A stretch of DNA of 64,000 bases from Adonisia turfae CCMR0081 (GTDB lineage: Bacteria > Cyanobacteriota > Cyanobacteriia > Phormidesmidales > Phormidesmidaceae). The DNA lies in NCBI RefSeq assembly GCF_011009555.1, contig NZ_QXHD01000004.1:7465118-7529117 (forward strand), read 5' to 3'. The notes under the pieces were generated by a model. That model was not told the origin of the DNA and did not search any database. It saw nothing but the letters and a program-made list of their open reading frames with translations. Below, in pieces: positions 1 to 64,000 of the stretch. The position numbers were made by a program, and so were the translations under genes. The first letter of the stretch is position 1, and the number at the start of each line of letters is the position of its first letter.

Positions 1-60
1 TTTTAGCTTGCCAATAGGTTGGGGTTGTTGGTTCTTGGTTTTCAGTAGTTTCTCAATTTT

Positions 61-530
61 TTAGATTATTGGGTGGATGGCTGGGCGATAGCATTGCGGA
101 GGAGGGTAATCATTTCTGTACGTATTGGCCAGATTGTTGTGCGCCGTGGCATAGGACGGATCGAGGTCAAAAGGTATATCTCCCCTGTAGTGCTTTTAAC
201 CGTTCTTCCAGACCCGTTTGCACATTCACCATCGCCCCCAACAAATCCATCTGCGACCGCCGCAACATTGCCAGGACAAAGGTAAGCTGCTTATCTGGCA
301 AGGGTCTTCGGGGTATCCAAACAATGTTTTAGAAACCGTTCACAAGTCTCTTTAATCACCCGATCTCGCTCGCTAGTTTCTCCATCTTTTCTCGGCACCG
401 GAGCCCCAATTTTAGTGATGGGCTTCCCCTTTGCACACATCGCCGCCACCAGATCCATCACAAAGGGAATACCTAAACGAAACTCTGCAATGGATTTCGC
501 TTCACTTTCGGCTAAAGATGTCTTACGATA
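61..530 (-). pseudogene. Decayed gene with TPR-like tail
   Basis: Read on the minus strand, this stretch is protein-like but broken. It begins directly after the stop of the DUF389 gene, in the same frame and without its own start codon. About 79 codons are open and include the segment KGKPITKIGAPVPRKDGE. The frame then stops (TAA at 291-293), while the neighbouring frame continues sensibly (KQLTFVLAMLRRSQMDLLG) to another stop near 164. A further frame ends with DPSYATAHNNLANTY, which resembles a tetratricopeptide repeat helix pair. I infer a once longer gene with at least two frameshifts and a lost 5' end. I do not recognise the N-terminal family. It may be a STAND or TPR regulator, but that is a guess. 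Confidence 0.5.
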
Positions 531-1586
531 TTACTCTTCGCCATCTGGCTCACCGCTGGCAGGCTGCACTTCTTCCTTAGTGACTTCTTGCACCTCGCTG
601 ACCTCAAAAATTAATCGAAACGGTCGGTTCATGCGATCGGTTACATATTGCTCAAGTAATCCCACCTGGGTAGGCGTTACCGGCTCTACGCTATACACCG
701 TCAACCGCACCTCCGGTGGGCTGGGCAACCAATCAATATCAAGGTCAATCAGCTCTAACCGTTGAAACGTGACTGTGCCATTCACCAATGCATCGCGAAC
801 ACTATCTTCGGCTCGGTTCTGGCGCACTAGCTCCACCAAACTCAGGGCCAGTGGAATCACTAATGCCCCTGTGATGATTAACACATATCGCAACGACTTA
901 CGCGCTTTTTGAAACGGTGCATACCCCGTTAGCCAAAAGGCCAACATACAGGCCAGGGTAATACCGATCAAATTGGTCACATACAGTAAGGTCGCACCCT
1001 GACTCAGGGCCATTTTTCCCTGGGCCAACCCTAACCCAATCACACAGACTGGCGGCATTAAGGCCACTGCGATCGCAGTTCCCGCCAACGTACTCGATAT
1101 CTTTGGCTGCACCTTGGCAAATCCGCTAATGCCACCCGCCGTAATTGCAATGCCCAGATCCAGTAGCGTTGGTTCTGATCGCGCCCACACTTCCGACCCA
1201 TATTCCGAGAGACCTAGCATGAAGCCTAGAGCCGTGGAGAGTGCGATCGCAAGTATCGTACCCACTCCCAGCGCCTTGGCACCTTCCGTAATCAGCTCAA
1301 TATCACCTTCCAAAAAACCAAAGGCCATGCCCCGAATCGGTAACATCAGCGGTGCCACCAGCATTGCCCCTATGATTACCGCCGCACTATTTGAAAGGAG
1401 ACCCAGCGTCGCAATGATACAGGCACCAATTGTCATGACCACATAGTCACGATTTAGCTCTGAATCATCCATGAGGCTATCGCGCATGTGCTTTAGCGCC
1501 ATGGGGGATACTCGTCGCCCACCAAAATAGCGATTCGTTACCGTTTTCAGCCCGTCTCGTACCATGGTTCGCTTCGGCGAAAACAT
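531..1586 (-). CDS. DUF389 (TIGR00341-type) membrane protein
   Basis: This 351-residue integral membrane protein belongs to the DUF389 family, whose biochemical role is not established. A basic N-terminal stretch of about 45 residues precedes about six hydrophobic segments (about 48-255). These contain the family hallmarks NSAAVIIGAMLVAPLMLPI and LAGTAIAVALMPPV. The last 90 residues are soluble and acidic (QEVTKEEVQPASGEPDGEE) and probably face the cytoplasm. The length is normal for the cyanobacterial members. The ATG at 1586 is the first in frame. The decayed gene downstream continues in the same reading frame right after this stop, so the 3' junction may be a rearrangement point. The family call is secure; the function is unknown. 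Confidence 0.88.
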   Translation of the reverse strand: MFSPKRTMVRDGLKTVTNRYFGGRRVSPMALKHMRDSLMDDSELNRDYVVMTIGACIIATLGLLSNSAAVIIGAMLVAPLMLPIRGMAFGFLEGDIELITEGAKALGVGTILAIALSTALGFMLGLSEYGSEVWARSEPTLLDLGIAITAGGISGFAKVQPKISSTLAGTAIAVALMPPVCVIGLGLAQGKMALSQGATLLYVTNLIGITLACMLAFWLTGYAPFQKARKSLRYVLIITGALVIPLALSLVELVRQNRAEDSVRDALVNGTVTFQRLELIDLDIDWLPSPPEVRLTVYSVEPVTPTQVGLLEQYVTDRMNRPFRLIFEVSEVQEVTKEEVQPASGEPDGEE

Positions 1587-1608
1587 CTATGCAACCGTGT
1601 TCAGACTA

Positions 1609-1632
1609 TAGCAAGTTCCTTAGCAAGTTCCT
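1609..1632. repeat. 12-bp perfect tandem duplication
   Basis: TAGCAAGTTCCT occurs twice head to tail (1609-1620 and 1621-1632), just upstream of the DUF389 start. It is one of about a dozen exact two-copy tandem duplications seen between genes in this window. Confidence 0.9.
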
Positions 1633-1833
1633 TCAATGTTCATCGTGACGATTACGTACTGTAGAAATTGCATACCCTAGAAAATCTGCCATCCGGCGCA
1701 GAAAAATACGCGATTAGACGTCATTAAGGTTATTTGTTTCTGAAAATGTCGATGGGATCAGAAGTCGACCGGTACCCTGATCAATGTGAGGCATTTGTTC
1801 TACTCACTTGTGGTATTCACGTAGGAAATTTTC

Positions 1834-2253
1834 ATGGGTTTTCTAAAACGTATCTTTAAGCAGGACAAGCCTGCAGGCGCTAGTATTACCGCTGGTCGTC
1901 GCCCTGGTGCCAAAAAAGCTTCCACCCCTAAAAAGACTGCTGCTGCTCCCACTGCCGCTGCTGCCAATAACGCACCTTCATCTTCACCCGCAGCAGAGAA
2001 CGAAATTCCACTGTGCAAAATTGGCCTCACAGGTGAATTTGATGAAAGTGGTCTAGCTAAGCGGGTCACCCTGGCCTTTGATGAAGATTCTCAGCTGGAT
2101 GATGTCGAAACTCTATGGGTAGCGCAGCTCAGCAGCAAAGTAGTGCTCAAGGGCAAAGTTCCCAGCCAGGCTATCCTCGACAAAATGATTGCTGTTGCTA
2201 AAGACGTTGATGGTGCCACTGCCGTTGACACTAGCCAGGTAGAAATTGGCTAA
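1834..2253 (+). CDS. Small protein with C-terminal BON-like domain
   Basis: The protein has 139 residues. It starts with a short basic head (MGFLKRIFKQDK), then an Ala/Pro/Lys/Ser-rich flexible linker to about residue 60. The compact domain at 62-139 has the alternating pattern of a BON domain: a helix with LWVAQLSSKVVLKGKVPS and the ending AKDVDGATAVDTSQVEIG. BON domains bind membranes or other envelope components; what this one binds is unknown. There is no signal peptide, so it probably acts in the cytoplasm or as a peripheral protein. An AGGA ribosome site (1823-1826) lies 7 bases before the ATG. A strong hairpin follows the gene, so it is likely a single-gene transcript. The BON assignment is by eye. 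Confidence 0.72.
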   Translation: MGFLKRIFKQDKPAGASITAGRRPGAKKASTPKKTAAAPTAAAANNAPSSSPAAENEIPLCKIGLTGEFDESGLAKRVTLAFDEDSQLDDVETLWVAQLSSKVVLKGKVPSQAILDKMIAVAKDVDGATAVDTSQVEIG

Positions 2254-2285
2254 TTTGAGCCTTTAAAAATTTTCAATTCAACAGA

Positions 2286-2326
2286 GAAGGGTGTGAACCC
2301 AGGTTCACACCCTTCTTTTCATTTTT
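2286..2326 (+). terminator. Strong intrinsic terminator
   Basis: A perfect 14-bp stem GAAGGGTGTGAACC/GGTTCACACCCTTC (2286-2299 and 2302-2315) is followed by a T-rich run (2316-2326). It ends the BON-like gene. The hairpin also faces the 3' end of the convergent sugar transferase, though the T-run is clear only on the plus strand. Confidence 0.9.
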
Positions 2327-2350
2327 ATCTAGGTGTTAATCTTAAAAGCT

Positions 2351-3340
2351 TTAGTGAGCTCCAGATTTTTTGCTAAACAAAACCAGAACCGTTTTGACAA
2401 TTAGCTTAATGTCATAGAAGAAGCTCCAGTTTTCCTGATAGCGCAGGTCTAACTTAATCACATCCTCAAACTTAGTGATGCTAGAGCGACCGTTAACCTG
2501 CCATTCTCCAGTCATTCCTGGCTTGACATTTAGACGTTGCCACTGGCCAACTTCATATTGCTCAATCTCATCAGGTGTGGGGGGTCTTGTACCCACAAGG
2601 CTCATATCCCCCTTGAGCACATTCCAAAATTGAGGAAACTCATCTAAGCTGGTTTTGCGAAGGAAACGCCCAATCTTAGTGATTCGGGGATCGTTTTCAT
2701 TCTTAAATAGTGGGCCTTCCACCTGGTTAGAGACCTCGCTCTTACGAGATTCGGCATCCGTTACCATCGAGCGGAATTTCCAAATCTTAAACCGCTTACC
2801 TAGCCAAGAGCAGCGGGTCTGAGCAAAGAAAATAGGACCTCCATCATCCAGCTTAATAATGATTGCAACTGGTACACAAACCAGAGCAGTCAAGAATAAT
2901 CCTACAAAGGCTCCTACGATGTCTAGCGTGCGTTTTGCTTTGGAATTTACTGAAGGATGAGTTTCAGGTAAAACCTGATCTTCAGGATTGGAATCTTCCT
3001 CAGCAGCAAGGGTAATGTCAAATACCTTATCTAGTTCAGTTAATGACAGCACCATCATGACCTGGGCGGGTACATCGACCAATCGCAACCTGGCACCTTT
3101 AGCCGCACATAGGCGATGGCAAATCACCAAAGCGCCAATGCCACTACTGTCAATAAATCGGGTTGCCGAAAAATCCAGTACCAACTCAGATAAATCAGGC
3201 TGCTCGGCAAAAAGCGTCTGACACTGCTGCTTAAATGCTGTTGCTTCAGCTACTGCCATACTGATGGGCAGCTGAATAGTTTGAAACTCCGATTGGACCA
3301 ACGCTGACATAGGAGAGGATGTCTTAACACTATCGACCAT
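2351..3340 (-). CDS. STAS domain fused to bacterial sugar transferase
   Basis: This 329-residue protein has two modules. Residues about 15-115 form a STAS domain (anti-sigma antagonist type) with the phosphoacceptor-like core FIDSSGIGAL (S65/S66). Residues about 136-329 form a WbaP/PglC-type phosphoglycosyl transferase: a membrane segment after KRTLDIVG, the KIWKFRSM motif, FLRKTSLDEFPQFWNVLKGD, the GTRPP motif and KPGMTGEWQVNGRSS. Such enzymes attach the first sugar phosphate to undecaprenyl phosphate to start exopolysaccharide or O-antigen synthesis. The fusion suggests that initiation is gated by a partner-switching kinase/phosphatase pair; none lies nearby. It is transcribed alone, convergent with the BON-like gene. 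The transferase is certain; the regulatory role of the STAS part is inferred. Confidence 0.93.
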   Translation of the reverse strand: MVDSVKTSSPMSALVQSEFQTIQLPISMAVAEATAFKQQCQTLFAEQPDLSELVLDFSATRFIDSSGIGALVICHRLCAAKGARLRLVDVPAQVMMVLSLTELDKVFDITLAAEEDSNPEDQVLPETHPSVNSKAKRTLDIVGAFVGLFLTALVCVPVAIIIKLDDGGPIFFAQTRCSWLGKRFKIWKFRSMVTDAESRKSEVSNQVEGPLFKNENDPRITKIGRFLRKTSLDEFPQFWNVLKGDMSLVGTRPPTPDEIEQYEVGQWQRLNVKPGMTGEWQVNGRSSITKFEDVIKLDLRYQENWSFFYDIKLIVKTVLVLFSKKSGAH

Positions 3341-3842
3341 AATCTAATAGCAATATTTACAACAGACTAGTAGAACAATCGGCAACCCTAGATTGCCCAA
3401 AAGTTCCATCAGACGGGTTATCTATATACTGTTCGCCTTGTTTAGCCTAACGAATAAACATCGAGTGATTACTCACGCAATTCGGCATTTACTCGGTAGC
3501 CACCCTCTGCTCTATCCAATTTTAAGTAGTAACAACAAAACCCGACTTGATAAAAGGTAGTGTCTACAAAATCAATATAAACTTGCCCTTAGATTCGGTA
3601 GTTTTCTTCACAATGGGAGTTACTTTTGCATCACAGTGGAGGACGTGTCATTACTCAGAACGTTAATAGGCCGATGTCGATACCTATCAATACATGGTGA
3701 ATCGTTAACTTTCCAGATTAAATCTACTGCCATCTCTGCAATGTTCTTGTAAAGCAGGTATTCTTGATGCTAGATACAGAGGTATGATTGCTTTCTAGAG
3801 GCATGATTACGCCATATATAGCGTCGAGCTTGGAGTAATTCC
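3341..3842. other. Divergent intergenic region, no gene
   Basis: About 500 bases separate the divergent sugar transferase and GIY-YIG genes. It must hold both promoters, but I could not pick a convincing -35/-10 pair. A spaced near-repeat (AGAGGTATGATT then AGAGGCATGATT, about 19 bases apart, near 3778-3808) lies just before the GIY-YIG gene. There is no tRNA and no coding stretch. Confidence 0.6.
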
Positions 3843-4430
3843 ATGGGCAATCGTAACCAACCCTCCCTACTGAATGACGAGGTTCAGCGGGCCGTTAGTC
3901 AGTCTCGATTCCAAAACTTACAGTCTCAAACTACCTTGAGCCATAGCGAGCTCGTTGCTTGGAAATGTAAAGTTGCTACATTTCAGACGTCCGTACAAGC
4001 GACACCCATAATGGAGCAAGCTTGTTTGTTCGAAGCAGCTCGTGATCCTGGCGAGGATATCGATCCGTTTACTTTACCTCAGCAAAATACGGAATTTTGG
4101 CGCTGGCAGTTTAGTGATGTGGGGGTGGCAGCCCTCTATTTTGTCATTGATTACAAAAGTGAGTTGCTGTTGTATGTGGGCGAAACCGTCAAATCAAATC
4201 AGCGTTGGAAAGGGGAACATGATTGTAAACGCTATTTAATGAACTATCGCCATGCGCATTATCATCATGGTCTTGACAGTCAGTTAGGTATAGCGTTTTG
4301 GCGTCATGCTCCTGTTGAACGCCGCCCTCGCCAGGCGATTGAATCAGCTCTCATATATAAGTGGCGCTCGCCATTTAATAAGGAAAATTGGAAATTTTGG
4401 GGAACTCCTTTTATTGGTGAAGGTGGCTAA
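3843..4430 (+). CDS. GIY-YIG nuclease family protein
   Basis: The protein has 195 residues. The C-terminal half (about 94-185) carries a GIY-YIG-like fold: ALYF (97-100) stands in for the GIY strand and LLYVGET (109-115) for the YIG strand. R121 and H127 follow in RWKGEHDCKR. A conserved Glu (E167) sits in AIESALIYKW, and SPFNKEN (176-182) closes the domain. The N-terminal 90 residues are unassigned. Stand-alone proteins of this type occur in cyanobacteria, and their substrate is not known. GGAG lies about 7 bases before the ATG. The last codons and stop are within a 45-bp tandem duplication. It is likely monocistronic and convergent with the ABC ATPase. The fold is likely; activity is inferred. 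Confidence 0.8.
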   Translation: MGNRNQPSLLNDEVQRAVSQSRFQNLQSQTTLSHSELVAWKCKVATFQTSVQATPIMEQACLFEAARDPGEDIDPFTLPQQNTEFWRWQFSDVGVAALYFVIDYKSELLLYVGETVKSNQRWKGEHDCKRYLMNYRHAHYHHGLDSQLGIAFWRHAPVERRPRQAIESALIYKWRSPFNKENWKFWGTPFIGEGG

Positions 4431-4488
4431 TCTTCAGGTAAGGGGGGAACTCCCTTTATCGGTGAGGGTGGCTAATCTTCAGGTAAGG
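4399..4488 (+). repeat. Tandem 45-bp duplication over a stop codon
   Basis: Two adjacent 45-bp copies (about 4399-4443 and 4444-4488) differ at only a few bases. The first contains the last codons (GTPFIGEGG) and stop of the GIY-YIG gene; the second repeats them downstream. It is a local duplication, not a known element. Confidence 0.9.
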
Positions 4489-4512
4489 GGGAGAGTTTTG
4501 ACGGTCATGTTT

Positions 4513-5505
4513 TTAGTTGCGAACAATCTCAAGCCCAATATCAAATACTCGCCCGATGACATCTTCTATGGGGGGATCGGTAACGGTTAAATCATGGACT
4601 GGCAATTGGGCTAACACTTGGGATACGGTTTTGGTCAGGTCTTCTCTACGCACTAAAAGAACAACTTTGCAACCATCGATAGACTGAATTTCACCATAGG
4701 GTTCTAAAGAGGCAGCGGGAATTTCTTGGGCAAGCTCAGCAGTCACTTCACGATAGGGGGCAAACTGCTCAATCAGACTGTTCAAAGACCCATCATAAAT
4801 GAGTTGTCCTTGATAGATGAGTAAGACGCGATCGCAAAGCGCCGTAATATCAGCCATATAATGACTCGTTAGAACAATGGTTGCCTGGTAACGCCGGTTA
4901 TAAGCCTGCAAAAAATTTCGCACCGCCATTTGGGCATTGACATCCAGTCCCAATGTGGGCTCATCTAAAAACAACACCTGAGGATGATGTAACAGAGCTG
5001 CTAACATTTCAGCCTTCATCCGTTCTCCCAAAGATAACTTACGGACAGGCTGTGTAAGTTTATCGGTCAGGTCAAGCATCTTAGACAGTTCATGGATGCG
5101 ATCGCGTAGCTCTTGGTGGGATAGCCCATAGATCGCCCCATTAATCCGCAGTGAATCTAGGGTCGGTAAATCCCAAATTAGTTGCTGCTTTTGTCCCATG
5201 ACCAGAGTGATGTGCTCCAAAAAAGAACGCTGACGCTGAAAGGGGATCTGCCCAGCCACGCTTACCTGGCCAGACGATGGATAAATTAATCCGGTCAGCA
5301 TTTTTAACGTTGTGGTTTTACCGGCTCCATTGGGTCCCAAAAAACCAACCACTTCCCCTGGTTCTATGGAGAACGATACATTATTGACAGCCTTGACCTG
5401 ACGATATTGACGCTGGAAAAAGTGACGTAATGTTCCAGCTAGGCCAGGTTGCTTAATGGCCACTGGATAGACCTTGGTTAGGTTTTTCACTTCTATAGCA
5501 GGCAT
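4513..5505 (-). CDS. ABC-2 type exporter ATP-binding protein
   Basis: A 330-residue ATPase of the ABC-2 export class. It has Walker A GPNGAGKTT (57-65), a Q-loop near GQKQQLIWDLPT, signature LSLGERMKAEM, Walker B VLFLDEPTLGLD and switch TSHYM. The C-terminal 90 residues are a regulatory extension like that of DUF4162-type ATPases. Cyanobacterial homologues usually work with two six-helix permeases that export lipids or other amphiphiles. No permease is adjacent, so the partner must be encoded elsewhere and the cargo cannot be stated. The start is the ATG at 5505. It is transcribed alone, and two short tandem duplications lie just upstream. Confidence 0.92.
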   Translation of the reverse strand: MPAIEVKNLTKVYPVAIKQPGLAGTLRHFFQRQYRQVKAVNNVSFSIEPGEVVGFLGPNGAGKTTTLKMLTGLIYPSSGQVSVAGQIPFQRQRSFLEHITLVMGQKQQLIWDLPTLDSLRINGAIYGLSHQELRDRIHELSKMLDLTDKLTQPVRKLSLGERMKAEMLAALLHHPQVLFLDEPTLGLDVNAQMAVRNFLQAYNRRYQATIVLTSHYMADITALCDRVLLIYQGQLIYDGSLNSLIEQFAPYREVTAELAQEIPAASLEPYGEIQSIDGCKVVLLVRREDLTKTVSQVLAQLPVHDLTVTDPPIEDVIGRVFDIGLEIVRN

Positions 5506-5827
5506 AGGTTCTGTAACATAGTTAGTAGCAGGTTAGTAGCAATGAGTCTCTAGCCAATGAATTCTGGTGTGGACTCTTTATATGATGCAGCTTATATGAT
5601 GCAGCAACAATCTGATTTAAGCTGGCGTATTGCAGGCTGCTAAATATTTTCCGTCAGCATCGAAAGTCGATGTCGGTGTGAATACTAAGCACGACAACAG
5701 TCAACTGCATAGAAGAAAACCGATAAATCAGCGGATAGAATACCTCAAAGCATTGAGCACCTCTTCTAACTTACGGTCAGGCGCAGTAGTGTCTATTTTT
5801 GATTTTTTTCAAACCCCCTAGTCACTG
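5506..5827. other. Divergent intergenic region with short tandem repeats
   Basis: This stretch separates the ABC ATPase and lexA. It holds GTTAGTAGCAG/GTTAGTAGCAA (11 bp, 5521-5542, one mismatch) and TTATATGATGCAGC twice (14 bp, 5578-5605). No credible gene is present: the short plus-strand frame at 5630-5821 has no family features. Confidence 0.6.
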
Positions 5828-5861
5828 ATAGGACAATTGAACTACAATACATTTGTCCTAT
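5828..5861. promoter_or_regulatory. Candidate lexA operator/promoter with 9-bp palindrome
   Basis: Perfect arms ATAGGACAA (5828-5836) and TTGTCCTAT (5853-5861) flank a 16-base spacer that contains a good -10 box, TACAAT (5843-5848). The lexA ATG is 13 bases beyond the second arm. A repressor bound to the arms would cover the promoter, so autoregulation is the simplest reading. The arms do not match the cyanobacterial LexA sites I know of (CTA-N9-CTA or AGTAC-type). Confidence 0.6.
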
Positions 5862-5874
5862 ACGATGTTGACCC

Positions 5875-6522
5875 ATGGCTGTCCGCAAACCCCACGGAAC
5901 TGTACTCAGCTTCATCGAAGCGTACTGGCGCAAACATCAGAACAGCCCTACGGTGAGAGAAATTACCACCGGTACAGCTCGCTCCCATGGCAGCATTCAA
6001 AACAGTCTGAAATGGTTAGAGCGAAACCAATATATTACTCGTCGCAAACGTACATCACGGGGTATTAAGGTCGTTAACTTCGAAGCCTACGACATTCCTC
6101 CCACTGAACTATCAGAGTTAGAAGGAATACCCATTCGCGGTGAAATTGCAGCCGGTTATTGCCACGAGCCTGCTACAGAAGACCATGGGTATCTCAACAT
6201 TGAGTACAACGGACGTAAGCCCAACGATTATGTCCTGAAAATTTCAGGAGATAGTATGGTGGGTGCCGGTATTCCTGATGGAGCCTATGTCGGCATTCGA
6301 CCTGTAGCTGATGATTACCAACCTGGGCCTGGTGAGATTGTTGCAGTTTATGTGGAAGGCCAAGGTGCTACCCTAAAACATTTTTTTCAAAAAGAGTCAG
6401 TGGTTGTTTTAGAGGCTGCCAATCCTAAGTATGAGCCGCTGATCTTTGATCTGGATGATTGTGAGTTACGGGTGCAAGGGACTCACATTTTTACCCACTG
6501 GCAGTCAACAGCGCTTAGTTAA
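5875..6522 (+). CDS. lexA: LexA-type repressor
   Basis: 215 residues, the usual LexA size. Residues 1-65 form a winged-helix domain (SPTVREITTGTARSHGSIQ, then KWLERNQYITR). Residues about 82-210 form the S24 peptidase-like domain. All features for RecA-stimulated self-cleavage are present: the Ala-Gly bond in EIAAGYC (A93-G94), the nucleophile S127 in SGDSMVGAGI, and the general base K168 in GATLKHF. It should therefore be a cleavable repressor. In some cyanobacteria LexA governs carbon, redox or motility genes rather than SOS, so its regulon cannot be assumed. The ATG at 5875 is 13 bases after a palindromic promoter element. Transcribed alone. Confidence 0.93.
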   Translation: MAVRKPHGTVLSFIEAYWRKHQNSPTVREITTGTARSHGSIQNSLKWLERNQYITRRKRTSRGIKVVNFEAYDIPPTELSELEGIPIRGEIAAGYCHEPATEDHGYLNIEYNGRKPNDYVLKISGDSMVGAGIPDGAYVGIRPVADDYQPGPGEIVAVYVEGQGATLKHFFQKESVVVLEAANPKYEPLIFDLDDCELRVQGTHIFTHWQSTALS

Positions 6523-6869
6523 AAGACAGATAGGTTCACCCTAAACGCTGTCTCTTTTCTAGAACTGATCGATCAATTTTGTATCAGAAAGAACTTTGTA
6601 TGCTGTAATTTTTTGAAGTTATCTACCGACAGGTGACTACTCTGTCCATAAGTTCATCCATGGGCTCCTTAATGGTGTAGATATGCATTGGTAATGCTGC
6701 GAGCCATGGCTGGAATGACCGTATAGGTGGGTTTTAACTGACTGTCAGGTAGCCACAATAGACATGTTGCATTGTTATGAACTCCATAAGATGTGAGCAG
6801 GTTTAATCAAAAATTCTGGATTTGGTAAATTGCATGGGAATTCTATAGGTATAAGTTTCTTCGTCACTG
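6523..6869. other. Intergenic region after lexA
   Basis: A weak hairpin (AGACAG...CTGTCT followed by CTTTTCT, about 6525-6561) may end lexA transcription. The rest shows no gene, RNA or clear repeat. Confidence 0.4.
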
Positions 6870-7223
6870 ATGCAGACTTCCCCCGGTCTGTATCCCTTTA
6901 GAACCATGCATCCAATCTTGAAAGACTGGTTACAGAACCTTGGCTGCCTTGTCCCCCTTGGATTTTTGGGCCTTTGCATGGCCTTCATTACGCACTGGGT
7001 ATCTACAGAAACAGGCCCAGCCAGGATAGTGATTGTATGGCAAGCCAGAATTCTAGAAGGTCAGTATTTCGATAAGGTCACGATGGCGGCTTTCATTTTG
7101 CCCGCACTCATCGGCGCATGGCTAGTATATGTTAGCTTCCGTCGATTTTTGACAAGACTCGGCGTCTATGATCGGCCAACAAATGCAGGCTTTAAACGTC
7201 CCAATGAGAAAATATATCGCTGA
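6870..7223 (+). CDS. Small two-helix membrane protein, unknown function
   Basis: A possible gene of 117 residues. Two hydrophobic segments stand out: about 25-44 (LVPLGFLGLCMAFITHWV) and about 72-92 (MAAFILPALIGAWLVYVSF). They are joined by a loop with an EGQYFDK turn and followed by a basic tail. The likelier start is the second ATG at 6906 (MHPILKDW), giving 105 residues, since the first twelve codons look non-coding and neither start has a clear ribosome site. It lies alone between lexA and the signalling cassette. I recognise no family, and it could be a chance frame. Confidence 0.5.
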   Translation: MQTSPGLYPFRTMHPILKDWLQNLGCLVPLGFLGLCMAFITHWVSTETGPARIVIVWQARILEGQYFDKVTMAAFILPALIGAWLVYVSFRRFLTRLGVYDRPTNAGFKRPNEKIYR

Positions 7224-7332
7224 TTCGATTGCACACAATTGCTGATTTAGGAGATGTACCGATCTAGAGCTATGGCTATTTACCGGTGTTTCATACCTAA
7301 AGTCATCCTAAGGATCAGCAATGTCGACTGAA

Positions 7333-9222
7333 CTAGTGGAGGGTGGCTACCCTACCTTTATCATTCTTAATATTATCCGTTAGCCAATGATGGGACCAAA
7401 CAGGCTGAGTGAATAGCTTAGCCATGGTTGTACTGTCGACCGGCTTAGAGAAGAGATAACCCTGGCCTAATTGGCAGCCAAATGTTCTCAACTGCTGTAG
7501 CTGTAGATCTGTTTCAATGCCTTCGGCAACAATATCCATTCCTAGGGTATTTGCCAGGGTGACAATCGCTTGGAAGATACCGACATGTTTGGGATCTTGG
7601 CCCAGCTGATTCACAAAAGCTCGGTCGATTTTAAGGGTATCGACGGGAAACTGAGTGAGATAACTCAAAGAGGAATAGCCTGTACCAAAGTCATCGATGG
7701 CCAGTTGGATGTTTTGCGATCGCAATCTTTCCAGAATAGATGCAGCTGATTTACTACTCTCCATAATGGCGCTTTCGGTAATCTCAAGTTGTAAGTTCTC
7801 AGGTTGCAGATCTGTGTCTGCTAACATCTGTTGAATGCGTTCTACCAGATCTGGTTGAGCGAACTGGCGTACCGAAAGGTTGACGCTTACCTTTAGTTGC
7901 TCTAAAGACGGATACTGCTGTTGCCACTGACGGAACTGTTCGCAAGCCTGACGCATCACAATTGCGCCTAAAGGAACAATTAATCCAGATGACTCAGCTG
8001 CTGGGATAAACTGGCTCGGTGGAATAAATCCCTGTTCAGGATGTTGCCAACGAACAAGCGCCTCCATGCCTCGGATTTCTCCAGTAGCAAGAGAGACAAT
8101 GGGTTGATAATGAACAATAAACTCCTGGCGGTCAATAGCCTGTCTGAGATTACTCTCCAACTGCACCTTTTCCAATGCCTGATCGTGCATGTGGGCATTA
8201 AACACACAATACGCTGCTATATTCCCCTCCGTCCTCCCTGGCAAAGTTAAACCTAGAGAATAAGCCTGAGAACAGGCAATGCTAGCATCTCGCAGAATGT
8301 GATCCGCTCTAGAATACTGGGGTTGTCCTAGGGTTATCCCCCATTTTGTTTGCAAAAAGATCTGATGGTGCTCAATAATAAACACCTTTGATAACTCTCC
8401 CTGAGCTTGTTTAGCCATGGCTAAACAAGTTTTCTGAGCAATCTCTTGGTTAGCCGCAAGGCCCTGTAGCAACACCACAAATCGATCACTCCCAATTCTA
8501 GCGATTACTGCCTGATCAGAAAAACAATGGTTAAGACGATGTGCCACCTGTAACAGTAGATCGTCCCCTACCAAGTGGCCAAATGCATTGGTAATACGTT
8601 GAAAGCGTTCACACGTTAAGCTCAAAACAGCATAGGTTTCCGATAAAAAATGGGTTTGTTCCATCGCCTGTTCTAAAACTTTGACGAATCCAGGTAAATT
8701 GAAGCAATCCGTAAGCCGATCGTGGGTGGTTTGATAAATCAGCTTTTCTTGCACTCGCTGACGTTCGGCCATCTCTTCCTGGAGTTGCAGAGTGCGTTCC
8801 ATAACCCGCTGCTCAAGTTGTTCATTGAGCATGTTTATCTCAGCCTGGGTCTGTTTAAGCGTTAAATGGGTAGAGATGCGGGCTAATACTTCCTCAAGTT
8901 GGAATGGTTTTGTGACATAGTCAACACCGCCAGATTCAAATGCTTTTACCTTATCGAGGGTCTCTCCCATAGCGCTGACAAAGATAACCGGAATCTCTTG
9001 AGTATTTTGACAACTTTTCAGTTGACGACAGATGGTATAGCCGTCCATATCTGGCATATTAATATCCAGCAAAATAAGATCAGGAGGGGCAGCTTCAATA
9101 GATTTCAGGGCCAATGCTCCACTAATAGCACAGCGAACCGTGTACCCTTGGCTAAGTAAAAGCTCGAACAATAGTTCAACATTTTGAAGAACATCATCAA
9201 TCAACAGAATATTACCGGTCAT
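7333..9222 (-). CDS. Response regulator with GGDEF and EAL domains
   Basis: 629 residues: a receiver (1-120, phosphoacceptor D53 in [11 protein letters not shown]), a coiled coil (about 125-165), a GGDEF domain (about 170-335) and an EAL domain (about 355-610). The GGDEF signature is degenerate, reading RIGSDRF, so diguanylate cyclase activity is unlikely. The EAL active site looks intact: MEALVRW, ITESAIM, IDDFGTGYSSL, LKIDRAF and VAEGIET. The predicted output is c-di-GMP hydrolysis to pGpG, gated by phosphorylation and possibly by GTP on the dead GGDEF. It is the last gene of a four-gene cassette, 52 bases after the hybrid kinase. Its receiver is closely similar to that kinase's N-terminal receiver, suggesting duplication. 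Confidence 0.94.
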   Translation of the reverse strand: MTGNILLIDDVLQNVELLFELLLSQGYTVRCAISGALALKSIEAAPPDLILLDINMPDMDGYTICRQLKSCQNTQEIPVIFVSAMGETLDKVKAFESGGVDYVTKPFQLEEVLARISTHLTLKQTQAEINMLNEQLEQRVMERTLQLQEEMAERQRVQEKLIYQTTHDRLTDCFNLPGFVKVLEQAMEQTHFLSETYAVLSLTCERFQRITNAFGHLVGDDLLLQVAHRLNHCFSDQAVIARIGSDRFVVLLQGLAANQEIAQKTCLAMAKQAQGELSKVFIIEHHQIFLQTKWGITLGQPQYSRADHILRDASIACSQAYSLGLTLPGRTEGNIAAYCVFNAHMHDQALEKVQLESNLRQAIDRQEFIVHYQPIVSLATGEIRGMEALVRWQHPEQGFIPPSQFIPAAESSGLIVPLGAIVMRQACEQFRQWQQQYPSLEQLKVSVNLSVRQFAQPDLVERIQQMLADTDLQPENLQLEITESAIMESSKSAASILERLRSQNIQLAIDDFGTGYSSLSYLTQFPVDTLKIDRAFVNQLGQDPKHVGIFQAIVTLANTLGMDIVAEGIETDLQLQQLRTFGCQLGQGYLFSKPVDSTTMAKLFTQPVWSHHWLTDNIKNDKGRVATLH

Positions 9223-9273
9223 ATTTAGCTTTAAACATTACAAAAAGAGGAGCAATCAATCAAATCTTGATGT

Positions 9274-11346
9274 TTACAGCTTTTCAGTCACCCTTTTTAA
9301 GGTTTCTATCAGTTCTTGTAAGTGAATCGGTTTACTAATATAGCCATCCATGCCAGCGGCTAGAAATCGTTCTCGATCACCTTGCATGGCATTAGCTGTT
9401 AAGGCAATAATCTGTGGCCGTCGAATCAACGGCCATTGCTCACGAATTTTTGCTGTAGTAACTAATCCATCCATAGTGGGCATCTGCACATCCATAAAGA
9501 TGACATCATAGGGATGTTGTTGCATTGCCTCAAGTACTTTACAACCATCGCTAACTATATCAGGTTGGTAACCTAACTTATTTAAGTATTGTTTGGCTAG
9601 CTGTTGATTTACCAGATTATCTTCTGCAACTAAAATCTTTAAAGGATGAGTTTGCCCAAAGGTAGGCTCTAATAATGTTGTTTTAGTTGGTTTAAAGTCT
9701 TCTTTAGGTTGTACCTTGCCAATCAGCACTTGGGTAAGCACATCGTACAAGCGAGATTGCCGAATTGGCTTATTGAGAAAAGCAGCAAAGTTAATGGCCT
9801 TAACCCTGTTTTCTGGAAGCTCTGGTCGGCCAATAGACGTCAACATAATTAATGGGATGGTTTGCCCATAGTCTCCCTGTAAACGAATATTATTGGCCAC
9901 GGTTAAACCATCCATATTAGGCATTTGCATATCGAGGATAATGGCATCAAAATCAGACTGACAACTTAAAATACCTAATGCTTCATAGCCAGACTGTGCA
10001 GCGATTGGAACTATCCCCCAGGACTTAGTTTGTAAGGTTAAAATATCCCGATTAGTAGCATTATCATCCACAATGAGTACCCGCTTTCCCAATAGCTGAT
10101 TATTTGGCTGTGGTGCTTGAGGCGTATCTTGTTCAGAGAATACTTGAACAGAAATCGAAAACGAAAAACATGAGCCCTCACCCACAACACTGGTTACGGA
10201 CATCGCTCCCCCCATCAATTCACACAGTTTTTTACTAATCGCCAGTCCAAGACCAGTACCGCCATATTTACGAGTTGTAGACGAGTCTACTTGGCTAAAG
10301 GATTTAAAGAGACGATCCACTTTATTTGCAGGGATACCAATACCAGTATCTTGCACTAAAAAATGAATAGTTAGAAATTCGTCATTAGCTGATTGAGGAT
10401 CAGATTCAGATGGCGTAGTGTGTACTTTAACAACAACCTCACCCTCATGGGTAAATTTGACAGCATTACCCACCAGATTAACTAAAATCTGCCGTAATCG
10501 AGTGACATCACCCACTAGGGTATTTGGCACATCTAAATCAACGACACAACAGAGCTCTAAATTTTTCTTTACAGCTTTGGGAGCCAATAGTTCTAGAGAT
10601 TCTTCCACACAGGTGCGCAGATTGAAAGGTGCATGCTCTACATCAAGCTTGTTCGACTCAATTTTAGAGAAATCAAGAATATCGTTAATGAGTGTGAGTA
10701 GCGAACTACTACAGTTTTGAACTGTTTCAGCGAAATTACGTTGTTCAGAATCTAAATTGGTATCAAGTAGTAACTCAGTCATACCGATAATGCCATTCAT
10801 CGGTGTACGAATTTCATGGCTTAATGTAGCCAAAAACTCACTCTTGGCTTTTTCTGCAGCCAGGGCCTCATCCCTGGCGATAGCAAGCTGTACCAAGTTT
10901 TCTTGTAGCTGATTCGTACGCTCTATTACACGTTGCTCGAGATTTTCATTGAGGGACTTGATTTCAGCGCGAGCTGATGTGAGAGCAAGATGATTTTTAA
11001 CACGGGCTAGTACTTCTTCAATCTGAAAGGGCTTTGTTACATAATCCACACCCCCTACTTCAAAGGCCTTTACCTTATCTAAGGTTTCACCTAGAGCACT
11101 GATAAAAATAACTGGAATCTCTCGAAACCTTTCATCACACTGTAGCTGTCGGCAGACGGTGTAGCCGTCCATATCTGGCATATTGATATCCAACAAAATG
11201 AGATCAGGAGGTGCCGCCTCGATTGTCTTAAGGGCTAAGGGACCACTAATGGCACATCGTACCTTGTACTCCTGTTGGAGTAGAACCTCAAACAACAACT
11301 CTAAATTTTGAGGAGTATCATCAACCAACAGGATGTTAGTAGCCAT
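9274..11346 (-). CDS. Soluble hybrid histidine kinase with three receivers
   Basis: 690 residues with no membrane segment: receiver 1 (1-120, D53), a coiled coil (about 125-165), HisKA with phospho-His H177 in [15 protein letters not shown], HATPase (about 285-400, with QDTGIGIP and [10 protein letters not shown]), receiver 2 (about 425-545, [13 protein letters not shown]) and receiver 3 (about 570-690, [13 protein letters not shown]). The N-terminal receiver suggests it accepts phosphate from another kinase, probably the membrane kinase upstream, and relays it onward. It sits 50 bases after that kinase and 52 bases before the REC-GGDEF-EAL gene, so one operon is likely. There is no HPt domain here, so transfer may need a separate phosphotransferase. 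Confidence 0.94.
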
Positions 11347-11395
11347 ATCTATCTATTTTGCTGTAAGAAATCAATTCATTTAACACGACAATTGA

Positions 11396-13639
11396 TCAAC
11401 CATGGTGAACTTCTAAAATGTCAGCTGTATAATCAGTAATCTTGTCAAATCTGAAACTATTCACCCAGGTTTGTAACTCATTTACTAATGCACCGTGGTC
11501 ATCCACAACCTGCTGCAATAACTGGGACACAGCTTCACGATCAAGTTGTATAGAAGCTTCATGCAGTTTTATCAACCAATCTCGGGGCATTGCAGCTATT
11601 TGTTTATCAATGGGCTCATTAACTGCAACACTTGTAGAATTAACGTTCACAGATTCCTCTGATTTATCAGGCTCATCCCCTTCGTAGAGATAACGAACAC
11701 CTAAATGCTGCTCAAGCTTTTCGAACAGGTTTTGTTCGCGAAAAGGCTTTCGCACATAGTCATCACAACCAGCCTCTAGAGCCATTGTGCGATGGTCCTC
11801 AAAGGCAAATGCTGTCAATGCAATAATAATTGTTGAATGTTTTTTCCCTGATGGTTGATTTTTTTCAAGGTCTCGAATATGGCGGGTGGCCTCAAGACCA
11901 TCCATCACAGGCATTCGCATATCCATCCAAATCAAGTGAGGCTGCCACTCTTTCCAACATTCAACTCCTTCCATGCCATTGGTAGCGACCTGCACTTCAA
12001 AACCGACCAGTTCTAGCACTCTGGTTAACAATTGCTGATTTTCCTCAACGTCTTCCACAATTAAAAGACGGCAGGTGTCTTGATCTGGTGCTAGCCCGAC
12101 AACATGCTTTACTTCTGCGGATGCTACCTTAACATCAATGGCTTCTACCATTTGCATTGGCACCGAAAATTGAAACGTTGACCCTTGCCCTAACTGGCTT
12201 GATACGGTTAGATCCCCTCCCATAAGGCGCACATAACGGCGACTAATGGCTAAACCTAAGCCAGTGCCTTGTTGACTATTGCGACCTACTTCTGTCTGCT
12301 CAAATGGCTCAAAGATTACGGTCAAATTTTCCTCCGAAATACCAAGTCCAGTGTCTTCAACTGCAAACTTAAATCGATAAGATTGAGCCTGTGAGGAATC
12401 TGGCAAAGTCTTAACTTGAAGTTTCACGCTCCCTTCTTTAGTGAATTTGACGGCATTACTCAACAAATTTAGTAACACCTGACGTAACTTGCGCTCATCC
12501 GCTTTAACGTACCGAGGAAGATCAGATGGATAATCAAAGACAAAATGTAAATTTTGGGCTTTAGCTCGTATACTGAGCATGTCGTGGAGCGTCTGCAAAA
12601 AGTGATGCAAATCAAACGCCACCGGCTCAATTAAAGTCTGTCCTGCTTCAATTTTTGCCATTTCCAGAACATCATTAATCAGCGAAAGTAAATGTTCGCC
12701 ACTGCGGTTAATAGTGTCTAGTGTTCGTTTTTGATTAGGGGTTACATCTTTCTCTCGAGCCATCAGCTCACTAAAGCCTAAAATAGCATTTAGTGGTGTT
12801 CTCAACTCATGACTCATACTGGCCAAAAACTCACTTTTTGCTCTATTAGCTGCAATTGACTGATCTAAAGCTTCAGCCAACTTCACCCAATTTTCCTGTA
12901 GCTGATCCGCCATTCGATTCAGGGCATTGCCCACTTGGCCAATCTCATCTGGACAGCCAATTTCAATTCGTTGATCAAGGTTTCCCTCTTCAAACCCTTG
13001 GGCAAATTTCCTCAATGATGTCAAAGGCTTATAGACCTGACGATTAAATAGGGCAATCGTCAGCAGCGCTAGTAAGAAACTTACTAATAAGGCCCTTATA
13101 ATACTTTCTAAGGCAGCTTTAACACTTTCTGAGCGCACTCGTTGGGTGGAGTACCCTAATCGAAGCTGCCCCAAGGGCTTACCAAAAGACTCAATCGGTA
13201 ATTGCACCTGATGCACATAGGGTAATTGATCAACCTTTACCAACAACCCTAATAAATCATCAGACTGAGTCTCAGACTCTGAAGCAACAAGTTTGATTAA
13301 AGGTTGTTCACGATTGAGATACTGGGTCAATAACTCCCCATCATGACTAATTATTACACTGTAAACAATGTCACTGTCTTCAGTTGCCTGTTGCATCATT
13401 GTTTCCAAGTATAGAAAGTCAAGGTCAAAAACTGCTTCTGGAGCAACACCACGCAAAAAGTCAGCTCTGCTTTCAACTTGAGTACGCAGATTAGTCATCT
13501 GCTGTGTTTGGTTACGAGAGATTTGTAATAGACTAAACACCAATTGCACTGCTAACACAAACGAGCTAGCAATTGTCAAATAGCGCAATGCCACACTATT
13601 CTGAAATTTAAGCACCAAAAACTTTCGAAGATTTTTCAT
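11396..13639 (-). CDS. Membrane hybrid histidine kinase
   Basis: 747 residues. TM1 (about 18-40) and TM2 (about 180-200) bracket a periplasmic sensor of about 140 residues. A HAMP linker (about 200-255) follows, then HisKA with H277 in FLASMSHELRTPLNA, HATPase (about 390-505; [17 protein letters not shown]) and a receiver (about 535-660; IWMDMRMPVMDG). The helical tail (about 690-747) is common in cyanobacterial hybrid kinases. The PhnD-like lipoprotein encoded 77 bases upstream is the obvious candidate for presenting ligand to the periplasmic domain, as TorT and similar binding proteins do for their kinases. That pairing is inferred from order only. Confidence 0.93.
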   Translation of the reverse strand: MKNLRKFLVLKFQNSVALRYLTIASSFVLAVQLVFSLLQISRNQTQQMTNLRTQVESRADFLRGVAPEAVFDLDFLYLETMMQQATEDSDIVYSVIISHDGELLTQYLNREQPLIKLVASESETQSDDLLGLLVKVDQLPYVHQVQLPIESFGKPLGQLRLGYSTQRVRSESVKAALESIIRALLVSFLLALLTIALFNRQVYKPLTSLRKFAQGFEEGNLDQRIEIGCPDEIGQVGNALNRMADQLQENWVKLAEALDQSIAANRAKSEFLASMSHELRTPLNAILGFSELMAREKDVTPNQKRTLDTINRSGEHLLSLINDVLEMAKIEAGQTLIEPVAFDLHHFLQTLHDMLSIRAKAQNLHFVFDYPSDLPRYVKADERKLRQVLLNLLSNAVKFTKEGSVKLQVKTLPDSSQAQSYRFKFAVEDTGLGISEENLTVIFEPFEQTEVGRNSQQGTGLGLAISRRYVRLMGGDLTVSSQLGQGSTFQFSVPMQMVEAIDVKVASAEVKHVVGLAPDQDTCRLLIVEDVEENQQLLTRVLELVGFEVQVATNGMEGVECWKEWQPHLIWMDMRMPVMDGLEATRHIRDLEKNQPSGKKHSTIIIALTAFAFEDHRTMALEAGCDDYVRKPFREQNLFEKLEQHLGVRYLYEGDEPDKSEESVNVNSTSVAVNEPIDKQIAAMPRDWLIKLHEASIQLDREAVSQLLQQVVDDHGALVNELQTWVNSFRFDKITDYTADILEVHHG

Positions 13640-13715
13640 GGCTTGCAGCTCTAAAACCAGTCCATAGGGATCTTAAAATTTCAGACAGCAGGTCTCTTAA
13701 CAAAGGTATTCTTCC

Positions 13716-14684
13716 TTAATTTGCATCCCAGCTTTTTAGCTGTAGGGTTTCAATCAAGTTATCGAGACGGCTATAGTCGACAGCTGGCACAAATCCTTCT
13801 ACTCGTAGAGATTCTAGGGCGGGATGATCGCTCGGTATACTTATGAGTGCTGACTGCACCTGTTCAACGAGTTGAGGGTCGGTATCTGGTAATTTAGCAA
13901 TAGGCCATTCAGGATACAGGTCTGTGGTGTGGGAATAAAAGAAATCATCCTCTACCACGTCAATAATGCGGACTTCATCTTGGCTAGTTAGTAGGCCTTT
14001 TTTAACCATTTTCTCAAGCTGTCCTGTACGAATAAACCCTACATCGATGGTGTTATTCAGTAATGCCAAGACAATGTTATCTTGAGATTTATTTTCGACA
14101 AAACTACTGAAATCTTTGTAAGGGTCAAAGCCGTTTTGCAACAGGTGATAAATCTGAAAGGTACATCCTGCTGCTGCTGTTTGAAAATTAACACAGGCTG
14201 CTTTTCGGCCTTTCAGGTCTTGGATAGACGTCATATCACTATTAGCATTGACGACAATCAGGCCGCTAAACTGAGCACCGGTTTTAGGGCGAGTGTGGGT
14301 CACCAAGAACTCAGTGTCATAAAGTCGCTGAATCTGTACGGCAGCCAAGGGATTATTCGTCGTGAAATCTAATGCTTCTTCTGCAACCTTAGTGAACTGA
14401 CTTTCTTGAGATAAGATAACTAGCTCAACAGGTCGACCAATCTCAGTTGATAGATAATTGAGCAGGGGACCGTAGCGCTCGTTTACAGAGACCGCACTGT
14501 CAATGGCTAATACTCCAAAGTATACGGGGTCTCCGGTTACAGGAGCAGCATTTTGTGTTGGTTGGGTATCCGTAATCTCCACATCTGTGGAATCAAGCAC
14601 AGGCGCACCGCAAGCTATTCCCAAGCTCAGTAAAACTAAAGGCACTGCCTGCAAACGAATACACCTGGAGAGGTTAAAGCGCAT
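13716..14684 (-). CDS. PhnD-like substrate-binding lipoprotein
   Basis: A periplasmic binding protein of the phosphate/phosphite/phosphonate (PhnD-like) family. An in-frame ATG at 14723 exists, but the ATG at 14684 (MRFNLSRC) gives a proper signal peptide ending in a lipobox, LGIAC, with the lipidated Cys about 25 residues in. The mature part shows YFGVLAID, ERYGPLLNYLS, a DFTTNNPLAAVQI-like ligand segment, DLKGRKAACVNF and DVGFIRTGQLE. There is no PhnC or PhnE transport gene near it. It heads a kinase cassette instead, so it is more likely a sensory subunit than a transporter part. The ligand is unknown; members of this family bind oxyanions and other small molecules. Confidence 0.88.
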   Translation of the reverse strand: MRFNLSRCIRLQAVPLVLLSLGIACGAPVLDSTDVEITDTQPTQNAAPVTGDPVYFGVLAIDSAVSVNERYGPLLNYLSTEIGRPVELVILSQESQFTKVAEEALDFTTNNPLAAVQIQRLYDTEFLVTHTRPKTGAQFSGLIVVNANSDMTSIQDLKGRKAACVNFQTAAAGCTFQIYHLLQNGFDPYKDFSSFVENKSQDNIVLALLNNTIDVGFIRTGQLEKMVKKGLLTSQDEVRIIDVVEDDFFYSHTTDLYPEWPIAKLPDTDPQLVEQVQSALISIPSDHPALESLRVEGFVPAVDYSRLDNLIETLQLKSWDAN

Positions 14685-14810
14685 GGGTTGGAAATGAATA
14701 CGAACGACAGAGGTCGGCAACAAACTGAGTGATAAATCAAGCTGCCCTATTATTAATAGTGCCTCCGGCGTTTTGCAAACTAACAGGGAGGATGCGATTA
14801 AGGCCAGGAC

Positions 14811-16166
14811 TTATTTTTGAACGGTAGCTAGCACAGGTACAGACTCTAGGCGAGCAGGCCAGAGCCAGTTACAGAGGGGAACGAGGTAGAGATACACCGC
14901 AAATGGAATGAAGCCCGGACCAGCCATCAGTAATGTGGCGGGGACTAACCCCGCAATGTTCCAGGGAATCATGGGTGCCAGCACAACGGCTGTGTTCTCT
15001 AGGTCAATGGCTACTTGCTGGGCGTTATGGCCCTGTTGTTTATATTGACGCGATACCAGCTGATGGGTAAGTAAAATAGTAATGGTTTGGGTGCAGCCAA
15101 AGGCTCCTGAAAGCAGGCTAATTAAGGTTGTGCCCGCAAAGAGAGTACGCTGTTGTTGCGCTATGCGTAACCAACGTCCTACACGGTCCAGGCTGTGGGT
15201 ATTGCTCAAGAGTCCTGATAGGGCGGTTGACAATAAAACAACAGCACAAACTTTTAGCATGGGCCATAAACCGCCGCCCAACAAAATAGAATCTAGTTCG
15301 GAACTAGATTCCAGTCGAAAACCCCATAGGGTAAAGCGGAGAATATCTGTAAGAGAATAGTGTTGCAGACCGATCGCTAAGATAACGGCCACGCCCCAAC
15401 CTAGACTGATCGTAAGTTTTACATTCACGCGTATCGCTGCCAGTGCCAACACCAGTAACGCCGGAACAAGTGTTACACCATGGAGATCAAACGTAGCTGC
15501 AATTTGTCGACTAATGTCGGACTGTTGAGAGATTTCTAATGGATAGAACCAGGAAAATATGCCATAGGTCAGTAACGTTAGTGATAGGGGCAGCAGAGAC
15601 GTTAACAGCATTTGTTTCAGATTCTGGTAAATGCGTGTGTCAGTAACTGTTGCGATCAAATGGGCACTGGAAGAAAGCGGAGAACACCGATCGCCCACAT
15701 AAGCTCCGGCAATAATGGCCCCAGCCACCAAATTAAGCTGGGGCATACCGCTGCTGCGGGCCATGATCATCAAGGCTAAACCAATGGTGCCAGCAGCCCC
15801 AAAGGAGGTGCCAAGTAAGGTGGATACTAATGCGGTCAAGATAAAGGCCGACAGTACAAAGTAGTGGGGGGCAATCAGCTGGGTACCGTAGTAAACAAGG
15901 GCTGGTACGGTACCCCCAGCGAGCCAACTACTCATGAGGGCACCAATGAGTAGCAAAATGCTAAACACAGGCCAGGACTGTCTAGCTCCTTGCCAACAGA
16001 AACGTAGGAGTATCAGCAGCCCATAGCCGCGACGTAGGTGGATAAGGATGAATAGTGCGATCGCACCCGCCAATGGCCACATTAGCGCTATTCCCTGTAG
16101 TGCACTGATCAACAGCAATGCAAATGCAGCTAACAAGCCAAATACAATATCCATAGAGGCATCCAA
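14811..16166 (-). CDS. NhaC-family Na+/H+ antiporter
   Basis: 451 residues with about eleven hydrophobic segments. It has the NhaC-type motif GAYVGDRCSPLSSSAHLIA in the first half and the mirrored segment GAFGCTQTITILLTHQL in the second half. This family exchanges cytoplasmic Na+ for H+ (or, in some members, malate/lactate), so Na+ extrusion is the default prediction. It is the first of three unrelated antiporter families in the window. The start at 16166 allows an alternative Met four codons on. It is transcribed on its own, divergent from the glycosyltransferase. The family call is good; the substrate is inferred. Confidence 0.87.
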   Translation of the reverse strand: MDASMDIVFGLLAAFALLLISALQGIALMWPLAGAIALFILIHLRRGYGLLILLRFCWQGARQSWPVFSILLLIGALMSSWLAGGTVPALVYYGTQLIAPHYFVLSAFILTALVSTLLGTSFGAAGTIGLALMIMARSSGMPQLNLVAGAIIAGAYVGDRCSPLSSSAHLIATVTDTRIYQNLKQMLLTSLLPLSLTLLTYGIFSWFYPLEISQQSDISRQIAATFDLHGVTLVPALLVLALAAIRVNVKLTISLGWGVAVILAIGLQHYSLTDILRFTLWGFRLESSSELDSILLGGGLWPMLKVCAVVLLSTALSGLLSNTHSLDRVGRWLRIAQQQRTLFAGTTLISLLSGAFGCTQTITILLTHQLVSRQYKQQGHNAQQVAIDLENTAVVLAPMIPWNIAGLVPATLLMAGPGFIPFAVYLYLVPLCNWLWPARLESVPVLATVQK

Positions 16167-16382
16167 ATATTGGTTGATTTACCCATCCCATCCATTATGC
16201 GTCTGACAGTTCTCAGCTTTGCCAGGCCCTAATGGATTTTTTGCGCAATCGGAGAATTTTTAGATAGATTTATTGCCTTAAATCAGCAACCGCTAAGCTT
16301 TTTCCCAGCCTATTCATAATTTCGTTGACTATAATGCCTCTGCTGGCAGCTTAGCCCGCCTAACAACATCAGTATTAAATAC

Positions 16383-17843
16383 ATGAGCCTGTCTGACATT
16401 GTCACCAATGCCTATGACTTAATCCTATGCATCATTGCCCTTTATAGCTTCCACAGGCTACTAATTATCTGGCGGTTCTACCATTATCGACATCAAGCAT
16501 CGCAGCCGCAGCAGTATTACACCGACGCCACGCTACCAAAAGTCACCGTCCAACTGCCCATCTTTAATGAAATGTATGTGGTGGAGCGACTACTAAAAGC
16601 TGTTGGTGAGCTGAACTATCCGATCGACAAATTAGAAATCCAGGTGCTTGACGACTCAACGGATGAAACTCAAGAGGTCTGTCAGCAACAGGTAGAGCAG
16701 CTCAGACAACAGAATCTGGATATTCATCATATCCATCGCCAGCAGCGGCAAGGCTTTAAAGCAGGAGCCCTAGCCCATGGTTTAAACCTGGCAAAGGGGG
16801 AACTTGTCGCCATTTTTGACGCTGACTTTGTTCCACCACCAGACACATTGCTCAAAATGGTGCACTATTTTTCAGCCCCCCAGGTGGGCATGGTGCAGGC
16901 TCGCTGGGGGCATCTAAACCGTGGCTATTCTCAGCTAACGGAATTACAGGCGCTGATGTTAGACGGACACTTTGTAGCCGAGCAAACCTCTCGCAGCCGC
17001 ACAGGCTGTTTTTTTAACTTTAATGGCACCGCTGGCATTTGGCGGATCAATGCCATTAAAGATGCAGGCGGTTGGCAACATTCTACGGTTACCGAAGATT
17101 TAGATCTGTCTTATCGAGCTCAAATGCAAGGGTGGCGGTGTATCTACTTACCAGATATCAGGGTACCTGCAGAGTTACCCATGGAGATGAATTCATTTAA
17201 ATCCCAGCAGTTTCGCTGGGCTAAGGGATCTAGCCAGGTGGCAAAGCTGCTATTGCCGTCTCTTTTACGGGCTGACTTCCCGGCCCATATTAAATGGGAG
17301 GCCTTCTTTCATTTGACCAACAACTTCAACTATCTGTTGATGTTGCTGATGCTTCTACTCTCTTTGCCATATCAGCTCTATGTTATGCCTTACCGTTGGC
17401 AGTATGCCATATTCTTCTACGTACCACTGTCTTTAGTAACCTGCATTAGCTTAGTCAGCTTTTATTTAATCTCCTTACAACAGCCCAGGAAAACAGTGTT
17501 TTCCTGGGATATATTACGGAACCTGTTTTTACTAATGGGCGTAGGCATTGGCCTTAGCATCAATCAATCCCTGGCTGTGTGTGATGGTCTATTGCGTAAC
17601 AATAGGGATTTTATCCGCACACCCAAACATGGTGTAATTGGCAAAAAGGAAAGCTGGATCGACAAGAAGTATCGAGCGGCTAAAAATTGGGTGCCCTATT
17701 TAGAGCTGGCGATGATGGTGTATTTGGTGCTGACGATTGCGATCGCATTCACCAACCACCACTACTTCTCACTTCCTTTCTTGGTGCTATTTCTGACAGG
17801 CTATGTCTACACATTCAGCCTGAGCGTGTTTCAAACTCGTTAG
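16383..17843 (+). CDS. Membrane GT2 (cellulose synthase/CslA-like) glycosyltransferase
   Basis: 486 residues. A single N-terminal membrane helix (about 8-28) precedes a processive GT-A domain: VQLPIFNE, the first Asp pair in VLDDSTDE, FDADFVPPPDT (DxD), VTEDLDLSYR (TED) and QQFRWAKGS (Q/RXXRW). Four or five membrane segments follow (about 310-485). The arrangement is that of CslA/CgmA-like beta-glycan synthases, which polymerise glucose or mannose from nucleotide sugars and pass the chain through the membrane. There is no PilZ domain and no BcsB-like partner. Its stop codon overlaps that of the convergent LysE gene by 4 bases (TTAG). Confidence 0.92.
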   Translation: MSLSDIVTNAYDLILCIIALYSFHRLLIIWRFYHYRHQASQPQQYYTDATLPKVTVQLPIFNEMYVVERLLKAVGELNYPIDKLEIQVLDDSTDETQEVCQQQVEQLRQQNLDIHHIHRQQRQGFKAGALAHGLNLAKGELVAIFDADFVPPPDTLLKMVHYFSAPQVGMVQARWGHLNRGYSQLTELQALMLDGHFVAEQTSRSRTGCFFNFNGTAGIWRINAIKDAGGWQHSTVTEDLDLSYRAQMQGWRCIYLPDIRVPAELPMEMNSFKSQQFRWAKGSSQVAKLLLPSLLRADFPAHIKWEAFFHLTNNFNYLLMLLMLLLSLPYQLYVMPYRWQYAIFFYVPLSLVTCISLVSFYLISLQQPRKTVFSWDILRNLFLLMGVGIGLSINQSLAVCDGLLRNNRDFIRTPKHGVIGKKESWIDKKYRAAKNWVPYLELAMMVYLVLTIAIAFTNHHYFSLPFLVLFLTGYVYTFSLSVFQTR

Positions 17844-18469
17844 TCGCTAAGCTTAGTCACCGCCAGCCGTAGCCCTAACAAAATTAATAACGCTCCCGTT
17901 ACCCGCTCTAACCAGTGAGATACATCCATTAACAGCTGTTTTACCCATCGCTGAGAAATTAATAATGCTAGTAAAGAGAACCAAACAAGGGATTGTAATG
18001 CCACGGTGCCACCATAAAGAGCCTGGGCTGCGAATGGTGTTTCTGGCTGCACAATTTGAGTGAATAGGGCTAAGAAAAACAGTGTAGCTTTGGGGTTTAG
18101 TAAATTGCCAAACAACCCCAATCGAAAAGCAGCAAATGCACTGACAATCCGTCGATTATCTTGTAGAGATTCGGTTCTGACAGGTTTGGCCTGTAGAGAT
18201 TTGATGCCCAGGTAAATTAGATACCCAGCCCCCAGCAGCTTGAGCCCATTGAATAACAAAATGGATTGGGAAATCAGCGCGCCAATGCCAACCAAACAGT
18301 ATGTGGCGTGAATAGTATTCCCCAAACCAATACCCACTGCCGTATACACGCCAGCTCGCCGCGAATAGGCTAAGCTACTCCGCAATGTCAGCGCAAAATC
18401 GGGTCCAGGGGTGATAACAGCCACCAAACCCATAATAAATACCGTTAACCATCCAGCCCAAAATGTCAT
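17840..18469 (-). CDS. LysE/RhtB-family amino acid exporter
   Basis: 209 residues, six predicted membrane helices, standard for the family. The N-terminal signature GLVAVITPGPDFALTLRSS with GVYTAVGIGLGN is characteristic. Members export amino acids such as lysine, threonine or homoserine lactone by proton antiport. The exact substrate cannot be read from sequence. It is convergent with the glycosyltransferase, the two genes sharing a 4-base TTAG that supplies both stop codons, with no room for a terminator between them. The ATG at 18469 is the first Met and starts a typical first helix. Confidence 0.92.
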   Translation of the reverse strand: MTFWAGWLTVFIMGLVAVITPGPDFALTLRSSLAYSRRAGVYTAVGIGLGNTIHATYCLVGIGALISQSILLFNGLKLLGAGYLIYLGIKSLQAKPVRTESLQDNRRIVSAFAAFRLGLFGNLLNPKATLFFLALFTQIVQPETPFAAQALYGGTVALQSLVWFSLLALLISQRWVKQLLMDVSHWLERVTGALLILLGLRLAVTKLSD

Positions 18470-18545
18470 AAGTCTAGCCTAAATCTCATCAGATATAGCT
18501 TAGGCCAGAGCAACTGCGTTTGCAGAGTAAATCAACACCAACTGC

Positions 18546-19751
18546 CTAGTCAATAGATTGTATATCAAAGACCCCGAAGTCATTTAGGGCCTCGTACTGG
18601 GCATCTGATAAAAATATATATCCAGAGAGGGTATCGTATTGGTCTTTCAACTGATAGAACCTTCCCTCTAAATTTTCCCTAGCAGTAGTCGTTGCGACAA
18701 ATAAAACGATGTCCGAAATTGACGCCCATTCATTATCTGCCTGGAAGGATTTGCTATAGCGATTACCATTCACATCAAATGAATACCGTTCAGTTTGAGA
18801 CACCTCATCATAGACAAGCTCAAAATTAGAAGGCTGAAACGCTCCGCGTGAGATGTCTGCTAAGGCTAGCGTTAGTTCTTGATATAGCCCATCACCTTCA
18901 CCCGACAGACTAAAAATGTTGTAAATCACATCATCAAACACACTGAGAATTTGACCACTGTGCGTAACATAGTTTTGAGCCAGACGGCCTTTACCAAGCG
19001 CGATTTGTTCATCATTCAAATGGCTTAGAACACCAGTTGTTTCTAGCGAGTCTACTATTTTGCCAACGACTTCACTACGTAAACCAGGTTGCTCACTGTA
19101 TAAACTACTGTCGCTAAAGGCAATGTGGTTTCTGTCAAAGAAATTCGCTTTTTGGTCTTCGGTGAGAGCAATAAATCCTAGCCGATTGTCATTAGACTCA
19201 AGCGTTCTTACATCTGTAAATACCCTTGGGTCGAATGATGGACCAATCGTATAGAGGCGATAGGGAGAGTTTTGATCACGTAAAACCTGATTAAAGAAGG
19301 CAGACAATTCTTCAAAGTAGATATCATAGTCACCTTTTATCTCTTCGAGCAGAGCATACACACCAGCCTGTTGATAGGTACGATTGATAAACTTAACTGA
19401 GATCGCTAGCTCGCAGTGAAATCGGCAATCGTCGGCCCACAACGGTACCACGTCATCTAGTTCCTCTTTAATGTCTTCGCCGTCCACTGAAACCAAAGTC
19501 CCATGGGCAATAAAAGGGCCAGACACACTAAAGTAGCTGGCTCCTTCAACTGCGTCTACTACTTGAAAGGTACCGAAATCGTTCTCTAGGATATCTACCC
19601 CGTTCAGCATTTGGGCAACATCCTCATAGACTCGCGGCAAATACAGCTGAGGATGGGCAGGGTATTCATCCATATTCAACAGAGTTGCTTGGTCGATATA
19701 GTTAAAGAACTCAATCTCACTAGTGATTTGTTCTGTTTCTAATGCAGCCAA
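18546..19751 (-). CDS. Hypothetical protein, probably N-terminally truncated by IS
   Basis: I do not recognise this family. The 401 residues are acidic and soluble, with no membrane segment or repeats, and only three Cys/His-rich residues in a short stretch (DDCRFHCEL). The reading frame has no ATG near its 5' end. It begins with a TTG at 19751 but stays open upstream (SQTNLLAALE) right to the terminal repeat of the insertion element at 19772, and even to the transposase stop. The simplest reading is that the true 5' end was removed by the insertion. The first internal Met is residue 27 (MDEYPAHPQL). Whether it is still expressed is unknown. Confidence 0.55.
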   Translation of the reverse strand: MAALETEQITSEIEFFNYIDQATLLNMDEYPAHPQLYLPRVYEDVAQMLNGVDILENDFGTFQVVDAVEGASYFSVSGPFIAHGTLVSVDGEDIKEELDDVVPLWADDCRFHCELAISVKFINRTYQQAGVYALLEEIKGDYDIYFEELSAFFNQVLRDQNSPYRLYTIGPSFDPRVFTDVRTLESNDNRLGFIALTEDQKANFFDRNHIAFSDSSLYSEQPGLRSEVVGKIVDSLETTGVLSHLNDEQIALGKGRLAQNYVTHSGQILSVFDDVIYNIFSLSGEGDGLYQELTLALADISRGAFQPSNFELVYDEVSQTERYSFDVNGNRYSKSFQADNEWASISDIVLFVATTTARENLEGRFYQLKDQYDTLSGYIFLSDAQYEALNDFGVFDIQSID

Positions 19752-19771
19752 AAGATTTGTTTGAGACTCAG

Positions 19772-20840
19772 GGGCTTTGGTGCGTGAATATTCTGTCAGA
19801 CAGATCAGTCCTTTAGGAGGTCGATCTTAGCCTTCAACAGGGTAGCTGTCCGGCATCCCCAAGTGAGTGAACTGGTTGATAATTGAACATTCCAACAGTA
19901 ATTCTGTCGTTTGATTCTCAATACATCGTGCAGACACGTCACCTGTGAAAATGGTTTTGAGTCGATACATCATGGTTTCACTCAAAGACCGTCGATGATA
20001 GTTAATCTCTTCTTTCCAGGTAGACCGTCCCTTTTTGCGAATAGCTCGTAGGTTTTCGTCGCGCGGATGAGGGTCCCCCTTGCGATTGCCATGGAACCAA
20101 ATTTTGGCATCCTTCCGGGGAGGAATGGCTGCGGTTGCTTCGCGCTCATCAATGGCATCGTAGCAATAGGTGCGGTCGTAGGCCCCATCGGCACTCACTT
20201 GGTCAATATCGTCTGGAATTTGGTCCAATAGATCTGGCAACACCTCGCCATCACTCATTGAATTTGAGGTGACGACGGCAGCCAGAATCTCTCCGGTGTG
20301 CTCATCGACCCCCAAATGTAGTTTGAGCCAGGTACGACGTTTACTCACCCCGTGCTGACGGGTTTTCCATTCCCCTTCTCCATACACTTTAATACCCGTA
20401 CTATCGACCACCACATGACGACCACCGGATGCAGGCTTAGTCGGTACGTCAATCGTTAGCGTCTTTTGGCGACGCGACAGGGTTGTATGCACCGGTAACT
20501 CGACCGATACTCCCATCAGCTCGAAGATAGACCCCGCAAAGCCAATTGTTTGACGTAAGGCCAGCCCATAAATCACTTTGAAGGTCAATAACGTTTGAAT
20601 GGCTAAGTCACTGTACTCCTTGGAGGCTCCAGGTTTCTCTGTCTTTTGAGTGGTTTTCCACCCGGCAATCACCTCATCACTCAGCCATAAGGTCAGACTT
20701 CCTCGCTTCACCAAGGCGGCGTTATACTCAGACCAGTTGCGGAGTTTGTAGGGGCGTTTCATCGGTACCGTGTTTGTGTGGTAACTGCACTTTACCGGCT
20801 TCTATGGCTCCGCAGCTACCTTATTCACGCACCAAAGCCC
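19772..20840 (-). mobile_element. IS5-family insertion sequence
   Basis: Perfect 19-bp inverted ends, GGGCTTTGGTGCGTGAATA at 19772-19790 and its complement at 20822-20840, enclose one transposase gene. The ends start with GGCTTTG, like those of the IS903 group of the IS5 family. The flanks (AGACTCAG on the left, TTTTGAAC on the right) show no target duplication of 9 or any other length. This suggests a deletion or recombination after insertion. Confidence 0.9.
19827..20762 (-). CDS. IS5-family transposase
   Basis: 311 residues, full length and uninterrupted. A DDE catalytic core is visible: the first Asp in HVVVDSTGIKVYGEGEW, the second in DQVSADGAYDR, and the Glu in YHRRSLSETMMYRLK. The N-terminal part, with KVIYGLALRQTIGFAGSIFE and HTTLSRRQKTL, matches the IS5/IS903 pattern. 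The gene fills most of the element between the 19-bp inverted ends, so the copy could still be mobile. The ATG at 20762 is the natural start. Confidence 0.95.
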   Translation of the reverse strand: MKRPYKLRNWSEYNAALVKRGSLTLWLSDEVIAGWKTTQKTEKPGASKEYSDLAIQTLLTFKVIYGLALRQTIGFAGSIFELMGVSVELPVHTTLSRRQKTLTIDVPTKPASGGRHVVVDSTGIKVYGEGEWKTRQHGVSKRRTWLKLHLGVDEHTGEILAAVVTSNSMSDGEVLPDLLDQIPDDIDQVSADGAYDRTYCYDAIDEREATAAIPPRKDAKIWFHGNRKGDPHPRDENLRAIRKKGRSTWKEEINYHRRSLSETMMYRLKTIFTGDVSARCIENQTTELLLECSIINQFTHLGMPDSYPVEG

Positions 20841-21040
20841 TTTTGAACTCCTAAGGCAAATCCAGAATATGCTTCCCAATAGATCGTTTGTTTATCGACA
20901 CTAACTGGCTCAAACAACTGATTTCTCATATTAAACCAATCAAATTTCTCAAAATGTATTGTGTGGCTTCTAATCAAAGACTGACTGAATATCTCATCAA
21001 TCACTTCCAAAGTAATAACGCAATCATCAAAATATAGTCT
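20841..21040 (-). pseudogene. Orphan coding fragment between intron tail and IS
   Basis: On the minus strand an open frame runs from the end of the intron-like tail to the insertion element: LYFDDCVITLEVIDEIF, then WFNMRNQLFEPVSVDK, ending EAYSGFALGVQ at the IS boundary. It has no ATG at its 5' side and is cut at its 3' side. The aromatic/acidic composition looks like real protein. I do not recognise it. It may or may not be part of the same original gene as the 401-residue protein across the IS. Confidence 0.45.
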
Positions 21041-21120
21041 GTCGGGTAAAGCGATAGGTTTTATCTATAGCCTACCCCTCCTCCCCTCAGAACCGTGCAT
21101 ACAGCTTGCACTGTACAAAG
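21041..21120 (-). mobile_element. Relic of a group II intron 3' end (domains V-VI)
   Basis: Minus-strand GCACGGTTCTGAGGGGAGG is typical of the 3' half of domain V and the following linker of bacterial group II introns. It is followed by a domain VI-like hairpin (stems GGGTA/TACCC and ATAG/CTAT around an A-rich loop) and the end CCCGAC. The 5' half of domain V is damaged (GTACAGTGCA instead of a GAGCCGTGTGCA-like strand), and no intron body or reverse transcriptase lies upstream. This is a decayed tail, judged by eye. Confidence 0.5.
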
Positions 21121-21156
21121 CTTAATCAAAATCGATACTTCAGTGATGCTTCACTA

Positions 21157-21558
21157 CCTATTTACATGGTTTTGCCAAAGGCACCAAAGCTAACAGACAC
21201 GGTCGCGAATGGATCAGCTCCATGGACATTGATGACACTCAATGGATTGCTGAACCAGCAGCGCACATCACCAAGAATCTATCCAGGAAAATGCTTACAC
21301 TGCTAGATCAGAATTTTCAGGGTGGTAGAGGCGAGCGACAAAGGCTGGTGGTGGGTTGGGATGGTGGGGTACGATCTCACTGAACTGCTACCGGATAAGC
21401 ACTTAGGTGTAGTGGGTAAGGCGGTGGGTTGAGGGAGCTTTGCGATCTCCCAACTCCACAATCAATTGAATTTCACCTTGAAGGACCATGATGCATATCA
21501 GAAAAGCTTAGAGCAGTTGGTCAGGGATTTGAAGGCGTCTTTGGCAGCTAAGGGATGA
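21157..21558 (+). pseudogene. Frameshifted gene remnant, unknown function
   Basis: Plus-strand pieces read as one protein across a frameshift and an in-frame stop. Piece 1 has NRHGREWISSMDIDDTQWIA and AAHITKNLSRKM. After a shift near 21310-21320, piece 2 has EASDKGWWWVG, DLTELLPDKHLGVVGKAVG, then a TGA (probably once TGG). Piece 3 continues GSFAISQLHNQLNFTLKDHD and ends LVRDLKASLAAKG with a stop at about 21556. I do not recognise the family. It lies beside the intron relic and IS, consistent with a decaying island. Confidence 0.5.
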
Positions 21559-21822
21559 TGTGTATGCTTCCTAAAATGGCCAGCAAACCGCCAATGTCAA
21601 TTTTTGGTGAAGATTAAACCACACAACCCTCTAGAGAAATCGTGAATCTCCTGATGTCTACAGTTAGAAGATCACACTACGATGGGTATAAATATCGGCA
21701 ATCAAAATATCCCCACGTAAGGTAGGGATGACTATAGATACGCTCCCACATCTATGTCATCCCTTGAGTTAATGGCGTCTTTATTTATGTTTCAGTCGTT
21801 AGGCACTTGGAGATTTTATAAT

Positions 21823-22578
21823 ATGCGTAACAGCTTTAGGCTGCTTCTGGGCTGCCCAATCATTGCAATACTAGTCGGAACAGGTAATGCTCAGGCAGGA
21901 ACAATCATACTAGATGACTTTTCAGTCACACAAGATGTTGGACTTCTAGATATTTCTGGGTTTATACCCTCTAGCAGTCAGACTGGTCCTAGTAGCAGTA
22001 TTTTAGGTGAATTTCGGGATCTAGAAGCATTAGGAAATGCAGACAATTTTCTGGAAACCCGCTTAAGAGTAGATAATGGTGCACTCAGTTTTAGTAATAA
22101 TGTAGGCACTCTTGGAGCTGGGTTAATTGTTTGGGATGGTAATGACAATCCGACTACAGTTGATTCAACAGGCTTAGGTGGGATTGACATTACCCAAAGT
22201 GGGGGTATGGGCCTAGACGGGATTTTTCTAGATATTCTCTCCGCTGATCTTGCTGGCTTAGAGCTTGCGTTTACAGTCTATGACACCAATAACAATACCT
22301 CAAGCCTTGCCCAGCTGTTTGACACACCTGTTTCCAGCTCCTCTCCCTTAACCGCAGGATTCCTCTTTTCTGACTTTGTTGGCAATGCTGATTTCACCAA
22401 TGTGGGTGCCATTGAGCTAGCGATTGCCGGTCCTGAAGAAATCGATGCTACCATTGATTTGATTGAGATTGGCCCATCTGAATCAGCTGATGTACCAGAG
22501 CCCACGGTCTCTCTCTTTGCCTTAGTAGGAATCTCTATGCTTGGCGGCAACTCCCTTAAGCGCAAGACTCAGCAATAA
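21823..22578 (+). CDS. PEP-CTERM surface protein
   Basis: A secreted protein of about 251 residues. An upstream ATG (21754) is open, but the ATG at 21823 starts a normal signal peptide (MRNSFRLLLGC..., cleaved after AQA). The mature part is rich in Gly, Asn, Asp and Ser and looks beta-stranded, with no known catalytic motif. The C-terminus has the sorting signal: VPEPTVSLFALVGISML followed by the basic end KRKTQQ. Such signals are processed by exosortase, and a gene for one lies at 40.5 kb. A surface or matrix role is inferred. A strong hairpin follows, separating it from the convergent CHAT gene. Confidence 0.88.
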   Translation: MRNSFRLLLGCPIIAILVGTGNAQAGTIILDDFSVTQDVGLLDISGFIPSSSQTGPSSSILGEFRDLEALGNADNFLETRLRVDNGALSFSNNVGTLGAGLIVWDGNDNPTTVDSTGLGGIDITQSGGMGLDGIFLDILSADLAGLELAFTVYDTNNNTSSLAQLFDTPVSSSSPLTAGFLFSDFVGNADFTNVGAIELAIAGPEEIDATIDLIEIGPSESADVPEPTVSLFALVGISMLGGNSLKRKTQQ

Positions 22579-22669
22579 CCGTCAATCATTGCCCAGTCGA
22601 ATCTTTTGCAAGAATGACGCGATCGGGACCCTATTGTATTGGGTGTCTCGTAGGTGAATGAATATTGGT

Positions 22670-22713
22670 AAAGCCACCTCTGGTGCTCAATGCTTCAGGG
22701 GTGGCTTTGCTTT
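22670..22713 (+). terminator. Hairpin terminator between convergent genes
   Basis: The stem AAAGCCACCTCTG (22670-22682) pairs with CAGGGGTGGCTTT (22696-22708), 13 bp with one G-U pair, followed by GCTTT. It probably ends the PEP-CTERM transcript and may act on the convergent CHAT gene too. Confidence 0.75.
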
Positions 22714-22874
22714 GTGACAGATGGGAATGCAGAATATTGATAATGAAACAAATACAGTAGCCCTCGACCAGTTCAGCGAGGCGCGCGATCGGGGGGTGGG
22801 GATCCCATTATTGAAGCCACATTTAAGCCATGGATTTTTCGAAGCTTGAAAAGCATTGTTAATCAAGGCATTTC

Positions 22875-25800
22875 TTACCAGGGACTGCCAATGGTGGTGA
22901 AAGAGGCCCAAAAATAGGGGTGAGAAAAGAGGCGACTGTCGATGCTGGCGATGTCATCTGGCAACGACAGGGTCCCGCCTGACCAACTTAGCTCACCGTT
23001 TTCTACGGTAATGTCGCCGTTGAGCATGGCTAACTGTGCCTGGCGTAGGGCTTCGGCCTTGATAGGCTCGGTTTGTAGGCTGGTATAAAACTGGGTCATT
23101 AGCCCTGCGGTGCCGACATCGTCCACTTTCCAAAGACTGGCGATGGCTGTTTTCACACCAGCTTGTACGGCTAGACCAGCAAAACCTAGTTCAGCTTCTT
23201 CATTGCCCAGGGCGGTGCGGCAGGCGCTCAGGACCATCAGCTCTACAGCCGGGTTGTTTAGGCCCAGGGAGCGTACCTGATCCAGGGTGAGTCGCTGATC
23301 CCAAAATTGGATGTAGGAATTGTCGAGACTGCCTGTTTTGAACTCACCATGGGTGGCTAAGTGCACGATACCGTAAGGTTTACGGGCTCGATTGGCTACC
23401 AATGAATCGGGGGTAAAGGTTTCATTAATAACAAAATCACCGGGCCACAGTTGTTCGGCAATGGTGCTGAGCTCAATGGGGACTGCCGGCAGTTCAGGCT
23501 GATCGGCAAATTTGGCAGCTCCCATGGCTAAGACTTCGGCTTTGCGTACATCTACATAGCGTAGATCGGTGAGGCTAACGCTGGGCATCAGACCCACACT
23601 ATAGCGTTCGATCAGAAACTGTTCCCCATCATGGAGGGCGGATACGGGCAGCGATCGCAACCCCGGCGGCATCACAAAGGCTAGATTGGTAATCCCCCGG
23701 CGGGTTAATGCCTCTTCCAGGGGCTCAATTATCCACCTATGGAGCTGTTGAGCTGAGCTAAGATAGGTGCGTGTCCGTACCCGACCAGGGTTGACAACAT
23801 GATTGCGGAAGCGGTCAGCGGTTTTCTGGACTTCTTCCTGTGGGACTGGCAGCGTTCTTAAAATGGGTGGGCCATCGGGGGTGATGACCACCAGCTCTAG
23901 CACATCAGTAGACTGGATTTCCTGATCTGCCTTTGGCAATACGTCAGAATAATTACCCGTCGAGTCCGCTGGGACAAAAGAAATATAGATAATGGCTGGA
24001 GGTTTGCCCGTTTTCTCGGCAATGAGGGATAGCTCCATCTGCACCTGGGGCAGATTGGGCACGGTCAATTCGTCTGTTTCTAAGTTGAGATACTCTCGAA
24101 ATTCGTCGGTATAGTTGTTCTCATTGCGCAAAATCGCTTGCTGTACCCCAGACAGCAGCTGGGGATCCACAGCAATTAAGGTCCCTGGATCATCTTCCTT
24201 AAATACATCGGGGCCAGGACGGTCAGTCTTGCAGTCCACGGTACAGGCATCGACTTCCGGGAAATTGTCCCGGTCAGGTTCCTCAGTTTCTGGGTCTGGA
24301 TCGGGGTCCGGGTCCGGATCGGGGTCCGGGTCCGGCGGCGGCTCGACTGGAGCCTCTCCCGTTAAAATGGCAATGGCTCCTACTTGTACATCTTCTAAAA
24401 ATGACTGAGTTGGCTGTAGCTCACTATCTCTGGCAACGATGGCTCCAGCTGTACCATTCACCTCAGCATTACCAATGACAAAGGGGGTAACCCCGTTGCC
24501 GCCATGGGTGATTGTAACTTGGCCTGCACGACTCCGAACGCTACTCTCAATCGTTTCTCCTTCGCCTTCTCCACCTTCGTCAAAAAAGATACCTGATGCC
24601 CTAAACAATTCAGGTGTTGTAACGGTGACATTGTTGTTGGCGATCAAAGCATCAACTTGAATATCGTTGTCACTCAGTAGGGTCAGCCGATCGTTGACGT
24701 CGAGAAGCGTTGAGATGGAGATACCAACAGCGTTGTCTGTACTGTTCCCCGTAATCTCTAAAGACCCATTAAGAACATTCAGATCACCATCTATTAACAC
24801 GCCGACATCACTGGCACTCTCACCTGTGATGAAGACACCGTCACCGGTTCGAATAGATGAGTTGTCTCTTAATTGCACGCCATTGTCAGTACCAGAGATG
24901 CCTTCAAGGGTCACTGACCCACCTGAGAAGACTACTTCAGAAAACAGATCAACGGTTGAAATGCTAGTATTGCTATCTAAAGTAATAGCCGATGAATCTG
25001 CTCCAGCCAGGTTTGTGCTGTTGGCCTCGATAACAAGGTCGCCCCCCGCCGTGTTGATTTCGGTAAAGAGCCCGGCTGCCGCATTAGGACTACTGACCAC
25101 AACTTGACCATTGCCGGTATTGTCAGTGTCTGCTAGCAAATTAACATCAATGGGAGCACCAAAGGATAAGGGCGCAATACTAGCGTTGATAAAAATGCTG
25201 CCAGCCGCTTCTAGGTTGAGGGCGTTGGTCTGTCCACTTTCATTGGAAAAGTTGTCAAACAATAAATCACTGAGCAGCGTAATATTGCCTGCTTCGTTTC
25301 CTTCAGTGCCGGTTGTTACGGTGACGTCGCCATTTCTCAGAGCATTAACTAGCAGGTTGACGTTTAATCGGGCTGGGGAAGATAACGGACTAAAGGCCTC
25401 ACCTTCACTAAATTCGGTGGTGGGAAAATCTCCAATCTCCACATTGAAGGGGTCAATCAGCCAAAGTCCCGCTTGCCCTGCGGGTGCTGATACATCGGGG
25501 GTATAGTTACCCAGGGTCAACCCTTGACGACCGCTAGTTTCAATCAGGCCGCCATTCCCCCCATTAGGCCCCCCCAACGCTAAAAACTGCCCCAGGGCAT
25601 TGGTTGTCTGATCGCTCCAGATAATAATTTCACCACCATCGCCATTGACGGTGGCGCTGGCATCCAAGACGGAGTCGGCACTAACGTAGGTGATCTGGGC
25701 ATTGGGCAATGGTCCCCGTCCTTTATAGCTGCCGCCAATGCGAATAGCCCCACCACCATCGGGTCCGCTGACATTGAGAAGACTGTTGACGATGCCGATG

Positions 25801-26705
25801 GTGTCGCCTAGTACGGTAATATCGTCGGCATTAACAGTGCCGTTAACAATCGTTGTCCCCAGTGTATTGCCTGATGTATTAGAAATGGCCAGATCAGGAG
25901 AACTCACCAGGCGAACGTTGCCATCGGTGTCTAGTTCTAAACTATTGGCGACATCACCAGCGCCCGTTAATAGCTCGGGCAGGGTGAGGGGTGAGAATAA
26001 GCCATCGTCGCTGGGGGCAATGTCATAGCTAAGGATGGACCCATCTGGATTGAGGCGAATCAGCTGTGCTCCAGGGACAGATGCGATCGCAACCTCTCCA
26101 GCCGACACAGTGCCCGTGGAGATGACGGTGCCACCTGCCAAGGTGAGCGTGCCGTTTTCCCCCAGGTTGAGATCCGCTGCGTTAATCACAGAGCCAGGGG
26201 TACTAAACCGAAATACCAGACCCACAGGACCGCCCACTAAGCTGGCATAGTCAGGGGTACCCAAGACATCAAAGGTAGCGTCAGCAAAAGCTAAACCATC
26301 AGCGGTTGAGATGCTTAAATCACTGGGGAGCGCCAGCGTAGCATTTTCGCCAAAAATAACCCCCGCAGGATTTAGCAAAAAGAGATTGGCCGTACTACCA
26401 GTAATTGCTAGCTGACCGTTGATAACAGATGCATTCCCCCCGTTAATTCCCCCAATGATATTCACGACATTGGGTTGGGTAATAAAGTTGGCGGCTTCTG
26501 CGGCGGTTAACCCAAATTGCTCAAAGCTATGAAATAGGTTCTCTCCATCGTTAGAGGCAGTTCCTCCGGTGATTTGGTACTCACCGTCTACATTGGTAAC
26601 AGCTGTACCAGCTCCATTAGGCACAATAGACTGAGCCCAAACATGGCTCTCCCCCATCAACAGACTACCGATGATGAGGGCTGCACAAGTTTTGGTATGT
26701 GCCAT
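22875..26705 (-). CDS. Haemagglutinin-type secreted protein with CHAT protease domain
   Basis: 1276 residues. A signal peptide (1-24, ending VWA-QS) and a TPS secretion domain (about 27-170; NVVNIIGGINGGNASVING, ANLFLLNPAGVIFGENA) mark it as a two-partner-secretion exoprotein. A beta-helix-like region (about 170-785) has GxxT/N repeats. Then comes a linker of about eight Pro-Asp pairs (about 790-812). The C-terminal third carries a CHAT domain (about 970-1276), a caspase-like cysteine protease fold, with the probable dyad H in VHLATHGEF and C in LSACRTALG. GGAGG precedes the ATG by 8 bases. No TpsB pore gene is nearby. Surface display of a caspase-like protease is inferred. Confidence 0.93.
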   Translation of the reverse strand: MAHTKTCAALIIGSLLMGESHVWAQSIVPNGAGTAVTNVDGEYQITGGTASNDGENLFHSFEQFGLTAAEAANFITQPNVVNIIGGINGGNASVINGQLAITGSTANLFLLNPAGVIFGENATLALPSDLSISTADGLAFADATFDVLGTPDYASLVGGPVGLVFRFSTPGSVINAADLNLGENGTLTLAGGTVISTGTVSAGEVAIASVPGAQLIRLNPDGSILSYDIAPSDDGLFSPLTLPELLTGAGDVANSLELDTDGNVRLVSSPDLAISNTSGNTLGTTIVNGTVNADDITVLGDTIGIVNSLLNVSGPDGGGAIRIGGSYKGRGPLPNAQITYVSADSVLDASATVNGDGGEIIIWSDQTTNALGQFLALGGPNGGNGGLIETSGRQGLTLGNYTPDVSAPAGQAGLWLIDPFNVEIGDFPTTEFSEGEAFSPLSSPARLNVNLLVNALRNGDVTVTTGTEGNEAGNITLLSDLLFDNFSNESGQTNALNLEAAGSIFINASIAPLSFGAPIDVNLLADTDNTGNGQVVVSSPNAAAGLFTEINTAGGDLVIEANSTNLAGADSSAITLDSNTSISTVDLFSEVVFSGGSVTLEGISGTDNGVQLRDNSSIRTGDGVFITGESASDVGVLIDGDLNVLNGSLEITGNSTDNAVGISISTLLDVNDRLTLLSDNDIQVDALIANNNVTVTTPELFRASGIFFDEGGEGEGETIESSVRSRAGQVTITHGGNGVTPFVIGNAEVNGTAGAIVARDSELQPTQSFLEDVQVGAIAILTGEAPVEPPPDPDPDPDPDPDPDPETEEPDRDNFPEVDACTVDCKTDRPGPDVFKEDDPGTLIAVDPQLLSGVQQAILRNENNYTDEFREYLNLETDELTVPNLPQVQMELSLIAEKTGKPPAIIYISFVPADSTGNYSDVLPKADQEIQSTDVLELVVITPDGPPILRTLPVPQEEVQKTADRFRNHVVNPGRVRTRTYLSSAQQLHRWIIEPLEEALTRRGITNLAFVMPPGLRSLPVSALHDGEQFLIERYSVGLMPSVSLTDLRYVDVRKAEVLAMGAAKFADQPELPAVPIELSTIAEQLWPGDFVINETFTPDSLVANRARKPYGIVHLATHGEFKTGSLDNSYIQFWDQRLTLDQVRSLGLNNPAVELMVLSACRTALGNEEAELGFAGLAVQAGVKTAIASLWKVDDVGTAGLMTQFYTSLQTEPIKAEALRQAQLAMLNGDITVENGELSWSGGTLSLPDDIASIDSRLFSHPYFWASFTTIGSPW

Positions 26706-26840
26706 AGTTCACGCCTCCAGCTAGGCCATCTCACACCATGACAATCTTCGGCGCACTCCGGGATTTTACCGGAATGTCCCTGGTCAACTATATGAGGGCC
26801 TTGTGAACTTACGTGGTATCAATGTGAGGAACAAGGCTTT

Positions 26841-27854
26841 TTATACGTCACGCAGGTACCCATTTTGTTGATACCACTGAACCGTGTCGTTGATGGTTTC
26901 TTTAAATGGGCGATAGGACGTCTTTAGACCTTTAGCAGCTTTGCTAGCATCAAACCACTGTCTCGACAGCATTATTCTGATCATATCCCCTGGAATAAAG
27001 GGCTTTTGGCCTTTAAGGCGTCCCAGGAGGTTTTCTATAAATGCCCAGATACGGACGGCAAACCGAGGTAGTTTTTTCTGCGGTACAGGCTGTCCACTGA
27101 TTTCAGATAGGTTGCTCATAATTTCATTGACCGAGTAATATCCCCCGGTCACCAAATAGCGTTCATTGGGTTGTCCTGAGTAGACAGCCGACAGCATGGA
27201 CATGGCTACATCACGGGCATCCACAATGGGAAAGCCACCACTGGGAATCAGTGAAGCCTTACCTTTCAAGTAATTAAGGATAAAGCGCCCCATTTCTGTC
27301 GGTGCGGCATCGTACGGCCCCATCATGCCAGCGGGCAAAATCAGCACAACCGGCAAATCATGGGTCTTCAAAAAGTTAGAAATGGCTTCTTCAGCCAGTA
27401 GCTTACTCTTAAAATAAGGGTTCTTATGGTTAAACTCCTGGAATGGTGTTGATTCATTACTGGGAGCGCCACCCCGAATAATGCCGACACAGCCGCAGGC
27501 ACTGCTGACATATATCACCTTGGAGACGCCTGCTTTATCAGCCGCCTCAAGCAGTTTGATGGTTGCATCTACATTAATGGCTTTGAGCTGCTTCCAATGA
27601 TCGCCATAATCGAAGGATTCTCGAAAATATGAGGCTGTATGGAAGACGACATCACATCCCTGTAGGTAATGGGAAAATTCATCAACTGCCTGCATATCTC
27701 CTTGGATCACCTTCAGACTAGGGTGCTCATCCAGGACCTTACTGGCCTTAGTTAGCTCGCGTGTTAACGCAATAACCTCAAACCCCTGGCTCAATAATAA
27801 TTTTGTCAGGTTGCTCCCAAGCAGACCGGTACTGCCAGTTACAAACGCTTTCAT
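26841..27854 (-). CDS. NAD(P)-dependent epimerase/reductase (extended SDR)
   Basis: 337 residues of the extended short-chain dehydrogenase family, closest in style to dihydroflavonol-4-reductase-like proteins. The Rossmann motif is at the N-terminus (VTGSTGLLGSNLTKLL, TGxxGxxG). The catalytic Ser lies in VIYVSSACG and the Tyr-Lys pair in NPYFKSK (YxxxK). Substrate-binding residues (PAGMMGPYDAAPTEMG) are family-like, but the substrate is not readable. AGGAG lies 5 bases before the ATG. It is transcribed alone between the CHAT gene and the NhaP antiporter. Confidence 0.9.
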   Translation of the reverse strand: MKAFVTGSTGLLGSNLTKLLLSQGFEVIALTRELTKASKVLDEHPSLKVIQGDMQAVDEFSHYLQGCDVVFHTASYFRESFDYGDHWKQLKAINVDATIKLLEAADKAGVSKVIYVSSACGCVGIIRGGAPSNESTPFQEFNHKNPYFKSKLLAEEAISNFLKTHDLPVVLILPAGMMGPYDAAPTEMGRFILNYLKGKASLIPSGGFPIVDARDVAMSMLSAVYSGQPNERYLVTGGYYSVNEIMSNLSEISGQPVPQKKLPRFAVRIWAFIENLLGRLKGQKPFIPGDMIRIMLSRQWFDASKAAKGLKTSYRPFKETINDTVQWYQQNGYLRDV

Positions 27855-28221
27855 AAAAACTCCTATATCTGGATAAACTGGCTGGATATTGAATAATGCC
27901 CTTCTGGAGCAGGGATTACCGAAGTGACTAGATGTTTCAAGTCTAGGCGGTATCTGTTTAAAGCACGGGTATGGCGCAAATCCCTAGCCAATAATTTTCA
28001 CGATTCTATTCACCAGAACCATATACAAAGTTCACGACTCATGATCCGTTTCACTATAAATTTATTGCTTTACTCAATTTAATTATTGGGGGGCAGTATA
28101 CATAATTACAGATGGCACCGTAGGTAAATGGTTCCTAGAAATGTATAGCATCCATTCCCTGGAACGAATCTACGCCATTTGTCGTTTGAACTCCTGCCAC
28201 AATTCAGTAATGCCTATCATT
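27855..28221. other. Intergenic region, nothing clear
   Basis: 367 bases between two minus-strand genes hold the SDR promoter and the end of the antiporter transcript. I see no gene, RNA, hairpin or repeat that I can support. Confidence 0.5.
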
Positions 28222-29835
28222 CTATTCGGTCAAAACATCTTGGAGTAATGGTGCTAATTCATCCTTAAGTTGCCCAGCCCGAATTAACTCTGCATAGGTA
28301 TCTGATTCAATGGCCAATAGCTCCTCCTTTACTTGTTCCGCTGCAAATGTCTGTAATTCAGGATGCTTTGTTTGCATCTTTTTCATTTCTTCTTGCAGTT
28401 TTTTTACTTGCCCTTCCACTAGGGCTAATTGATAACGGCCAAATTCGTTATCAACTTCTTGTCGTTCCATCAGTTCTTTGATGCGGCTAATGACTCGGTT
28501 TAGGGCTACTCGTCGGGCCACCCCTTGCATATACTCTTGCCGTAGGGGCTGATCTCCTAACAGGTTAAGGGCTTCTAACAGAGGCTTTGTTGTTAACCCC
28601 TGCACCAACAGCGTGAATAGCATGACCCCAAAAACAATCGAGATAATCTCTTCTCGCTCGACGAGTATGGTGGGTACACTCAGGGCCAATGCTACTGATA
28701 CGGAGCCCCGTAACCCGCCCCACCAGAGGACTGTTTGATCCTGCCAACTAATGTCTGTGTTGTCGGGGGTAACCATATTGCTAAAAAAGCTCAGACCAAA
28801 CACGCTGATTAAACGAGCTAAGAGCATGCATGCGATCGCAATCAAAATCGAGTCTAAGTAATTGCCCAGACTGCTGAACTGGACCTGATCACCGATCAGT
28901 AAAAATACGATTGAATTAACGAAAAATGCCAAAAACTCCCAAAATTCTGAAACGACCAATCGGGTGCGGGGGTTCATGCCGATACGTGAGCCAAAATTGC
29001 CTAAAATCAATGCGGTGGTCACTACTGCAATGACGCCAGACCCCCCCAATTCCTCAGCAATGATGTAGGTACCATAGGCCGATACCAGGGTTAACGACTG
29101 CTCGACCAAAGGCAGGTCAAAACGTTGAGTTAAAAACGAAATGCCAAACCCAATTAAGGCTCCGGTACTCACGGCAATACCGGTGAATACCAAAAACTGA
29201 GCAATCGTAACGGATAGATCAAATTGCTCTATACCCAGGGCAATACCCAACACAAGATTGAAGGCAACAACAGCCACACCATCATTAAAGAGACTTTCTC
29301 CCTCCATCAGTGTGGTGAGTCGTTTATTAACCCCTAACTCTCTAAATAAAGCAACCACCGAAACCGGATCTGTTGCCGATAAGCTTGCTCCTACCAGTAA
29401 CGCCGTTGCCAACGAGGCCCCTGCGAAGTTGATCAATCCCCAAAGTAGTGCGCCGATGCAGATGACCACACCAATAACGGCATAGAGCACAATGGGTACC
29501 CAGTCGCGCTTGAGGTTTTCCCATTTAATATTCCAGGCCGCTTCAAACAGGAGTGGCGGCAGGAAAATAAATAAAATTAGCTCAGGGGACAGGTTAACCA
29601 GGCGCACATTAAGGACCGCCAACCCTAAACCGACCAGCAACAGCAGTAGGGTGTAGGGAATATTCCGCAGCCAACTGACTACCCGCGACAGTGTAGCCAC
29701 CCCTAAAGATACTGAGAGCACCAGTAAAAACTGGCGTAGATTCTCTTCGATGGCTTCATTTTCAGTTACCAGGTCTACAGCGGTAGCAGCAGTGGCCAAA
29801 ACACTGTGCACAGGCAAAGCGCTATCTAAGAACAT
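28222..29835 (-). CDS. NhaP-type (CPA1) Na+/H+ antiporter
   Basis: 537 residues. About twelve membrane segments (about 30-425) contain the CPA1 motifs: SLSATDPVSVVALFRELG, GESLFNDGVAVVAFN (the ND ion site) and WGGLRGSVSVALALS. The cytoplasmic tail of about 110 residues is highly charged and helical (LVEGQVKKLQEEMKKMQ) and may be regulatory. It should exchange Na+ (or K+) for H+ at the plasma or thylakoid membrane. It is transcribed singly, divergent from the DUF4347 gene. An N-terminal hydrophobic stretch begins soon after the ATG, so no upstream start is needed. Confidence 0.93.
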   Translation of the reverse strand: MFLDSALPVHSVLATAATAVDLVTENEAIEENLRQFLLVLSVSLGVATLSRVVSWLRNIPYTLLLLLVGLGLAVLNVRLVNLSPELILFIFLPPLLFEAAWNIKWENLKRDWVPIVLYAVIGVVICIGALLWGLINFAGASLATALLVGASLSATDPVSVVALFRELGVNKRLTTLMEGESLFNDGVAVVAFNLVLGIALGIEQFDLSVTIAQFLVFTGIAVSTGALIGFGISFLTQRFDLPLVEQSLTLVSAYGTYIIAEELGGSGVIAVVTTALILGNFGSRIGMNPRTRLVVSEFWEFLAFFVNSIVFLLIGDQVQFSSLGNYLDSILIAIACMLLARLISVFGLSFFSNMVTPDNTDISWQDQTVLWWGGLRGSVSVALALSVPTILVEREEIISIVFGVMLFTLLVQGLTTKPLLEALNLLGDQPLRQEYMQGVARRVALNRVISRIKELMERQEVDNEFGRYQLALVEGQVKKLQEEMKKMQTKHPELQTFAAEQVKEELLAIESDTYAELIRAGQLKDELAPLLQDVLTE

Positions 29836-30170
29836 GGTGAACGAGTCCCGTTGATCAGGCTACATCATATAGCAAATAGCCTGATACATCAGGAAAATCA
29901 GCCGATTGGCATATTGAACGAATTTTTACCTGTATTCAGCACAAGATCCAGGCCTTTGGTCTCGCTCAGAACGAAATTTTGTGGGGCTCGTAAAGGCCCA
30001 TGAATCTTTAATGTTGGTTTGCTTAGCACATGATTCAGGATGCTGACGACTGTTGTGATCACTGGACATCTTGATAAGGAAAACATCGTTCTTTTAGGTG
30101 CCCCAGTGAACCCAGCCTAAACCTATATTTCTCCTTAAATTTATCGCCTTCAGTTTGTAAAAAAGCCCCT
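29836..30170. other. Divergent intergenic region
   Basis: 335 bases between the NhaP and DUF4347 genes must contain both promoters. I found no convincing operator, repeat or small gene. Confidence 0.5.
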
Positions 30171-33041
30171 ATGACCTCCTCTCTGCCTAACGCCAAGTCT
30201 GATAACCGTCAGCCCATGGGGCAGCAGGTCCCCATGGATGAGACATCGATTGTCATTTTTGACAGTCGTGTGGATGACCTGTCACTGTTGCTAACTGGTC
30301 TGCGACCCGGTGTTAGCGCCCACGTACTTGACCCAGACCGTGATGGCATTGAGCAGATCAGTGAGCTGATATGTCAGCGGCCAACGGCAGCGCTCACCCT
30401 GGTGGCCCACGGTGCTCCCGGCGAGCTACAGCTGGGTGCAGACAAACTGGAGCTAAGCAATCTGGGCCAGTATGCTCGATATCTCCAAGGCTGGTTTAGA
30501 AATGCGGATGCTTCACGGCTAACCCTATTAGCGTGTCAGGTGGCTGCAGGCGACGCTGGTATGGAGTTTGTCAGCAAACTGGCTGCATTAACGGGCGCTG
30601 TTGTCACTGCCTCAGCCAAGACAGTGGGCAATGGGCAATGGCCGCCTGTTGCTGCACAAACCTTCCAGCAACAGGTGTTTGACACCTATGCAGCTACCCT
30701 GGTGCTCACATTTCAGCAAGATATTAAAGATGGTGACATTGGCGATGGCGATCCAAACCTGAATAGACTCTTTGGTACATCTGGAGTAACCGTCAGCCCC
30801 GATGGTACCCAGGTGTTTGTCACCAGTGCAGTTGATGCTTCACTGACCGTATTTAATCTGGACGCGTTTGGCAATCTGAACTTTAGCCAGGTTATCCGAG
30901 ATAGCTTTGAGGTGGAGGAACTGTTTGGCGCTTTTGGGGTAACGGTAAGTCCCGATGGCAGTCAAGTCTTTGTTGCCAGCACTGGAGACCATTCCTTAAT
31001 GGTGTTTAGCCGTGATGGTGATGGCAATCTCACGGAGCAGCAACTGTTGAAGGATGGTCGTGACAATATCAATACCTTGGAAGGGGCCATCGATGTAGCG
31101 GTTAGCCCGGATGGTAGCCAAGTCTTTGTGGTCAGCTTAGTGGACTCTGCCATTACCGTATTTGACCGCGACGAGACTGGTAATCTGACGTTTCGCCAAG
31201 CCATTGCCGACGGTATTGGGGGAGCGGCTGAACTGTTTGGAGCGTCAGGTGTGGCCATTAGTCCAGACGGCAGTCAGGTTTTTGTTACCAGTCGAGATGA
31301 TGCTGCCATTACTGTTTTTAATCGAGATGCGTCTGGTAATTTGACCTTTCGCCAAGCGATTAAGGATGGTCAAAACGGTGCCGAACAGCTATTTGGGGCC
31401 TCAGGTGTAGTCGTCAGCCCTGATGGTAATCAGGTGTATGTTACCAGTGCTGTGGACGCCGCCATCACTGTCTTTGATCGCAATGCCGACGGCACCCTGA
31501 GCTTTGCGCAAGTGGTCACTGATGGTGACAATGGTGCTGAATTATTTGGTGGCACCCAGGGAACTGGTATTCCTGGTGTTAGCGGGTTTACGGGTGTTAC
31601 CATCAGCCCCGATGGACGGCAGGTATTTGTCACTAGTTATGGTGACAATGCCATAACAATTTTTGACCGTGACACCAATGGCCGCTTAACGGTCAATCAA
31701 GTGATTCAGGATCAAGATGGTGTGAATGGTGCTGATGAATTAGCAGGCGCTATTGGCGTTGCTGTTAGTCCTGACAATCAGCAAGTCTTTGTGGTGAGTG
31801 CGGCTGATTCTGCCTTGACAGCGTTTGATCGAGACCTGGCTCCAAATTTGCTGAGCATTGTACGCCAAACGCCAGCTACGCCAGTAACTAATGCAGATAG
31901 TCTGGTGTTTCGTGTCACCTTTAGTGAGAGCATTCAAAATATTACGGCTGCTGACTTTAATGTTACGGGTGGCTCTACAGCGACAGTCACAGGTATTACG
32001 GCTATTAGCGCCACAGCCTATGACATTACTGTTTCTGGTGGGAATCTTGCCAACTTTAACGGTACTGTTGGGCTAGATCTCTCGGCTAGTCAAGATATTA
32101 CCGACCCCATTGGCAATGCATTGCCTACCACTGAGCCTGAGACCGATGAGACGTACACTCTAACTAATGACACAACAACACCCAATAATCCTCCGCTGTT
32201 GACGCCGGTATCAGGTTTAGAAATTACTGGACTGGGCAGTGACAATACTATACGCCTGCATGTGGACAAGGTGAATATCTCTGAGGTGGGTGAGATTCGG
32301 ATCTTTGATGTAGAGGGTACCAACCGTACCCAAATAAGCAGCTTTTTTCTGCTGGAAGGTGGCCAATTGCCTGAAGCCTACATGCCTGCCTTTAGTATTG
32401 ATGCGAACCGAGTGAACGAGGGACAGTTGTTAGAGTTTCAGTTAGTGGTCAATGGTACAACCCATCTGGCAACAGCAACAACAATCACCGCTACGGAAGT
32501 TTCTCTCGATTTTGGTGAAGGCACCCAATTCACGGTGGAAACATTCACCCAAACCGCAACAACAAATCTGTTAGTCAATGATGCCGCTGCCATTGATCTC
32601 ACTGGCCAAACAGGGTTAGTCAACGTTGACTTTTCGATCTATCGTGAAGCAGCGATGGATAATATGGTGGGTTTTTATGCTACTGACTTAATTGATGGCG
32701 GTATTCGCGACACGTTAACCAGCAATATTCTGCGACCGGGAGAGGCTGGATATAAAGAAGCGGCTTTAGCTAATCGTTTGGACGTGGAACTTACCAGTGA
32801 GAATGGCCAGGCAAGTATGTTCTCTGTAGAGATTACCGCTGGTGGGTTCTTAGGAATCTTCTTAGTGGCGGGTGGCGGTTATCCAACAACAAACGACGTT
32901 TACTTTAGCCATGCTGGGGCGAATGAAAGCAGTAATGACCATGCCAGACTACTAGGAGATAACACCTTTGGCTTTGAAGACTTGAGCGGTCTGGGTGATC
33001 GGGACTTTAACGATATGGTGGTGGAGTTTACGGTCATTTAG
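30171..33041 (+). CDS. DUF4347 / seven-bladed propeller / DUF4114 protein
   Basis: 956 residues, no signal peptide. Residues about 26-183 are DUF4347 (SIVIFDSRVDDL, LVAHGAPGELQLG, LLACQVAAG). Seven repeats of about 50 residues (about 190-560), each with a core like VSPDGSQVFVTS then TVFDRD and GNLTF, form a YVTN-type beta-propeller. An Ig-like region (about 565-660) and a DUF4114 domain at the end (NTFGFEDLSGLGDRDFNDM) follow. DUF4347 proteins are usually large surface or secreted proteins. Lacking a Sec signal, it needs another exit route, and a HlyD-MacB-ATPase operon starts 105 bases downstream on the same strand. Export through that system is a hypothesis. Confidence 0.9.
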   Translation: MTSSLPNAKSDNRQPMGQQVPMDETSIVIFDSRVDDLSLLLTGLRPGVSAHVLDPDRDGIEQISELICQRPTAALTLVAHGAPGELQLGADKLELSNLGQYARYLQGWFRNADASRLTLLACQVAAGDAGMEFVSKLAALTGAVVTASAKTVGNGQWPPVAAQTFQQQVFDTYAATLVLTFQQDIKDGDIGDGDPNLNRLFGTSGVTVSPDGTQVFVTSAVDASLTVFNLDAFGNLNFSQVIRDSFEVEELFGAFGVTVSPDGSQVFVASTGDHSLMVFSRDGDGNLTEQQLLKDGRDNINTLEGAIDVAVSPDGSQVFVVSLVDSAITVFDRDETGNLTFRQAIADGIGGAAELFGASGVAISPDGSQVFVTSRDDAAITVFNRDASGNLTFRQAIKDGQNGAEQLFGASGVVVSPDGNQVYVTSAVDAAITVFDRNADGTLSFAQVVTDGDNGAELFGGTQGTGIPGVSGFTGVTISPDGRQVFVTSYGDNAITIFDRDTNGRLTVNQVIQDQDGVNGADELAGAIGVAVSPDNQQVFVVSAADSALTAFDRDLAPNLLSIVRQTPATPVTNADSLVFRVTFSESIQNITAADFNVTGGSTATVTGITAISATAYDITVSGGNLANFNGTVGLDLSASQDITDPIGNALPTTEPETDETYTLTNDTTTPNNPPLLTPVSGLEITGLGSDNTIRLHVDKVNISEVGEIRIFDVEGTNRTQISSFFLLEGGQLPEAYMPAFSIDANRVNEGQLLEFQLVVNGTTHLATATTITATEVSLDFGEGTQFTVETFTQTATTNLLVNDAAAIDLTGQTGLVNVDFSIYREAAMDNMVGFYATDLIDGGIRDTLTSNILRPGEAGYKEAALANRLDVELTSENGQASMFSVEITAGGFLGIFLVAGGGYPTTNDVYFSHAGANESSNDHARLLGDNTFGFEDLSGLGDRDFNDMVVEFTVI

Positions 33042-33145
33042 TTGGATAGATCACGTGACCATCGACATGGTTCAATGGTGACCTTTGATAGATTGCAAAT
33101 AGACTTAGGCCTAATAACGTAGGGGTATAAATCAGAGCTACTCCC

Positions 33146-34567
33146 ATGAGTTTGCAATTGCCCCAATCCTCTGAGTGTATTTCTCTCCCTCAGGTAGAAA
33201 CCACTTTCAAGCATCCAGCGAAACATCGCCTCGCCCAAAGTGCCGCAGGCCTCCTCATATTCAGCTTGCTCACAGGGGGTAGTTATCTGCTCTATCGACA
33301 GTTTGTGCTGGTACCAAAGCAGCAGGAACAGACGCAAACGCAGACAGTGACCGTTGAAACCGCGACGCTCCCAATTACAGTGGTGGCCAACGGAACTGTT
33401 GAGCCTGAGCAACTGACCAATGTCAGCCCTAAAACCTCAGAACGTCTGGAACAAGTGACTGTTGCTGAGGGTGACGCGGTAGAAATAGGCCAAGTTTTAG
33501 CCTATATGGATGATTCTGATCTCCAGGGGCAACTGATGCAGGCCCAGGGACAGCTCGCCTCGGCCCAAGCGAATTTGGCTATGCTCGTCGCTGGTAACCG
33601 TCCCCAAGAGATTGCCCAGGCCGAGGCTACCCTGACCAGTGCCGAAGCCAACTTAAATCAGGCGAAAGAAGAGCTACGCCGCTATGAGTCCCTTTACACC
33701 CAGGGAGCAATCTCTGCGCAAGAAACAACGAGCTACCGAACGGCTCGCGACACGGCTCAGGCCGAGGTAAGAAGTGCGCAGCAGGCGCTGAATCTCAGTC
33801 AGATAGGCAGTCGTCAAGAAGAGATCGCGCAGGCGGAAGCAGCCGTGATACAAGCAGAAGGCGCTTTGTCCACGATCAAGACTCAGATTGAAGATACGGT
33901 GATTCGGGCTCCTTTTAGCGGGATTGTCACTGCCCGTTATGCTGACCCAGGAGATTTTGTTTCTCCATCAACTGCCGCCAGCGAAACATCGTCATCATCG
34001 TCGTCATCGATTCTCTCTTTAGCCTTTAATTATCAGGTTGTTGCTAATGTAGCAGAGACTGATATTGCTCAGATTCAAACCGGGCAACTGGCTCAGATTC
34101 AAGCCGATGCCTACCCAGATCGACGGTTTGAAGGGACTGTAGTCCAAGTCGCAGAGCAGGCAACGGTCAGTTCTAATGTGACCAGTTTTGAGGTGCGGGT
34201 CAATCTTTCCGAAGCAGCGCAGTCACAGCTACAGCCTGGAATGAATGTAGATATTGAATTTCAAGCCGGTGAATTGACTGATGTAATGGTGGTGCCAACC
34301 GTTGCCGTTGTGAGAGAAGAGCAGGGAGAAGGTGTGCTGGTGCTGACAGCAGAGGGGGTGCCTCGATTTCAGCCGATTGAAACTGGATTAACAGTCGATG
34401 AGCAAACGGAGGTGATTGCAGGACTTTCGGGGAATGAAAAAATTGTGTTGAGTGCGGCTCAGGGATTACCTGAAAATCGACAAAATCGGGGCGGTCCACC
34501 TTTGATACCGGGGGGAGGCTCTGGTGATGGCCCTAGCGTTACGCCGAGAGGAGGTCCTGGTGGTTAA
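33146..34567 (+). CDS. HlyD/MacA-family periplasmic adaptor
   Basis: 473 residues. A short cytoplasmic head, one membrane helix (about 31-52) and a periplasmic adaptor: a lipoyl-like half (VEPEQLTNVSPKTSERLEQV), a long helical hairpin (about 125-245, rich in AQAEA/SAEAN heptads), the second lipoyl half (IRAPFSGIVTARYADPGD), then a beta-barrel. A Ser run (SETSSSSSSS) interrupts the loop near residue 280. The tail is Gly/Pro-rich, without hydrophobic residues. With the next two genes it forms a MacAB/DevBCA-type efflux machine that would join an outer-membrane TolC-like channel. Its stop overlaps the permease start. Confidence 0.93.
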   Translation: MSLQLPQSSECISLPQVETTFKHPAKHRLAQSAAGLLIFSLLTGGSYLLYRQFVLVPKQQEQTQTQTVTVETATLPITVVANGTVEPEQLTNVSPKTSERLEQVTVAEGDAVEIGQVLAYMDDSDLQGQLMQAQGQLASAQANLAMLVAGNRPQEIAQAEATLTSAEANLNQAKEELRRYESLYTQGAISAQETTSYRTARDTAQAEVRSAQQALNLSQIGSRQEEIAQAEAAVIQAEGALSTIKTQIEDTVIRAPFSGIVTARYADPGDFVSPSTAASETSSSSSSSILSLAFNYQVVANVAETDIAQIQTGQLAQIQADAYPDRRFEGTVVQVAEQATVSSNVTSFEVRVNLSEAAQSQLQPGMNVDIEFQAGELTDVMVVPTVAVVREEQGEGVLVLTAEGVPRFQPIETGLTVDEQTEVIAGLSGNEKIVLSAAQGLPENRQNRGGPPLIPGGGSGDGPSVTPRGGPGG

Positions 34568-35834
34568 GATTCAAGCACGTTTAACCTACCTGCCATCAAT
34601 TTCTATGGCGGAAATCTTGGCAATAGCGATCGCAGCTCTCTGGAGCAACAAATTGCGCACGGCCTTAACCATGTTAGGTGTCATCATCGGCATCACCGCC
34701 GTAATTGCGGTCACCTCCGTAGGGCAAGGGGTGCAGTCTGCTACAGAAGCAAATTTACAGGGGCTGGGCGCAGATCTTTTGCAGGTGCGGGCCGGGGCTG
34801 CAAATACCGGCAACGTCAGCCAGGGTAGTGGCAGTGCCACCACGCTCACCTGGAGCGATGCCCAGGCGATTGAGTCCCAGGTGTTATCTGCTGGAACGGT
34901 GACGGCCTATCTGCAGCAAACGACTCAAGTGGTTTATGCCCAAAATAATATGTCTACAACCGTCTTGGGCACGGATACAAATTATGCAGAGGTGAATAAC
35001 ATTACACTGCAGTCGGGACGTTTTTTCACCCTAGATGAACTGACAGCCGCTCAGCCAGTGGCGATATTGGGGCCAACGGTGGAGGATGAATTATTTGATA
35101 GCGGTACTGCTATTGGCAAAAACATTCGCATTCAAGGACAGCGGTATAGCGTGATTGGGATTGCCAATGAGAAGGGGGCCCAGGGTCGAGAGAATCCTGA
35201 CGAACAGATCTATGTGCCGCTTACCAATATGTCCGCTCGGTTGGTTGGCAACAACGCCCTGAGCGGGATTGCCGTTCAGGGTATTTCGATCAAAGTGACT
35301 GAGCAAGACCAGTTAGAAGCGGCTGATTTCCAGATTACAAACTTGTTGCGAGTGCGTCATAACATTTATCCCGCCAGGGGGGATGAAGATGATTTTCGGA
35401 TTGTGAGTGCTGCTGATTTGGTGGAGACACTGACCAGCACGGTGGGTTTGTTTACGATTATGGTGGTTGCGATCGCAGCTATTTCCCTGGTCGTAGGCGG
35501 CATCGGCATTGCTAATATTATGCTGGTATCGGTGGTAGAGCGCACCCGAGAGATCGGCATTCGTAAAGCAGTCGGGGCGACAAATCAGGCGATTTTGAGT
35601 CAGTTTTTGACAGAGGCAATCTCAATTTCGGCTGTCGGTGGAGGCTTAGGCGTGGGGCTGGGGGTAGCGATTGCCTGGATCGCCGCCACACTATTTGACT
35701 TTCCCTTTGTAATTTCTCTCTGGGCGATTGTTTTAGGGGTGGGTCTTTCTTTTATGATCGGGATCGTAGCCGGTGTGATTCCCGCCCGCAGTGCTGCGAA
35801 ATTAGACCCGATTATTGCCTTAAGAAGTGATTAG
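34560..35834 (+). CDS. MacB-like FtsX-fold ABC permease
   Basis: About 424 residues. The GTG at 34560 is preferred: AGGAGG (34549-34554) sits 5 bases before it and it overlaps the adaptor stop by 8 bases, a usual coupled arrangement. An ATG at 34605 is the alternative. There is one N-terminal membrane helix (NKLRTALTMLGVIIGI), a periplasmic domain of about 230 residues (MacB_PCD type) and three C-terminal helices (GLFTIMVVAIAAISLVVGGIG; REIGIRKAVGAT; the last two near the end). It lacks the ATPase domain of true MacB, which is supplied by the gene after it. The transported substance is unknown. Confidence 0.92.
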   Translation: MVKIQARLTYLPSISMAEILAIAIAALWSNKLRTALTMLGVIIGITAVIAVTSVGQGVQSATEANLQGLGADLLQVRAGAANTGNVSQGSGSATTLTWSDAQAIESQVLSAGTVTAYLQQTTQVVYAQNNMSTTVLGTDTNYAEVNNITLQSGRFFTLDELTAAQPVAILGPTVEDELFDSGTAIGKNIRIQGQRYSVIGIANEKGAQGRENPDEQIYVPLTNMSARLVGNNALSGIAVQGISIKVTEQDQLEAADFQITNLLRVRHNIYPARGDEDDFRIVSAADLVETLTSTVGLFTIMVVAIAAISLVVGGIGIANIMLVSVVERTREIGIRKAVGATNQAILSQFLTEAISISAVGGGLGVGLGVAIAWIAATLFDFPFVISLWAIVLGVGLSFMIGIVAGVIPARSAAKLDPIIALRSD

Positions 35835-35875
35835 AAAAGAATTTTATCAGGTCCAAAAAGTAATGCTGGAGAGAC

Positions 35876-35887
35876 GTTCCATGGAAC
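35876..35887. promoter_or_regulatory. 12-bp perfect palindrome in operon gap
   Basis: GTTCCATGGAAC lies in the 103-base gap between the permease and ATPase genes. It could be a protein-binding site or a processing hairpin; no function is shown. Confidence 0.3.
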
Positions 35888-35937
35888 ATCTGTACGTCCA
35901 ATAGTAGAGCTTAAAATTTTGTTCTCTTAGTAAAATA

Positions 35938-36630
35938 GTGACCACTATGGCCGCCATGATTTGGATGGAAGACATCCGCAAAACCTATCAGTTGGGTGAA
36001 GTGAATGTCCCCGTACTCAAGGGGATTGATCTGACCATTGAAGAAGGTGATTATGTCTCGATTATGGGAGCCTCAGGTTCCGGGAAATCTACCCTGATGA
36101 ATATTATCGGCTGTCTGGATCGTCCGTCTGCTGGCCACTATGTTCTAGAAGGACAAAACTTGACCACGCTAAGCAACGAAGGTCTGGCCTATATTCGCAA
36201 TCAGCGCATTGGCTTTGTATTCCAGCAGTTTAATCTGCTGTCTCGCTCAACCGCATTAGAAAATGTCATGCTGCCGATGGTTTATGCAGGGGTGAGTCGT
36301 CGTCAGCGGCGAAAACAAGCAGAATTAGCGTTAGTTCGAGTGGGATTGGGCGATCGCATGGGTAATCGACCCAGCCAACTCTCTGGGGGACAACAGCAGC
36401 GGGTTGCGATCGCACGCGCCCTCGTCAATCGACCAGCATTGGTCCTGGCTGACGAACCCACGGGTGCACTCGATACCCAAACGTCTTACGAAGTAATGAC
36501 GCTCCTTAGCGAACTCAACAGCCAGGGAATTACCGTCATCATTGTGACCCATGAACCCGATATCGCCGCACAAACCCATCGTATTATTCATGTGCAAGAT
36601 GGTCTGCTTCAAAGAGAACAAGAAAACTAG
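35938..36630 (+). CDS. MacB/LolD-type ABC ATPase
   Basis: 230 residues, a stand-alone ATPase of the LolD/MacB group: Walker [11 protein letters not shown]-loop [11 protein letters not shown], signature [15 protein letters not shown], Walker [14 protein letters not shown] and H-loop VTHEPD. It powers the FtsX-fold permease encoded just before it. The start is uncertain: GTG 35938, or ATG at 35947 or 35956 ([11 protein letters not shown], which fits the family best). A 103-base gap precedes it, so it may have its own promoter as well as being read from the operon. A complex interspersed repeat follows. Confidence 0.93.
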
Positions 36631-36694
36631 CTTCTTTGGGATTTTACAAAATTGTAACCACTTTGTTGTTTGGGACAGGGCCTCCTAGAAGGAC

Positions 36695-36889
36695 CTACCG
36701 TGTATACATAAGTCGGAGAGATGGCTCTAGATTTCGAGCCCTCATCCCCCAACCCCTTACTCCCTGAGGGAGAAGGGGGGTCTAGTCTCAAAGTCCTTCG
36801 CCCCCAGGGAGAAGGATTTAGGATGAGGGCCAATTCAAGGCTATGTCTACCTTTTGGGACATTATCTTCTAGATGTGTATACACAGTAG
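36695..36889. repeat. Nested palindromic interspersed repeat (MITE-like)
   Basis: The inner unit is bounded by GCCCTCATCC (36738-36747) and GGATGAGGGC (36821-36830), with CCCTGAGGGAGAAGGGG and CCCCCAGGGAGAAGG inside. Similar G/C-rich blocks are common intergenic repeats in cyanobacteria. Outer arms CTACCGTGTATACA (36695-36708) and TGTGTATACACAGTAG (36874-36889) are near inverted repeats. CTAGAAGGAC occurs on both sides (about 36685-36694 and 36891-36900), which could be a target duplication. There is no coding capacity. Confidence 0.7.
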
Positions 36890-36971
36890 CCTAGAAGGAC
36901 ACCCCTCACATCCAATCATTAGTGCTCATAAGAAAGATTCGCCTGCTGGTGTACAAAGTATCATCGACACG

Positions 36972-37874
36972 CTAGCTGGATACTTTGGCCGCCTGCTGGG
37001 CAAGGACAAATGCACCCACGATACCCGCTTTGCCACCGAGCTTTGGCGGAACGATGTAGGCATCAATGTCATTCATAATCCTTGGCACTTTGAGATAGGC
37101 ACTCATCTGTTGACGCACTTGCAAACGGATCAGCGGAAACAGCTGCATTTGCTCCATCACACCTCCACCCAGGATGATCCGCTCCGGTGAGAACATGAGC
37201 ATAAAGTTAACCAAGCCCACCGCCAAATAGTGGGCTTCTAGTGCCCAGGCTGGGTGGTCAATCGGAAGCGATGCCGCCTTCTGTTGCCAACGTTTTTCAA
37301 TGGCAAGTCCAGAGGCCAATCCTTCTAAACAATCTTGGTGAAACGGGCAAGCTCCCGGAAACGGATCGGCAGATAGATCGTGGGGAATCCGAATATGACC
37401 CATTTCAGGATGCAGCAACCCGTGCACCAGTTGACCATTGACGACTGCGCCACCGCCAATGCCTGTCCCTACGGTTAAATACAAAAAAGTCTCAAATCCT
37501 TGACCATTGCCCCAATGGTACTCACCTAACGCCGCCGCATTAACATCTGTGTCAAACCCAATCGGGGTTGACAACTCACGCGTTAGAACCCCGGCCAACT
37601 CGATCTGTTGCCAGCCTAGCTTGGGGGTATCGAGAAACCAGCCAAATGTAGGTGAATCAGTATGGATATCAACCGGACCAAACGCGCCAATTCCAATTGC
37701 TGTTAACGGTCCAAGTTGTGATATTTGTTGACGAAAAAAATCGATCACTTGAGCAATAGTCTCTGCTGGAGTTGTCGTTGGAATCCGCATCTCTGCTCGC
37801 AGATCGTCAGGACTCGTTCCCACTGCACAGACAAACTTGGTACCGCCCGCCTCGATTGCTCCAAAAAGTGACAT
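36972..37874 (-). CDS. ROK-family sugar kinase (fructokinase-like)
   Basis: 300 residues with the ROK layout: the N-terminal ATP loop GAIEAGGTKFVCAVG, the substrate region FDTDVNAAALGEYHWGNGQG, the second phosphate motif LTVGTGIGGGAVVNG, and the zinc/ROK signature HPEMGHIRI with GACPFHQDCLEGLASG. The length and signature match bacterial fructokinases that make fructose-6-phosphate, often linked to sucrose use. Glucose or mannose specificity cannot be excluded. AAGGAAA precedes the ATG. It is transcribed singly and is convergent with the export operon across the interspersed repeat. Confidence 0.9.
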   Translation of the reverse strand: MSLFGAIEAGGTKFVCAVGTSPDDLRAEMRIPTTTPAETIAQVIDFFRQQISQLGPLTAIGIGAFGPVDIHTDSPTFGWFLDTPKLGWQQIELAGVLTRELSTPIGFDTDVNAAALGEYHWGNGQGFETFLYLTVGTGIGGGAVVNGQLVHGLLHPEMGHIRIPHDLSADPFPGACPFHQDCLEGLASGLAIEKRWQQKAASLPIDHPAWALEAHYLAVGLVNFMLMFSPERIILGGGVMEQMQLFPLIRLQVRQQMSAYLKVPRIMNDIDAYIVPPKLGGKAGIVGAFVLAQQAAKVSS

Positions 37875-38209
37875 TGCCGTTTCCTTTTGAAAATACGCTC
37901 ACTATATAACTAGCTGTTCAGCGTTGAGTGACTAGTACCCGATGGCAGAAATATCGAGCCCCTGGGACTTTACTGGCAGCTTCCAAGGGTACGACCTGAT
38001 TTCAATGTGACACTTGATGAATAGATATCGCTCTACGCCTATAGTTTCGACTATTTCAATTCAAACCATATCCGTATCAGATATAAGTTCTGTGAATATG
38101 GGTGTTACTACGCAAATTTGCTAGCTAAAATCCGGGGATACGGAATCCGCTTAGCGGGCTGACCTACGCGTTAGCCTCTACATAGCTGTAGCTACCGCCA
38201 GCAAATCAA
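37875..38209. other. Divergent intergenic region with short palindromic block
   Basis: This separates the ROK kinase and the pentapeptide gene. Near the right end is CCGCTTAGCGG (38147-38157), followed by GGCTGACCTACGCGTTAGCC and an AT-balanced palindrome-like stretch (CTACATAGCTGTAG). Such blocks look like a small cyanobacterial interspersed repeat. No gene is seen. Confidence 0.4.
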
Positions 38210-39175
38210 ATGGAAAACCCTGAAACTCTCAAGCTAAATCCTGTCAATGCAGTTCATTCGCAGCCACAGGCCAACTATGGAACCAAAAAGGTTATTGTTA
38301 TCGAAGGAACTGAGAATATCAGCCTGATAAGCGCTTCATTAACTCAAAACCTGATCGTTGGTGGTCATCTGGATAGAGATCCAATGAATACATCGTTTGC
38401 GACCGATAGTGAGCATATGGGTGTTTTACTGTCTGGAGCCCAGGTAAGTGCATCCACATTTATTGGCCACTATCCTGGCCTAAACGCTGATGCCCTGGAT
38501 GATAACCACCCAACGGTCATCAATAACAGCCGTTTTGTTCTAGTAGAAGGACGAGGATATAAATTTCAGACTGTTATCCCCATTAAGCAACCGATAACGG
38601 AATATCAACCAACCGCTGTTGGTAAAGGGGCAAATTTGAGTCGAGCCAACTTTAAGCAAGCCGACTTAACAGGGACTGACTTTACCGGTTGCAATTTAGA
38701 AGGTGCTAACTTTACAGCAGCGAATTTAAAGGACTGTAAATTTACTGGCGCGAATTTAACCAAGTCCAGTTTCAACGGTGCTGACTTGTCAAACGCTATC
38801 CTTACAGGAGCCAATTTATCTGGTGTCGATTTTAGTTCTACAGTGACGTCTGAGGCAACGGACTTTAGCCATGCCTACTTAGTGGGTGCGCGGTTCTATT
38901 GCTTGGGTGGTGAAAAATTTGCCTATTTAGGTTGTTTTCACGGTGCGATCTTTGCTGATGGAGAGCGGAGAATAGAAGTAGCAAATGCTGACTTTAGCAG
39001 GCTTTCTAATCTAGTTAATGGGCAATTTGCTTGTTTCTATAAATCTGATGTCGTCTTACCGGCAAATGTGGAATCCATTTCTACCAACAGATTTGTTGAG
39101 GCAAGAGAAGCTGCACCTAGCATTAACGAAGCAGCAGCTTCAACGCCTGCTGCTTCCTGGGGCGATGGATATTAA
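38210..39175 (+). CDS. Pentapeptide repeat protein
   Basis: 321 residues. The central part (about 140-215) has about fourteen tandem A(D/N)Lxx/F units such as GANLSRANFKQADLTGTDF and LEGANFTAANL, which fold into a square right-handed beta-helix. The 130 residues before it (ENISLISASLTQN, GVLLSGAQVSASTFIGHY) look beta-rich and may extend the helix. The last 60 are Ala/Ser-rich. Pentapeptide proteins are very common in cyanobacteria, and most roles are unknown. There is no signal peptide, so it is probably cytoplasmic. Transcribed alone; the ATG is at 38210. Confidence 0.88.
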   Translation: MENPETLKLNPVNAVHSQPQANYGTKKVIVIEGTENISLISASLTQNLIVGGHLDRDPMNTSFATDSEHMGVLLSGAQVSASTFIGHYPGLNADALDDNHPTVINNSRFVLVEGRGYKFQTVIPIKQPITEYQPTAVGKGANLSRANFKQADLTGTDFTGCNLEGANFTAANLKDCKFTGANLTKSSFNGADLSNAILTGANLSGVDFSSTVTSEATDFSHAYLVGARFYCLGGEKFAYLGCFHGAIFADGERRIEVANADFSRLSNLVNGQFACFYKSDVVLPANVESISTNRFVEAREAAPSINEAAASTPAASWGDGY

Positions 39176-39275
39176 GGGGATTTGAGCCCTTTCTTTGCCC
39201 TAACCAACCCTATATCGCTTGTCATCGCCAATGCTGTTTTCTGTGTGCACCAAGCTATAGTTTCAATCTAGAAAG

Positions 39276-39884
39276 ATGGTGAGTCATCTCGATGATAAAA
39301 AAAGTTGGATAGGATCTTTAGTAATATCTGAGCAATCAGCCAGCAAGATTGGGTATGTCAAAGCGATTAATCCTATGCTTGAAGATGCTGCTGAGACGAT
39401 TATAGTTGTTCCCTCTCCAATTGTATGGCTGCCAATGGAGATAACGGGTGCTTCTCAATTTGCAAGTGATTCCATTATTGGCGGTGGAGATGGTTGCTTG
39501 ATAGTTCAATTATCATCTGGAATGACCACTATTCCCCAGAGTGACTTTGGGAGAATAGTGAGTAAAGGTGCCACAATTTCCTGGAAAATTCCTTTAAAAG
39601 TTTTTCAGATCTTGTTGGTTAGTTTAGTATCGCTTCCTGCTGGTATGTTGTTTTTAGCTAGGTTGCTAGGTGCTAAACCTCTCCAGCAACAACTCGTTGA
39701 TTTATCGTCATCCCATGGGGACGACGATGACAATTCTGGCTTATCTCCGATGCGCCAGCCACGTTCCCCAGGTCCTTTGCCAACTCATGATGAAGCTCTA
39801 GCGCTACCATTGGTAGATACTCAAAAAGATACAGAAACCTATCCAATGACTCAGTTAATAGTGCAAGAGATCCCTGAACTCTAA
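39276..39884 (+). CDS. Hypothetical protein with one membrane segment
   Basis: I do not recognise this family. The 202 residues divide into a soluble N-terminal part (1-108; SKIGYVKAINPML, VVPSPIVWLPMEITG), one hydrophobic helix (about 111-132, FQILLVSLVSLPAGMLFLARL) and a C-terminal part rich in Asp, Pro and Ser (HGDDDDNSG, PRSPGPLPTHDEAL). It reads like a tail-side membrane-anchored protein with both ends exposed. It lies 100 bases after the pentapeptide gene on the same strand and could be in its transcript. Codon use looks ordinary, so a real gene is likely. Confidence 0.6.
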   Translation: MVSHLDDKKSWIGSLVISEQSASKIGYVKAINPMLEDAAETIIVVPSPIVWLPMEITGASQFASDSIIGGGDGCLIVQLSSGMTTIPQSDFGRIVSKGATISWKIPLKVFQILLVSLVSLPAGMLFLARLLGAKPLQQQLVDLSSSHGDDDDNSGLSPMRQPRSPGPLPTHDEALALPLVDTQKDTETYPMTQLIVQEIPEL

Positions 39885-39919
39885 CTGTAATCTTATAGAT
39901 AAAGGGCATTAGAATAGCT

Positions 39920-39949
39920 GACGAACACATTTGTGACGGACACATTTGT
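39920..39949 (+). repeat. 15-bp tandem duplication before the ASCH gene
   Basis: GACGAACACATTTGT and GACGGACACATTTGT (39920-39934 and 39935-39949) lie directly before the ATG at 39951. The duplication also creates an upstream GTG (39933) that could be mistaken for the start. Confidence 0.85.
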
Positions 39950-39950
39950 T

Positions 39951-40415
39951 ATGAATAGGGCGCAACTAGATCGTTATTGGCAGGCATATTTAGCGTTATA
40001 TCCAAATTCTCTATGCAGTAATGAAAATTATGAGGCAGAACAATTTGGTGATAATCCTGCCCTAGCAAATGAACTTGGGAACTTGATTCTAGCTGGGGTT
40101 AAAACTGCAACCTGTTCAGCTTTATGGGAATGGGAAGCGGAGGGAAGTGAAATTCCAAAAGTAGGGTTAAAAACAATTGTGCTTGATGGTAATGACAATC
40201 CATTGTGCATTATTGCAACAACAGACGTAGAAATTCGCTCATTTAATCAGGTCAATGAACAATTTGCCTTTGCAGAAGGTGAAGGTGATCGATCGTTAGA
40301 ATCCTGGCGACAGGAACATTGGAAGTATTTCTCGCGAGTATTATCTAAGCTTGGGAAGCAGCCAACTCCTGAAATGCTGCTAGTTTGTGAGCGATTTCAA
40401 GTCGTGTGCACATAA
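39951..40415 (+). CDS. ASCH domain protein
   Basis: About 154 residues, nearly all one ASCH domain of the YhfF-like group. Diagnostic parts are LANELGNLILAGVKTATCS (the GxKTxT motif), the central strand KTIVLDGNDNPLCII, and FAFAEGEGDRSLESWRQEHW with its conserved acidic cluster. ASCH proteins share the PUA-like fold and are thought to bind RNA or nucleotides; some hydrolyse modified nucleosides. The actual substrate here is unknown. The ATG at 39951 is preferred over the GTG at 39933 because the latter lies inside a tandem duplication. It lies 66 bases after the hypothetical membrane protein, same strand. Confidence 0.85.
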   Translation: MNRAQLDRYWQAYLALYPNSLCSNENYEAEQFGDNPALANELGNLILAGVKTATCSALWEWEAEGSEIPKVGLKTIVLDGNDNPLCIIATTDVEIRSFNQVNEQFAFAEGEGDRSLESWRQEHWKYFSRVLSKLGKQPTPEMLLVCERFQVVCT

Positions 40416-40512
40416 ATGAGACATATTGCTTGACTGAGATTTGATTTGTGGGCAATCGCCTTGCCGTTACTTATTATCCAGTGCTAGAACAGCCGAATCA
40501 CTTAGTGAAGAC

Positions 40513-41415
40513 TTAGACAGTTTTAGGGGTGATGTTAGTGACGATCAGGTAATAGGCCGCAAGGACACAACCAGAAAAGAGTTGACTGCCCAGGGGACCT
40601 TGCCAGAAGTTGAGCCAGCGGTCTCCCCAGTGAACCAGGGCGATGGTCATGAGCATAACCCTAGGGATATTGAATAGCAGGGCAGTCACGATGCCAACCC
40701 CCATAAAGCTGAGAATTTGTAAGCGGCTTTGTTTCCTAAGCAGACCGATAACTAGGCTAGCGGCGATGACGGTCAGGGCCATGTCAAAGCCGTTGCAATC
40801 CCAATACACATCCACTGAGCCTTGGGGAACGTTGACAAACGATTCTGAGGCGGTCGCAGGCCAATTAAACAATCGCAAAGCCCAAGCTCCTGCATGAGCC
40901 ATGACTCGCTCTAAATATTCGTAAGGGGTGAAGGCTTCCCAAAGGCTACGAGCTGCCGCTGCCGGTCGGGGGTAAACCGTGACCAGAAAGGACAATACGA
41001 TAATTGGCTGCTGCCGATAGAACTGCCAGCCCCAGTTAGAAAGGGCAATTCCAATGAGGATGGAGGCCCAAAGGATAGCTTGGGACCATAGGGCAAATCG
41101 ACAAATTGGAAATAAAAGAACACCACCCAGAATTAAAAAATGCCCGAGACGACGTTCTGTATGAGTGGCTTTAAGCTGAGTAATCTGTTTCCTTTGTCTC
41201 CATAGATGGTAAAGTCCAAAACACACAAAGAAAGCAGCAAGGGTGAAGCCATAGGTGCTTTGCAGACCTTTATCCAGGAAACCCAAGAACCATGCAGGGA
41301 GATACCAGAGTCCAATCAAGAGACCGATAATTGTCAGGATGCTGTGAAGGTTCTTTGGGCTGTTTTTTAATTTGGAAAAAATAGAAGTTTGGTTTAATTT
41401 TTGGGGCTGAAACAT
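40513..41415 (-). CDS. Cyanobacterial exosortase
   Basis: 300 residues with about eight membrane segments. The catalytic elements of exosortases are visible: the Cys in YWDCNGFDMALT, the Arg in FNIPRVMLM, and the His in ALVHWGDRW, followed by GPLGSQLFSG. Exosortases cleave PEP-CTERM tails of exported proteins, usually in organisms that make exopolysaccharide. One likely client is the PEP-CTERM protein at 21.8 kb. It is transcribed alone here, with no EpsI-like or PEP-CTERM gene beside it. The subtype (cyanoexosortase A, B or C) I cannot settle by eye. Confidence 0.9.
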   Translation of the reverse strand: MFQPQKLNQTSIFSKLKNSPKNLHSILTIIGLLIGLWYLPAWFLGFLDKGLQSTYGFTLAAFFVCFGLYHLWRQRKQITQLKATHTERRLGHFLILGGVLLFPICRFALWSQAILWASILIGIALSNWGWQFYRQQPIIVLSFLVTVYPRPAAAARSLWEAFTPYEYLERVMAHAGAWALRLFNWPATASESFVNVPQGSVDVYWDCNGFDMALTVIAASLVIGLLRKQSRLQILSFMGVGIVTALLFNIPRVMLMTIALVHWGDRWLNFWQGPLGSQLFSGCVLAAYYLIVTNITPKTV

Positions 41416-41454
41416 TTCAAATCAATCTCATAAATGAACCACCCTAGTTAATTG

Positions 41455-41597
41455 TCATCTAAGTATTTTCATCTAAGTATATATAGGTGGATTTGATGCA
41501 GGTTGGTATCGGGATTTATTCAAGCTTTATCGTGGGGTAGCCAAAGGTTTAAGCAAAGTATATGACCAAAAATATAAGTCTCAAGAGGCTCAAGAGG
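41455..41597. repeat. Two short tandem duplications
   Basis: TCATCTAAGTAT occurs at 41455-41466 and 41469-41480 (period 14). CTCAAGAGG occurs at 41580-41588 and 41589-41597. Both lie between the exosortase and GMC genes. Confidence 0.8.
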
Positions 41598-41627
41598 CTC
41601 AGATAATTACAACTCAGTGGGACTCTA

Positions 41628-43202
41628 TCATCTGGATTGTAAGCTCTTCAACCGATCTGCCAATCGTATAGCCAATGCCAAGATCGTCAGAGTCGGATTC
41701 GATGATCCAGATGTGGGAAATACCGAACTGCTCACGACATACAGCCCTTCAACTCCGTGCACCTGACAGTTTCGATCAACCACCCCCATCGTCGGATTAT
41801 CAGCCATCCGCGTTGTTCCCATATGGTGATATGTGTCCCAAATATTCTCAGTCCATTGCTCCTCTGCCTTACTTACCCAATCAAAAACTTTGACTTCTCC
41901 TAAACCCAAACGGAGAAACTCACCAGCCACAGTTTTTGTAAACTCATAAATGCTCTCTCGACAATTATCTGTCAACTGCCAATCTAATTGTGCCTTAGGA
42001 ATGCCTAAGGCATCTTTCTCAGCACTGAGCGTAATACGACTGGTTGGGTCAGGTGATTGTTCGCTATGGCACCGCAATAAAATACGACTCCGGGTATAAA
42101 CTGGATTGTGTCGTAAAACACCGTATTGATATGCATTGAAAGCAAGGTACGGCAAATCTCGTAGCAGTGATTTTAGCTGACTCCTTCGAGCAGTCTCCAG
42201 GCTGGGTTCCTTACCTAATAGACCCAGCAGAACACGCAAGCCATCATCCTGTGAAGGTTGAAAAAATAAATCACCTATTACATTTAAAACTTGTTTTTCT
42301 CTTTGAACAGCTTCTGCTAAGGGGATTTTAGGATAGTAATAAGCATCTCGTCGACGATGCCAACTATATAATCTCTGTAACTGACGCGGCTTTTTAGTGA
42401 CAATCTCTGCTGAATAACAGTCTACATGGTCCTGGAAAAAGCGTCCAACTAGATCATGTTGGTTGCCCAACCCTGTCGGACAAACCTGATTAGAAACTAA
42501 GAGTAACCGTGCACTCTCAATCCCTCCACAACAAACAATGGTTGTTGCCGCCCGGACAGTTCCAGTCTTACCTGTCAATGTCCGAATCTGTACTTCTTCT
42601 ATTTTTGTACCGATGGGATTAGTCACCAGTTGCACCGCATTGGCATGCTGTAACACCCGAAGGCCAGGTGACTGTTGTAACTTTTGGCGATAAGTCTCAA
42701 AAAAATTACTCTTGTACGTATATTTAGAAACCAGGGTCCCAATTTTGTCAGGTTCAAACTTAGGAGGATTGAGTCCTAATCGTTGCCAGGCATCTTGACC
42801 ATATTCGTAGTTACCAAGGTGCATGACCGCTTCTGCTTGCCGGTAAAATGGATCAAGCTCTTGACGACTGAGGGGCCAACCGCTAAAGGGCACCCAGTCT
42901 CTTCTCTCAAAATCAATTGGTTCTAGCGGTAAACTTTGCCCACTCCAACGTACAGTTGAACCACCTAGAATACGGTGGCGTCCCTGATGAATACCCAGGT
43001 GGGTTAGGCCAATAATTTCACTGTCATATAGGGCCTGAGTGTCTGATTCAGAAAAGCGTCCACCGCTTTCTAAAAGGACAATATCTAATGAAGTTTTAGC
43101 CAGCTCTAAGGCCAGTGCAATACCAGCTGCTCCTGCCCCTACAATGCAAATGTCACAATCAATGTTGCTTCCCGATGGAAAGTCTTGAAAATCAAATATC
43201 AT
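41628..43202 (-). CDS. GMC-family FAD oxidoreductase
   Basis: About 524 residues. The N-terminal FAD-binding Rossmann motif is DICIVGAGAAGIALALELA with the acidic end of strand 2 in LLESGG. GMC features follow: ILGGSTVRWSGQ, the second conserved segment near the C-terminus (HHMGTTRMADN) and GLYVVSSSVFPTSGSSNPT. These enzymes oxidise alcohols, sugars or sterols using FAD. The catalytic His is probably in YHHMGTTRM. The frame is open to a TTG at 43229, but the ATG at 43202 (MIFDFQDF) is the more natural start. It is transcribed singly; the substrate is unknown. Confidence 0.9.
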   Translation of the reverse strand: MIFDFQDFPSGSNIDCDICIVGAGAAGIALALELAKTSLDIVLLESGGRFSESDTQALYDSEIIGLTHLGIHQGRHRILGGSTVRWSGQSLPLEPIDFERRDWVPFSGWPLSRQELDPFYRQAEAVMHLGNYEYGQDAWQRLGLNPPKFEPDKIGTLVSKYTYKSNFFETYRQKLQQSPGLRVLQHANAVQLVTNPIGTKIEEVQIRTLTGKTGTVRAATTIVCCGGIESARLLLVSNQVCPTGLGNQHDLVGRFFQDHVDCYSAEIVTKKPRQLQRLYSWHRRRDAYYYPKIPLAEAVQREKQVLNVIGDLFFQPSQDDGLRVLLGLLGKEPSLETARRSQLKSLLRDLPYLAFNAYQYGVLRHNPVYTRSRILLRCHSEQSPDPTSRITLSAEKDALGIPKAQLDWQLTDNCRESIYEFTKTVAGEFLRLGLGEVKVFDWVSKAEEQWTENIWDTYHHMGTTRMADNPTMGVVDRNCQVHGVEGLYVVSSSVFPTSGSSNPTLTILALAIRLADRLKSLQSR

Positions 43203-43967
43203 CCTAAAGCACGCTCTGTAAACTATCAAAATGACTTTGTAGACGCTTTATCCTTCAGAAAAGCTATGTAAGAGGCTGCTTTAAAAGTCCTTGAAGCCTT
43301 GTTTAATTATCTCATCCGCTTAAAATCAAACGAGTTTATGGTCACTTTAGATGCATTTATTACTATAAGGTAGGCTTTGATATCCAGATTTCTCCTTGCT
43401 TCAAAGTAGTCTCTAATTTAATTAACATATCCCCCCAGCAGAGCCAGGAGAGTTATCCAGTTTAATAGTTCAATCAGTCTTAAAGTTAAAACATCTCAAA
43501 ACTCACAGAATATAAGCCCTAAGATACAAAGAGATCGAGATAGTTGTCTCTCATCTCCATTGCCGCTTTGAGCGGTTCCAATGTATAAAGCCCCCAGGTT
43601 TTCGGGAGGATACACGTACTCAGCAGACGACAATAATGCCCTAAAAAACAATAAGGCAAGGATTACGCTATCACTTTAAAGCTTTTGACAGCTAAATATA
43701 TAGTATCCCGGAGGCTTTATAGAACCTTTATAAAAAAAAATAAAGTTTGAAAAGATGTTTATTAAGTAGTAATAGGTATAAAAAATAGTCTCTCTATCCG
43801 ACTTTTGCTCAAAATCAATGCATGATCCGTATCAATAAGCTGTCATCCTTTTTATTGATACATGTCAAGTAAATGTTAATGGCACAATTAAAATGATTTT
43901 TATGTGAAACACTATGAAGTGAGGTACATTTTACAATCAACATCTGTCTGAATCTTTATCATTGAAG
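43203..43967. other. Long AT-rich intergenic region
   Basis: 765 bases between the NitT-type operon end and the GMC gene. It contains a perfect 10-bp inverted repeat GTATCAATAA/TTATTGATAC (43829-43838 and 43852-43861) with a 13-base loop about 110 bases after the operon, which may end or regulate transcription, and an A9 run near 43730. There is no coding stretch or tRNA. Confidence 0.5.
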
Positions 43968-44966
43968 TTAGCTCTCTGCATAAAACTCTACATCCGGAAG
44001 CTGACCTTTGAGCAACTTAGGATTGACCTGCATGAGTGCCTGATAAAATACCTCTAGCTCGGGGCGGGCTTCCATCGCAGGTACATATTCAAACTGATTG
44101 GTTTTGAGGGATTGTGCGATTACAGAAGCGGGGGTGTCCATGTATTTAGCTCCCAGCTCTGCAGCATCAGTGGGATTTTGTTGAATCCAATCAAGGGAAT
44201 CACGCAATTCTGTTTGTATCAATGTCACCACATCAGGATTGTTATCCACAAAGTTGCTGAGGGCAGATATTCCTGCTTGAGGAAAACGGGCCGATTGTCC
44301 TGTTACCTGACTCCAGGTTTCTTTAAAGTCTAAATTGTAGAAGAGTTCTAAATCTTGCTGTTGGGCCTTGGCAACAACATTACTGGCATGGGGCTCAGAG
44401 AATACTCCCACATCGGCTGCACCTGTCAATAACAGCTGAGCAGTACTCTGAAAGTCCTGGGTGGACTGAATGGTGATGTCCTGGTCCGGCTCTAATCCTG
44501 ATTGGATAGAGAGAAAGCGGAAGATCATTTCTGGCATTCCCCCCTTAAATGGAATCAGCACTGATTTACCGCGCAGGTCTTCCCACTGGCTAAGTCCTCC
44601 ATCAGCCGATAGCACATAAATGTTACCCCATACCATTACGTTCAGTAGTTTAATCGGTATGTCTTGTTGATAGAGACCTGCTGCGAGCAAGGTGGGATTG
44701 GCAGTGATCTGTCCCTGCCCCGAAGCTAGTAATGCCTTCATTTGGTCATGGTTGCGTATAGCAAAAAAATCAATGTCTGCGATCGCATCCCGCAAGCGAC
44801 TATGCTCAACTAAGTAGGCCAGGGGAATTGTCAACAAAATTGGCGATCCACCGATGCCTAGGGATGACAGTCCGCCGTTGGTGGTGGGTCGTCCACAGCC
44901 AGCGGCAATTGACAGGCCGAGGCTAGCTGTCATTAACTGGAAAAACTGACGGCGGTTGTAAGTCAT
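43968..44966 (-). CDS. NitT/TauT-type ABC substrate-binding lipoprotein
   Basis: 332 residues. The N-terminus has a twin-arginine-like signal (YNRRQFFQLM) followed by a lipobox, IAAGC, so it is probably exported folded and lipidated. The mature protein fits the SsuA/NrtA-like (NMT1) family: TIPLAYLVEHSRL, DLRGKSVLIPFKGGMPEM, TGAADVGVFSEPHAS and VTLIQTELRDSLDW. It delivers ligand to the permease/ATPase encoded before it; ATGA overlap with the ATPase stop shows coupling. Ligands in this class include nitrate, taurine, sulfonates and thiamine precursors; I cannot choose between them. Confidence 0.87.
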   Translation of the reverse strand: MTYNRRQFFQLMTASLGLSIAAGCGRPTTNGGLSSLGIGGSPILLTIPLAYLVEHSRLRDAIADIDFFAIRNHDQMKALLASGQGQITANPTLLAAGLYQQDIPIKLLNVMVWGNIYVLSADGGLSQWEDLRGKSVLIPFKGGMPEMIFRFLSIQSGLEPDQDITIQSTQDFQSTAQLLLTGAADVGVFSEPHASNVVAKAQQQDLELFYNLDFKETWSQVTGQSARFPQAGISALSNFVDNNPDVVTLIQTELRDSLDWIQQNPTDAAELGAKYMDTPASVIAQSLKTNQFEYVPAMEARPELEVFYQALMQVNPKLLKGQLPDVEFYAES

Positions 44967-45733
44967 GGGATAACATTCCTGAGGGTTGAGAGATTAACGG
45001 TTTTGAGATTAAAACTGGCGGCAATTTCAGGCAGAGTTTGTAGCGCTGAAAGGGTTTGGTAGATGTAAGCCGGATCCCGCTGATGGGGTGGGCGCTCATT
45101 GTGCCAGTTATAGACAATGTGGGCCGGACATCGGGAAAGCACCAGGAGACGATCGCCCATTGTCACCGCTTCCGCCAGGTCGTGGGTCACTAAAATAGCC
45201 ATTGCCCGATGTTGTTGTACCCAAGTCACCACCAGTTGTTGTAGCTGCTGACGTGTGCCAATATCGAGGGAACTAAATGGCTCATCTAGCAAGAGCAGTT
45301 GGGGGTTGATGGCAAATGCCCTGGCCAAATTTACCCGCTGTTTCATGCCGCCACTGAGCTGAGGTGGGTACAGGAACATAGCCTCCGACAACCCGACAGT
45401 TTTTGCCAACTGTTGGGCCTGTTGCAGCTGCTGTTGTCGACTGATGCCTTTAGCTTTTAACCCCAGGGCAATATTCTCGATGACTGTATACCAGGGAAAA
45501 AGCCGGGGTTCTTGAAAGACATAGGCGGTCGCCATGGATATGCTGCCAACGGTCCCTGTTGTTGGCAACAGCAAGCCTGCTAACACATTAAGGAGTGTGG
45601 TTTTACCACAGCCAGAAGGCCCCATAATCCCCACAATTTCCCCAGGCCCAGCGCTCAGATGAATAGCCTCCAAGATTAGCCGGGATCTATAAGAGCGATA
45701 GATGTTGTCCAGTAGTTGCATCATTGTCACCAT
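44963..45733 (-). CDS. NitT/TauT-type ABC ATPase
   Basis: 256 residues with Walker A GPSGCGKTT, signature LSGGMKQRVNLARAF, Walker B LLLLDEPFSSLD and H-loop VTHDLAEAV. The CPAHIVYNWHNERPPHQRDP segment near the C-terminus is typical of SsuB/TauB-like ATPases. It overlaps the permease gene by 7 bases and the binding-protein gene by 4 (ATGA), so the three are one operon. The ATG at 45733 lies inside the permease tail. Import of an organic or inorganic anion is likely; the substrate is open. Confidence 0.93.
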   Translation of the reverse strand: MVTMMQLLDNIYRSYRSRLILEAIHLSAGPGEIVGIMGPSGCGKTTLLNVLAGLLLPTTGTVGSISMATAYVFQEPRLFPWYTVIENIALGLKAKGISRQQQLQQAQQLAKTVGLSEAMFLYPPQLSGGMKQRVNLARAFAINPQLLLLDEPFSSLDIGTRQQLQQLVVTWVQQHRAMAILVTHDLAEAVTMGDRLLVLSRCPAHIVYNWHNERPPHQRDPAYIYQTLSALQTLPEIAASFNLKTVNLSTLRNVIP

Positions 45734-46524
45734 CCCAGGGGTTTAGCCGGTTGTTGCCAGGGTAGAAGCTGTTGTTGCAGTCGTCGCAGCAGTGTGTCGG
45801 AGGCCAGAACCAAGCCAATGGTAATCACGATCCAGGCCATCACTTCCGCTGTATCTAGATTGGCGCGGGCGGTATTGAGTTCAGCGCCAATGCCGGTGGG
45901 CGTGGCCAACACCTCAGACATGATCGACACGCGCCAGGCGAGGCCTAATCCGGTCACGAGTAACGGTAATAGCCGTGACACCAAATGGGGCCAATAGAGT
46001 GACTGAAATCGCGATGTACCGGACAGCTGATACACCTGGGCGACGTCTACTAGGTTGGGGTCAAGGGTCATCACTGCATTGACTACTCCAGCAAACACCA
46101 TGGGTCCCACCGTAATTGCCACGGTAAAAATTGAGTTGGCGTGGCCCAGACCAAACCACACCATTGTCAACATTAACCAGGCGATGGGGGGTGTACCTAG
46201 CAGGGCAATGGCAACAGGGGTGAGTGCTGGACGAACCCAGGACTGACGACCCGCGGCCAGTCCCAACAGACCGCCAATGACCAAGGCCAGGATAAATCCG
46301 ACCAGGACATGCAGACTAGTGGCTGCGATCGCAGCCCACAGTCGTCTTTCTAAGAGAAGCGATCGCAAAACAACGGCCACCTCAATCGGGGCAGGCAAGA
46401 TCACGCGACTGTACTGCTGCGAGCCCCATTGCCAGCCCCCCAACACCAGTATCAGTGTCCCCAGGCCCAATAGTATCGACCGCAGCCGAGTCAACGCATT
46501 GACATCAGGTTGATTAGATAACAT
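45727..46524 (-). CDS. NitT/TauT-type ABC permease
   Basis: About 265 residues with six membrane segments. The frame is open to a TTG at 46584, but the ATG at 46524 (MLSNQPDVNALT) is a better start. The BPD_transp_1 signature is in YQLSGTSRFQSLYWPHLVSRLL (EAA loop). The C-terminal segment runs TAEVMAWIVITIGLVLASD. It is the first gene of the operon, overlapping the ATPase by 7 bases. Two adjacent palindromes about 320 bases upstream may belong to its control region. Confidence 0.9.
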   Translation of the reverse strand: MLSNQPDVNALTRLRSILLGLGTLILVLGGWQWGSQQYSRVILPAPIEVAVVLRSLLLERRLWAAIAATSLHVLVGFILALVIGGLLGLAAGRQSWVRPALTPVAIALLGTPPIAWLMLTMVWFGLGHANSIFTVAITVGPMVFAGVVNAVMTLDPNLVDVAQVYQLSGTSRFQSLYWPHLVSRLLPLLVTGLGLAWRVSIMSEVLATPTGIGAELNTARANLDTAEVMAWIVITIGLVLASDTLLRRLQQQLLPWQQPAKPLGW

Positions 46525-47127
46525 GGGCTGACTAAAACTGAAACACGATACGAAGATTGCCAAGCTCAACAGTGAACGACTCAATGAGAATTTCTATTGG
46601 TAAAAAATGCAATCGTCTGTAAATTGCAGCAGCCGGAATGCCCCTACCCACGAATTCTGCTCAGTGTAAGCGCTTAAAACAAGTCATTTCTCACAAGTGG
46701 AGATTTAATTTAGATTTATGTAGTAATTATTTGTTGTCTGACAGGTTGTCTTTTGACAACTCTCTTTTAAGCAGTTACCGAGTAACACAGTTTAGCTACA
46801 GCCTGCATGATCAGACTTTTATACAAGACAACAGTGCTACCTAAATTTAGGTAGTTATAACTAAATTTAAAGATTTGCATCCATAGCTATATTGGGTGAC
46901 TTGGAACAACGCCTGTGCCTCTATCTACCGATGATCCCCCCAGTTCATACCCCTAATTTATAGGCCCCAATCAGCCGCAGAACGACTTGCATATCTAGGT
47001 CTATCGACCTATCATCGGAACATAAGCTATATCAGGTACAGAGGCAACTGTCTAAAGGCACAAAAAGATTTTTCTTTTAATGTTGTTCTTAGTCAGGCTA
47101 AATACGTGTATCTAAGGAGACTAGAAT
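46525..47127. other. Divergent intergenic region
   Basis: About 600 bases between the NitT-type operon and the small Cys-rich gene. Apart from the palindrome pair near 46839-46863, I see no gene, RNA or repeat. A short frame at 46638-46844 has no protein-like character. Confidence 0.5.
46839..46863. promoter_or_regulatory. Two adjoining perfect palindromes
   Basis: ACCTAAATTTAGGT (46839-46852, 14 bp) shares its last base with TAGTTATAACTA (46852-46863, 12 bp). Part of the first motif recurs as CTAAATTTA at 46861. They lie in the divergent region between the ABC operon and the small Cys-rich gene and look like operator sites. No regulator gene lies beside them. Confidence 0.45.
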
Positions 47128-47298
47128 ATGTCACGCCAAGTCGGTGATCGTTATGCCTGTGATAAGTGTGGAGCCCAGTTGGTTTATGAAAAGCCATGCC
47201 CCTGTCCTTCGGACAGTATGCCCCACTCAGAAATCTGTTGTGGAGAGCAGATGAAGATGGTGCAAGCAGGGACTCCAGAGAATATGAAAAAAGGCTAG
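47128..47298 (+). CDS. 56-residue Cys-rich metal-binding protein
   Basis: A short gene with a very good ribosome site (AAGGAGA, 47114-47120, 7 bases from the ATG). The 56 residues hold six Cys: C11 and C14 in YACDKCGAQLVYE, C24 and C26 in KPCPCPSDS, C37 and C38 in EICCGEQMKMV. The N-terminal CxxC and the CCGEQMK end resemble the desulforedoxin-like metal site of superoxide reductases (CxxC...CCGxPM), with an inserted CPCP loop. It could bind iron or zinc as a redox or metal-handling protein. tehB follows 170 bases later on the same strand. The family is unproven. Confidence 0.82.
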   Translation: MSRQVGDRYACDKCGAQLVYEKPCPCPSDSMPHSEICCGEQMKMVQAGTPENMKKG

Positions 47299-47443
47299 GG
47301 TGTTGCCCCCTTGGGAAATTTCCACCGAATTAACACTATGAAAATAAGTAGGTTTTGACGTAAATGGTTCGGCTGAAGCTGGGTTTGAAACATCACCGTC
47401 GAAGCCTTAGTTAAATGGTGAGTATAGAGAGCAGTGAAGGACT

Positions 47444-47467
47444 GCAGATATAACCGCAGACATAACC
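47444..47467 (+). repeat. 12-bp tandem duplication before tehB
   Basis: GCAGATATAACC and GCAGACATAACC (47444-47455, 47456-47467), one mismatch, end one base before the tehB ATG, so they occupy its ribosome-binding zone. Confidence 0.85.
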
Positions 47468-47468
47468 T

Positions 47469-48359
47469 ATGACAACAGCAACTATAGACCCACTGGTTAA
47501 ATACAAAACCCTACCTATCTGGGCAGAAACAACGTTACCAGAATCGTTTCAAACTCAGCACAATACAAAGCCAGGCACCTGGGGAAAAATCACAGTATTA
47601 GCAGGCCAATTGCAGTATGAGGCCCTAAATGAGGCTGGAGAGATCCTGTCTACCGACATCATCACCCCACAGCACACAGACTTCTTTGTATCACCAGGAG
47701 CCTGGCATCGGGTCAAGCCTCTAGGACCCCTACAGTGTTTTGTTGAGTTTTACTGTCGCTCCGAAGACTACTTTCAAAAGAAATATCATTTTGCAGCGCC
47801 TCACCGAGATATCCAGGCGCTCATTCAAGGACCTTTGGCAGACTGTCAGGCGATGAACGTCTTAGATTTAGGTTGCGGGAAAGGTCGCAATTCTACCTAT
47901 TTATACGCTAAGGGGCATCAGGTGACAGCATTGGATAAAAATACCAGTGCTATTCAGCATCTTCGGGAGATTATTCAAACGGAAAAGGTTGGGGATAGAT
48001 TTCAAGCCCGGGTGCACAACATTGAATCAGCGGCGCTTGATGACTACTACGATTTGATTATTTCCACGGTTGTTTTTCAGTTTTTGAGGTATAAAACTCT
48101 ATCCCATGTGATTGAGAACATGCAGGCTCAAACGAAGCCCCAGGGCTATAACTTTATTATTGCCCCAGTTTCATCGTCGGAGTTTCCCTGTCCCCTCAAA
48201 TTTCCGACTACCTTGGTGCCCCAGGAACTGCGTGACTATTACAAGCACTGGCATATTTGTGAGTATCAAGAACAAGTGGGCAAATTTCATCGCAAAGATA
48301 GCAACGGCAACCCTATTGAATCTATCTTTGCTACTCTGCTGGCTCAGAAACGTACTTAG
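47469..48359 (+). CDS. tehB: TehB methyltransferase with N-terminal DUF1971
   Basis: 296 residues, the long form of TehB. Residues about 8-95 are the DUF1971 cupin-like domain (LPIWAETTLPESFQ, TWGKITVLAGQLQYE, FFVSPGAWHRVKPLGP). Residues about 105-296 are a class I SAM methyltransferase (MNVLDLGCGKGRNSTYLY, VTALDKNTSAIQHL). TehB methylates tellurite or selenium compounds and confers resistance in H. influenzae and E. coli. The natural substrate in cyanobacteria is unknown. The small Cys-rich protein upstream suggests metalloid or oxidant stress. The only candidate ribosome site is inside the tandem duplication just before the ATG. Confidence 0.93.
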   Translation: MTTATIDPLVKYKTLPIWAETTLPESFQTQHNTKPGTWGKITVLAGQLQYEALNEAGEILSTDIITPQHTDFFVSPGAWHRVKPLGPLQCFVEFYCRSEDYFQKKYHFAAPHRDIQALIQGPLADCQAMNVLDLGCGKGRNSTYLYAKGHQVTALDKNTSAIQHLREIIQTEKVGDRFQARVHNIESAALDDYYDLIISTVVFQFLRYKTLSHVIENMQAQTKPQGYNFIIAPVSSSEFPCPLKFPTTLVPQELRDYYKHWHICEYQEQVGKFHRKDSNGNPIESIFATLLAQKRT

Positions 48360-48410
48360 CCCCCTAAAGGATGTCGTCGTCTCGCCGGGTTAGTGAGAAA
48401 GAAGGCGTCC

Positions 48411-48440
48411 TTAGCCTGTCCTCGAATGAGGACAGGCTAA
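48411..48440. terminator. Hairpin between convergent tehB and V-ATPase operon
   Basis: A perfect 13-bp stem TTAGCCTGTCCTC / GAGGACAGGCTAA with a GAAT loop. No T-run follows on either strand, so it may be a processing or pausing hairpin rather than a classic terminator. Confidence 0.6.
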
Positions 48441-48494
48441 CCCAGTTGAACTGGATGGTCAGGGTAGCCTGCAATACGGGGCCAGACTACCTCA

Positions 48495-48520
48495 GTAGAT
48501 CACTCTAGTAGATCACTCTA
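48495..48520. repeat. 13-bp tandem duplication over the ntpA stop
   Basis: GTAGATCACTCTA occurs at 48495-48507 and 48508-48520. The second copy contains the stop codon of the subunit A gene (TGA on the minus strand, 48513-48515). Confidence 0.9.
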
Positions 48521-50345
48521 ATTGTGATAGCTCACTGAGGGTAACGGCATCCGCTAGACCATAAATTTGCTTCAAGTAGTCCGTATACTCAGAAGATTTT
48601 TTTCGAGAATAGTTGAGGTTCTTATACAGACCGATCAGGTGAGTAAAATAATCTCGGGCTGACGATTTATTGTCAAACTTATAACATCTAGTCACCAGGT
48701 CATTGACCAGGTTAAAGCTCTCTTTCTGACGGGCTAGGGGTGTGCTGGAATCAACGGCATCAAAGGCATCCTGTTGTAGATAGACCATGTCCACAAATAG
48801 GGATTTTTGATACGTCACATAGTCATCCAGGGTCACCCCATCCTCACCCGTGACTTGCATCATCTGATAAATACTATCCCCTTGTTTCAAGAGACTGTTC
48901 ATGGCCTGGACCTGGTCAACCCAGTCAGAGGCAATCTCCTTTTTTAACCATGGTGTGAGTTGGGTCAGGTAGCGCGACCACGAAATTAACGGATCGATAG
49001 CTGGATAAAAACGCTTGTATGCCCGATCATAGCTCAGACCTAAGAAGGTTTTAACGGTGCTCATGGTGGATTGGGTGACCGGTTCTTCAAAGTTTCCTCC
49101 GGCCGGAGAAACAGTGCCTACCATGGTGAGACTGCCCACACTGCCATCATTGGTGCGAATCACTCCAGAGCGCTCGTATACTCCTTTAATTGAAGAGTCT
49201 AAATAAGCTGGAAACGCTTCCTCCCCAGGAATTTCCTCCATCCGCCCTGAGGTTTCTCGCATGGCCTGAGCCCAGCGAGAGGTGGAATCCGCCAGGAGGA
49301 GAACGTCATAGCCCATTTGACGATAGTACTCACCTAAGGTGATACCGGTATAGATGGACGCCTCGCGGGAGGCCACTGGCATGGAAGACGTATTGCAAAT
49401 AATGATGGTACGCTCCATCAGTGAGGCCCCTGTCTTTGGATCTTTCAGTTCTGGAAATTCAGTGATGGTTTCTACCACTTCACCCGCTCGCTCACCACAA
49501 GCAACAACCAGAACAATATCAACGGCGGCATATCGAGACAGGGTGTGCTGCAATACGGTTTTGCCAGCCCCAAAAGGCCCTGGGATACAGGCAGTGCCCC
49601 CACGGGCAATCGGGAAAAAGGTATCAATAATCCGCTGGGTTGTCATCAGCGGCTCGTCAGGGTAAAGTCGCTCTGAGAATCGCTGTGTCAGCAGCCGTTG
49701 TGGCACCGATCGCCGTACAGGCCATTGTTGAGTCATATCCAGGGTATGCTCTCGACCACTGGCCTCCCGGATGCGAGCGATCGGCGTGTTCACGGTGAAA
49801 CTCCCCTGTTGGATCCAGATCAGCTCCACCTCACCCGGTTGATCGAAAGGGACCATAATTTTATGGCGAAATCGACCTTCCTGAACCGTACCGAGAGTAT
49901 CTCCAGCCTTGAGTTGAGCACCCAAATGTACTGTCGGCACAAATGACCATTTCTTCCGCTCATCCAGGGCCTTGACATCGACACCCCGAGGTAGAAACGT
50001 ACCGTAGGATACTGCCAACAGATCTAGCGGGTTTTGTAGACCGTCATATACTTGACCGAGTAACCCCGGCCCCAAGCTGACAGAGAGTAACTGGCCCGTT
50101 TGCTCCACAGGATCGCCAATTCCCACCCCCCGCGTACTTTCAAAGACCTGGGCATCGGCTTCATATCCCCGTACCCGCAGCACTTCAGCCTTGAGTCTCT
50201 CAGTCCGACCGTCATTCTGCCGCTGGGGGGAAATGTAGACCACTTCATTCTTGGTCAAGGGACGCCCGTCCGTCGGGGCCATTTTAATGGTGACAATATC
50301 TTCTTGAACAGCAACAACCCTAGCTGGCTTGTACATTTCAGACAT
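48513..50345 (-). CDS. ntpA: V/A-type ATPase catalytic subunit A
   Basis: About 610 residues. Walker A is GPFGAGKTV, Walker B is in VLLLADSTSRWAQAM, and the non-homologous insert of V/A-type A subunits (about 110-200) is present. SSMPVASREAS and EEAFPAYLDSS are typical of the family. It hydrolyses or makes ATP in the V1 head. The ATG at 50345 is chosen because GGAGAG lies just before it; an upstream ATG (50375) would overlap the previous gene by 20 bases. It is the last gene of the operon. Its stop lies in a 13-bp tandem duplication. Confidence 0.96.
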   Translation of the reverse strand: MSEMYKPARVVAVQEDIVTIKMAPTDGRPLTKNEVVYISPQRQNDGRTERLKAEVLRVRGYEADAQVFESTRGVGIGDPVEQTGQLLSVSLGPGLLGQVYDGLQNPLDLLAVSYGTFLPRGVDVKALDERKKWSFVPTVHLGAQLKAGDTLGTVQEGRFRHKIMVPFDQPGEVELIWIQQGSFTVNTPIARIREASGREHTLDMTQQWPVRRSVPQRLLTQRFSERLYPDEPLMTTQRIIDTFFPIARGGTACIPGPFGAGKTVLQHTLSRYAAVDIVLVVACGERAGEVVETITEFPELKDPKTGASLMERTIIICNTSSMPVASREASIYTGITLGEYYRQMGYDVLLLADSTSRWAQAMRETSGRMEEIPGEEAFPAYLDSSIKGVYERSGVIRTNDGSVGSLTMVGTVSPAGGNFEEPVTQSTMSTVKTFLGLSYDRAYKRFYPAIDPLISWSRYLTQLTPWLKKEIASDWVDQVQAMNSLLKQGDSIYQMMQVTGEDGVTLDDYVTYQKSLFVDMVYLQQDAFDAVDSSTPLARQKESFNLVNDLVTRCYKFDNKSSARDYFTHLIGLYKNLNYSRKKSSEYTDYLKQIYGLADAVTLSELSQLE

Positions 50346-50355
50346 CGGACTCTCC

Positions 50356-51039
50356 TCATACAAACAGCTGATCAAATTCGCCCACCCCAGCGTCCACCAG
50401 GTTCTTGAACCGCTCTACGGCCAACGGGCCATCGTATCGAACCCATCGATCAATCAAGTCCCAACGCATTACATAAATTACCACTGCTTCAAAATCGAAG
50501 TAGTGCTCTGCTCCTAACTGACCTAATCGCTGCCAAACGTAGCTAAATAACACCCGTTCTAACGCCACTGATTCATCGGCATGCAACAACTGTTGGGCTT
50601 CTAACAGCCAGGGGAAATTCCCCTGTAGTCGAAAGGCGGGTTCTGTCCAATGACGTTCAATGTGTTTAACCCAGCGCCCATACCCCCAGGGTTCTCCCAC
50701 CGGTGCGGTTTTCTCGCCTCGCTGACGACGGCGTAGGGCGGCGACAATCGTGTGTAGCTCTAAGCGAAACGCGACGACTTCTCGCAGGAGCGGATTTTTG
50801 ACCTGCTGAAAGAATTGCTCTGCTGCTGCTACAATTTCCGCATCTGTTCGCGATATGGGCACATGGTGCCAACGAATTAAGGACTGTATTTGCTGCAGGC
50901 GTACAGCATCTTCCTCACTCAGCATCTTCAGACGAGCTTCCAGTTTAAATCGCGACAACGGCGTCTGCTGGGCTTCAAAAAGTTCGCCAAGATAGGGCAG
51001 GCTTGCCATCAGGGTGACGTACTGGTTGGCCTTAAACAT
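50356..51039 (-). CDS. DUF2764 protein, probable V-ATPase subunit C-like
   Basis: 227 residues of the DUF2764 family, known from V-ATPase operons of Chlamydiae and Bacteroidetes, where it sits between E and A. It begins YVTLMASLPYLGELFEAQ, the usual N-terminus, and is mostly helical (LREVVAFRLELHTIVAALRRR; WVKHIERHW). It is thought to replace the central-stalk or socket subunit C, but this is not shown here. It lies 8 bases from subunit E and 10 before the subunit A start, so it is tightly within the operon. Confidence 0.85.
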   Translation of the reverse strand: MFKANQYVTLMASLPYLGELFEAQQTPLSRFKLEARLKMLSEEDAVRLQQIQSLIRWHHVPISRTDAEIVAAAEQFFQQVKNPLLREVVAFRLELHTIVAALRRRQRGEKTAPVGEPWGYGRWVKHIERHWTEPAFRLQGNFPWLLEAQQLLHADESVALERVLFSYVWQRLGQLGAEHYFDFEAVVIYVMRWDLIDRWVRYDGPLAVERFKNLVDAGVGEFDQLFV

Positions 51040-51047
51040 TGTTATAC

Positions 51048-51743
51048 CTATTTGACAATGCCTTCTAGAAGTGCGCGGAAACGGGGTTGAAGATACTGAA
51101 GAAGTACATCGGCAATGGCGCGATCGCTAACATCTAGCACAACTTCCTGATCCACCAGTCGGATCCTCAGGCCCCCGTGATTATCGTTAGCCACACCAAA
51201 GGTGATGCCTTCTTGCAGTGCTTCTTGACTAATCAGACGGATAAAATGGGTTAATATCCCCTGTTCCAATTCCTCAGGGTTACGACTGAGTTCCTCAAAC
51301 CCTGCCACATTACGAGGCAACAAGATCTCCACTGATTGCGCATCGTCAATCTCGTCTTGAGCTCGGCCTGCTATTTCTAGAATAAGTCGCTGTAAGAGTT
51401 CTGGTTTCTGAGCTTCGACACCGACTAAGCGACGCACCTCCCCGGCAAATCGCTGGCTCAACTCCATTTTGAGAGAGAGCATGGCATCACGGGCGGCAAC
51501 TTCTAGCGCTTGATGACCCGCTTTTTCCAAACTGTCTGCCTCTTGTCTGGCCTTAGTCAGAACCTCACTCGCTTTTTCATGGGCTTGCTCAATAATTAAC
51601 TCGGCTCGTAATTGGGCATCTTTTACAATCTGTTCCCCTTGAGCCCGACCACTGGCGACGCCTTCATCTCGCAGTCGTGCAACTAGGGCATCAACCCCAT
51701 GGGCGGCGGGTATATCTGATCGGTGAGATTTATTGTTTCGCAC
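51048..51743 (-). CDS. ntpE: V/A-type ATPase peripheral stalk subunit E
   Basis: 231 residues. A long N-terminal helix (about 18-100) has heptad-like Ala/Glu/Lys content (QLRAELIIEQAHEKASEVL), followed by a mixed C-terminal domain (about 130-231; GGLRIRLVDQEVVLDVS) that binds the catalytic head. It forms the stator linking V1 to subunit I. The GTG at 51743 is the likely start. The gene is 42 bases after subunit K, the gap containing most of an 18-bp duplication, and 8 bases before the DUF2764 gene. Confidence 0.9.
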   Translation of the reverse strand: MRNNKSHRSDIPAAHGVDALVARLRDEGVASGRAQGEQIVKDAQLRAELIIEQAHEKASEVLTKARQEADSLEKAGHQALEVAARDAMLSLKMELSQRFAGEVRRLVGVEAQKPELLQRLILEIAGRAQDEIDDAQSVEILLPRNVAGFEELSRNPEELEQGILTHFIRLISQEALQEGITFGVANDNHGGLRIRLVDQEVVLDVSDRAIADVLLQYLQPRFRALLEGIVK

Positions 51744-51766
51744 GGTTACATTTTCCCCCTTTTTTA

Positions 51767-51802
51767 CCTATGGCAGACCATCTGCCTATGGCAGACCACC
51801 TG
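51767..51802. repeat. 18-bp tandem duplication over the ntpK stop
   Basis: CCTATGGCAGACCATCTG and CCTATGGCAGACCACCTG (51767-51784 and 51785-51802) differ at one base. The stop of the subunit K gene (51786-51788) lies in the second copy. Confidence 0.9.
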
Positions 51803-52229
51803 CCGCTACCAGAGCGAAGACAAAGGCAAACACGGCGAAACCTTCAATAATGGCGGCAGGTGCCAGGGAAAGCCCAAAGATTTCAGGTTTGGCTTTTGCT
51901 CCTGCGATCGCAGAGGCACAGGCTTGACCTTGATAGATCGCCGATAGCAGAAACGCCAGACCGGATCCCACACCAATACTAAATAACCCGGCAGCATTAT
52001 CCACGGTCACAAGACGGTTTAGGGAAAACAGAACCACAATGCCATAAATCGACATGGAAGAGGGCAAAGCTGATAAACCAACAAAGCGACCATATCCACC
52101 TTTAACCTCAAGCATTGCCCCAATGGCCGCTTGTCCAGCGATCTTACAGCCAAGGGCGCTGCCAATTGCCCCCAATGACACAGGAGCGTATATGCCTATC
52201 CACCCCAGGAGAATGATAAATTCATTCAC
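51786..52229 (-). CDS. ntpK: V/A-type ATPase membrane rotor subunit K
   Basis: 147 residues forming two helical hairpins (four membrane segments), the double-hairpin rotor type. The ion-carrying Glu is in APAAIIEGFAVFAF of helix 4. Helix 2 reads LPSSMSIYG where the sodium-binding E. hirae protein has LPGTQG, so a Gln ligand for Na+ is replaced by Met; helix 3 has YQGQACASAI. The start is a GTG overlapping the subunit I stop by 4 bases. It builds the ring that turns as ions pass. Confidence 0.92.
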   Translation of the reverse strand: MNEFIILLGWIGIYAPVSLGAIGSALGCKIAGQAAIGAMLEVKGGYGRFVGLSALPSSMSIYGIVVLFSLNRLVTVDNAAGLFSIGVGSGLAFLLSAIYQGQACASAIAGAKAKPEIFGLSLAPAAIIEGFAVFAFVFALVAAGGLP

Positions 52230-54028
52230 GGATTACTCTCCTTTTTTGCAAATGCCTGAAAGGGATATCCTTCATCAGTGATACCCCAATTAAAAAACTC
52301 AATAAAATTCAACCGCAAACCATGGACAAACCCGCTAATGATCCCCAAGGCTAAATTAATGCCATGGCCCAGTAACAGAATCAAAATGCTGAGCAACAAC
52401 CCTAATCCTGGCACTGACTGATACACCTGGTGGGCTAGCTGGTTGAAGGTTAAGGCCAATGAGGCACTGGCTAATCCTAGCGCGAATAATCGTAGATAGC
52501 TCATAATATCCCCAAACAGTTTGGAGATCTGGGATAACGAACCCAGGCCAGCCACCAACCGTAAGGGCAGATTTTTTTGGCGACTGCCGAGAAATCCGCC
52601 TAAGAAAATCACTAAGAAACCGCCCAGTAGTAAGCCAATGCCTAGATGGTGCCCGACGGCTTCTCCCAGCCCTAGTGACAAGGTTAATCCGCCAGCAATA
52701 ACAACAATCCAACCCAGTGGTTTCGCCTTTCCGGCAAATCCACCGGCACCAAGGGCGGCGATGATGTTCGCGAACGTAATATGCAAACAGCCAATTGCGA
52801 TCGCAAGCTGCATCATGGCATCGTAATTGTTGATATTTAGCACCTGAAAACGGGTGAGCCATGATCCAATGCGCGGGATCTGTTCAGGTCCGGCACCGAA
52901 GTAGCTACCGACCAAAACACCATAGATGATGGCCGCTATCAATCCCATTACCGATAGGATCCGGAAATGTCGACCGCCTGCACTGCTCCCCATGGACGGC
53001 CAGTAACAAGCCACAATGACTGCAAGCACCAGGGCATAGCCAGCATCCGAGAGAATCATCGCAAAAAAGACGGCAAACGAGAAGAAAACCGCAATCGACG
53101 GGTCCCAGGTACGATAGCCGGGGGTTTGGTAAAAGCTGACCAAATCTTGCCCACTACTCAGCTCCGGCGGATTATCCATCAGGGTGGGTGGGGCATCGTC
53201 AGGACGGGCCGGTTCAACCAGGAGTGCCAGTTCCTGTTGTTCAGCAAACGCTTCCAATTGCTCTAACTCTCGGGCAGGCATCCAACCCTGGACCATAAAG
53301 ATGCCAACTTCCTTACGGGTTTGGGTACTCGCATACTGAATCGCTGCCCGATCGTCAGCCCGCGCCAGATTCTTAGAGAATAAATGTATCCAGCGACTTA
53401 GGGCCTCATGTTCAGCATCCAAGTCTTCTAACTGGATCTCAACCCGTTGTAACTCATGCTTTAAATCCGTTAGCGGCACTGCCCCGGTGTACGTGCGAGC
53501 AACGGGCAGGGCGTTAGCGGGAGGCTCCTGTTTAGAAATGACTACAACATAGGTAAATCGATGATCCGCAGAGACCTGTTGCCAAGGCCACTCCAAATCC
53601 TGGAGAGATTTCATCTTCGCGTAGGGCACCCGATAAAACCAGAGTCGGTAACCACCCAGCTGGCCGAGATCGGGTAAGGTAAAATCACCCCAGGGCTCTA
53701 AATCTCGGATGCGATTCACTAAAAAATATCGCCTGTCCTCGGCCTCCCGACGGTTTTGTTTATTGGCCAAAGCCGCTGCTAACACGTGATCAAAGTCAAA
53801 ATCCACATGCTTCAACACCTGATGTCGCCTACGCCGTACATCCATCAGATATAGCAGCGCTTCATGGGCATCTTCATCCCGCACAAATAGCTCTGCCTCT
53901 GATTCTTGAGCAGGGGGCTGGAGTGGGATCAAGTGGAGGCATCCCAAACGCTGTAGGCCCTCAAGTACCTTCTCTTGATCGTAACTTACCCCGCAAAGGG
54001 TGACTTTGTTTAAGGGAACAATACTCAT
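52226..54028 (-). CDS. ntpI: V/A-type ATPase membrane subunit I
   Basis: 600 residues. The N-terminal cytoplasmic half (about 1-290) is helical and binds the stator. The C-terminal half has about seven membrane segments, with the essential Arg in SYLRLFALGLASASL of the ion path. It is somewhat shorter than the 650-residue average but complete. ATGA overlap with subunit D (54025-54028) and a 4-base overlap with K show tight coupling. It forms the stationary half-channels beside the K ring. Confidence 0.94.
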   Translation of the reverse strand: MSIVPLNKVTLCGVSYDQEKVLEGLQRLGCLHLIPLQPPAQESEAELFVRDEDAHEALLYLMDVRRRRHQVLKHVDFDFDHVLAAALANKQNRREAEDRRYFLVNRIRDLEPWGDFTLPDLGQLGGYRLWFYRVPYAKMKSLQDLEWPWQQVSADHRFTYVVVISKQEPPANALPVARTYTGAVPLTDLKHELQRVEIQLEDLDAEHEALSRWIHLFSKNLARADDRAAIQYASTQTRKEVGIFMVQGWMPARELEQLEAFAEQQELALLVEPARPDDAPPTLMDNPPELSSGQDLVSFYQTPGYRTWDPSIAVFFSFAVFFAMILSDAGYALVLAVIVACYWPSMGSSAGGRHFRILSVMGLIAAIIYGVLVGSYFGAGPEQIPRIGSWLTRFQVLNINNYDAMMQLAIAIGCLHITFANIIAALGAGGFAGKAKPLGWIVVIAGGLTLSLGLGEAVGHHLGIGLLLGGFLVIFLGGFLGSRQKNLPLRLVAGLGSLSQISKLFGDIMSYLRLFALGLASASLALTFNQLAHQVYQSVPGLGLLLSILILLLGHGINLALGIISGFVHGLRLNFIEFFNWGITDEGYPFQAFAKKESNP

Positions 54029-54624
54029 GCAGCCACTCCCTTCTTCCGCTTGGCAATCTTTGAGTTCACCACAGCGGCCCGTGCGGCATCCGACAAATAA
54101 ATCTGGATTTTTTTAATATTTGCCTGGGCTCTTGGGATCAGCACCTTATCAAACAGGTTGACTCGCTGGGTAATCTTGCGAGCAGCCTGATTTAGCAACA
54201 CTTGCCGTTGCTCAGCCACCTGTAATTGCAGGCGTAATTCCACCGCTGTTGTGAGGGCGTCCACCACACGCTCGACCCAGTGAGGTCTGCCCAAGAAAGC
54301 ATACTGGCGCACTTCTATATCAACCTTCTCCAACTTAGGCAGACGGGTTCCCACAACATTTTCTTCCACTATCTGCACCCCAACGACCTTAACAATATCG
54401 GTCAGATCTACCTCCTGAGTTGATAGCATCAACAGCTCGCTGGCAATCAGAGGATCTAACTCTCCCAGCTGCTGGCGAACATCCATGAGCCTGCGTCTAG
54501 CTCTGGCCTGCTCAGCCAGTAACTGACGGCGTTTCAGGTCGAGAGATGGCAAGACGTCTTTATAGGTTTTGAGTTGTCGTTGAAGTTTGGTAAGAGACGC
54601 CTTATTTAATGCCAACCTTGCCAT
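54025..54624 (-). CDS. ntpD: V/A-type ATPase central stalk subunit D
   Basis: 199 residues with the two long antiparallel helices of subunit D (about 1-75 and about 120-185). Features include LNKASLTKLQRQLKTYKDV at the start and LNQAARKITQRVNLFDKVLI near the end, the family signature for the shaft that rotates in the A3B3 head. It overlaps subunit I by ATGA and lies 12 bases after subunit B. No subunit F gene follows it, in contrast to many bacterial V/A operons. Confidence 0.93.
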   Translation of the reverse strand: MARLALNKASLTKLQRQLKTYKDVLPSLDLKRRQLLAEQARARRRLMDVRQQLGELDPLIASELLMLSTQEVDLTDIVKVVGVQIVEENVVGTRLPKLEKVDIEVRQYAFLGRPHWVERVVDALTTAVELRLQLQVAEQRQVLLNQAARKITQRVNLFDKVLIPRAQANIKKIQIYLSDAARAAVVNSKIAKRKKGVAA

Positions 54625-54636
54625 GGTCGCCTCCTA

Positions 54637-55986
54637 TTACTGCATCTCTTTTGGAAAGTACTTGTCAATCAGCGCCTGTTTCATCAACAATTCTTGAGGT
54701 TCAAAGCACTCGGCTAACGTTTTCCACCCCAGGTCAAGCGCCTGCTCAAGGGAAATAGAGACATTAATGTCCATGAAGCGCTGTTTGAATAGCTCACCAA
54801 ATTTCAAGAGCTTATGATCAAAATCAGACAGTTCAAATGCCATCGCCTGCTTCTGTTCAGCATCTTTGGCATTGGAGTAAAAGCGAACCATCGTATTCAT
54901 AATCTGACTATGGTCTTCGCGAGTCGCCTTACCAATAACATGCTGCTTAAGTCGTGACAACGAACCAAAAGGATCAATCACCCCATCATGGAGATAGAAT
55001 TGCCCCTCGGTGATGTACCCCGTATTGTCTGGCACTGGATGGGTGACATCATCCCCAGGCATTGTGGTCACGCTAAGAATAGTCACTGATCCCCCCTGGG
55101 CATAATCACAGGCTTTCTCATAGCGACGAGCCAGCTGGGAGTATAGATCACCCATATAGCCCCGATTTGACGGTACCTGATCCATGGCAATACCGATCTC
55201 TTTAAGGGCATCGGCATAGGCGGTCATGTCTGTCAGCAATACCAACACCCGCTTCCCTTGTTCCACAGCAAAACGTTCCGCTACCGCCAGGGCCATGTCG
55301 GGAATCAGGGTACGTTCCACAATGGGATCAGATGCCAGGTTAACAAACATCACAGTGCGAGAGAAAACACCGGCATCTTCAAAGGTGGTGCGAAAAAAGT
55401 GGTAATCATCAAAAATGAGACCGAGTCCGCCAAAGACCACAATGTCTGCATCAGCCTGAATGCCAATGCGAGCTAGGAAAGGGTTAAACGGCTCGCCAGC
55501 GACAGAGAAAATGGGTATCTTCTGACTCTCGACCAGGCAATTAAACACATCAATCATCGGCACATCGGTGCGGATCATCTTAGATGCCAACACCCGCCGC
55601 ATGGGATTAACGGACGGTCCACCAATGGGGACTTTAGAATCCTGTGATAGATCGGGTCTGCCATCAATGGACTCCCCGGTACCGCGAAATACCCGCCCTA
55701 GAATGTTGTCAGAATAGGTAACCTCCATGGGATGCCCTAAAAAGCGAACAGACGAATTTGTCGCCACACCTTTCGTGCCACCAAACACTTGAAGAGCAAC
55801 CGTATCATGCTTAATGTTAATAACCTGAGCCAGAGATAGGCTATCCTCATCATCGCCTTCCACCACAGCTAAGTCGCCATAGCGCGGCCCAGTATCTTTC
55901 AGGTAAGCACTCTCAGGCACTTGCACCCGCATGATGTCGCCAACGATCTCAACTACTTTAGAATAACGAACGAGAGTTTGTGGCAT
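54637..55986 (-). CDS. ntpB: V/A-type ATPase subunit B
   Basis: About 449 residues, non-catalytic head subunit. The family run VATNSSVRFLG, FRGTGESIDGRP, GGPSVNPMRRVL and PMIDVFNCLVESQKIPIF is complete. A true Walker A is absent, as expected. The frame is open to a GTG at 55995, but the ATG at 55986 (MPQTLVRY) is likelier. It is the first gene of the operon, after an 800-base non-coding stretch that probably holds the promoter. In Chlamydia, B follows A; here B leads and A is last. Confidence 0.95.
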   Translation of the reverse strand: MPQTLVRYSKVVEIVGDIMRVQVPESAYLKDTGPRYGDLAVVEGDDEDSLSLAQVINIKHDTVALQVFGGTKGVATNSSVRFLGHPMEVTYSDNILGRVFRGTGESIDGRPDLSQDSKVPIGGPSVNPMRRVLASKMIRTDVPMIDVFNCLVESQKIPIFSVAGEPFNPFLARIGIQADADIVVFGGLGLIFDDYHFFRTTFEDAGVFSRTVMFVNLASDPIVERTLIPDMALAVAERFAVEQGKRVLVLLTDMTAYADALKEIGIAMDQVPSNRGYMGDLYSQLARRYEKACDYAQGGSVTILSVTTMPGDDVTHPVPDNTGYITEGQFYLHDGVIDPFGSLSRLKQHVIGKATREDHSQIMNTMVRFYSNAKDAEQKQAMAFELSDFDHKLLKFGELFKQRFMDINVSISLEQALDLGWKTLAECFEPQELLMKQALIDKYFPKEMQ

Positions 55987-56798
55987 AAGAAACACTCTGG
56001 GCTAAAAGATGGACACCCTAAGGACTAAATATCTTAACAAAAATGGTATTTTTTATTACTTGAAGCGAAACAGAAAACTTAAAAAACTTAGTAATATTCA
56101 AGTCTAGCTGGAGCAAAATCTTGAACAGAGCATCTAAGGAGATCTTGAAACCATAATTTCAGTTCATTAAGCCATACACCAGCCAAATAACAAGTAAGTA
56201 CATCAGCTCTGGTCTACTTACTGAAAACAAAACAAATCGTTAGCAAAGATTCAAACTTGTCTGAGATTAATGAACAACGACCAACAAGATATCATTTTAC
56301 TCACTCTGAACCATAGCAACACACCAAGTGTAAACACGGATCAGCAAAACGACTGCACTCAATCAAGCAAATAAACTAATCTCAATGAACCCATGCAATA
56401 ACATTGCCTTATCTCCAACAGAATTTAAGGTTTTCTAAATAGATTCAATCACCTTTCTCTCATCTTTCTCATCAAAGCAGAATATTTTCTTTTATTACCC
56501 TCACCTTTCGAAAGAAGAGATATACAATAACAAGACTGTATGTCTGTGGCTAGCGTCACAATCATCAATAACAGAGGTGATTTCAGAGATTTCAGGAATA
56601 AAGATGCATCTTTATAAATGTCAGGGTATCTTAACTTCTCTATGCCGTATTTATAGATATCAGCGGTGTCAGAAAAATCAAGATAATCAGGTGCTGTTAT
56701 ACAGCTATACAGCCTTAATCAGTCACCAATCCCAGGTCTTCTAACACATTTGGGACTAGAGGTAGGATAGGCTCTTTTAAGGTCGCAACAACCAATCC
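55987..56798. other. Long AT-rich leader region of the V/A-ATPase operon
   Basis: 812 bases without a credible gene. It contains an 8-bp inverted repeat AGTAAGTA/TACTTACT (56193-56200 and 56215-56222), CTTTCTCAT twice near 56455-56472 and ATACAGC twice near 56700. It presumably includes the operon promoter and perhaps a long 5' leader. Confidence 0.55.
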
Positions 56799-57224
56799 CT
56801 AGGCACGTCGAAACCACAATAAACACCAAGCAGGTATCACAGGCAGCATCAGGTATAACAAATACTGTAAAAATGACACACTATCACCAGGTCTAACTAA
56901 AGTGATTTCTTTCAATAGGGGTAACGCGAATGACAGCATAATCAGGCTAAATAGTCCGACTAAGAGTCTGCCTCGCTGAAATTTCATCCATCGAAACCGG
57001 GTTACAAGACTGATGAGCAAGGTTTCTACCGCTAGAGCTATCTGGATATAAACCATGCCCATGACTAATCCCAATACCCAGTTCTCAATTGGCCTTACCT
57101 GATCTGGATTGAGTGTTCCGTACCACCAATCCTGCCACCAGGCTGCCACACCGATCACGATCAGCAACCCCAACAAACTAATTAGCCCAAGAATGATAGT
57201 TCGTAGTAGCTTGGCAAAAGACAT
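56799..57224 (-). CDS. Small four-helix membrane protein, unknown
   Basis: About 141 residues with four predicted membrane segments: ILGLISLLGLLIVIGVAAW, IENWVLGLVMGMVYIQIAL, LLVGLFSLIMLSFALPLL and LQYLLYLMLPVIPAWCLLW. I do not recognise the family. The ATG at 57224 (MSFAKLLRTI) is preferred over a TTG-led longer frame (57284). It lies between the V-ATPase leader and a GNAT gene on the same strand and may share the GNAT transcript. Confidence 0.55.
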   Translation of the reverse strand: MSFAKLLRTIILGLISLLGLLIVIGVAAWWQDWWYGTLNPDQVRPIENWVLGLVMGMVYIQIALAVETLLISLVTRFRWMKFQRGRLLVGLFSLIMLSFALPLLKEITLVRPGDSVSFLQYLLYLMLPVIPAWCLLWFRRA

Positions 57225-57343
57225 GGCACAGCAGACAATTAAAGGATTGAGTTGTAGATGCTGCCAAGGCGGACCCATTGCCAACTATACACAGTTAGAA
57301 ATGAGGCTCCGCCCACTTCTAGTATCGTCTTAACTTTTGTACG

Positions 57344-57997
57344 CTATGGGTTGCGCTTGAGTGTCCAGAAGGGTGGCGCATCGGGGGCTGTTTTCTGGAT
57401 CTGTACAATTTCAAATCCATGTTTCTGATAAAAGCGTACGGCTTGTTCCGTAAACGTCACCAAATAGCAGGCTACCCCTTCATGGCTTGCCTGTTGCAAA
57501 ATCGGCTGTAGTAACCGACGGCCCACGCCTCGTCCCTGACAGGTGGGATGCACTACCATCAAGCCCAAATACCAATGGGGGCAATCGCCCATATCTTGTT
57601 GATGGGCCTGCTCAACAGCCGATAACAACGTTAGACATCTTCCCAAGCGATTCCAGCGAAACTTTGTGGGTAAGGCATACAGCTGGAGCTCCCAGATCAT
57701 TTTCAATAACTCAAGCGGATTACTAGAGAGTTCTCCCGGTGGTAGCCCGGCGGCAATTCCTTCTAAATCCTGGGTTGTATAAACATGATTGTACTGAGTA
57801 GAATACACAACCAGTTTGCGCATCAACCACGTCAAAGACTGCAGCCGAAATTCTCGATCGTCAGAGATTATATACGTAAAGACTGGATCGTCTGCAAATG
57901 CCTTAGCGGCCACCATACCAGCATCTAAAACTTGTGATTGCTGTAGTTGGATAACATCAGATGATGGCTGCGGTTGTACAACACCAGACGTTTTCAT
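57344..57997 (-). CDS. GNAT-family N-acetyltransferase
   Basis: 217 residues. The acetyl-CoA loop is in VHPTCQGRGVGRRLLQPIL (Q/RxxGxG/A), preceded by the beta-4 strand HWYLGLMVV and followed by the GFEIVQ strand; FYQKHGFE is the usual C-terminal motif. The N-terminus has AKAFADDPVFTYII, common to GNATs with broad or unknown substrates. AAGGAA lies 8 bases before the ATG. What it acetylates is unknown. Confidence 0.9.
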   Translation of the reverse strand: MKTSGVVQPQPSSDVIQLQQSQVLDAGMVAAKAFADDPVFTYIISDDREFRLQSLTWLMRKLVVYSTQYNHVYTTQDLEGIAAGLPPGELSSNPLELLKMIWELQLYALPTKFRWNRLGRCLTLLSAVEQAHQQDMGDCPHWYLGLMVVHPTCQGRGVGRRLLQPILQQASHEGVACYLVTFTEQAVRFYQKHGFEIVQIQKTAPDAPPFWTLKRNP

Positions 57998-58078
57998 GAT
58001 TCAGGTTCCTTAGTTACGGTTCGAAATGAACGTTAGAATTTGTCGTTTTTCACTGGTTTAACTGTAATCAAACCAGTG

Positions 58079-58100
58079 TCCCTAAAGCGTCCCTAAAGCG
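58079..58100. repeat. 11-bp tandem duplication
   Basis: TCCCTAAAGCG occurs twice head to tail (58079-58089, 58090-58100) between the DUF1400 and GNAT genes. Confidence 0.9.
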
Positions 58101-58137
58101 TCGAACCCCTGCCAGTCATGGATTTAATGCGCTAACG

Positions 58138-59868
58138 TTAATTTTCAGCACACCGACGCCCAGACAAACAGGGGGGTAACGACCTGAGCAGATGCAGCCT
58201 GGTGGGGTCTACGCTCACGGTCTCCACATAGGCGGCAGTGAGGTAGGGATTATAGGTTTCATCCCCCATTAAAGAGACCTGACCATGGGCAATCAACAGC
58301 GTCACCATCAGATTAAACAGCCATTGTTCACTGGCGTTAAAGCGTTCTACAATGCCACTTCTGGGATACGCCAGGTCCAGGATCGCCCGCGTCAGGGCAG
58401 AGGTGTGGGATAGATTTTCAGCCAGGTAAAAATATTTTTCAGAGGTGGTAAGCCCCTGGAAAGCAGCTAGCTGCTCTTGCACAATGGGAGTGGCAATATC
58501 ATAGGCTCCACCCACAATGACTACCGGAATCTGAATATTTCTCATGCCCTTGTCTCCAAACAGATTGCTTAAGGGAGACAGGGCAAACACCGAGCCAATG
58601 CGCTCATCGGCCAGGCTACCATCGAGCAGGTGTTGCAACACCTGGGGAGCAGATTGCAGCTCTAGCAATCGACATTGAATTAGCAGGGCAATATTGACAT
58701 TGTCAGGCACAAAATCGGCGTCTAGATCACACTGTTGCTCCAGGAGGTCCACATCAACGGTTGCCCCAGCGGCTGCTAATACGGTGTACCCTCCAAACGA
58801 ATACCCGACCAGACCTACGCGTTCAAGCTGTAGCCGTCCCTGAAAATCAGTTTTGTTTTTCTCTTCTAGAGTGTCAAGGAGAAACCGAATATCCAAAGGG
58901 CGATTGATAAACTCCATGACATCAAAAGATTCACGGTTTAGTCCCAGGGCCAAATCATCCTGATAGGCTGCGTTACTGCCAATGTGCTCGGGCACAGCGA
59001 CCACAAATCCGTTGGCGGCTAAGCTGCGAGCAGCGGCTACCGCATCTGGATTGGTGCGGGTCTCTCCGTAGCCATGGGACAACACCATCACTGGGATGGG
59101 TCCGAGAACGGCACTGAGGTCAGTGGGGAGATAGAGATCGGTGGGATAAGTGCGGTTGCGATCGCGATCCTCCAACATCAGCGATTGTTTCACCACATCA
59201 AACCGAGGCACATCTGCCAGCATGGGTAGCGCCTGATAGTCCAACATCGGCTCAGTGGCAGCAACAGCAACAGACTGTTGAATGGTCGCCTGCACTAAGC
59301 TGTCAGTAGTTTCAATATTGGTCTCAATAGCCTCAGATAGCGCCAAAATTTGTGGCAAATCCAGCCTGATACCATTCGTCGGGTAGAACCGGAGGATATT
59401 AATCAGCGATAGACCCGCCGGATCAGCCGCCGCCAACACCATCGCCGCTCGAATCGCCCGCTGACCATTGTGACGTCCCTCAGTTTTAATCAGCTGCCCA
59501 GCGTTCGCTAAAACAAGTTCTCCGATGGGAGAATACAGCCACTGAGACAGCACAAACGGATCGGCTATTTGTTCAGGAATACCGTCATTTAAAGCCACTA
59601 AGGGAGTACTCAAAGTCCGCTGAAACGCCTGACGATTTTCCGGTGAAACCCTATCCAAATAAGGGGTTAGTTCATCGTCTATGGTGCCTTCTGTGGCAAA
59701 TGCTTCTAGGGATGAGATCGAAATCTGTCGCCCTAAAACACCGTAGTCAAAGTAAAGTTCATCCGCTGAGCGAACGGGTAAGGGGCTCATTATCCCAGAA
59801 AGGATACCTAAAGCCGTAGCTTGCACTAACCGTCGAATCACCTTGAGATAACCTGTTGTAAAACCCAT
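58138..59868 (-). CDS. Secreted esterase with DUF1400 and alpha/beta hydrolase domains
   Basis: 576 residues. A signal peptide (to about residue 34, VRSA-DE) is followed by the DUF1400 domain typical of cyanobacteria (about 35-160; LYFDYGVLGRQISISSLEAFA, SPENRQAFQ). The hydrolase domain (about 220-575) has SHGYGETRTNPD, the nucleophile elbow VGYSFGG, an acid in VIVGGAYDIATP and a His in LAENLSHTSALT. Paralogues act on platelet-activating-factor-like or other esters; the substrate is unknown. Probably periplasmic. It is transcribed singly and followed by a tandem duplication. Confidence 0.9.
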   Translation of the reverse strand: MGFTTGYLKVIRRLVQATALGILSGIMSPLPVRSADELYFDYGVLGRQISISSLEAFATEGTIDDELTPYLDRVSPENRQAFQRTLSTPLVALNDGIPEQIADPFVLSQWLYSPIGELVLANAGQLIKTEGRHNGQRAIRAAMVLAAADPAGLSLINILRFYPTNGIRLDLPQILALSEAIETNIETTDSLVQATIQQSVAVAATEPMLDYQALPMLADVPRFDVVKQSLMLEDRDRNRTYPTDLYLPTDLSAVLGPIPVMVLSHGYGETRTNPDAVAAARSLAANGFVVAVPEHIGSNAAYQDDLALGLNRESFDVMEFINRPLDIRFLLDTLEEKNKTDFQGRLQLERVGLVGYSFGGYTVLAAAGATVDVDLLEQQCDLDADFVPDNVNIALLIQCRLLELQSAPQVLQHLLDGSLADERIGSVFALSPLSNLFGDKGMRNIQIPVVIVGGAYDIATPIVQEQLAAFQGLTTSEKYFYLAENLSHTSALTRAILDLAYPRSGIVERFNASEQWLFNLMVTLLIAHGQVSLMGDETYNPYLTAAYVETVSVDPTRLHLLRSLPPCLSGRRCAEN

Positions 59869-59879
59869 GATAGTTGTCT

Positions 59880-59905
59880 CAGTTTATTGGATCAGTTTAT
59901 TGGAT
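59880..59905. repeat. 13-bp tandem duplication
   Basis: CAGTTTATTGGAT occurs twice (59880-59892, 59893-59905) just upstream of the DUF1400 esterase start. Confidence 0.9.
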
Positions 59906-59961
59906 AGTAGGGGCTTGCACCTGTCTTGGGATCACAGATGTCACCAAGCCGAATTTCAGAT

Positions 59962-61356
59962 TTATTTCGCAACAGGCTGTTGCTCCTGATTAGTTACAGT
60001 CTGGTTACTAGCAAATACCCATCGCAGCATCGGAGGAGCCACAAAGGTGGTGGCAATCACCATCAACACAATGGCAACATTCAAGGAACCGGTTAATGTC
60101 CCTGTGGTGGCCCCCAGACCTGCAAATACTAAACCCACTTCTCCCCGTGGCACCATGCCAGTACCAATGGCTAGCCGATTCACATTCTCTTTAGAAAAGA
60201 CAAAATATCCAGCGGCTAGTTTGCCCAAAATGGCAATCACAATTAGGAATGCTGCTATCACTAAACCAGTTCGACTCTCAGGATTCGCCAAGTTCAGGAC
60301 ACTCAAGTCAGTTTTGGCCCCAATGGACACAAAGAATACCGTTGCAAATAGAGCAACTAAAGGCTCACAGGCCTTCTCTAAAGCTGCCGTTGCTTTTGTA
60401 TTGCCAAGAATTATACCGGCTGCAAAACAGCCAAGGATTTCTTCCAAGCCAATCACATTCGCAATCGTGCCCATCAACGATAGAAAGATAATGGAACCGA
60501 TCAGCACACTATACGGATTACTGAATCTGCTCAGAAAGTTGATGTAGCGGGGACCAAAAACCTTATTCAAGACAATGGCTGATATTACAAAAAGTGTAGC
60601 GCTGACAATGGTGCCAATGACGCTAGAAATCTCCACTGTTCCATGCTCGGCAATACCGATGGCCACGGCTAAAATAGCAATGCCAAGAATATCGTCTAAA
60701 ACGGCAGCACCGAGAATAATTTGCCCTTCCTTGGTGTTCAATACTCCCATATCTTGCATGATTCGAGAGGTAATGCCGATACTGGTAGCCGTTAGTGCTG
60801 CCGCCGCAAAAATTGATGCGATCGCGGATAGATGAAAGATCGAAGTCAGACCCACAAACCCGGCTACAAACGGGAGAATCACCCCTGCCACAGCGACTGA
60901 TGCCGCCTGGGGACCCACCTTGATTAACTCTTCGAGATCAGCTTCCAGACCAATCTTAAAGAGCAAAACCCCCACACCAAGCTCGGCATATTGATTCAGT
61001 AAAATCCTTATCGGACCCGCAAAAACTTCTTGAATTGTCGTAGTGTCACTACCAGAAATTAGCTGAACAGCGGCCACGGTCCAATCAGCGACTTCCCCTC
61101 CATTACCCAAAACAATACAATGAATACCTGAAACACCCAGAATAAAACCAGCAATCAGTTCACCTAGAACTGCAGGCAAACTCAAGCGAATAGCAAGTTC
61201 GCCAAAAAGCTGAGCAAACAGAAAAACGACAACGGTCACAAATGCAACTGCTGCGGCTAACGCTTTAGCATAGAACTCGCTTTCAACTCCAACAGCTGAA
61301 GCTAGCAGCGGAGTAAGCACAGAACTCGTGACAACAGAAAATGAAGAAAGAATCAT
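59962..61356 (-). CDS. CPA2-family cation/H+ antiporter
   Basis: 464 residues with about thirteen membrane segments. CPA2 motifs are clear: LAVELGVGVLLFKIGLEAD-like text (AELGVGVLLFKIGLE), the ion site AAVLDDILGIAIL with two Asp, and GMVPRGEVGLVFAGLG. A pair of Asp in that position is common in electrogenic Na+/H+ antiporters (NapA-like). No KTN/RCK domain is fused. It is the third antiporter family in the window. The ATG at 61356 opens directly into the first helix. Confidence 0.93.
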   Translation of the reverse strand: MILSSFSVVTSSVLTPLLASAVGVESEFYAKALAAAVAFVTVVVFLFAQLFGELAIRLSLPAVLGELIAGFILGVSGIHCIVLGNGGEVADWTVAAVQLISGSDTTTIQEVFAGPIRILLNQYAELGVGVLLFKIGLEADLEELIKVGPQAASVAVAGVILPFVAGFVGLTSIFHLSAIASIFAAAALTATSIGITSRIMQDMGVLNTKEGQIILGAAVLDDILGIAILAVAIGIAEHGTVEISSVIGTIVSATLFVISAIVLNKVFGPRYINFLSRFSNPYSVLIGSIIFLSLMGTIANVIGLEEILGCFAAGIILGNTKATAALEKACEPLVALFATVFFVSIGAKTDLSVLNLANPESRTGLVIAAFLIVIAILGKLAAGYFVFSKENVNRLAIGTGMVPRGEVGLVFAGLGATTGTLTGSLNVAIVLMVIATTFVAPPMLRWVFASNQTVTNQEQQPVAK

Positions 61357-61495
61357 AGTTCAAAAAAGAATCTTGGGGAATTTGAGAACCTGGACAACAT
61401 TCACATCATTACCAATATTTCTAAACACTGAGTTCACCGGCACGATCTTCTCAAGGAGAGGAAATTCTAAGGCACAATGTCACCCATAGAATGTC

Positions 61496-64000
61496 TTACG
61501 CACCAGACTCTGTCGGGGTCCTGGGAGTCAACTGCAAGTAAAGCCCCGGCACAACCAACAGAGCAATCAACGTCGCCGACATTAATCCAAAAATGATCGC
61601 CATACACAACGGGAACCATTTCGCATCACTCAGCGCCAGCGGAATCAAACCAATCACAGTTGTGATCGACGTTGTCACAATGGGGCGTAATCGATCGCTA
61701 GCCCCCAGAGCAGCCGCATGGCGTACATCCCAGCCTTCTCTGCGGCGCTCATTCATGGTGTCCACCATGACAATTGCATTATTTACCACAATGCCTGTGA
61801 GAGAAATAATACCAATGGCCGTTGGGAACGAAAACGGTAGATTCAGCACAACATAGCCAAAGATTGTCCCAATCAAGGCAAAGGGAATGGTGAGGATAAT
61901 AATCACTGGCTGGGTGTAGGAACCAAACTGGAGCACCAGCACCGCAAACACCAGAAAGATGGCCACCACTAACATCTGCCCTGCCGAACCAAAGGTTTCA
62001 CTACTGGTATCGGCGTCACCACCAAACTTATAGGTGTAGCCCCGAGGCCAGCGGTCAGGATTCTTGGGATCGGTGGAATCGTACTGCATGGCCTCCAGAT
62101 AGGGTACAAGTTCAGCCAAGATCTGACTGTCATAGTAGCCCTGGCCAGGAATCACTTTAGCCAACACCGTGACGCTGCGCTGGGTATCGCGATGGGTGAT
62201 GGAAAGGGGAACAGCCCCCTGGACCGGTTCCAATAAAGCATTGGCAGGCAGCGCCTCACCTTCAGGGGTGATAAACCGCATGGTGGCAAATTCATCTAGC
62301 CGAGCCGGTCCACCCACTTCGCCATTTTGAGAGGGCCATCGAGTACTCAAACGAATTTCCAGATCTTCTTCGCCACTGCCCACAGAAAAGTCACCCACCT
62401 CATTGTCAATCATCAGATAGCGCCCCTGGATCCCCAAATCTTCTTGACTAATGCCATAGAAATCTAAGGCCTCTCGTTTAGGCACAAACTTGTAATCTTC
62501 CCGTAAGTTACCAAGGTCATCCCGCACATCCATCGTGCCGGGAATCTCTCGCAAGGCCTGCTGCACCTGACCAGAAATCTCCCGCAGGGTTTGCAGATCT
62601 TTACCATAGAGTTCTACTTGGATAGGGTCTTCACCGCCCCCGGTACGCTCATATTGAACCGCTAAGATGGCTCCTGGATAATCCCGTAGGATGGTGTTGT
62701 TGATCTCTCGCCTGAGATCGCGAGCATACTCAAAGGAGTCACGGTCTCGCTGAGGCCGCTCGACGAACATTGTCGATAAACCAACAAAGTAGTCGGCATT
62801 GGTGGGTTTGATTTCACTAGATGCGACTAAATTACTGCGCTGACCCACCAGTTTCACCACACTTTCAAAGACTTTTTCTCCGTTAGGGTCACTATAGTTA
62901 CGAACAAATTCACCCATGCGATCAGCCACCTCTTGGGAGCGGGTCAGCGTGGTAGCTGGGGGTAATTCCACATTAATGCTGAGCTTACGGGCCTCCGCAT
63001 CTGGAAATAGGGCAGATGGTAGCCCCGTGAACAACACCATAGCTAGCACAAACAAAGCAATTGTGCTAGCTGTCCATAGACGGGCCACCCGCCGATTGGG
63101 CACCGTTACCTTTAAGCTCCATTGGGTAAACTTTTTAGAGACTTCTTCAGTCAGGCGGTCCACAAAGGTTTTAGCATCGCCCTTACCCTGCACATTATCT
63201 AGCAAGAATTTAGAGAGGGGCACAACAACTAGTAAAGCAATTACATAGCTCAGCACCAAACAGGTAATGGCACTAATGGGAATCAGGCGCACAAACTTAC
63301 CCATGGTACCTGCGATCGCCATCAACGGAGCCATGGCTAAAATGGTCGTCAGCTGGCCTGAAAACGCAGGAGCCGCATAGGTCTTCACGGTTTTAATCGC
63401 CGCTTGGGAAAAGGTTAGCCCCTCAATATATAGACCATTGTGCATGCCCTCCAGCATCAGGATAAACACATCCACCAGCAGCCCCAACGCCAGGATCATG
63501 CCAATCATCACCATGGTGTTGAGGGTATACCCCATCATCCACAGAAAGAAAATCGCCCCTGCAAACGTCAGGGGAATGGCTAATCCAGCAATCAGCGCCT
63601 CGCGCCAGGTGAGGGCCACAAAGAGAATGGCAAAGACACAGAGTGACGCCTGAAAAACGTTGCTACCGAGGTCGTTAAGTTCAGTTTGAATTTTGTCCGC
63701 ATCGCTATTGAGAACGCGATAGTCCATGCCATGGGGCCATAGCTCAGGGTCTTCACGGGCAGATTCCATGGCCGCTAGGGCACCATTAACCACTTGGGTC
63801 GTATCACTACCGGCCACTTTCACCACATCCAGCACGATGGTGGGTGAAAATTCAGCCCCTTGCCAGCTCACATCGGCTCGATTGGTCTCTCGCTCTAGAC
63901 CCTGATAAACGTCAGCCACCTCAGCTAAGCGCACCACACGATTATCATTCAGCCGAGCAACCGGCAGACTGCTCAAATCCTCCAACGTGCGAAAGCGACC
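61496..64000 (-). CDS. RND-family efflux permease, partial (C-terminal part)
   Basis: The gene runs off the right edge; about 834 codons are visible and the N-terminal 200-250 residues are missing. AcrB-type order is seen: porter domain, TM block 1 with ILALGLLVDVFILMLEGM and PAFSGQLTTILAM, the second porter domain, and TM block 2 with TGIVVNNAIVMVDTMNE. In AcrB the proton relay needs D407-D408 and K940. Here the positions read D-V and N, so coupling must differ. These pumps export metals, drugs or lipids with an adaptor, not seen here. Confidence 0.93.
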   Translation of the reverse strand, partial: GRFRTLEDLSSLPVARLNDNRVVRLAEVADVYQGLERETNRADVSWQGAEFSPTIVLDVVKVAGSDTTQVVNGALAAMESAREDPELWPHGMDYRVLNSDADKIQTELNDLGSNVFQASLCVFAILFVALTWREALIAGLAIPLTFAGAIFFLWMMGYTLNTMVMIGMILALGLLVDVFILMLEGMHNGLYIEGLTFSQAAIKTVKTYAAPAFSGQLTTILAMAPLMAIAGTMGKFVRLIPISAITCLVLSYVIALLVVVPLSKFLLDNVQGKGDAKTFVDRLTEEVSKKFTQWSLKVTVPNRRVARLWTASTIALFVLAMVLFTGLPSALFPDAEARKLSINVELPPATTLTRSQEVADRMGEFVRNYSDPNGEKVFESVVKLVGQRSNLVASSEIKPTNADYFVGLSTMFVERPQRDRDSFEYARDLRREINNTILRDYPGAILAVQYERTGGGEDPIQVELYGKDLQTLREISGQVQQALREIPGTMDVRDDLGNLREDYKFVPKREALDFYGISQEDLGIQGRYLMIDNEVGDFSVGSGEEDLEIRLSTRWPSQNGEVGGPARLDEFATMRFITPEGEALPANALLEPVQGAVPLSITHRDTQRSVTVLAKVIPGQGYYDSQILAELVPYLEAMQYDSTDPKNPDRWPRGYTYKFGGDADTSSETFGSAGQMLVVAIFLVFAVLVLQFGSYTQPVIIILTIPFALIGTIFGYVVLNLPFSFPTAIGIISLTGIVVNNAIVMVDTMNERRREGWDVRHAAALGASDRLRPIVTTSITTVIGLIPLALSDAKWFPLCMAIIFGLMSATLIALLVVPGLYLQLTPRTPTESGA

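Follow-up and report, generated by a model that had tools for sequence, protein, structure and literature searches.

A probably laterally acquired V/A-type rotary ATPase with a rotated gene order in Adonisia turfae, and DUF2764 as its candidate subunit C

Gene content of the operon

The window analyzed here, a stretch of 64,000 nucleotides from the genome of the cyanobacterium Adonisia turfae CCMR0081, contains a minus-strand run of seven adjacent ORFs (55995 to 48513) whose order is B-D-I-K-E-DUF2764-A; the ORFs and the family matches bear out the genes and order given in a preliminary description of the sequence.

54637-55995, minus strand: subunit B, first gene of the operon (NF002555, E 1.8e-217, over the cut-off)
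54025-54624, minus strand: subunit D, central rotor (NF002565, E 1.5e-56; PF01813, E 2.1e-35)
52226-54028, minus strand: subunit I, stator a/I (NF004429, E 2.9e-63, below the cut-off; PF01496, E 9.3e-15)
51786-52229, minus strand: subunit K, two hairpins (NF007200, E 1.1e-50; alignments)
51048-51743, minus strand: subunit E, peripheral stalk (NF002424, E 1.3e-20, below the cut-off)
50356-51039, minus strand: DUF2764 protein, proposed subunit C/d (PF10962, E 1.4e-10, 41.8 bits, cut-off 24.1)
48513-50375, minus strand: subunit A, catalytic, with the P-loop GPFGAGKT (NF003220, E 9.8e-233, over the cut-off)

Judged by sequence, this is a bacterial V/A-ATPase, with a catalytic A and a regulatory B subunit of the V/A type along with D, E, I and K. 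It is of the chlamydial type, as originally proposed: the DUF2764 gene, confirmed by its PF10962 match, adjoins those for E and A, and F is missing. The subunit I translation contains the motif MSYLRLFALGLA, and the predicted model of subunit E (pLDDT 79.5) aligns to V-ATPase subunit E with Z up to 9.4. The tight overlaps noted previously hold for the D-I and I-K gene pairs (4 bases each), but the 20-base overlap between the DUF2764 and A genes hinges on a TTG start of A and is abolished by an ATG ten codons further in; reading the translation, this ATG, at 50345, is the likely start. The reported lack of an F gene extends to the whole genome, where nothing scores over the cut-off (best E 0.05), and 10 of 12 relatives are likewise without F, the remaining two carrying it in a separate operon. 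No match to conventional subunit C (AC39, PF01992) was detected in the genome, which also encodes an F-type ATPase (alpha subunit, E 2.2e-247).

Promoter-like and terminator-like sites are at the level of shuffled sequences (8 vs 10.3 and 8 vs 7.6, respectively). The GC content is 50.5% in the operon vs 46.8% elsewhere in the window, with 1 of 114 overlapping tiles equally high. Clustering of flanking ORFs across loci in search of partner genes yielded only ABC-type proteins and genus-level synteny. Contamination or an assembly error was rejected because the contig is 7.69 Mb long and the neighbors on both sides are conserved in a genome of the same genus (locus L018). When genomes of this genus that lack the operon were searched for an empty site, the flanking hydrolase was found in one of them (G003), on a 5 kb contig from which the other flank is absent.

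Gene order, distribution and origin

The operon is rare in cyanobacteria and looks foreign. It is present in 3 of the 386 genomes of the cyanobacterial phylum and in 5 of the 63 genomes of the family, the window included in both counts, which agrees with the rarity stated in the preliminary description, and the literature searched, with few subscription papers, reports no V/A-ATPase in this kind of cyanobacterium. The B-D-I-K-E-DUF2764-A order is shared by 67 of 68 complete loci; in all, 81 loci were examined, the 80 relatives being the best 80 of at least 569 and biased to close kin; three loci for which over-long ORFs gave another order were settled by tblastn. The closest relatives with this order belong to Alpha- and Gammaproteobacteria, Gemmatimonadota and some Planctomycetota, and near copies of the operon reside on three plasmids (B identity 71-75%). 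The plasmid records of rotated operons are annotated merely as "V-type ATP synthase subunits". The canonical order, E-DUF2764-A-B-D-I-K, is found in all 12 complete canonical-type Chlamydiota loci fetched (in one of these, D and I are ~5 kb apart; a 13th locus, cut by a contig end, is outside the count), so that the window operon is indeed a rotation of the Chlamydia order. The operon thus departs from the gene order that otherwise typifies DUF2764-type ATPases, the rotated order being a property of its clade. One Chlamydiota MAG contains a canonical operon together with a rotated one. We found no account of the rotated order in the literature searched, again with few subscription papers.

Gene orders were assigned to 130 loci, from which 27 near-duplicate, partial or superseded rows were removed by hand; 87 of the resulting 103 loci contain full-length A and B, and hand-picked sets of 67 and 38 rows were used for two trees. 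In the 38-row tree of A and B (LG+C20), the rotated operons form one branch (support 100/99) nested among canonical-order operons, from which it follows that the rotation predates the cyanobacterial copies; the 67-row quick tree gives the same result. The smaller tree requires a minimum of three order changes, and a single old rotation would explain the rotated clade. Two cyanobacterial genomes carry the canonical-order type (locus L014, and locus L013 with K displaced); this pair falls outside the rotated clade (100/100), and the sister pair of that clade is canonical in order and cyanobacterial. Together with the rejection of a single cyanobacterial clade in the AU test (p 0.00019), the presence of the canonical type indicates that this ATPase entered cyanobacteria at least twice. 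The rotated cyanobacterial copies, which come from four groups, are united by a weak node (97/73), with one Magnetococcales MAG as the nearest branch, and sit within a mostly proteobacterial, poorly resolved set.

These results bear differently on the two evolutionary claims made at the outset. Lateral gain is supported by the rarity of the operon, the tree and the operon GC. The other claim, that this cyanobacterial lineage received a chlamydial operon in canonical order and permuted it afterwards, is refuted on the present data and appears practically untenable: canonical-order operons do occur in cyanobacteria, but they lie outside a rotated clade that extends across several phyla and holds the rotated copies, an all-cyanobacteria constraint costs 90.7 log-likelihood units, and the nearest groups already have the identical order. 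Nor do all cyanobacterial V-ATPases share one vertically inherited order, as the two canonical loci and the rejected single clade attest. It is also very improbable that the rotated operon is old and vertical in cyanobacteria, was mostly lost there and was donated from cyanobacteria to others. The grouping of the rotated copies from four cyanobacterial groups and the cyanobacterial affiliation of the canonical sister pair would fit such a history, but 3 of 386 genomes would demand very many losses, the cyanobacteria fall within the mostly proteobacterial set, and the operon is GC-rich for the window.

The explanation that we favor, and consider highly probable, is that the operon encodes a compact second rotary ATPase, a predicted proton pump with DUF2764 as C/d, that was gained laterally and ready-rotated from a mainly proteobacterial lineage. 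The complex would consist of A3B3, D, E, I and a K ring, with DUF2764 serving as subunit C/d and F absent. Prior to the transfer to cyanobacteria, the canonical E-C-A-B-D-I-K order would have turned into B-D-I-K-E-C-A, most simply if the operon was first duplicated in tandem and its outer genes were then lost; remnants of a duplicate operon were not detected in the window or in loci L026 and L019 (tblastn, E 0.05), the weak extra rows being A-B cross-matches. The putative donor is the rotated-order lineage, which occurs chiefly in Proteobacteria. The enzyme would act as an ATP-driven pump beside the ordinary F-type ATP synthase, a role suggested by the single carboxylate per two-hairpin K, and would transport H+ rather than Na+. 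What seemed to be a local story of one cyanobacterium shuffling its operon thereby becomes a general one, in which one old rotation marks a mobile V/A-ATPase lineage across several phyla.

DUF2764, subunit K and the pumped ion

The DUF2764 protein looks like the supposedly missing subunit C of the pump, judging primarily from its predicted model (227 residues, pLDDT 91.5). In VIA-align, the top seven rows are all subunit C/d, with Z 9.8-10.9, and the next row is at 5.0; 194-204 of the 227 residues are aligned to C/d (AC39), a three-lobed helical fold of ~320-350 residues. The DUF2764 gene is located between E and A, as is C in two Firmicutes records (loci L111 and L112), and no separate AC39 gene scores over the cut-off in 19 genomes. 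Of 23 canonical relatives, 5 have a DUF2764 protein that the AC39 profile matches weakly (the best at 4.4e-6), vs 0 of 10 D controls; in the E control, AC39 is absent from the best 25 of the 72 families listed, which corresponds to at most 1 of 33 members. The window DUF2764 protein itself is not matched by this profile, and hhalign against a subunit C alignment of only two Firmicutes sequences gave a probability of 0.5%. That DUF2764 is instead a helical protein unrelated to C, acting in assembly or as part of the stator, seems quite improbable to us. Such a reading is compatible with the lack of matches to the model in Foldseek alone (E < 0.001) and in a profile search of PDB sequences, and with chance Z values of up to ~13 for helical models in VIA-align, but it is at odds with the exclusive C/d composition of the top rows, five Z units above the next one and over ~200 of 227 residues, with the AC39 matches, and with the gene position and the lack of another AC39 gene.

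Subunit K of the window has a carboxylate in the second hairpin only (E129) and a methionine, in LPSSMSIYG, at the column of Gln65, a named Na+ ligand of Enterococcus hirae K according to PMC2359735, so that the Na+ ligand set is incomplete. None of the 10 rotated cyanobacterial loci retains this glutamine, which 50 of 72 other loci of the rotated lineage have kept (it is lost in Ruegeria and kin, too), as have all 23 canonical loci from outside cyanobacteria; four repeat fetches (L020, L160, L180, L181) of genomes already represented are omitted from the counts. The loss predicts a proton pump in the rotated cyanobacterial loci. We consider it unlikely that the pumped ion is Na+ and the Met-for-Gln change harmless, given the role of Gln65 in E. 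hirae and the contrast between canonical non-cyanobacterial and rotated cyanobacterial loci. Nevertheless, the other polar positions compared (Ser, Gln100, Glu129) are retained, a CPA2 Na+/H+ antiporter gene lies ~4 kb upstream of the operon (59962-61356), and the loss of one ligand is no proof of H+ specificity because, according to the same source, ligands can be reshuffled in two-hairpin K subunits (PMC2359735). The repeated loss of this Na+-site glutamine provides a natural series for testing ion switching in rotary pumps.

A broader scenario, to which we give somewhat less than an even chance, can be built on these features. DUF2764 would be a shortened C, its apparent lack a failure of detection, and, because DUF2764 is taken as C, the four operon orders of bacteria would be one circle, E-C-(F)-A-B-D-I-K, opened before I, E, B or D, the opening having shifted either through recurrent rounds of tandem duplication and loss or via circular intermediates; cyanobacteria would have captured the enzyme twice, each time giving up the K glutamine in a convergent turn to proton pumping. 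The proposal that DUF2764 is C bears on the ATPases of Chlamydia, Borrelia-like bacteria, Bacteroides and anammox bacteria, described in PMC2936114 as having no C, F or G homologues, and on that of B. fragilis, whose V-type genes are, according to PMC10790697, essential for fitness in deoxycholate, with DUF2764 left there without an assignment. The literature searched, with few subscription papers, does not present DUF2764 as subunit C.

Comparison with known systems

The DUF2764-type ATPase of Chlamydiota, Bacteroidota and Planctomycetota is similar to that of the window in having the same seven subunits, no F and a two-hairpin K with one Glu, and the same NCBIfam models recognize B and D in both; however, that operon is opened between K and E and the window operon between A and B, and the cyanobacterial copies, unlike the canonical enzymes, are without the K Gln ligand. 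The rotated ATPases of Ruegeria, Roseibium, Chromatiaceae, Methylococcales and Oceanospirillales have the gene set, order and clade of the window operon; most of the rotated ATPases outside cyanobacteria differ in possessing the K glutamine, although those of Ruegeria and kin do not. The Firmicutes V-ATPase (Peptoclostridium, Enterococcus), with the order I-K-E-C-F-A-B-D, shares the circular order of the window operon, provided that DUF2764 is C, but differs in the presence of F, a full-length C (324-333 vs 227 residues) and distant A and B. Some cyanobacteria have an extra rotary ATPase of another kind, the N-ATPase, which, as described in PMC4154653, resembles the window enzyme in that it has spread laterally and is accessory to the F-type enzyme; the N-ATPase belongs to the F-type family and has other subunits, and it is not what the window encodes, where A and B match V/A models instead.

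The window operon and its distribution

The window contains seven neighbouring minus-strand genes, transcribed in the order B, D, I, K, E, DUF2764, A, each of which is individually supported by profile matches, so that the operon and gene order of the preliminary description are real and were well described. Four-base overlaps occur at D-I and at I-K; the DUF2764-A overlap assumes that translation begins at a TTG and could be spurious. The window spans 7465118-7529117 of a 7.69 Mb contig in a genome of 8.66 Mb, which carries one F-type alpha gene above the cut-off. The features concerned are:

48513-55995, minus strand: V/A-ATPase operon
47469-48359, plus strand: TehB-type methyltransferase with a DUF1971 domain, convergent to the operon
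19827-20762: DDE transposase gene, near the following match
21041-21125, minus strand: group II intron match (41 bits against a gathering score of 40)

With the window counted, a B subunit of this type was found in 3 of 386 genomes taken from the phylum and in 5 of 63 from the family, and DUF2764 in 8 of 95 relatives. Within the genus, operon genes are present in genomes G004, G006 and G007; no operon-gene match was obtained in G001, G002, G003 and G005, two of which are only 70-75% complete. Matches above the cut-off were detected in 88/92 genomes of Chlamydiota, 13/199 of Planctomycetota and 6/398 of Pseudomonadota. A second antiporter-hydrolase-acetyltransferase cluster, resembling the one upstream of the window operon, is located in G007 (contig C95, locus L202, 7277-10651); the 19.9 kb retrieved around this cluster gave no match to any of the seven ATPase genes.

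The V/A-ATPase is accessory in nature, and several copies are broken. Of a decayed canonical cyanobacterial operon (L012, 5879-8788, in G075), only fragments of E, DUF2764, I and K remain, while no A, B or D was found. An IS605-type OrfB/TnpB transposase gene lies between DUF2764 and A in G225 (L019, 3427-4641). The Halomonas plasmid copy ends inside E, no A was found in the 21 kb of locus L022, and locus L034 has B alone.

History of the rotated order

The wider lesson of the window operon concerns DUF2764 and operon rotation. Gene order was surveyed by scanning named genomes with a B alignment; only the best 80 of at least 569 relatives were retained, and the survey is therefore biased toward close kin. 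All seven genes are present in 68 of the 81 loci formed by the window and these best 80. Among the 68, the rotated order B-D-I-K-E-DUF2764-A was read directly in 64 and, after a tblastn check of over-long ORFs, in three more (L033, L065, L084); the one that differs, from a Magnetococcales MAG (L026, 3937-11338), has D-I-K-E-DUF2764-A-B, a third opening of the same circle. The rotated order was also found in two plasmid loci, of Tateyamaria and Qingshengfaniella, and in three Planctomycetota genomes. Loci with the canonical order E-DUF2764-A-B-D-I-K number 12 in Chlamydiota, 7 in Planctomycetota and 2 in Bacteroidota, and one cyanobacterium (L014) has this order too. Changes other than rotation occur as well: a second cyanobacterium (L013) has E-DUF2764-A-B-D-I with K upstream on the opposite strand, and in L057 D-I points away from B. 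A Chlamydiota MAG (G469) contains canonical and rotated operons on separate contigs (L159, L160), with a binning error being possible.

In the tree of joined A and B sequences (LG+C20, 38 rows), the rotated operons form a single clade (support 100/99), which was also recovered in a quick tree of 67 rows. The two canonical cyanobacterial operons are the sister of this clade (joined at 100/100), and the canonical operons of Chlamydiota, Planctomycetota and Bacteroidota branch outside this group. The canonical state flanks the older nodes on both sides, so the rotated state is derived; the minimum on this tree is three order changes (Firmicutes to canonical, canonical to rotated, and rotated to the Magnetococcales order). 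Within the rotated clade, the cyanobacteria cluster together (97/73) and group with the Magnetococcales row at 100/99. Given that the rotated and canonical cyanobacterial operons fall in separate clades and that a constraint to a single all-cyanobacterial clade was rejected (p 0.00019), this ATPase entered the cyanobacteria on at least two occasions. The preliminary description suggested that the operon was gained laterally and then permuted by duplication and deletion; this timing is wrong, the window copy having arrived already in the rotated order.

Predicted properties of K and DUF2764

Gln65 of the Enterococcus hirae K subunit is described as a Na+ ligand (PMC2359735). The corresponding column holds Gln in all 23 canonical loci outside the cyanobacteria. 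In the rotated lineage, 50 of the 72 loci outside the cyanobacteria have Gln there; the 22 without it belong to Ruegeria and its kin, two Pelagibius, Alteromonas facilis and Thiohalocapsa. Met or Asn occupies it in 10/10 rotated cyanobacteria and His in two of the three canonical ones, the remaining Gln being that of the decayed L012. The principal Glu is conserved in 117/117 aligned rows. In the window's K sequence, the second helix of the first hairpin has no carboxylate. A missing carboxylate in one K hairpin favours ATP-driven pumping rather than synthesis. From these residues, the window ATPase is predicted to be an ATP-driven proton pump. In the two plasmid loci of Tateyamaria and Qingshengfaniella (L106, L107), carbamate kinase adjoins the rotated operon, and acetate kinase or arginine deiminase genes flank it; these genes are substrate-level ATP sources close to a predicted ATP-driven pump.

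An AlphaFold model of DUF2764, built from 43 aligned relatives, has a pLDDT of 91.5. The top seven rows of its VIA-align search are all V-ATPase subunit C/d (human, Thermus, yeast, rat), with Z of 9.8-10.9 over 194-204 residues and rmsd of 3.9-4.2, followed by a drop to 5.0, although chance Z of this size is possible for helical models. Foldseek alone gave no row below E 0.001 and placed Thermus subunit C third (E 1.1, TM 0.41); a search of PDB sequences with DUF2764 gave no match, and hhalign against subunit C gave no support. With the Pfam AC39 profile (PF01992), matches were obtained for 5 of the 23 canonical DUF2764 proteins (best 4.4e-6, under the cut-off) and for 2 of the 43 from rotated operons (best 0.009); the window's own protein and the 10 control D subunits gave none. 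In 19 genomes there was no AC39 match above the cut-off and there were four weak ones, of which those of G046 and G468 fall, by coordinates, inside the DUF2764 gene itself. Clusters of this type are described in PMC2936114 as being without homologues of C, F and G. On the basis of the model matches, the AC39 matches and this reported absence, we propose that DUF2764 is a shortened subunit C.

A proposed circle of operon orders

Any given order has 7 rotations among the 5040 same-strand arrangements of seven genes, a chance estimate that hinges on the rearrangement model because an end-to-end block move within the operon also yields a rotation. Remnants of a duplicate operon were sought by tblastn (E 0.05) in the window, L026 and L019, and none were found. 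In a Methyloprofundus MAG (L081, 6106-8034), the first 46 residues of D are repeated 1.2 kb ahead of the full D, at the B-D boundary where the circle is opened in L026; this partial copy could be a vestige of a tandem duplication with subsequent loss. The Firmicutes order is I-K-E-C-F-A-B-D. With DUF2764 taken as subunit C, the Firmicutes, canonical, rotated and Magnetococcales orders would all be rotations of one circle, and a shared circle hints at, rather than proves, tandem duplication followed by loss.
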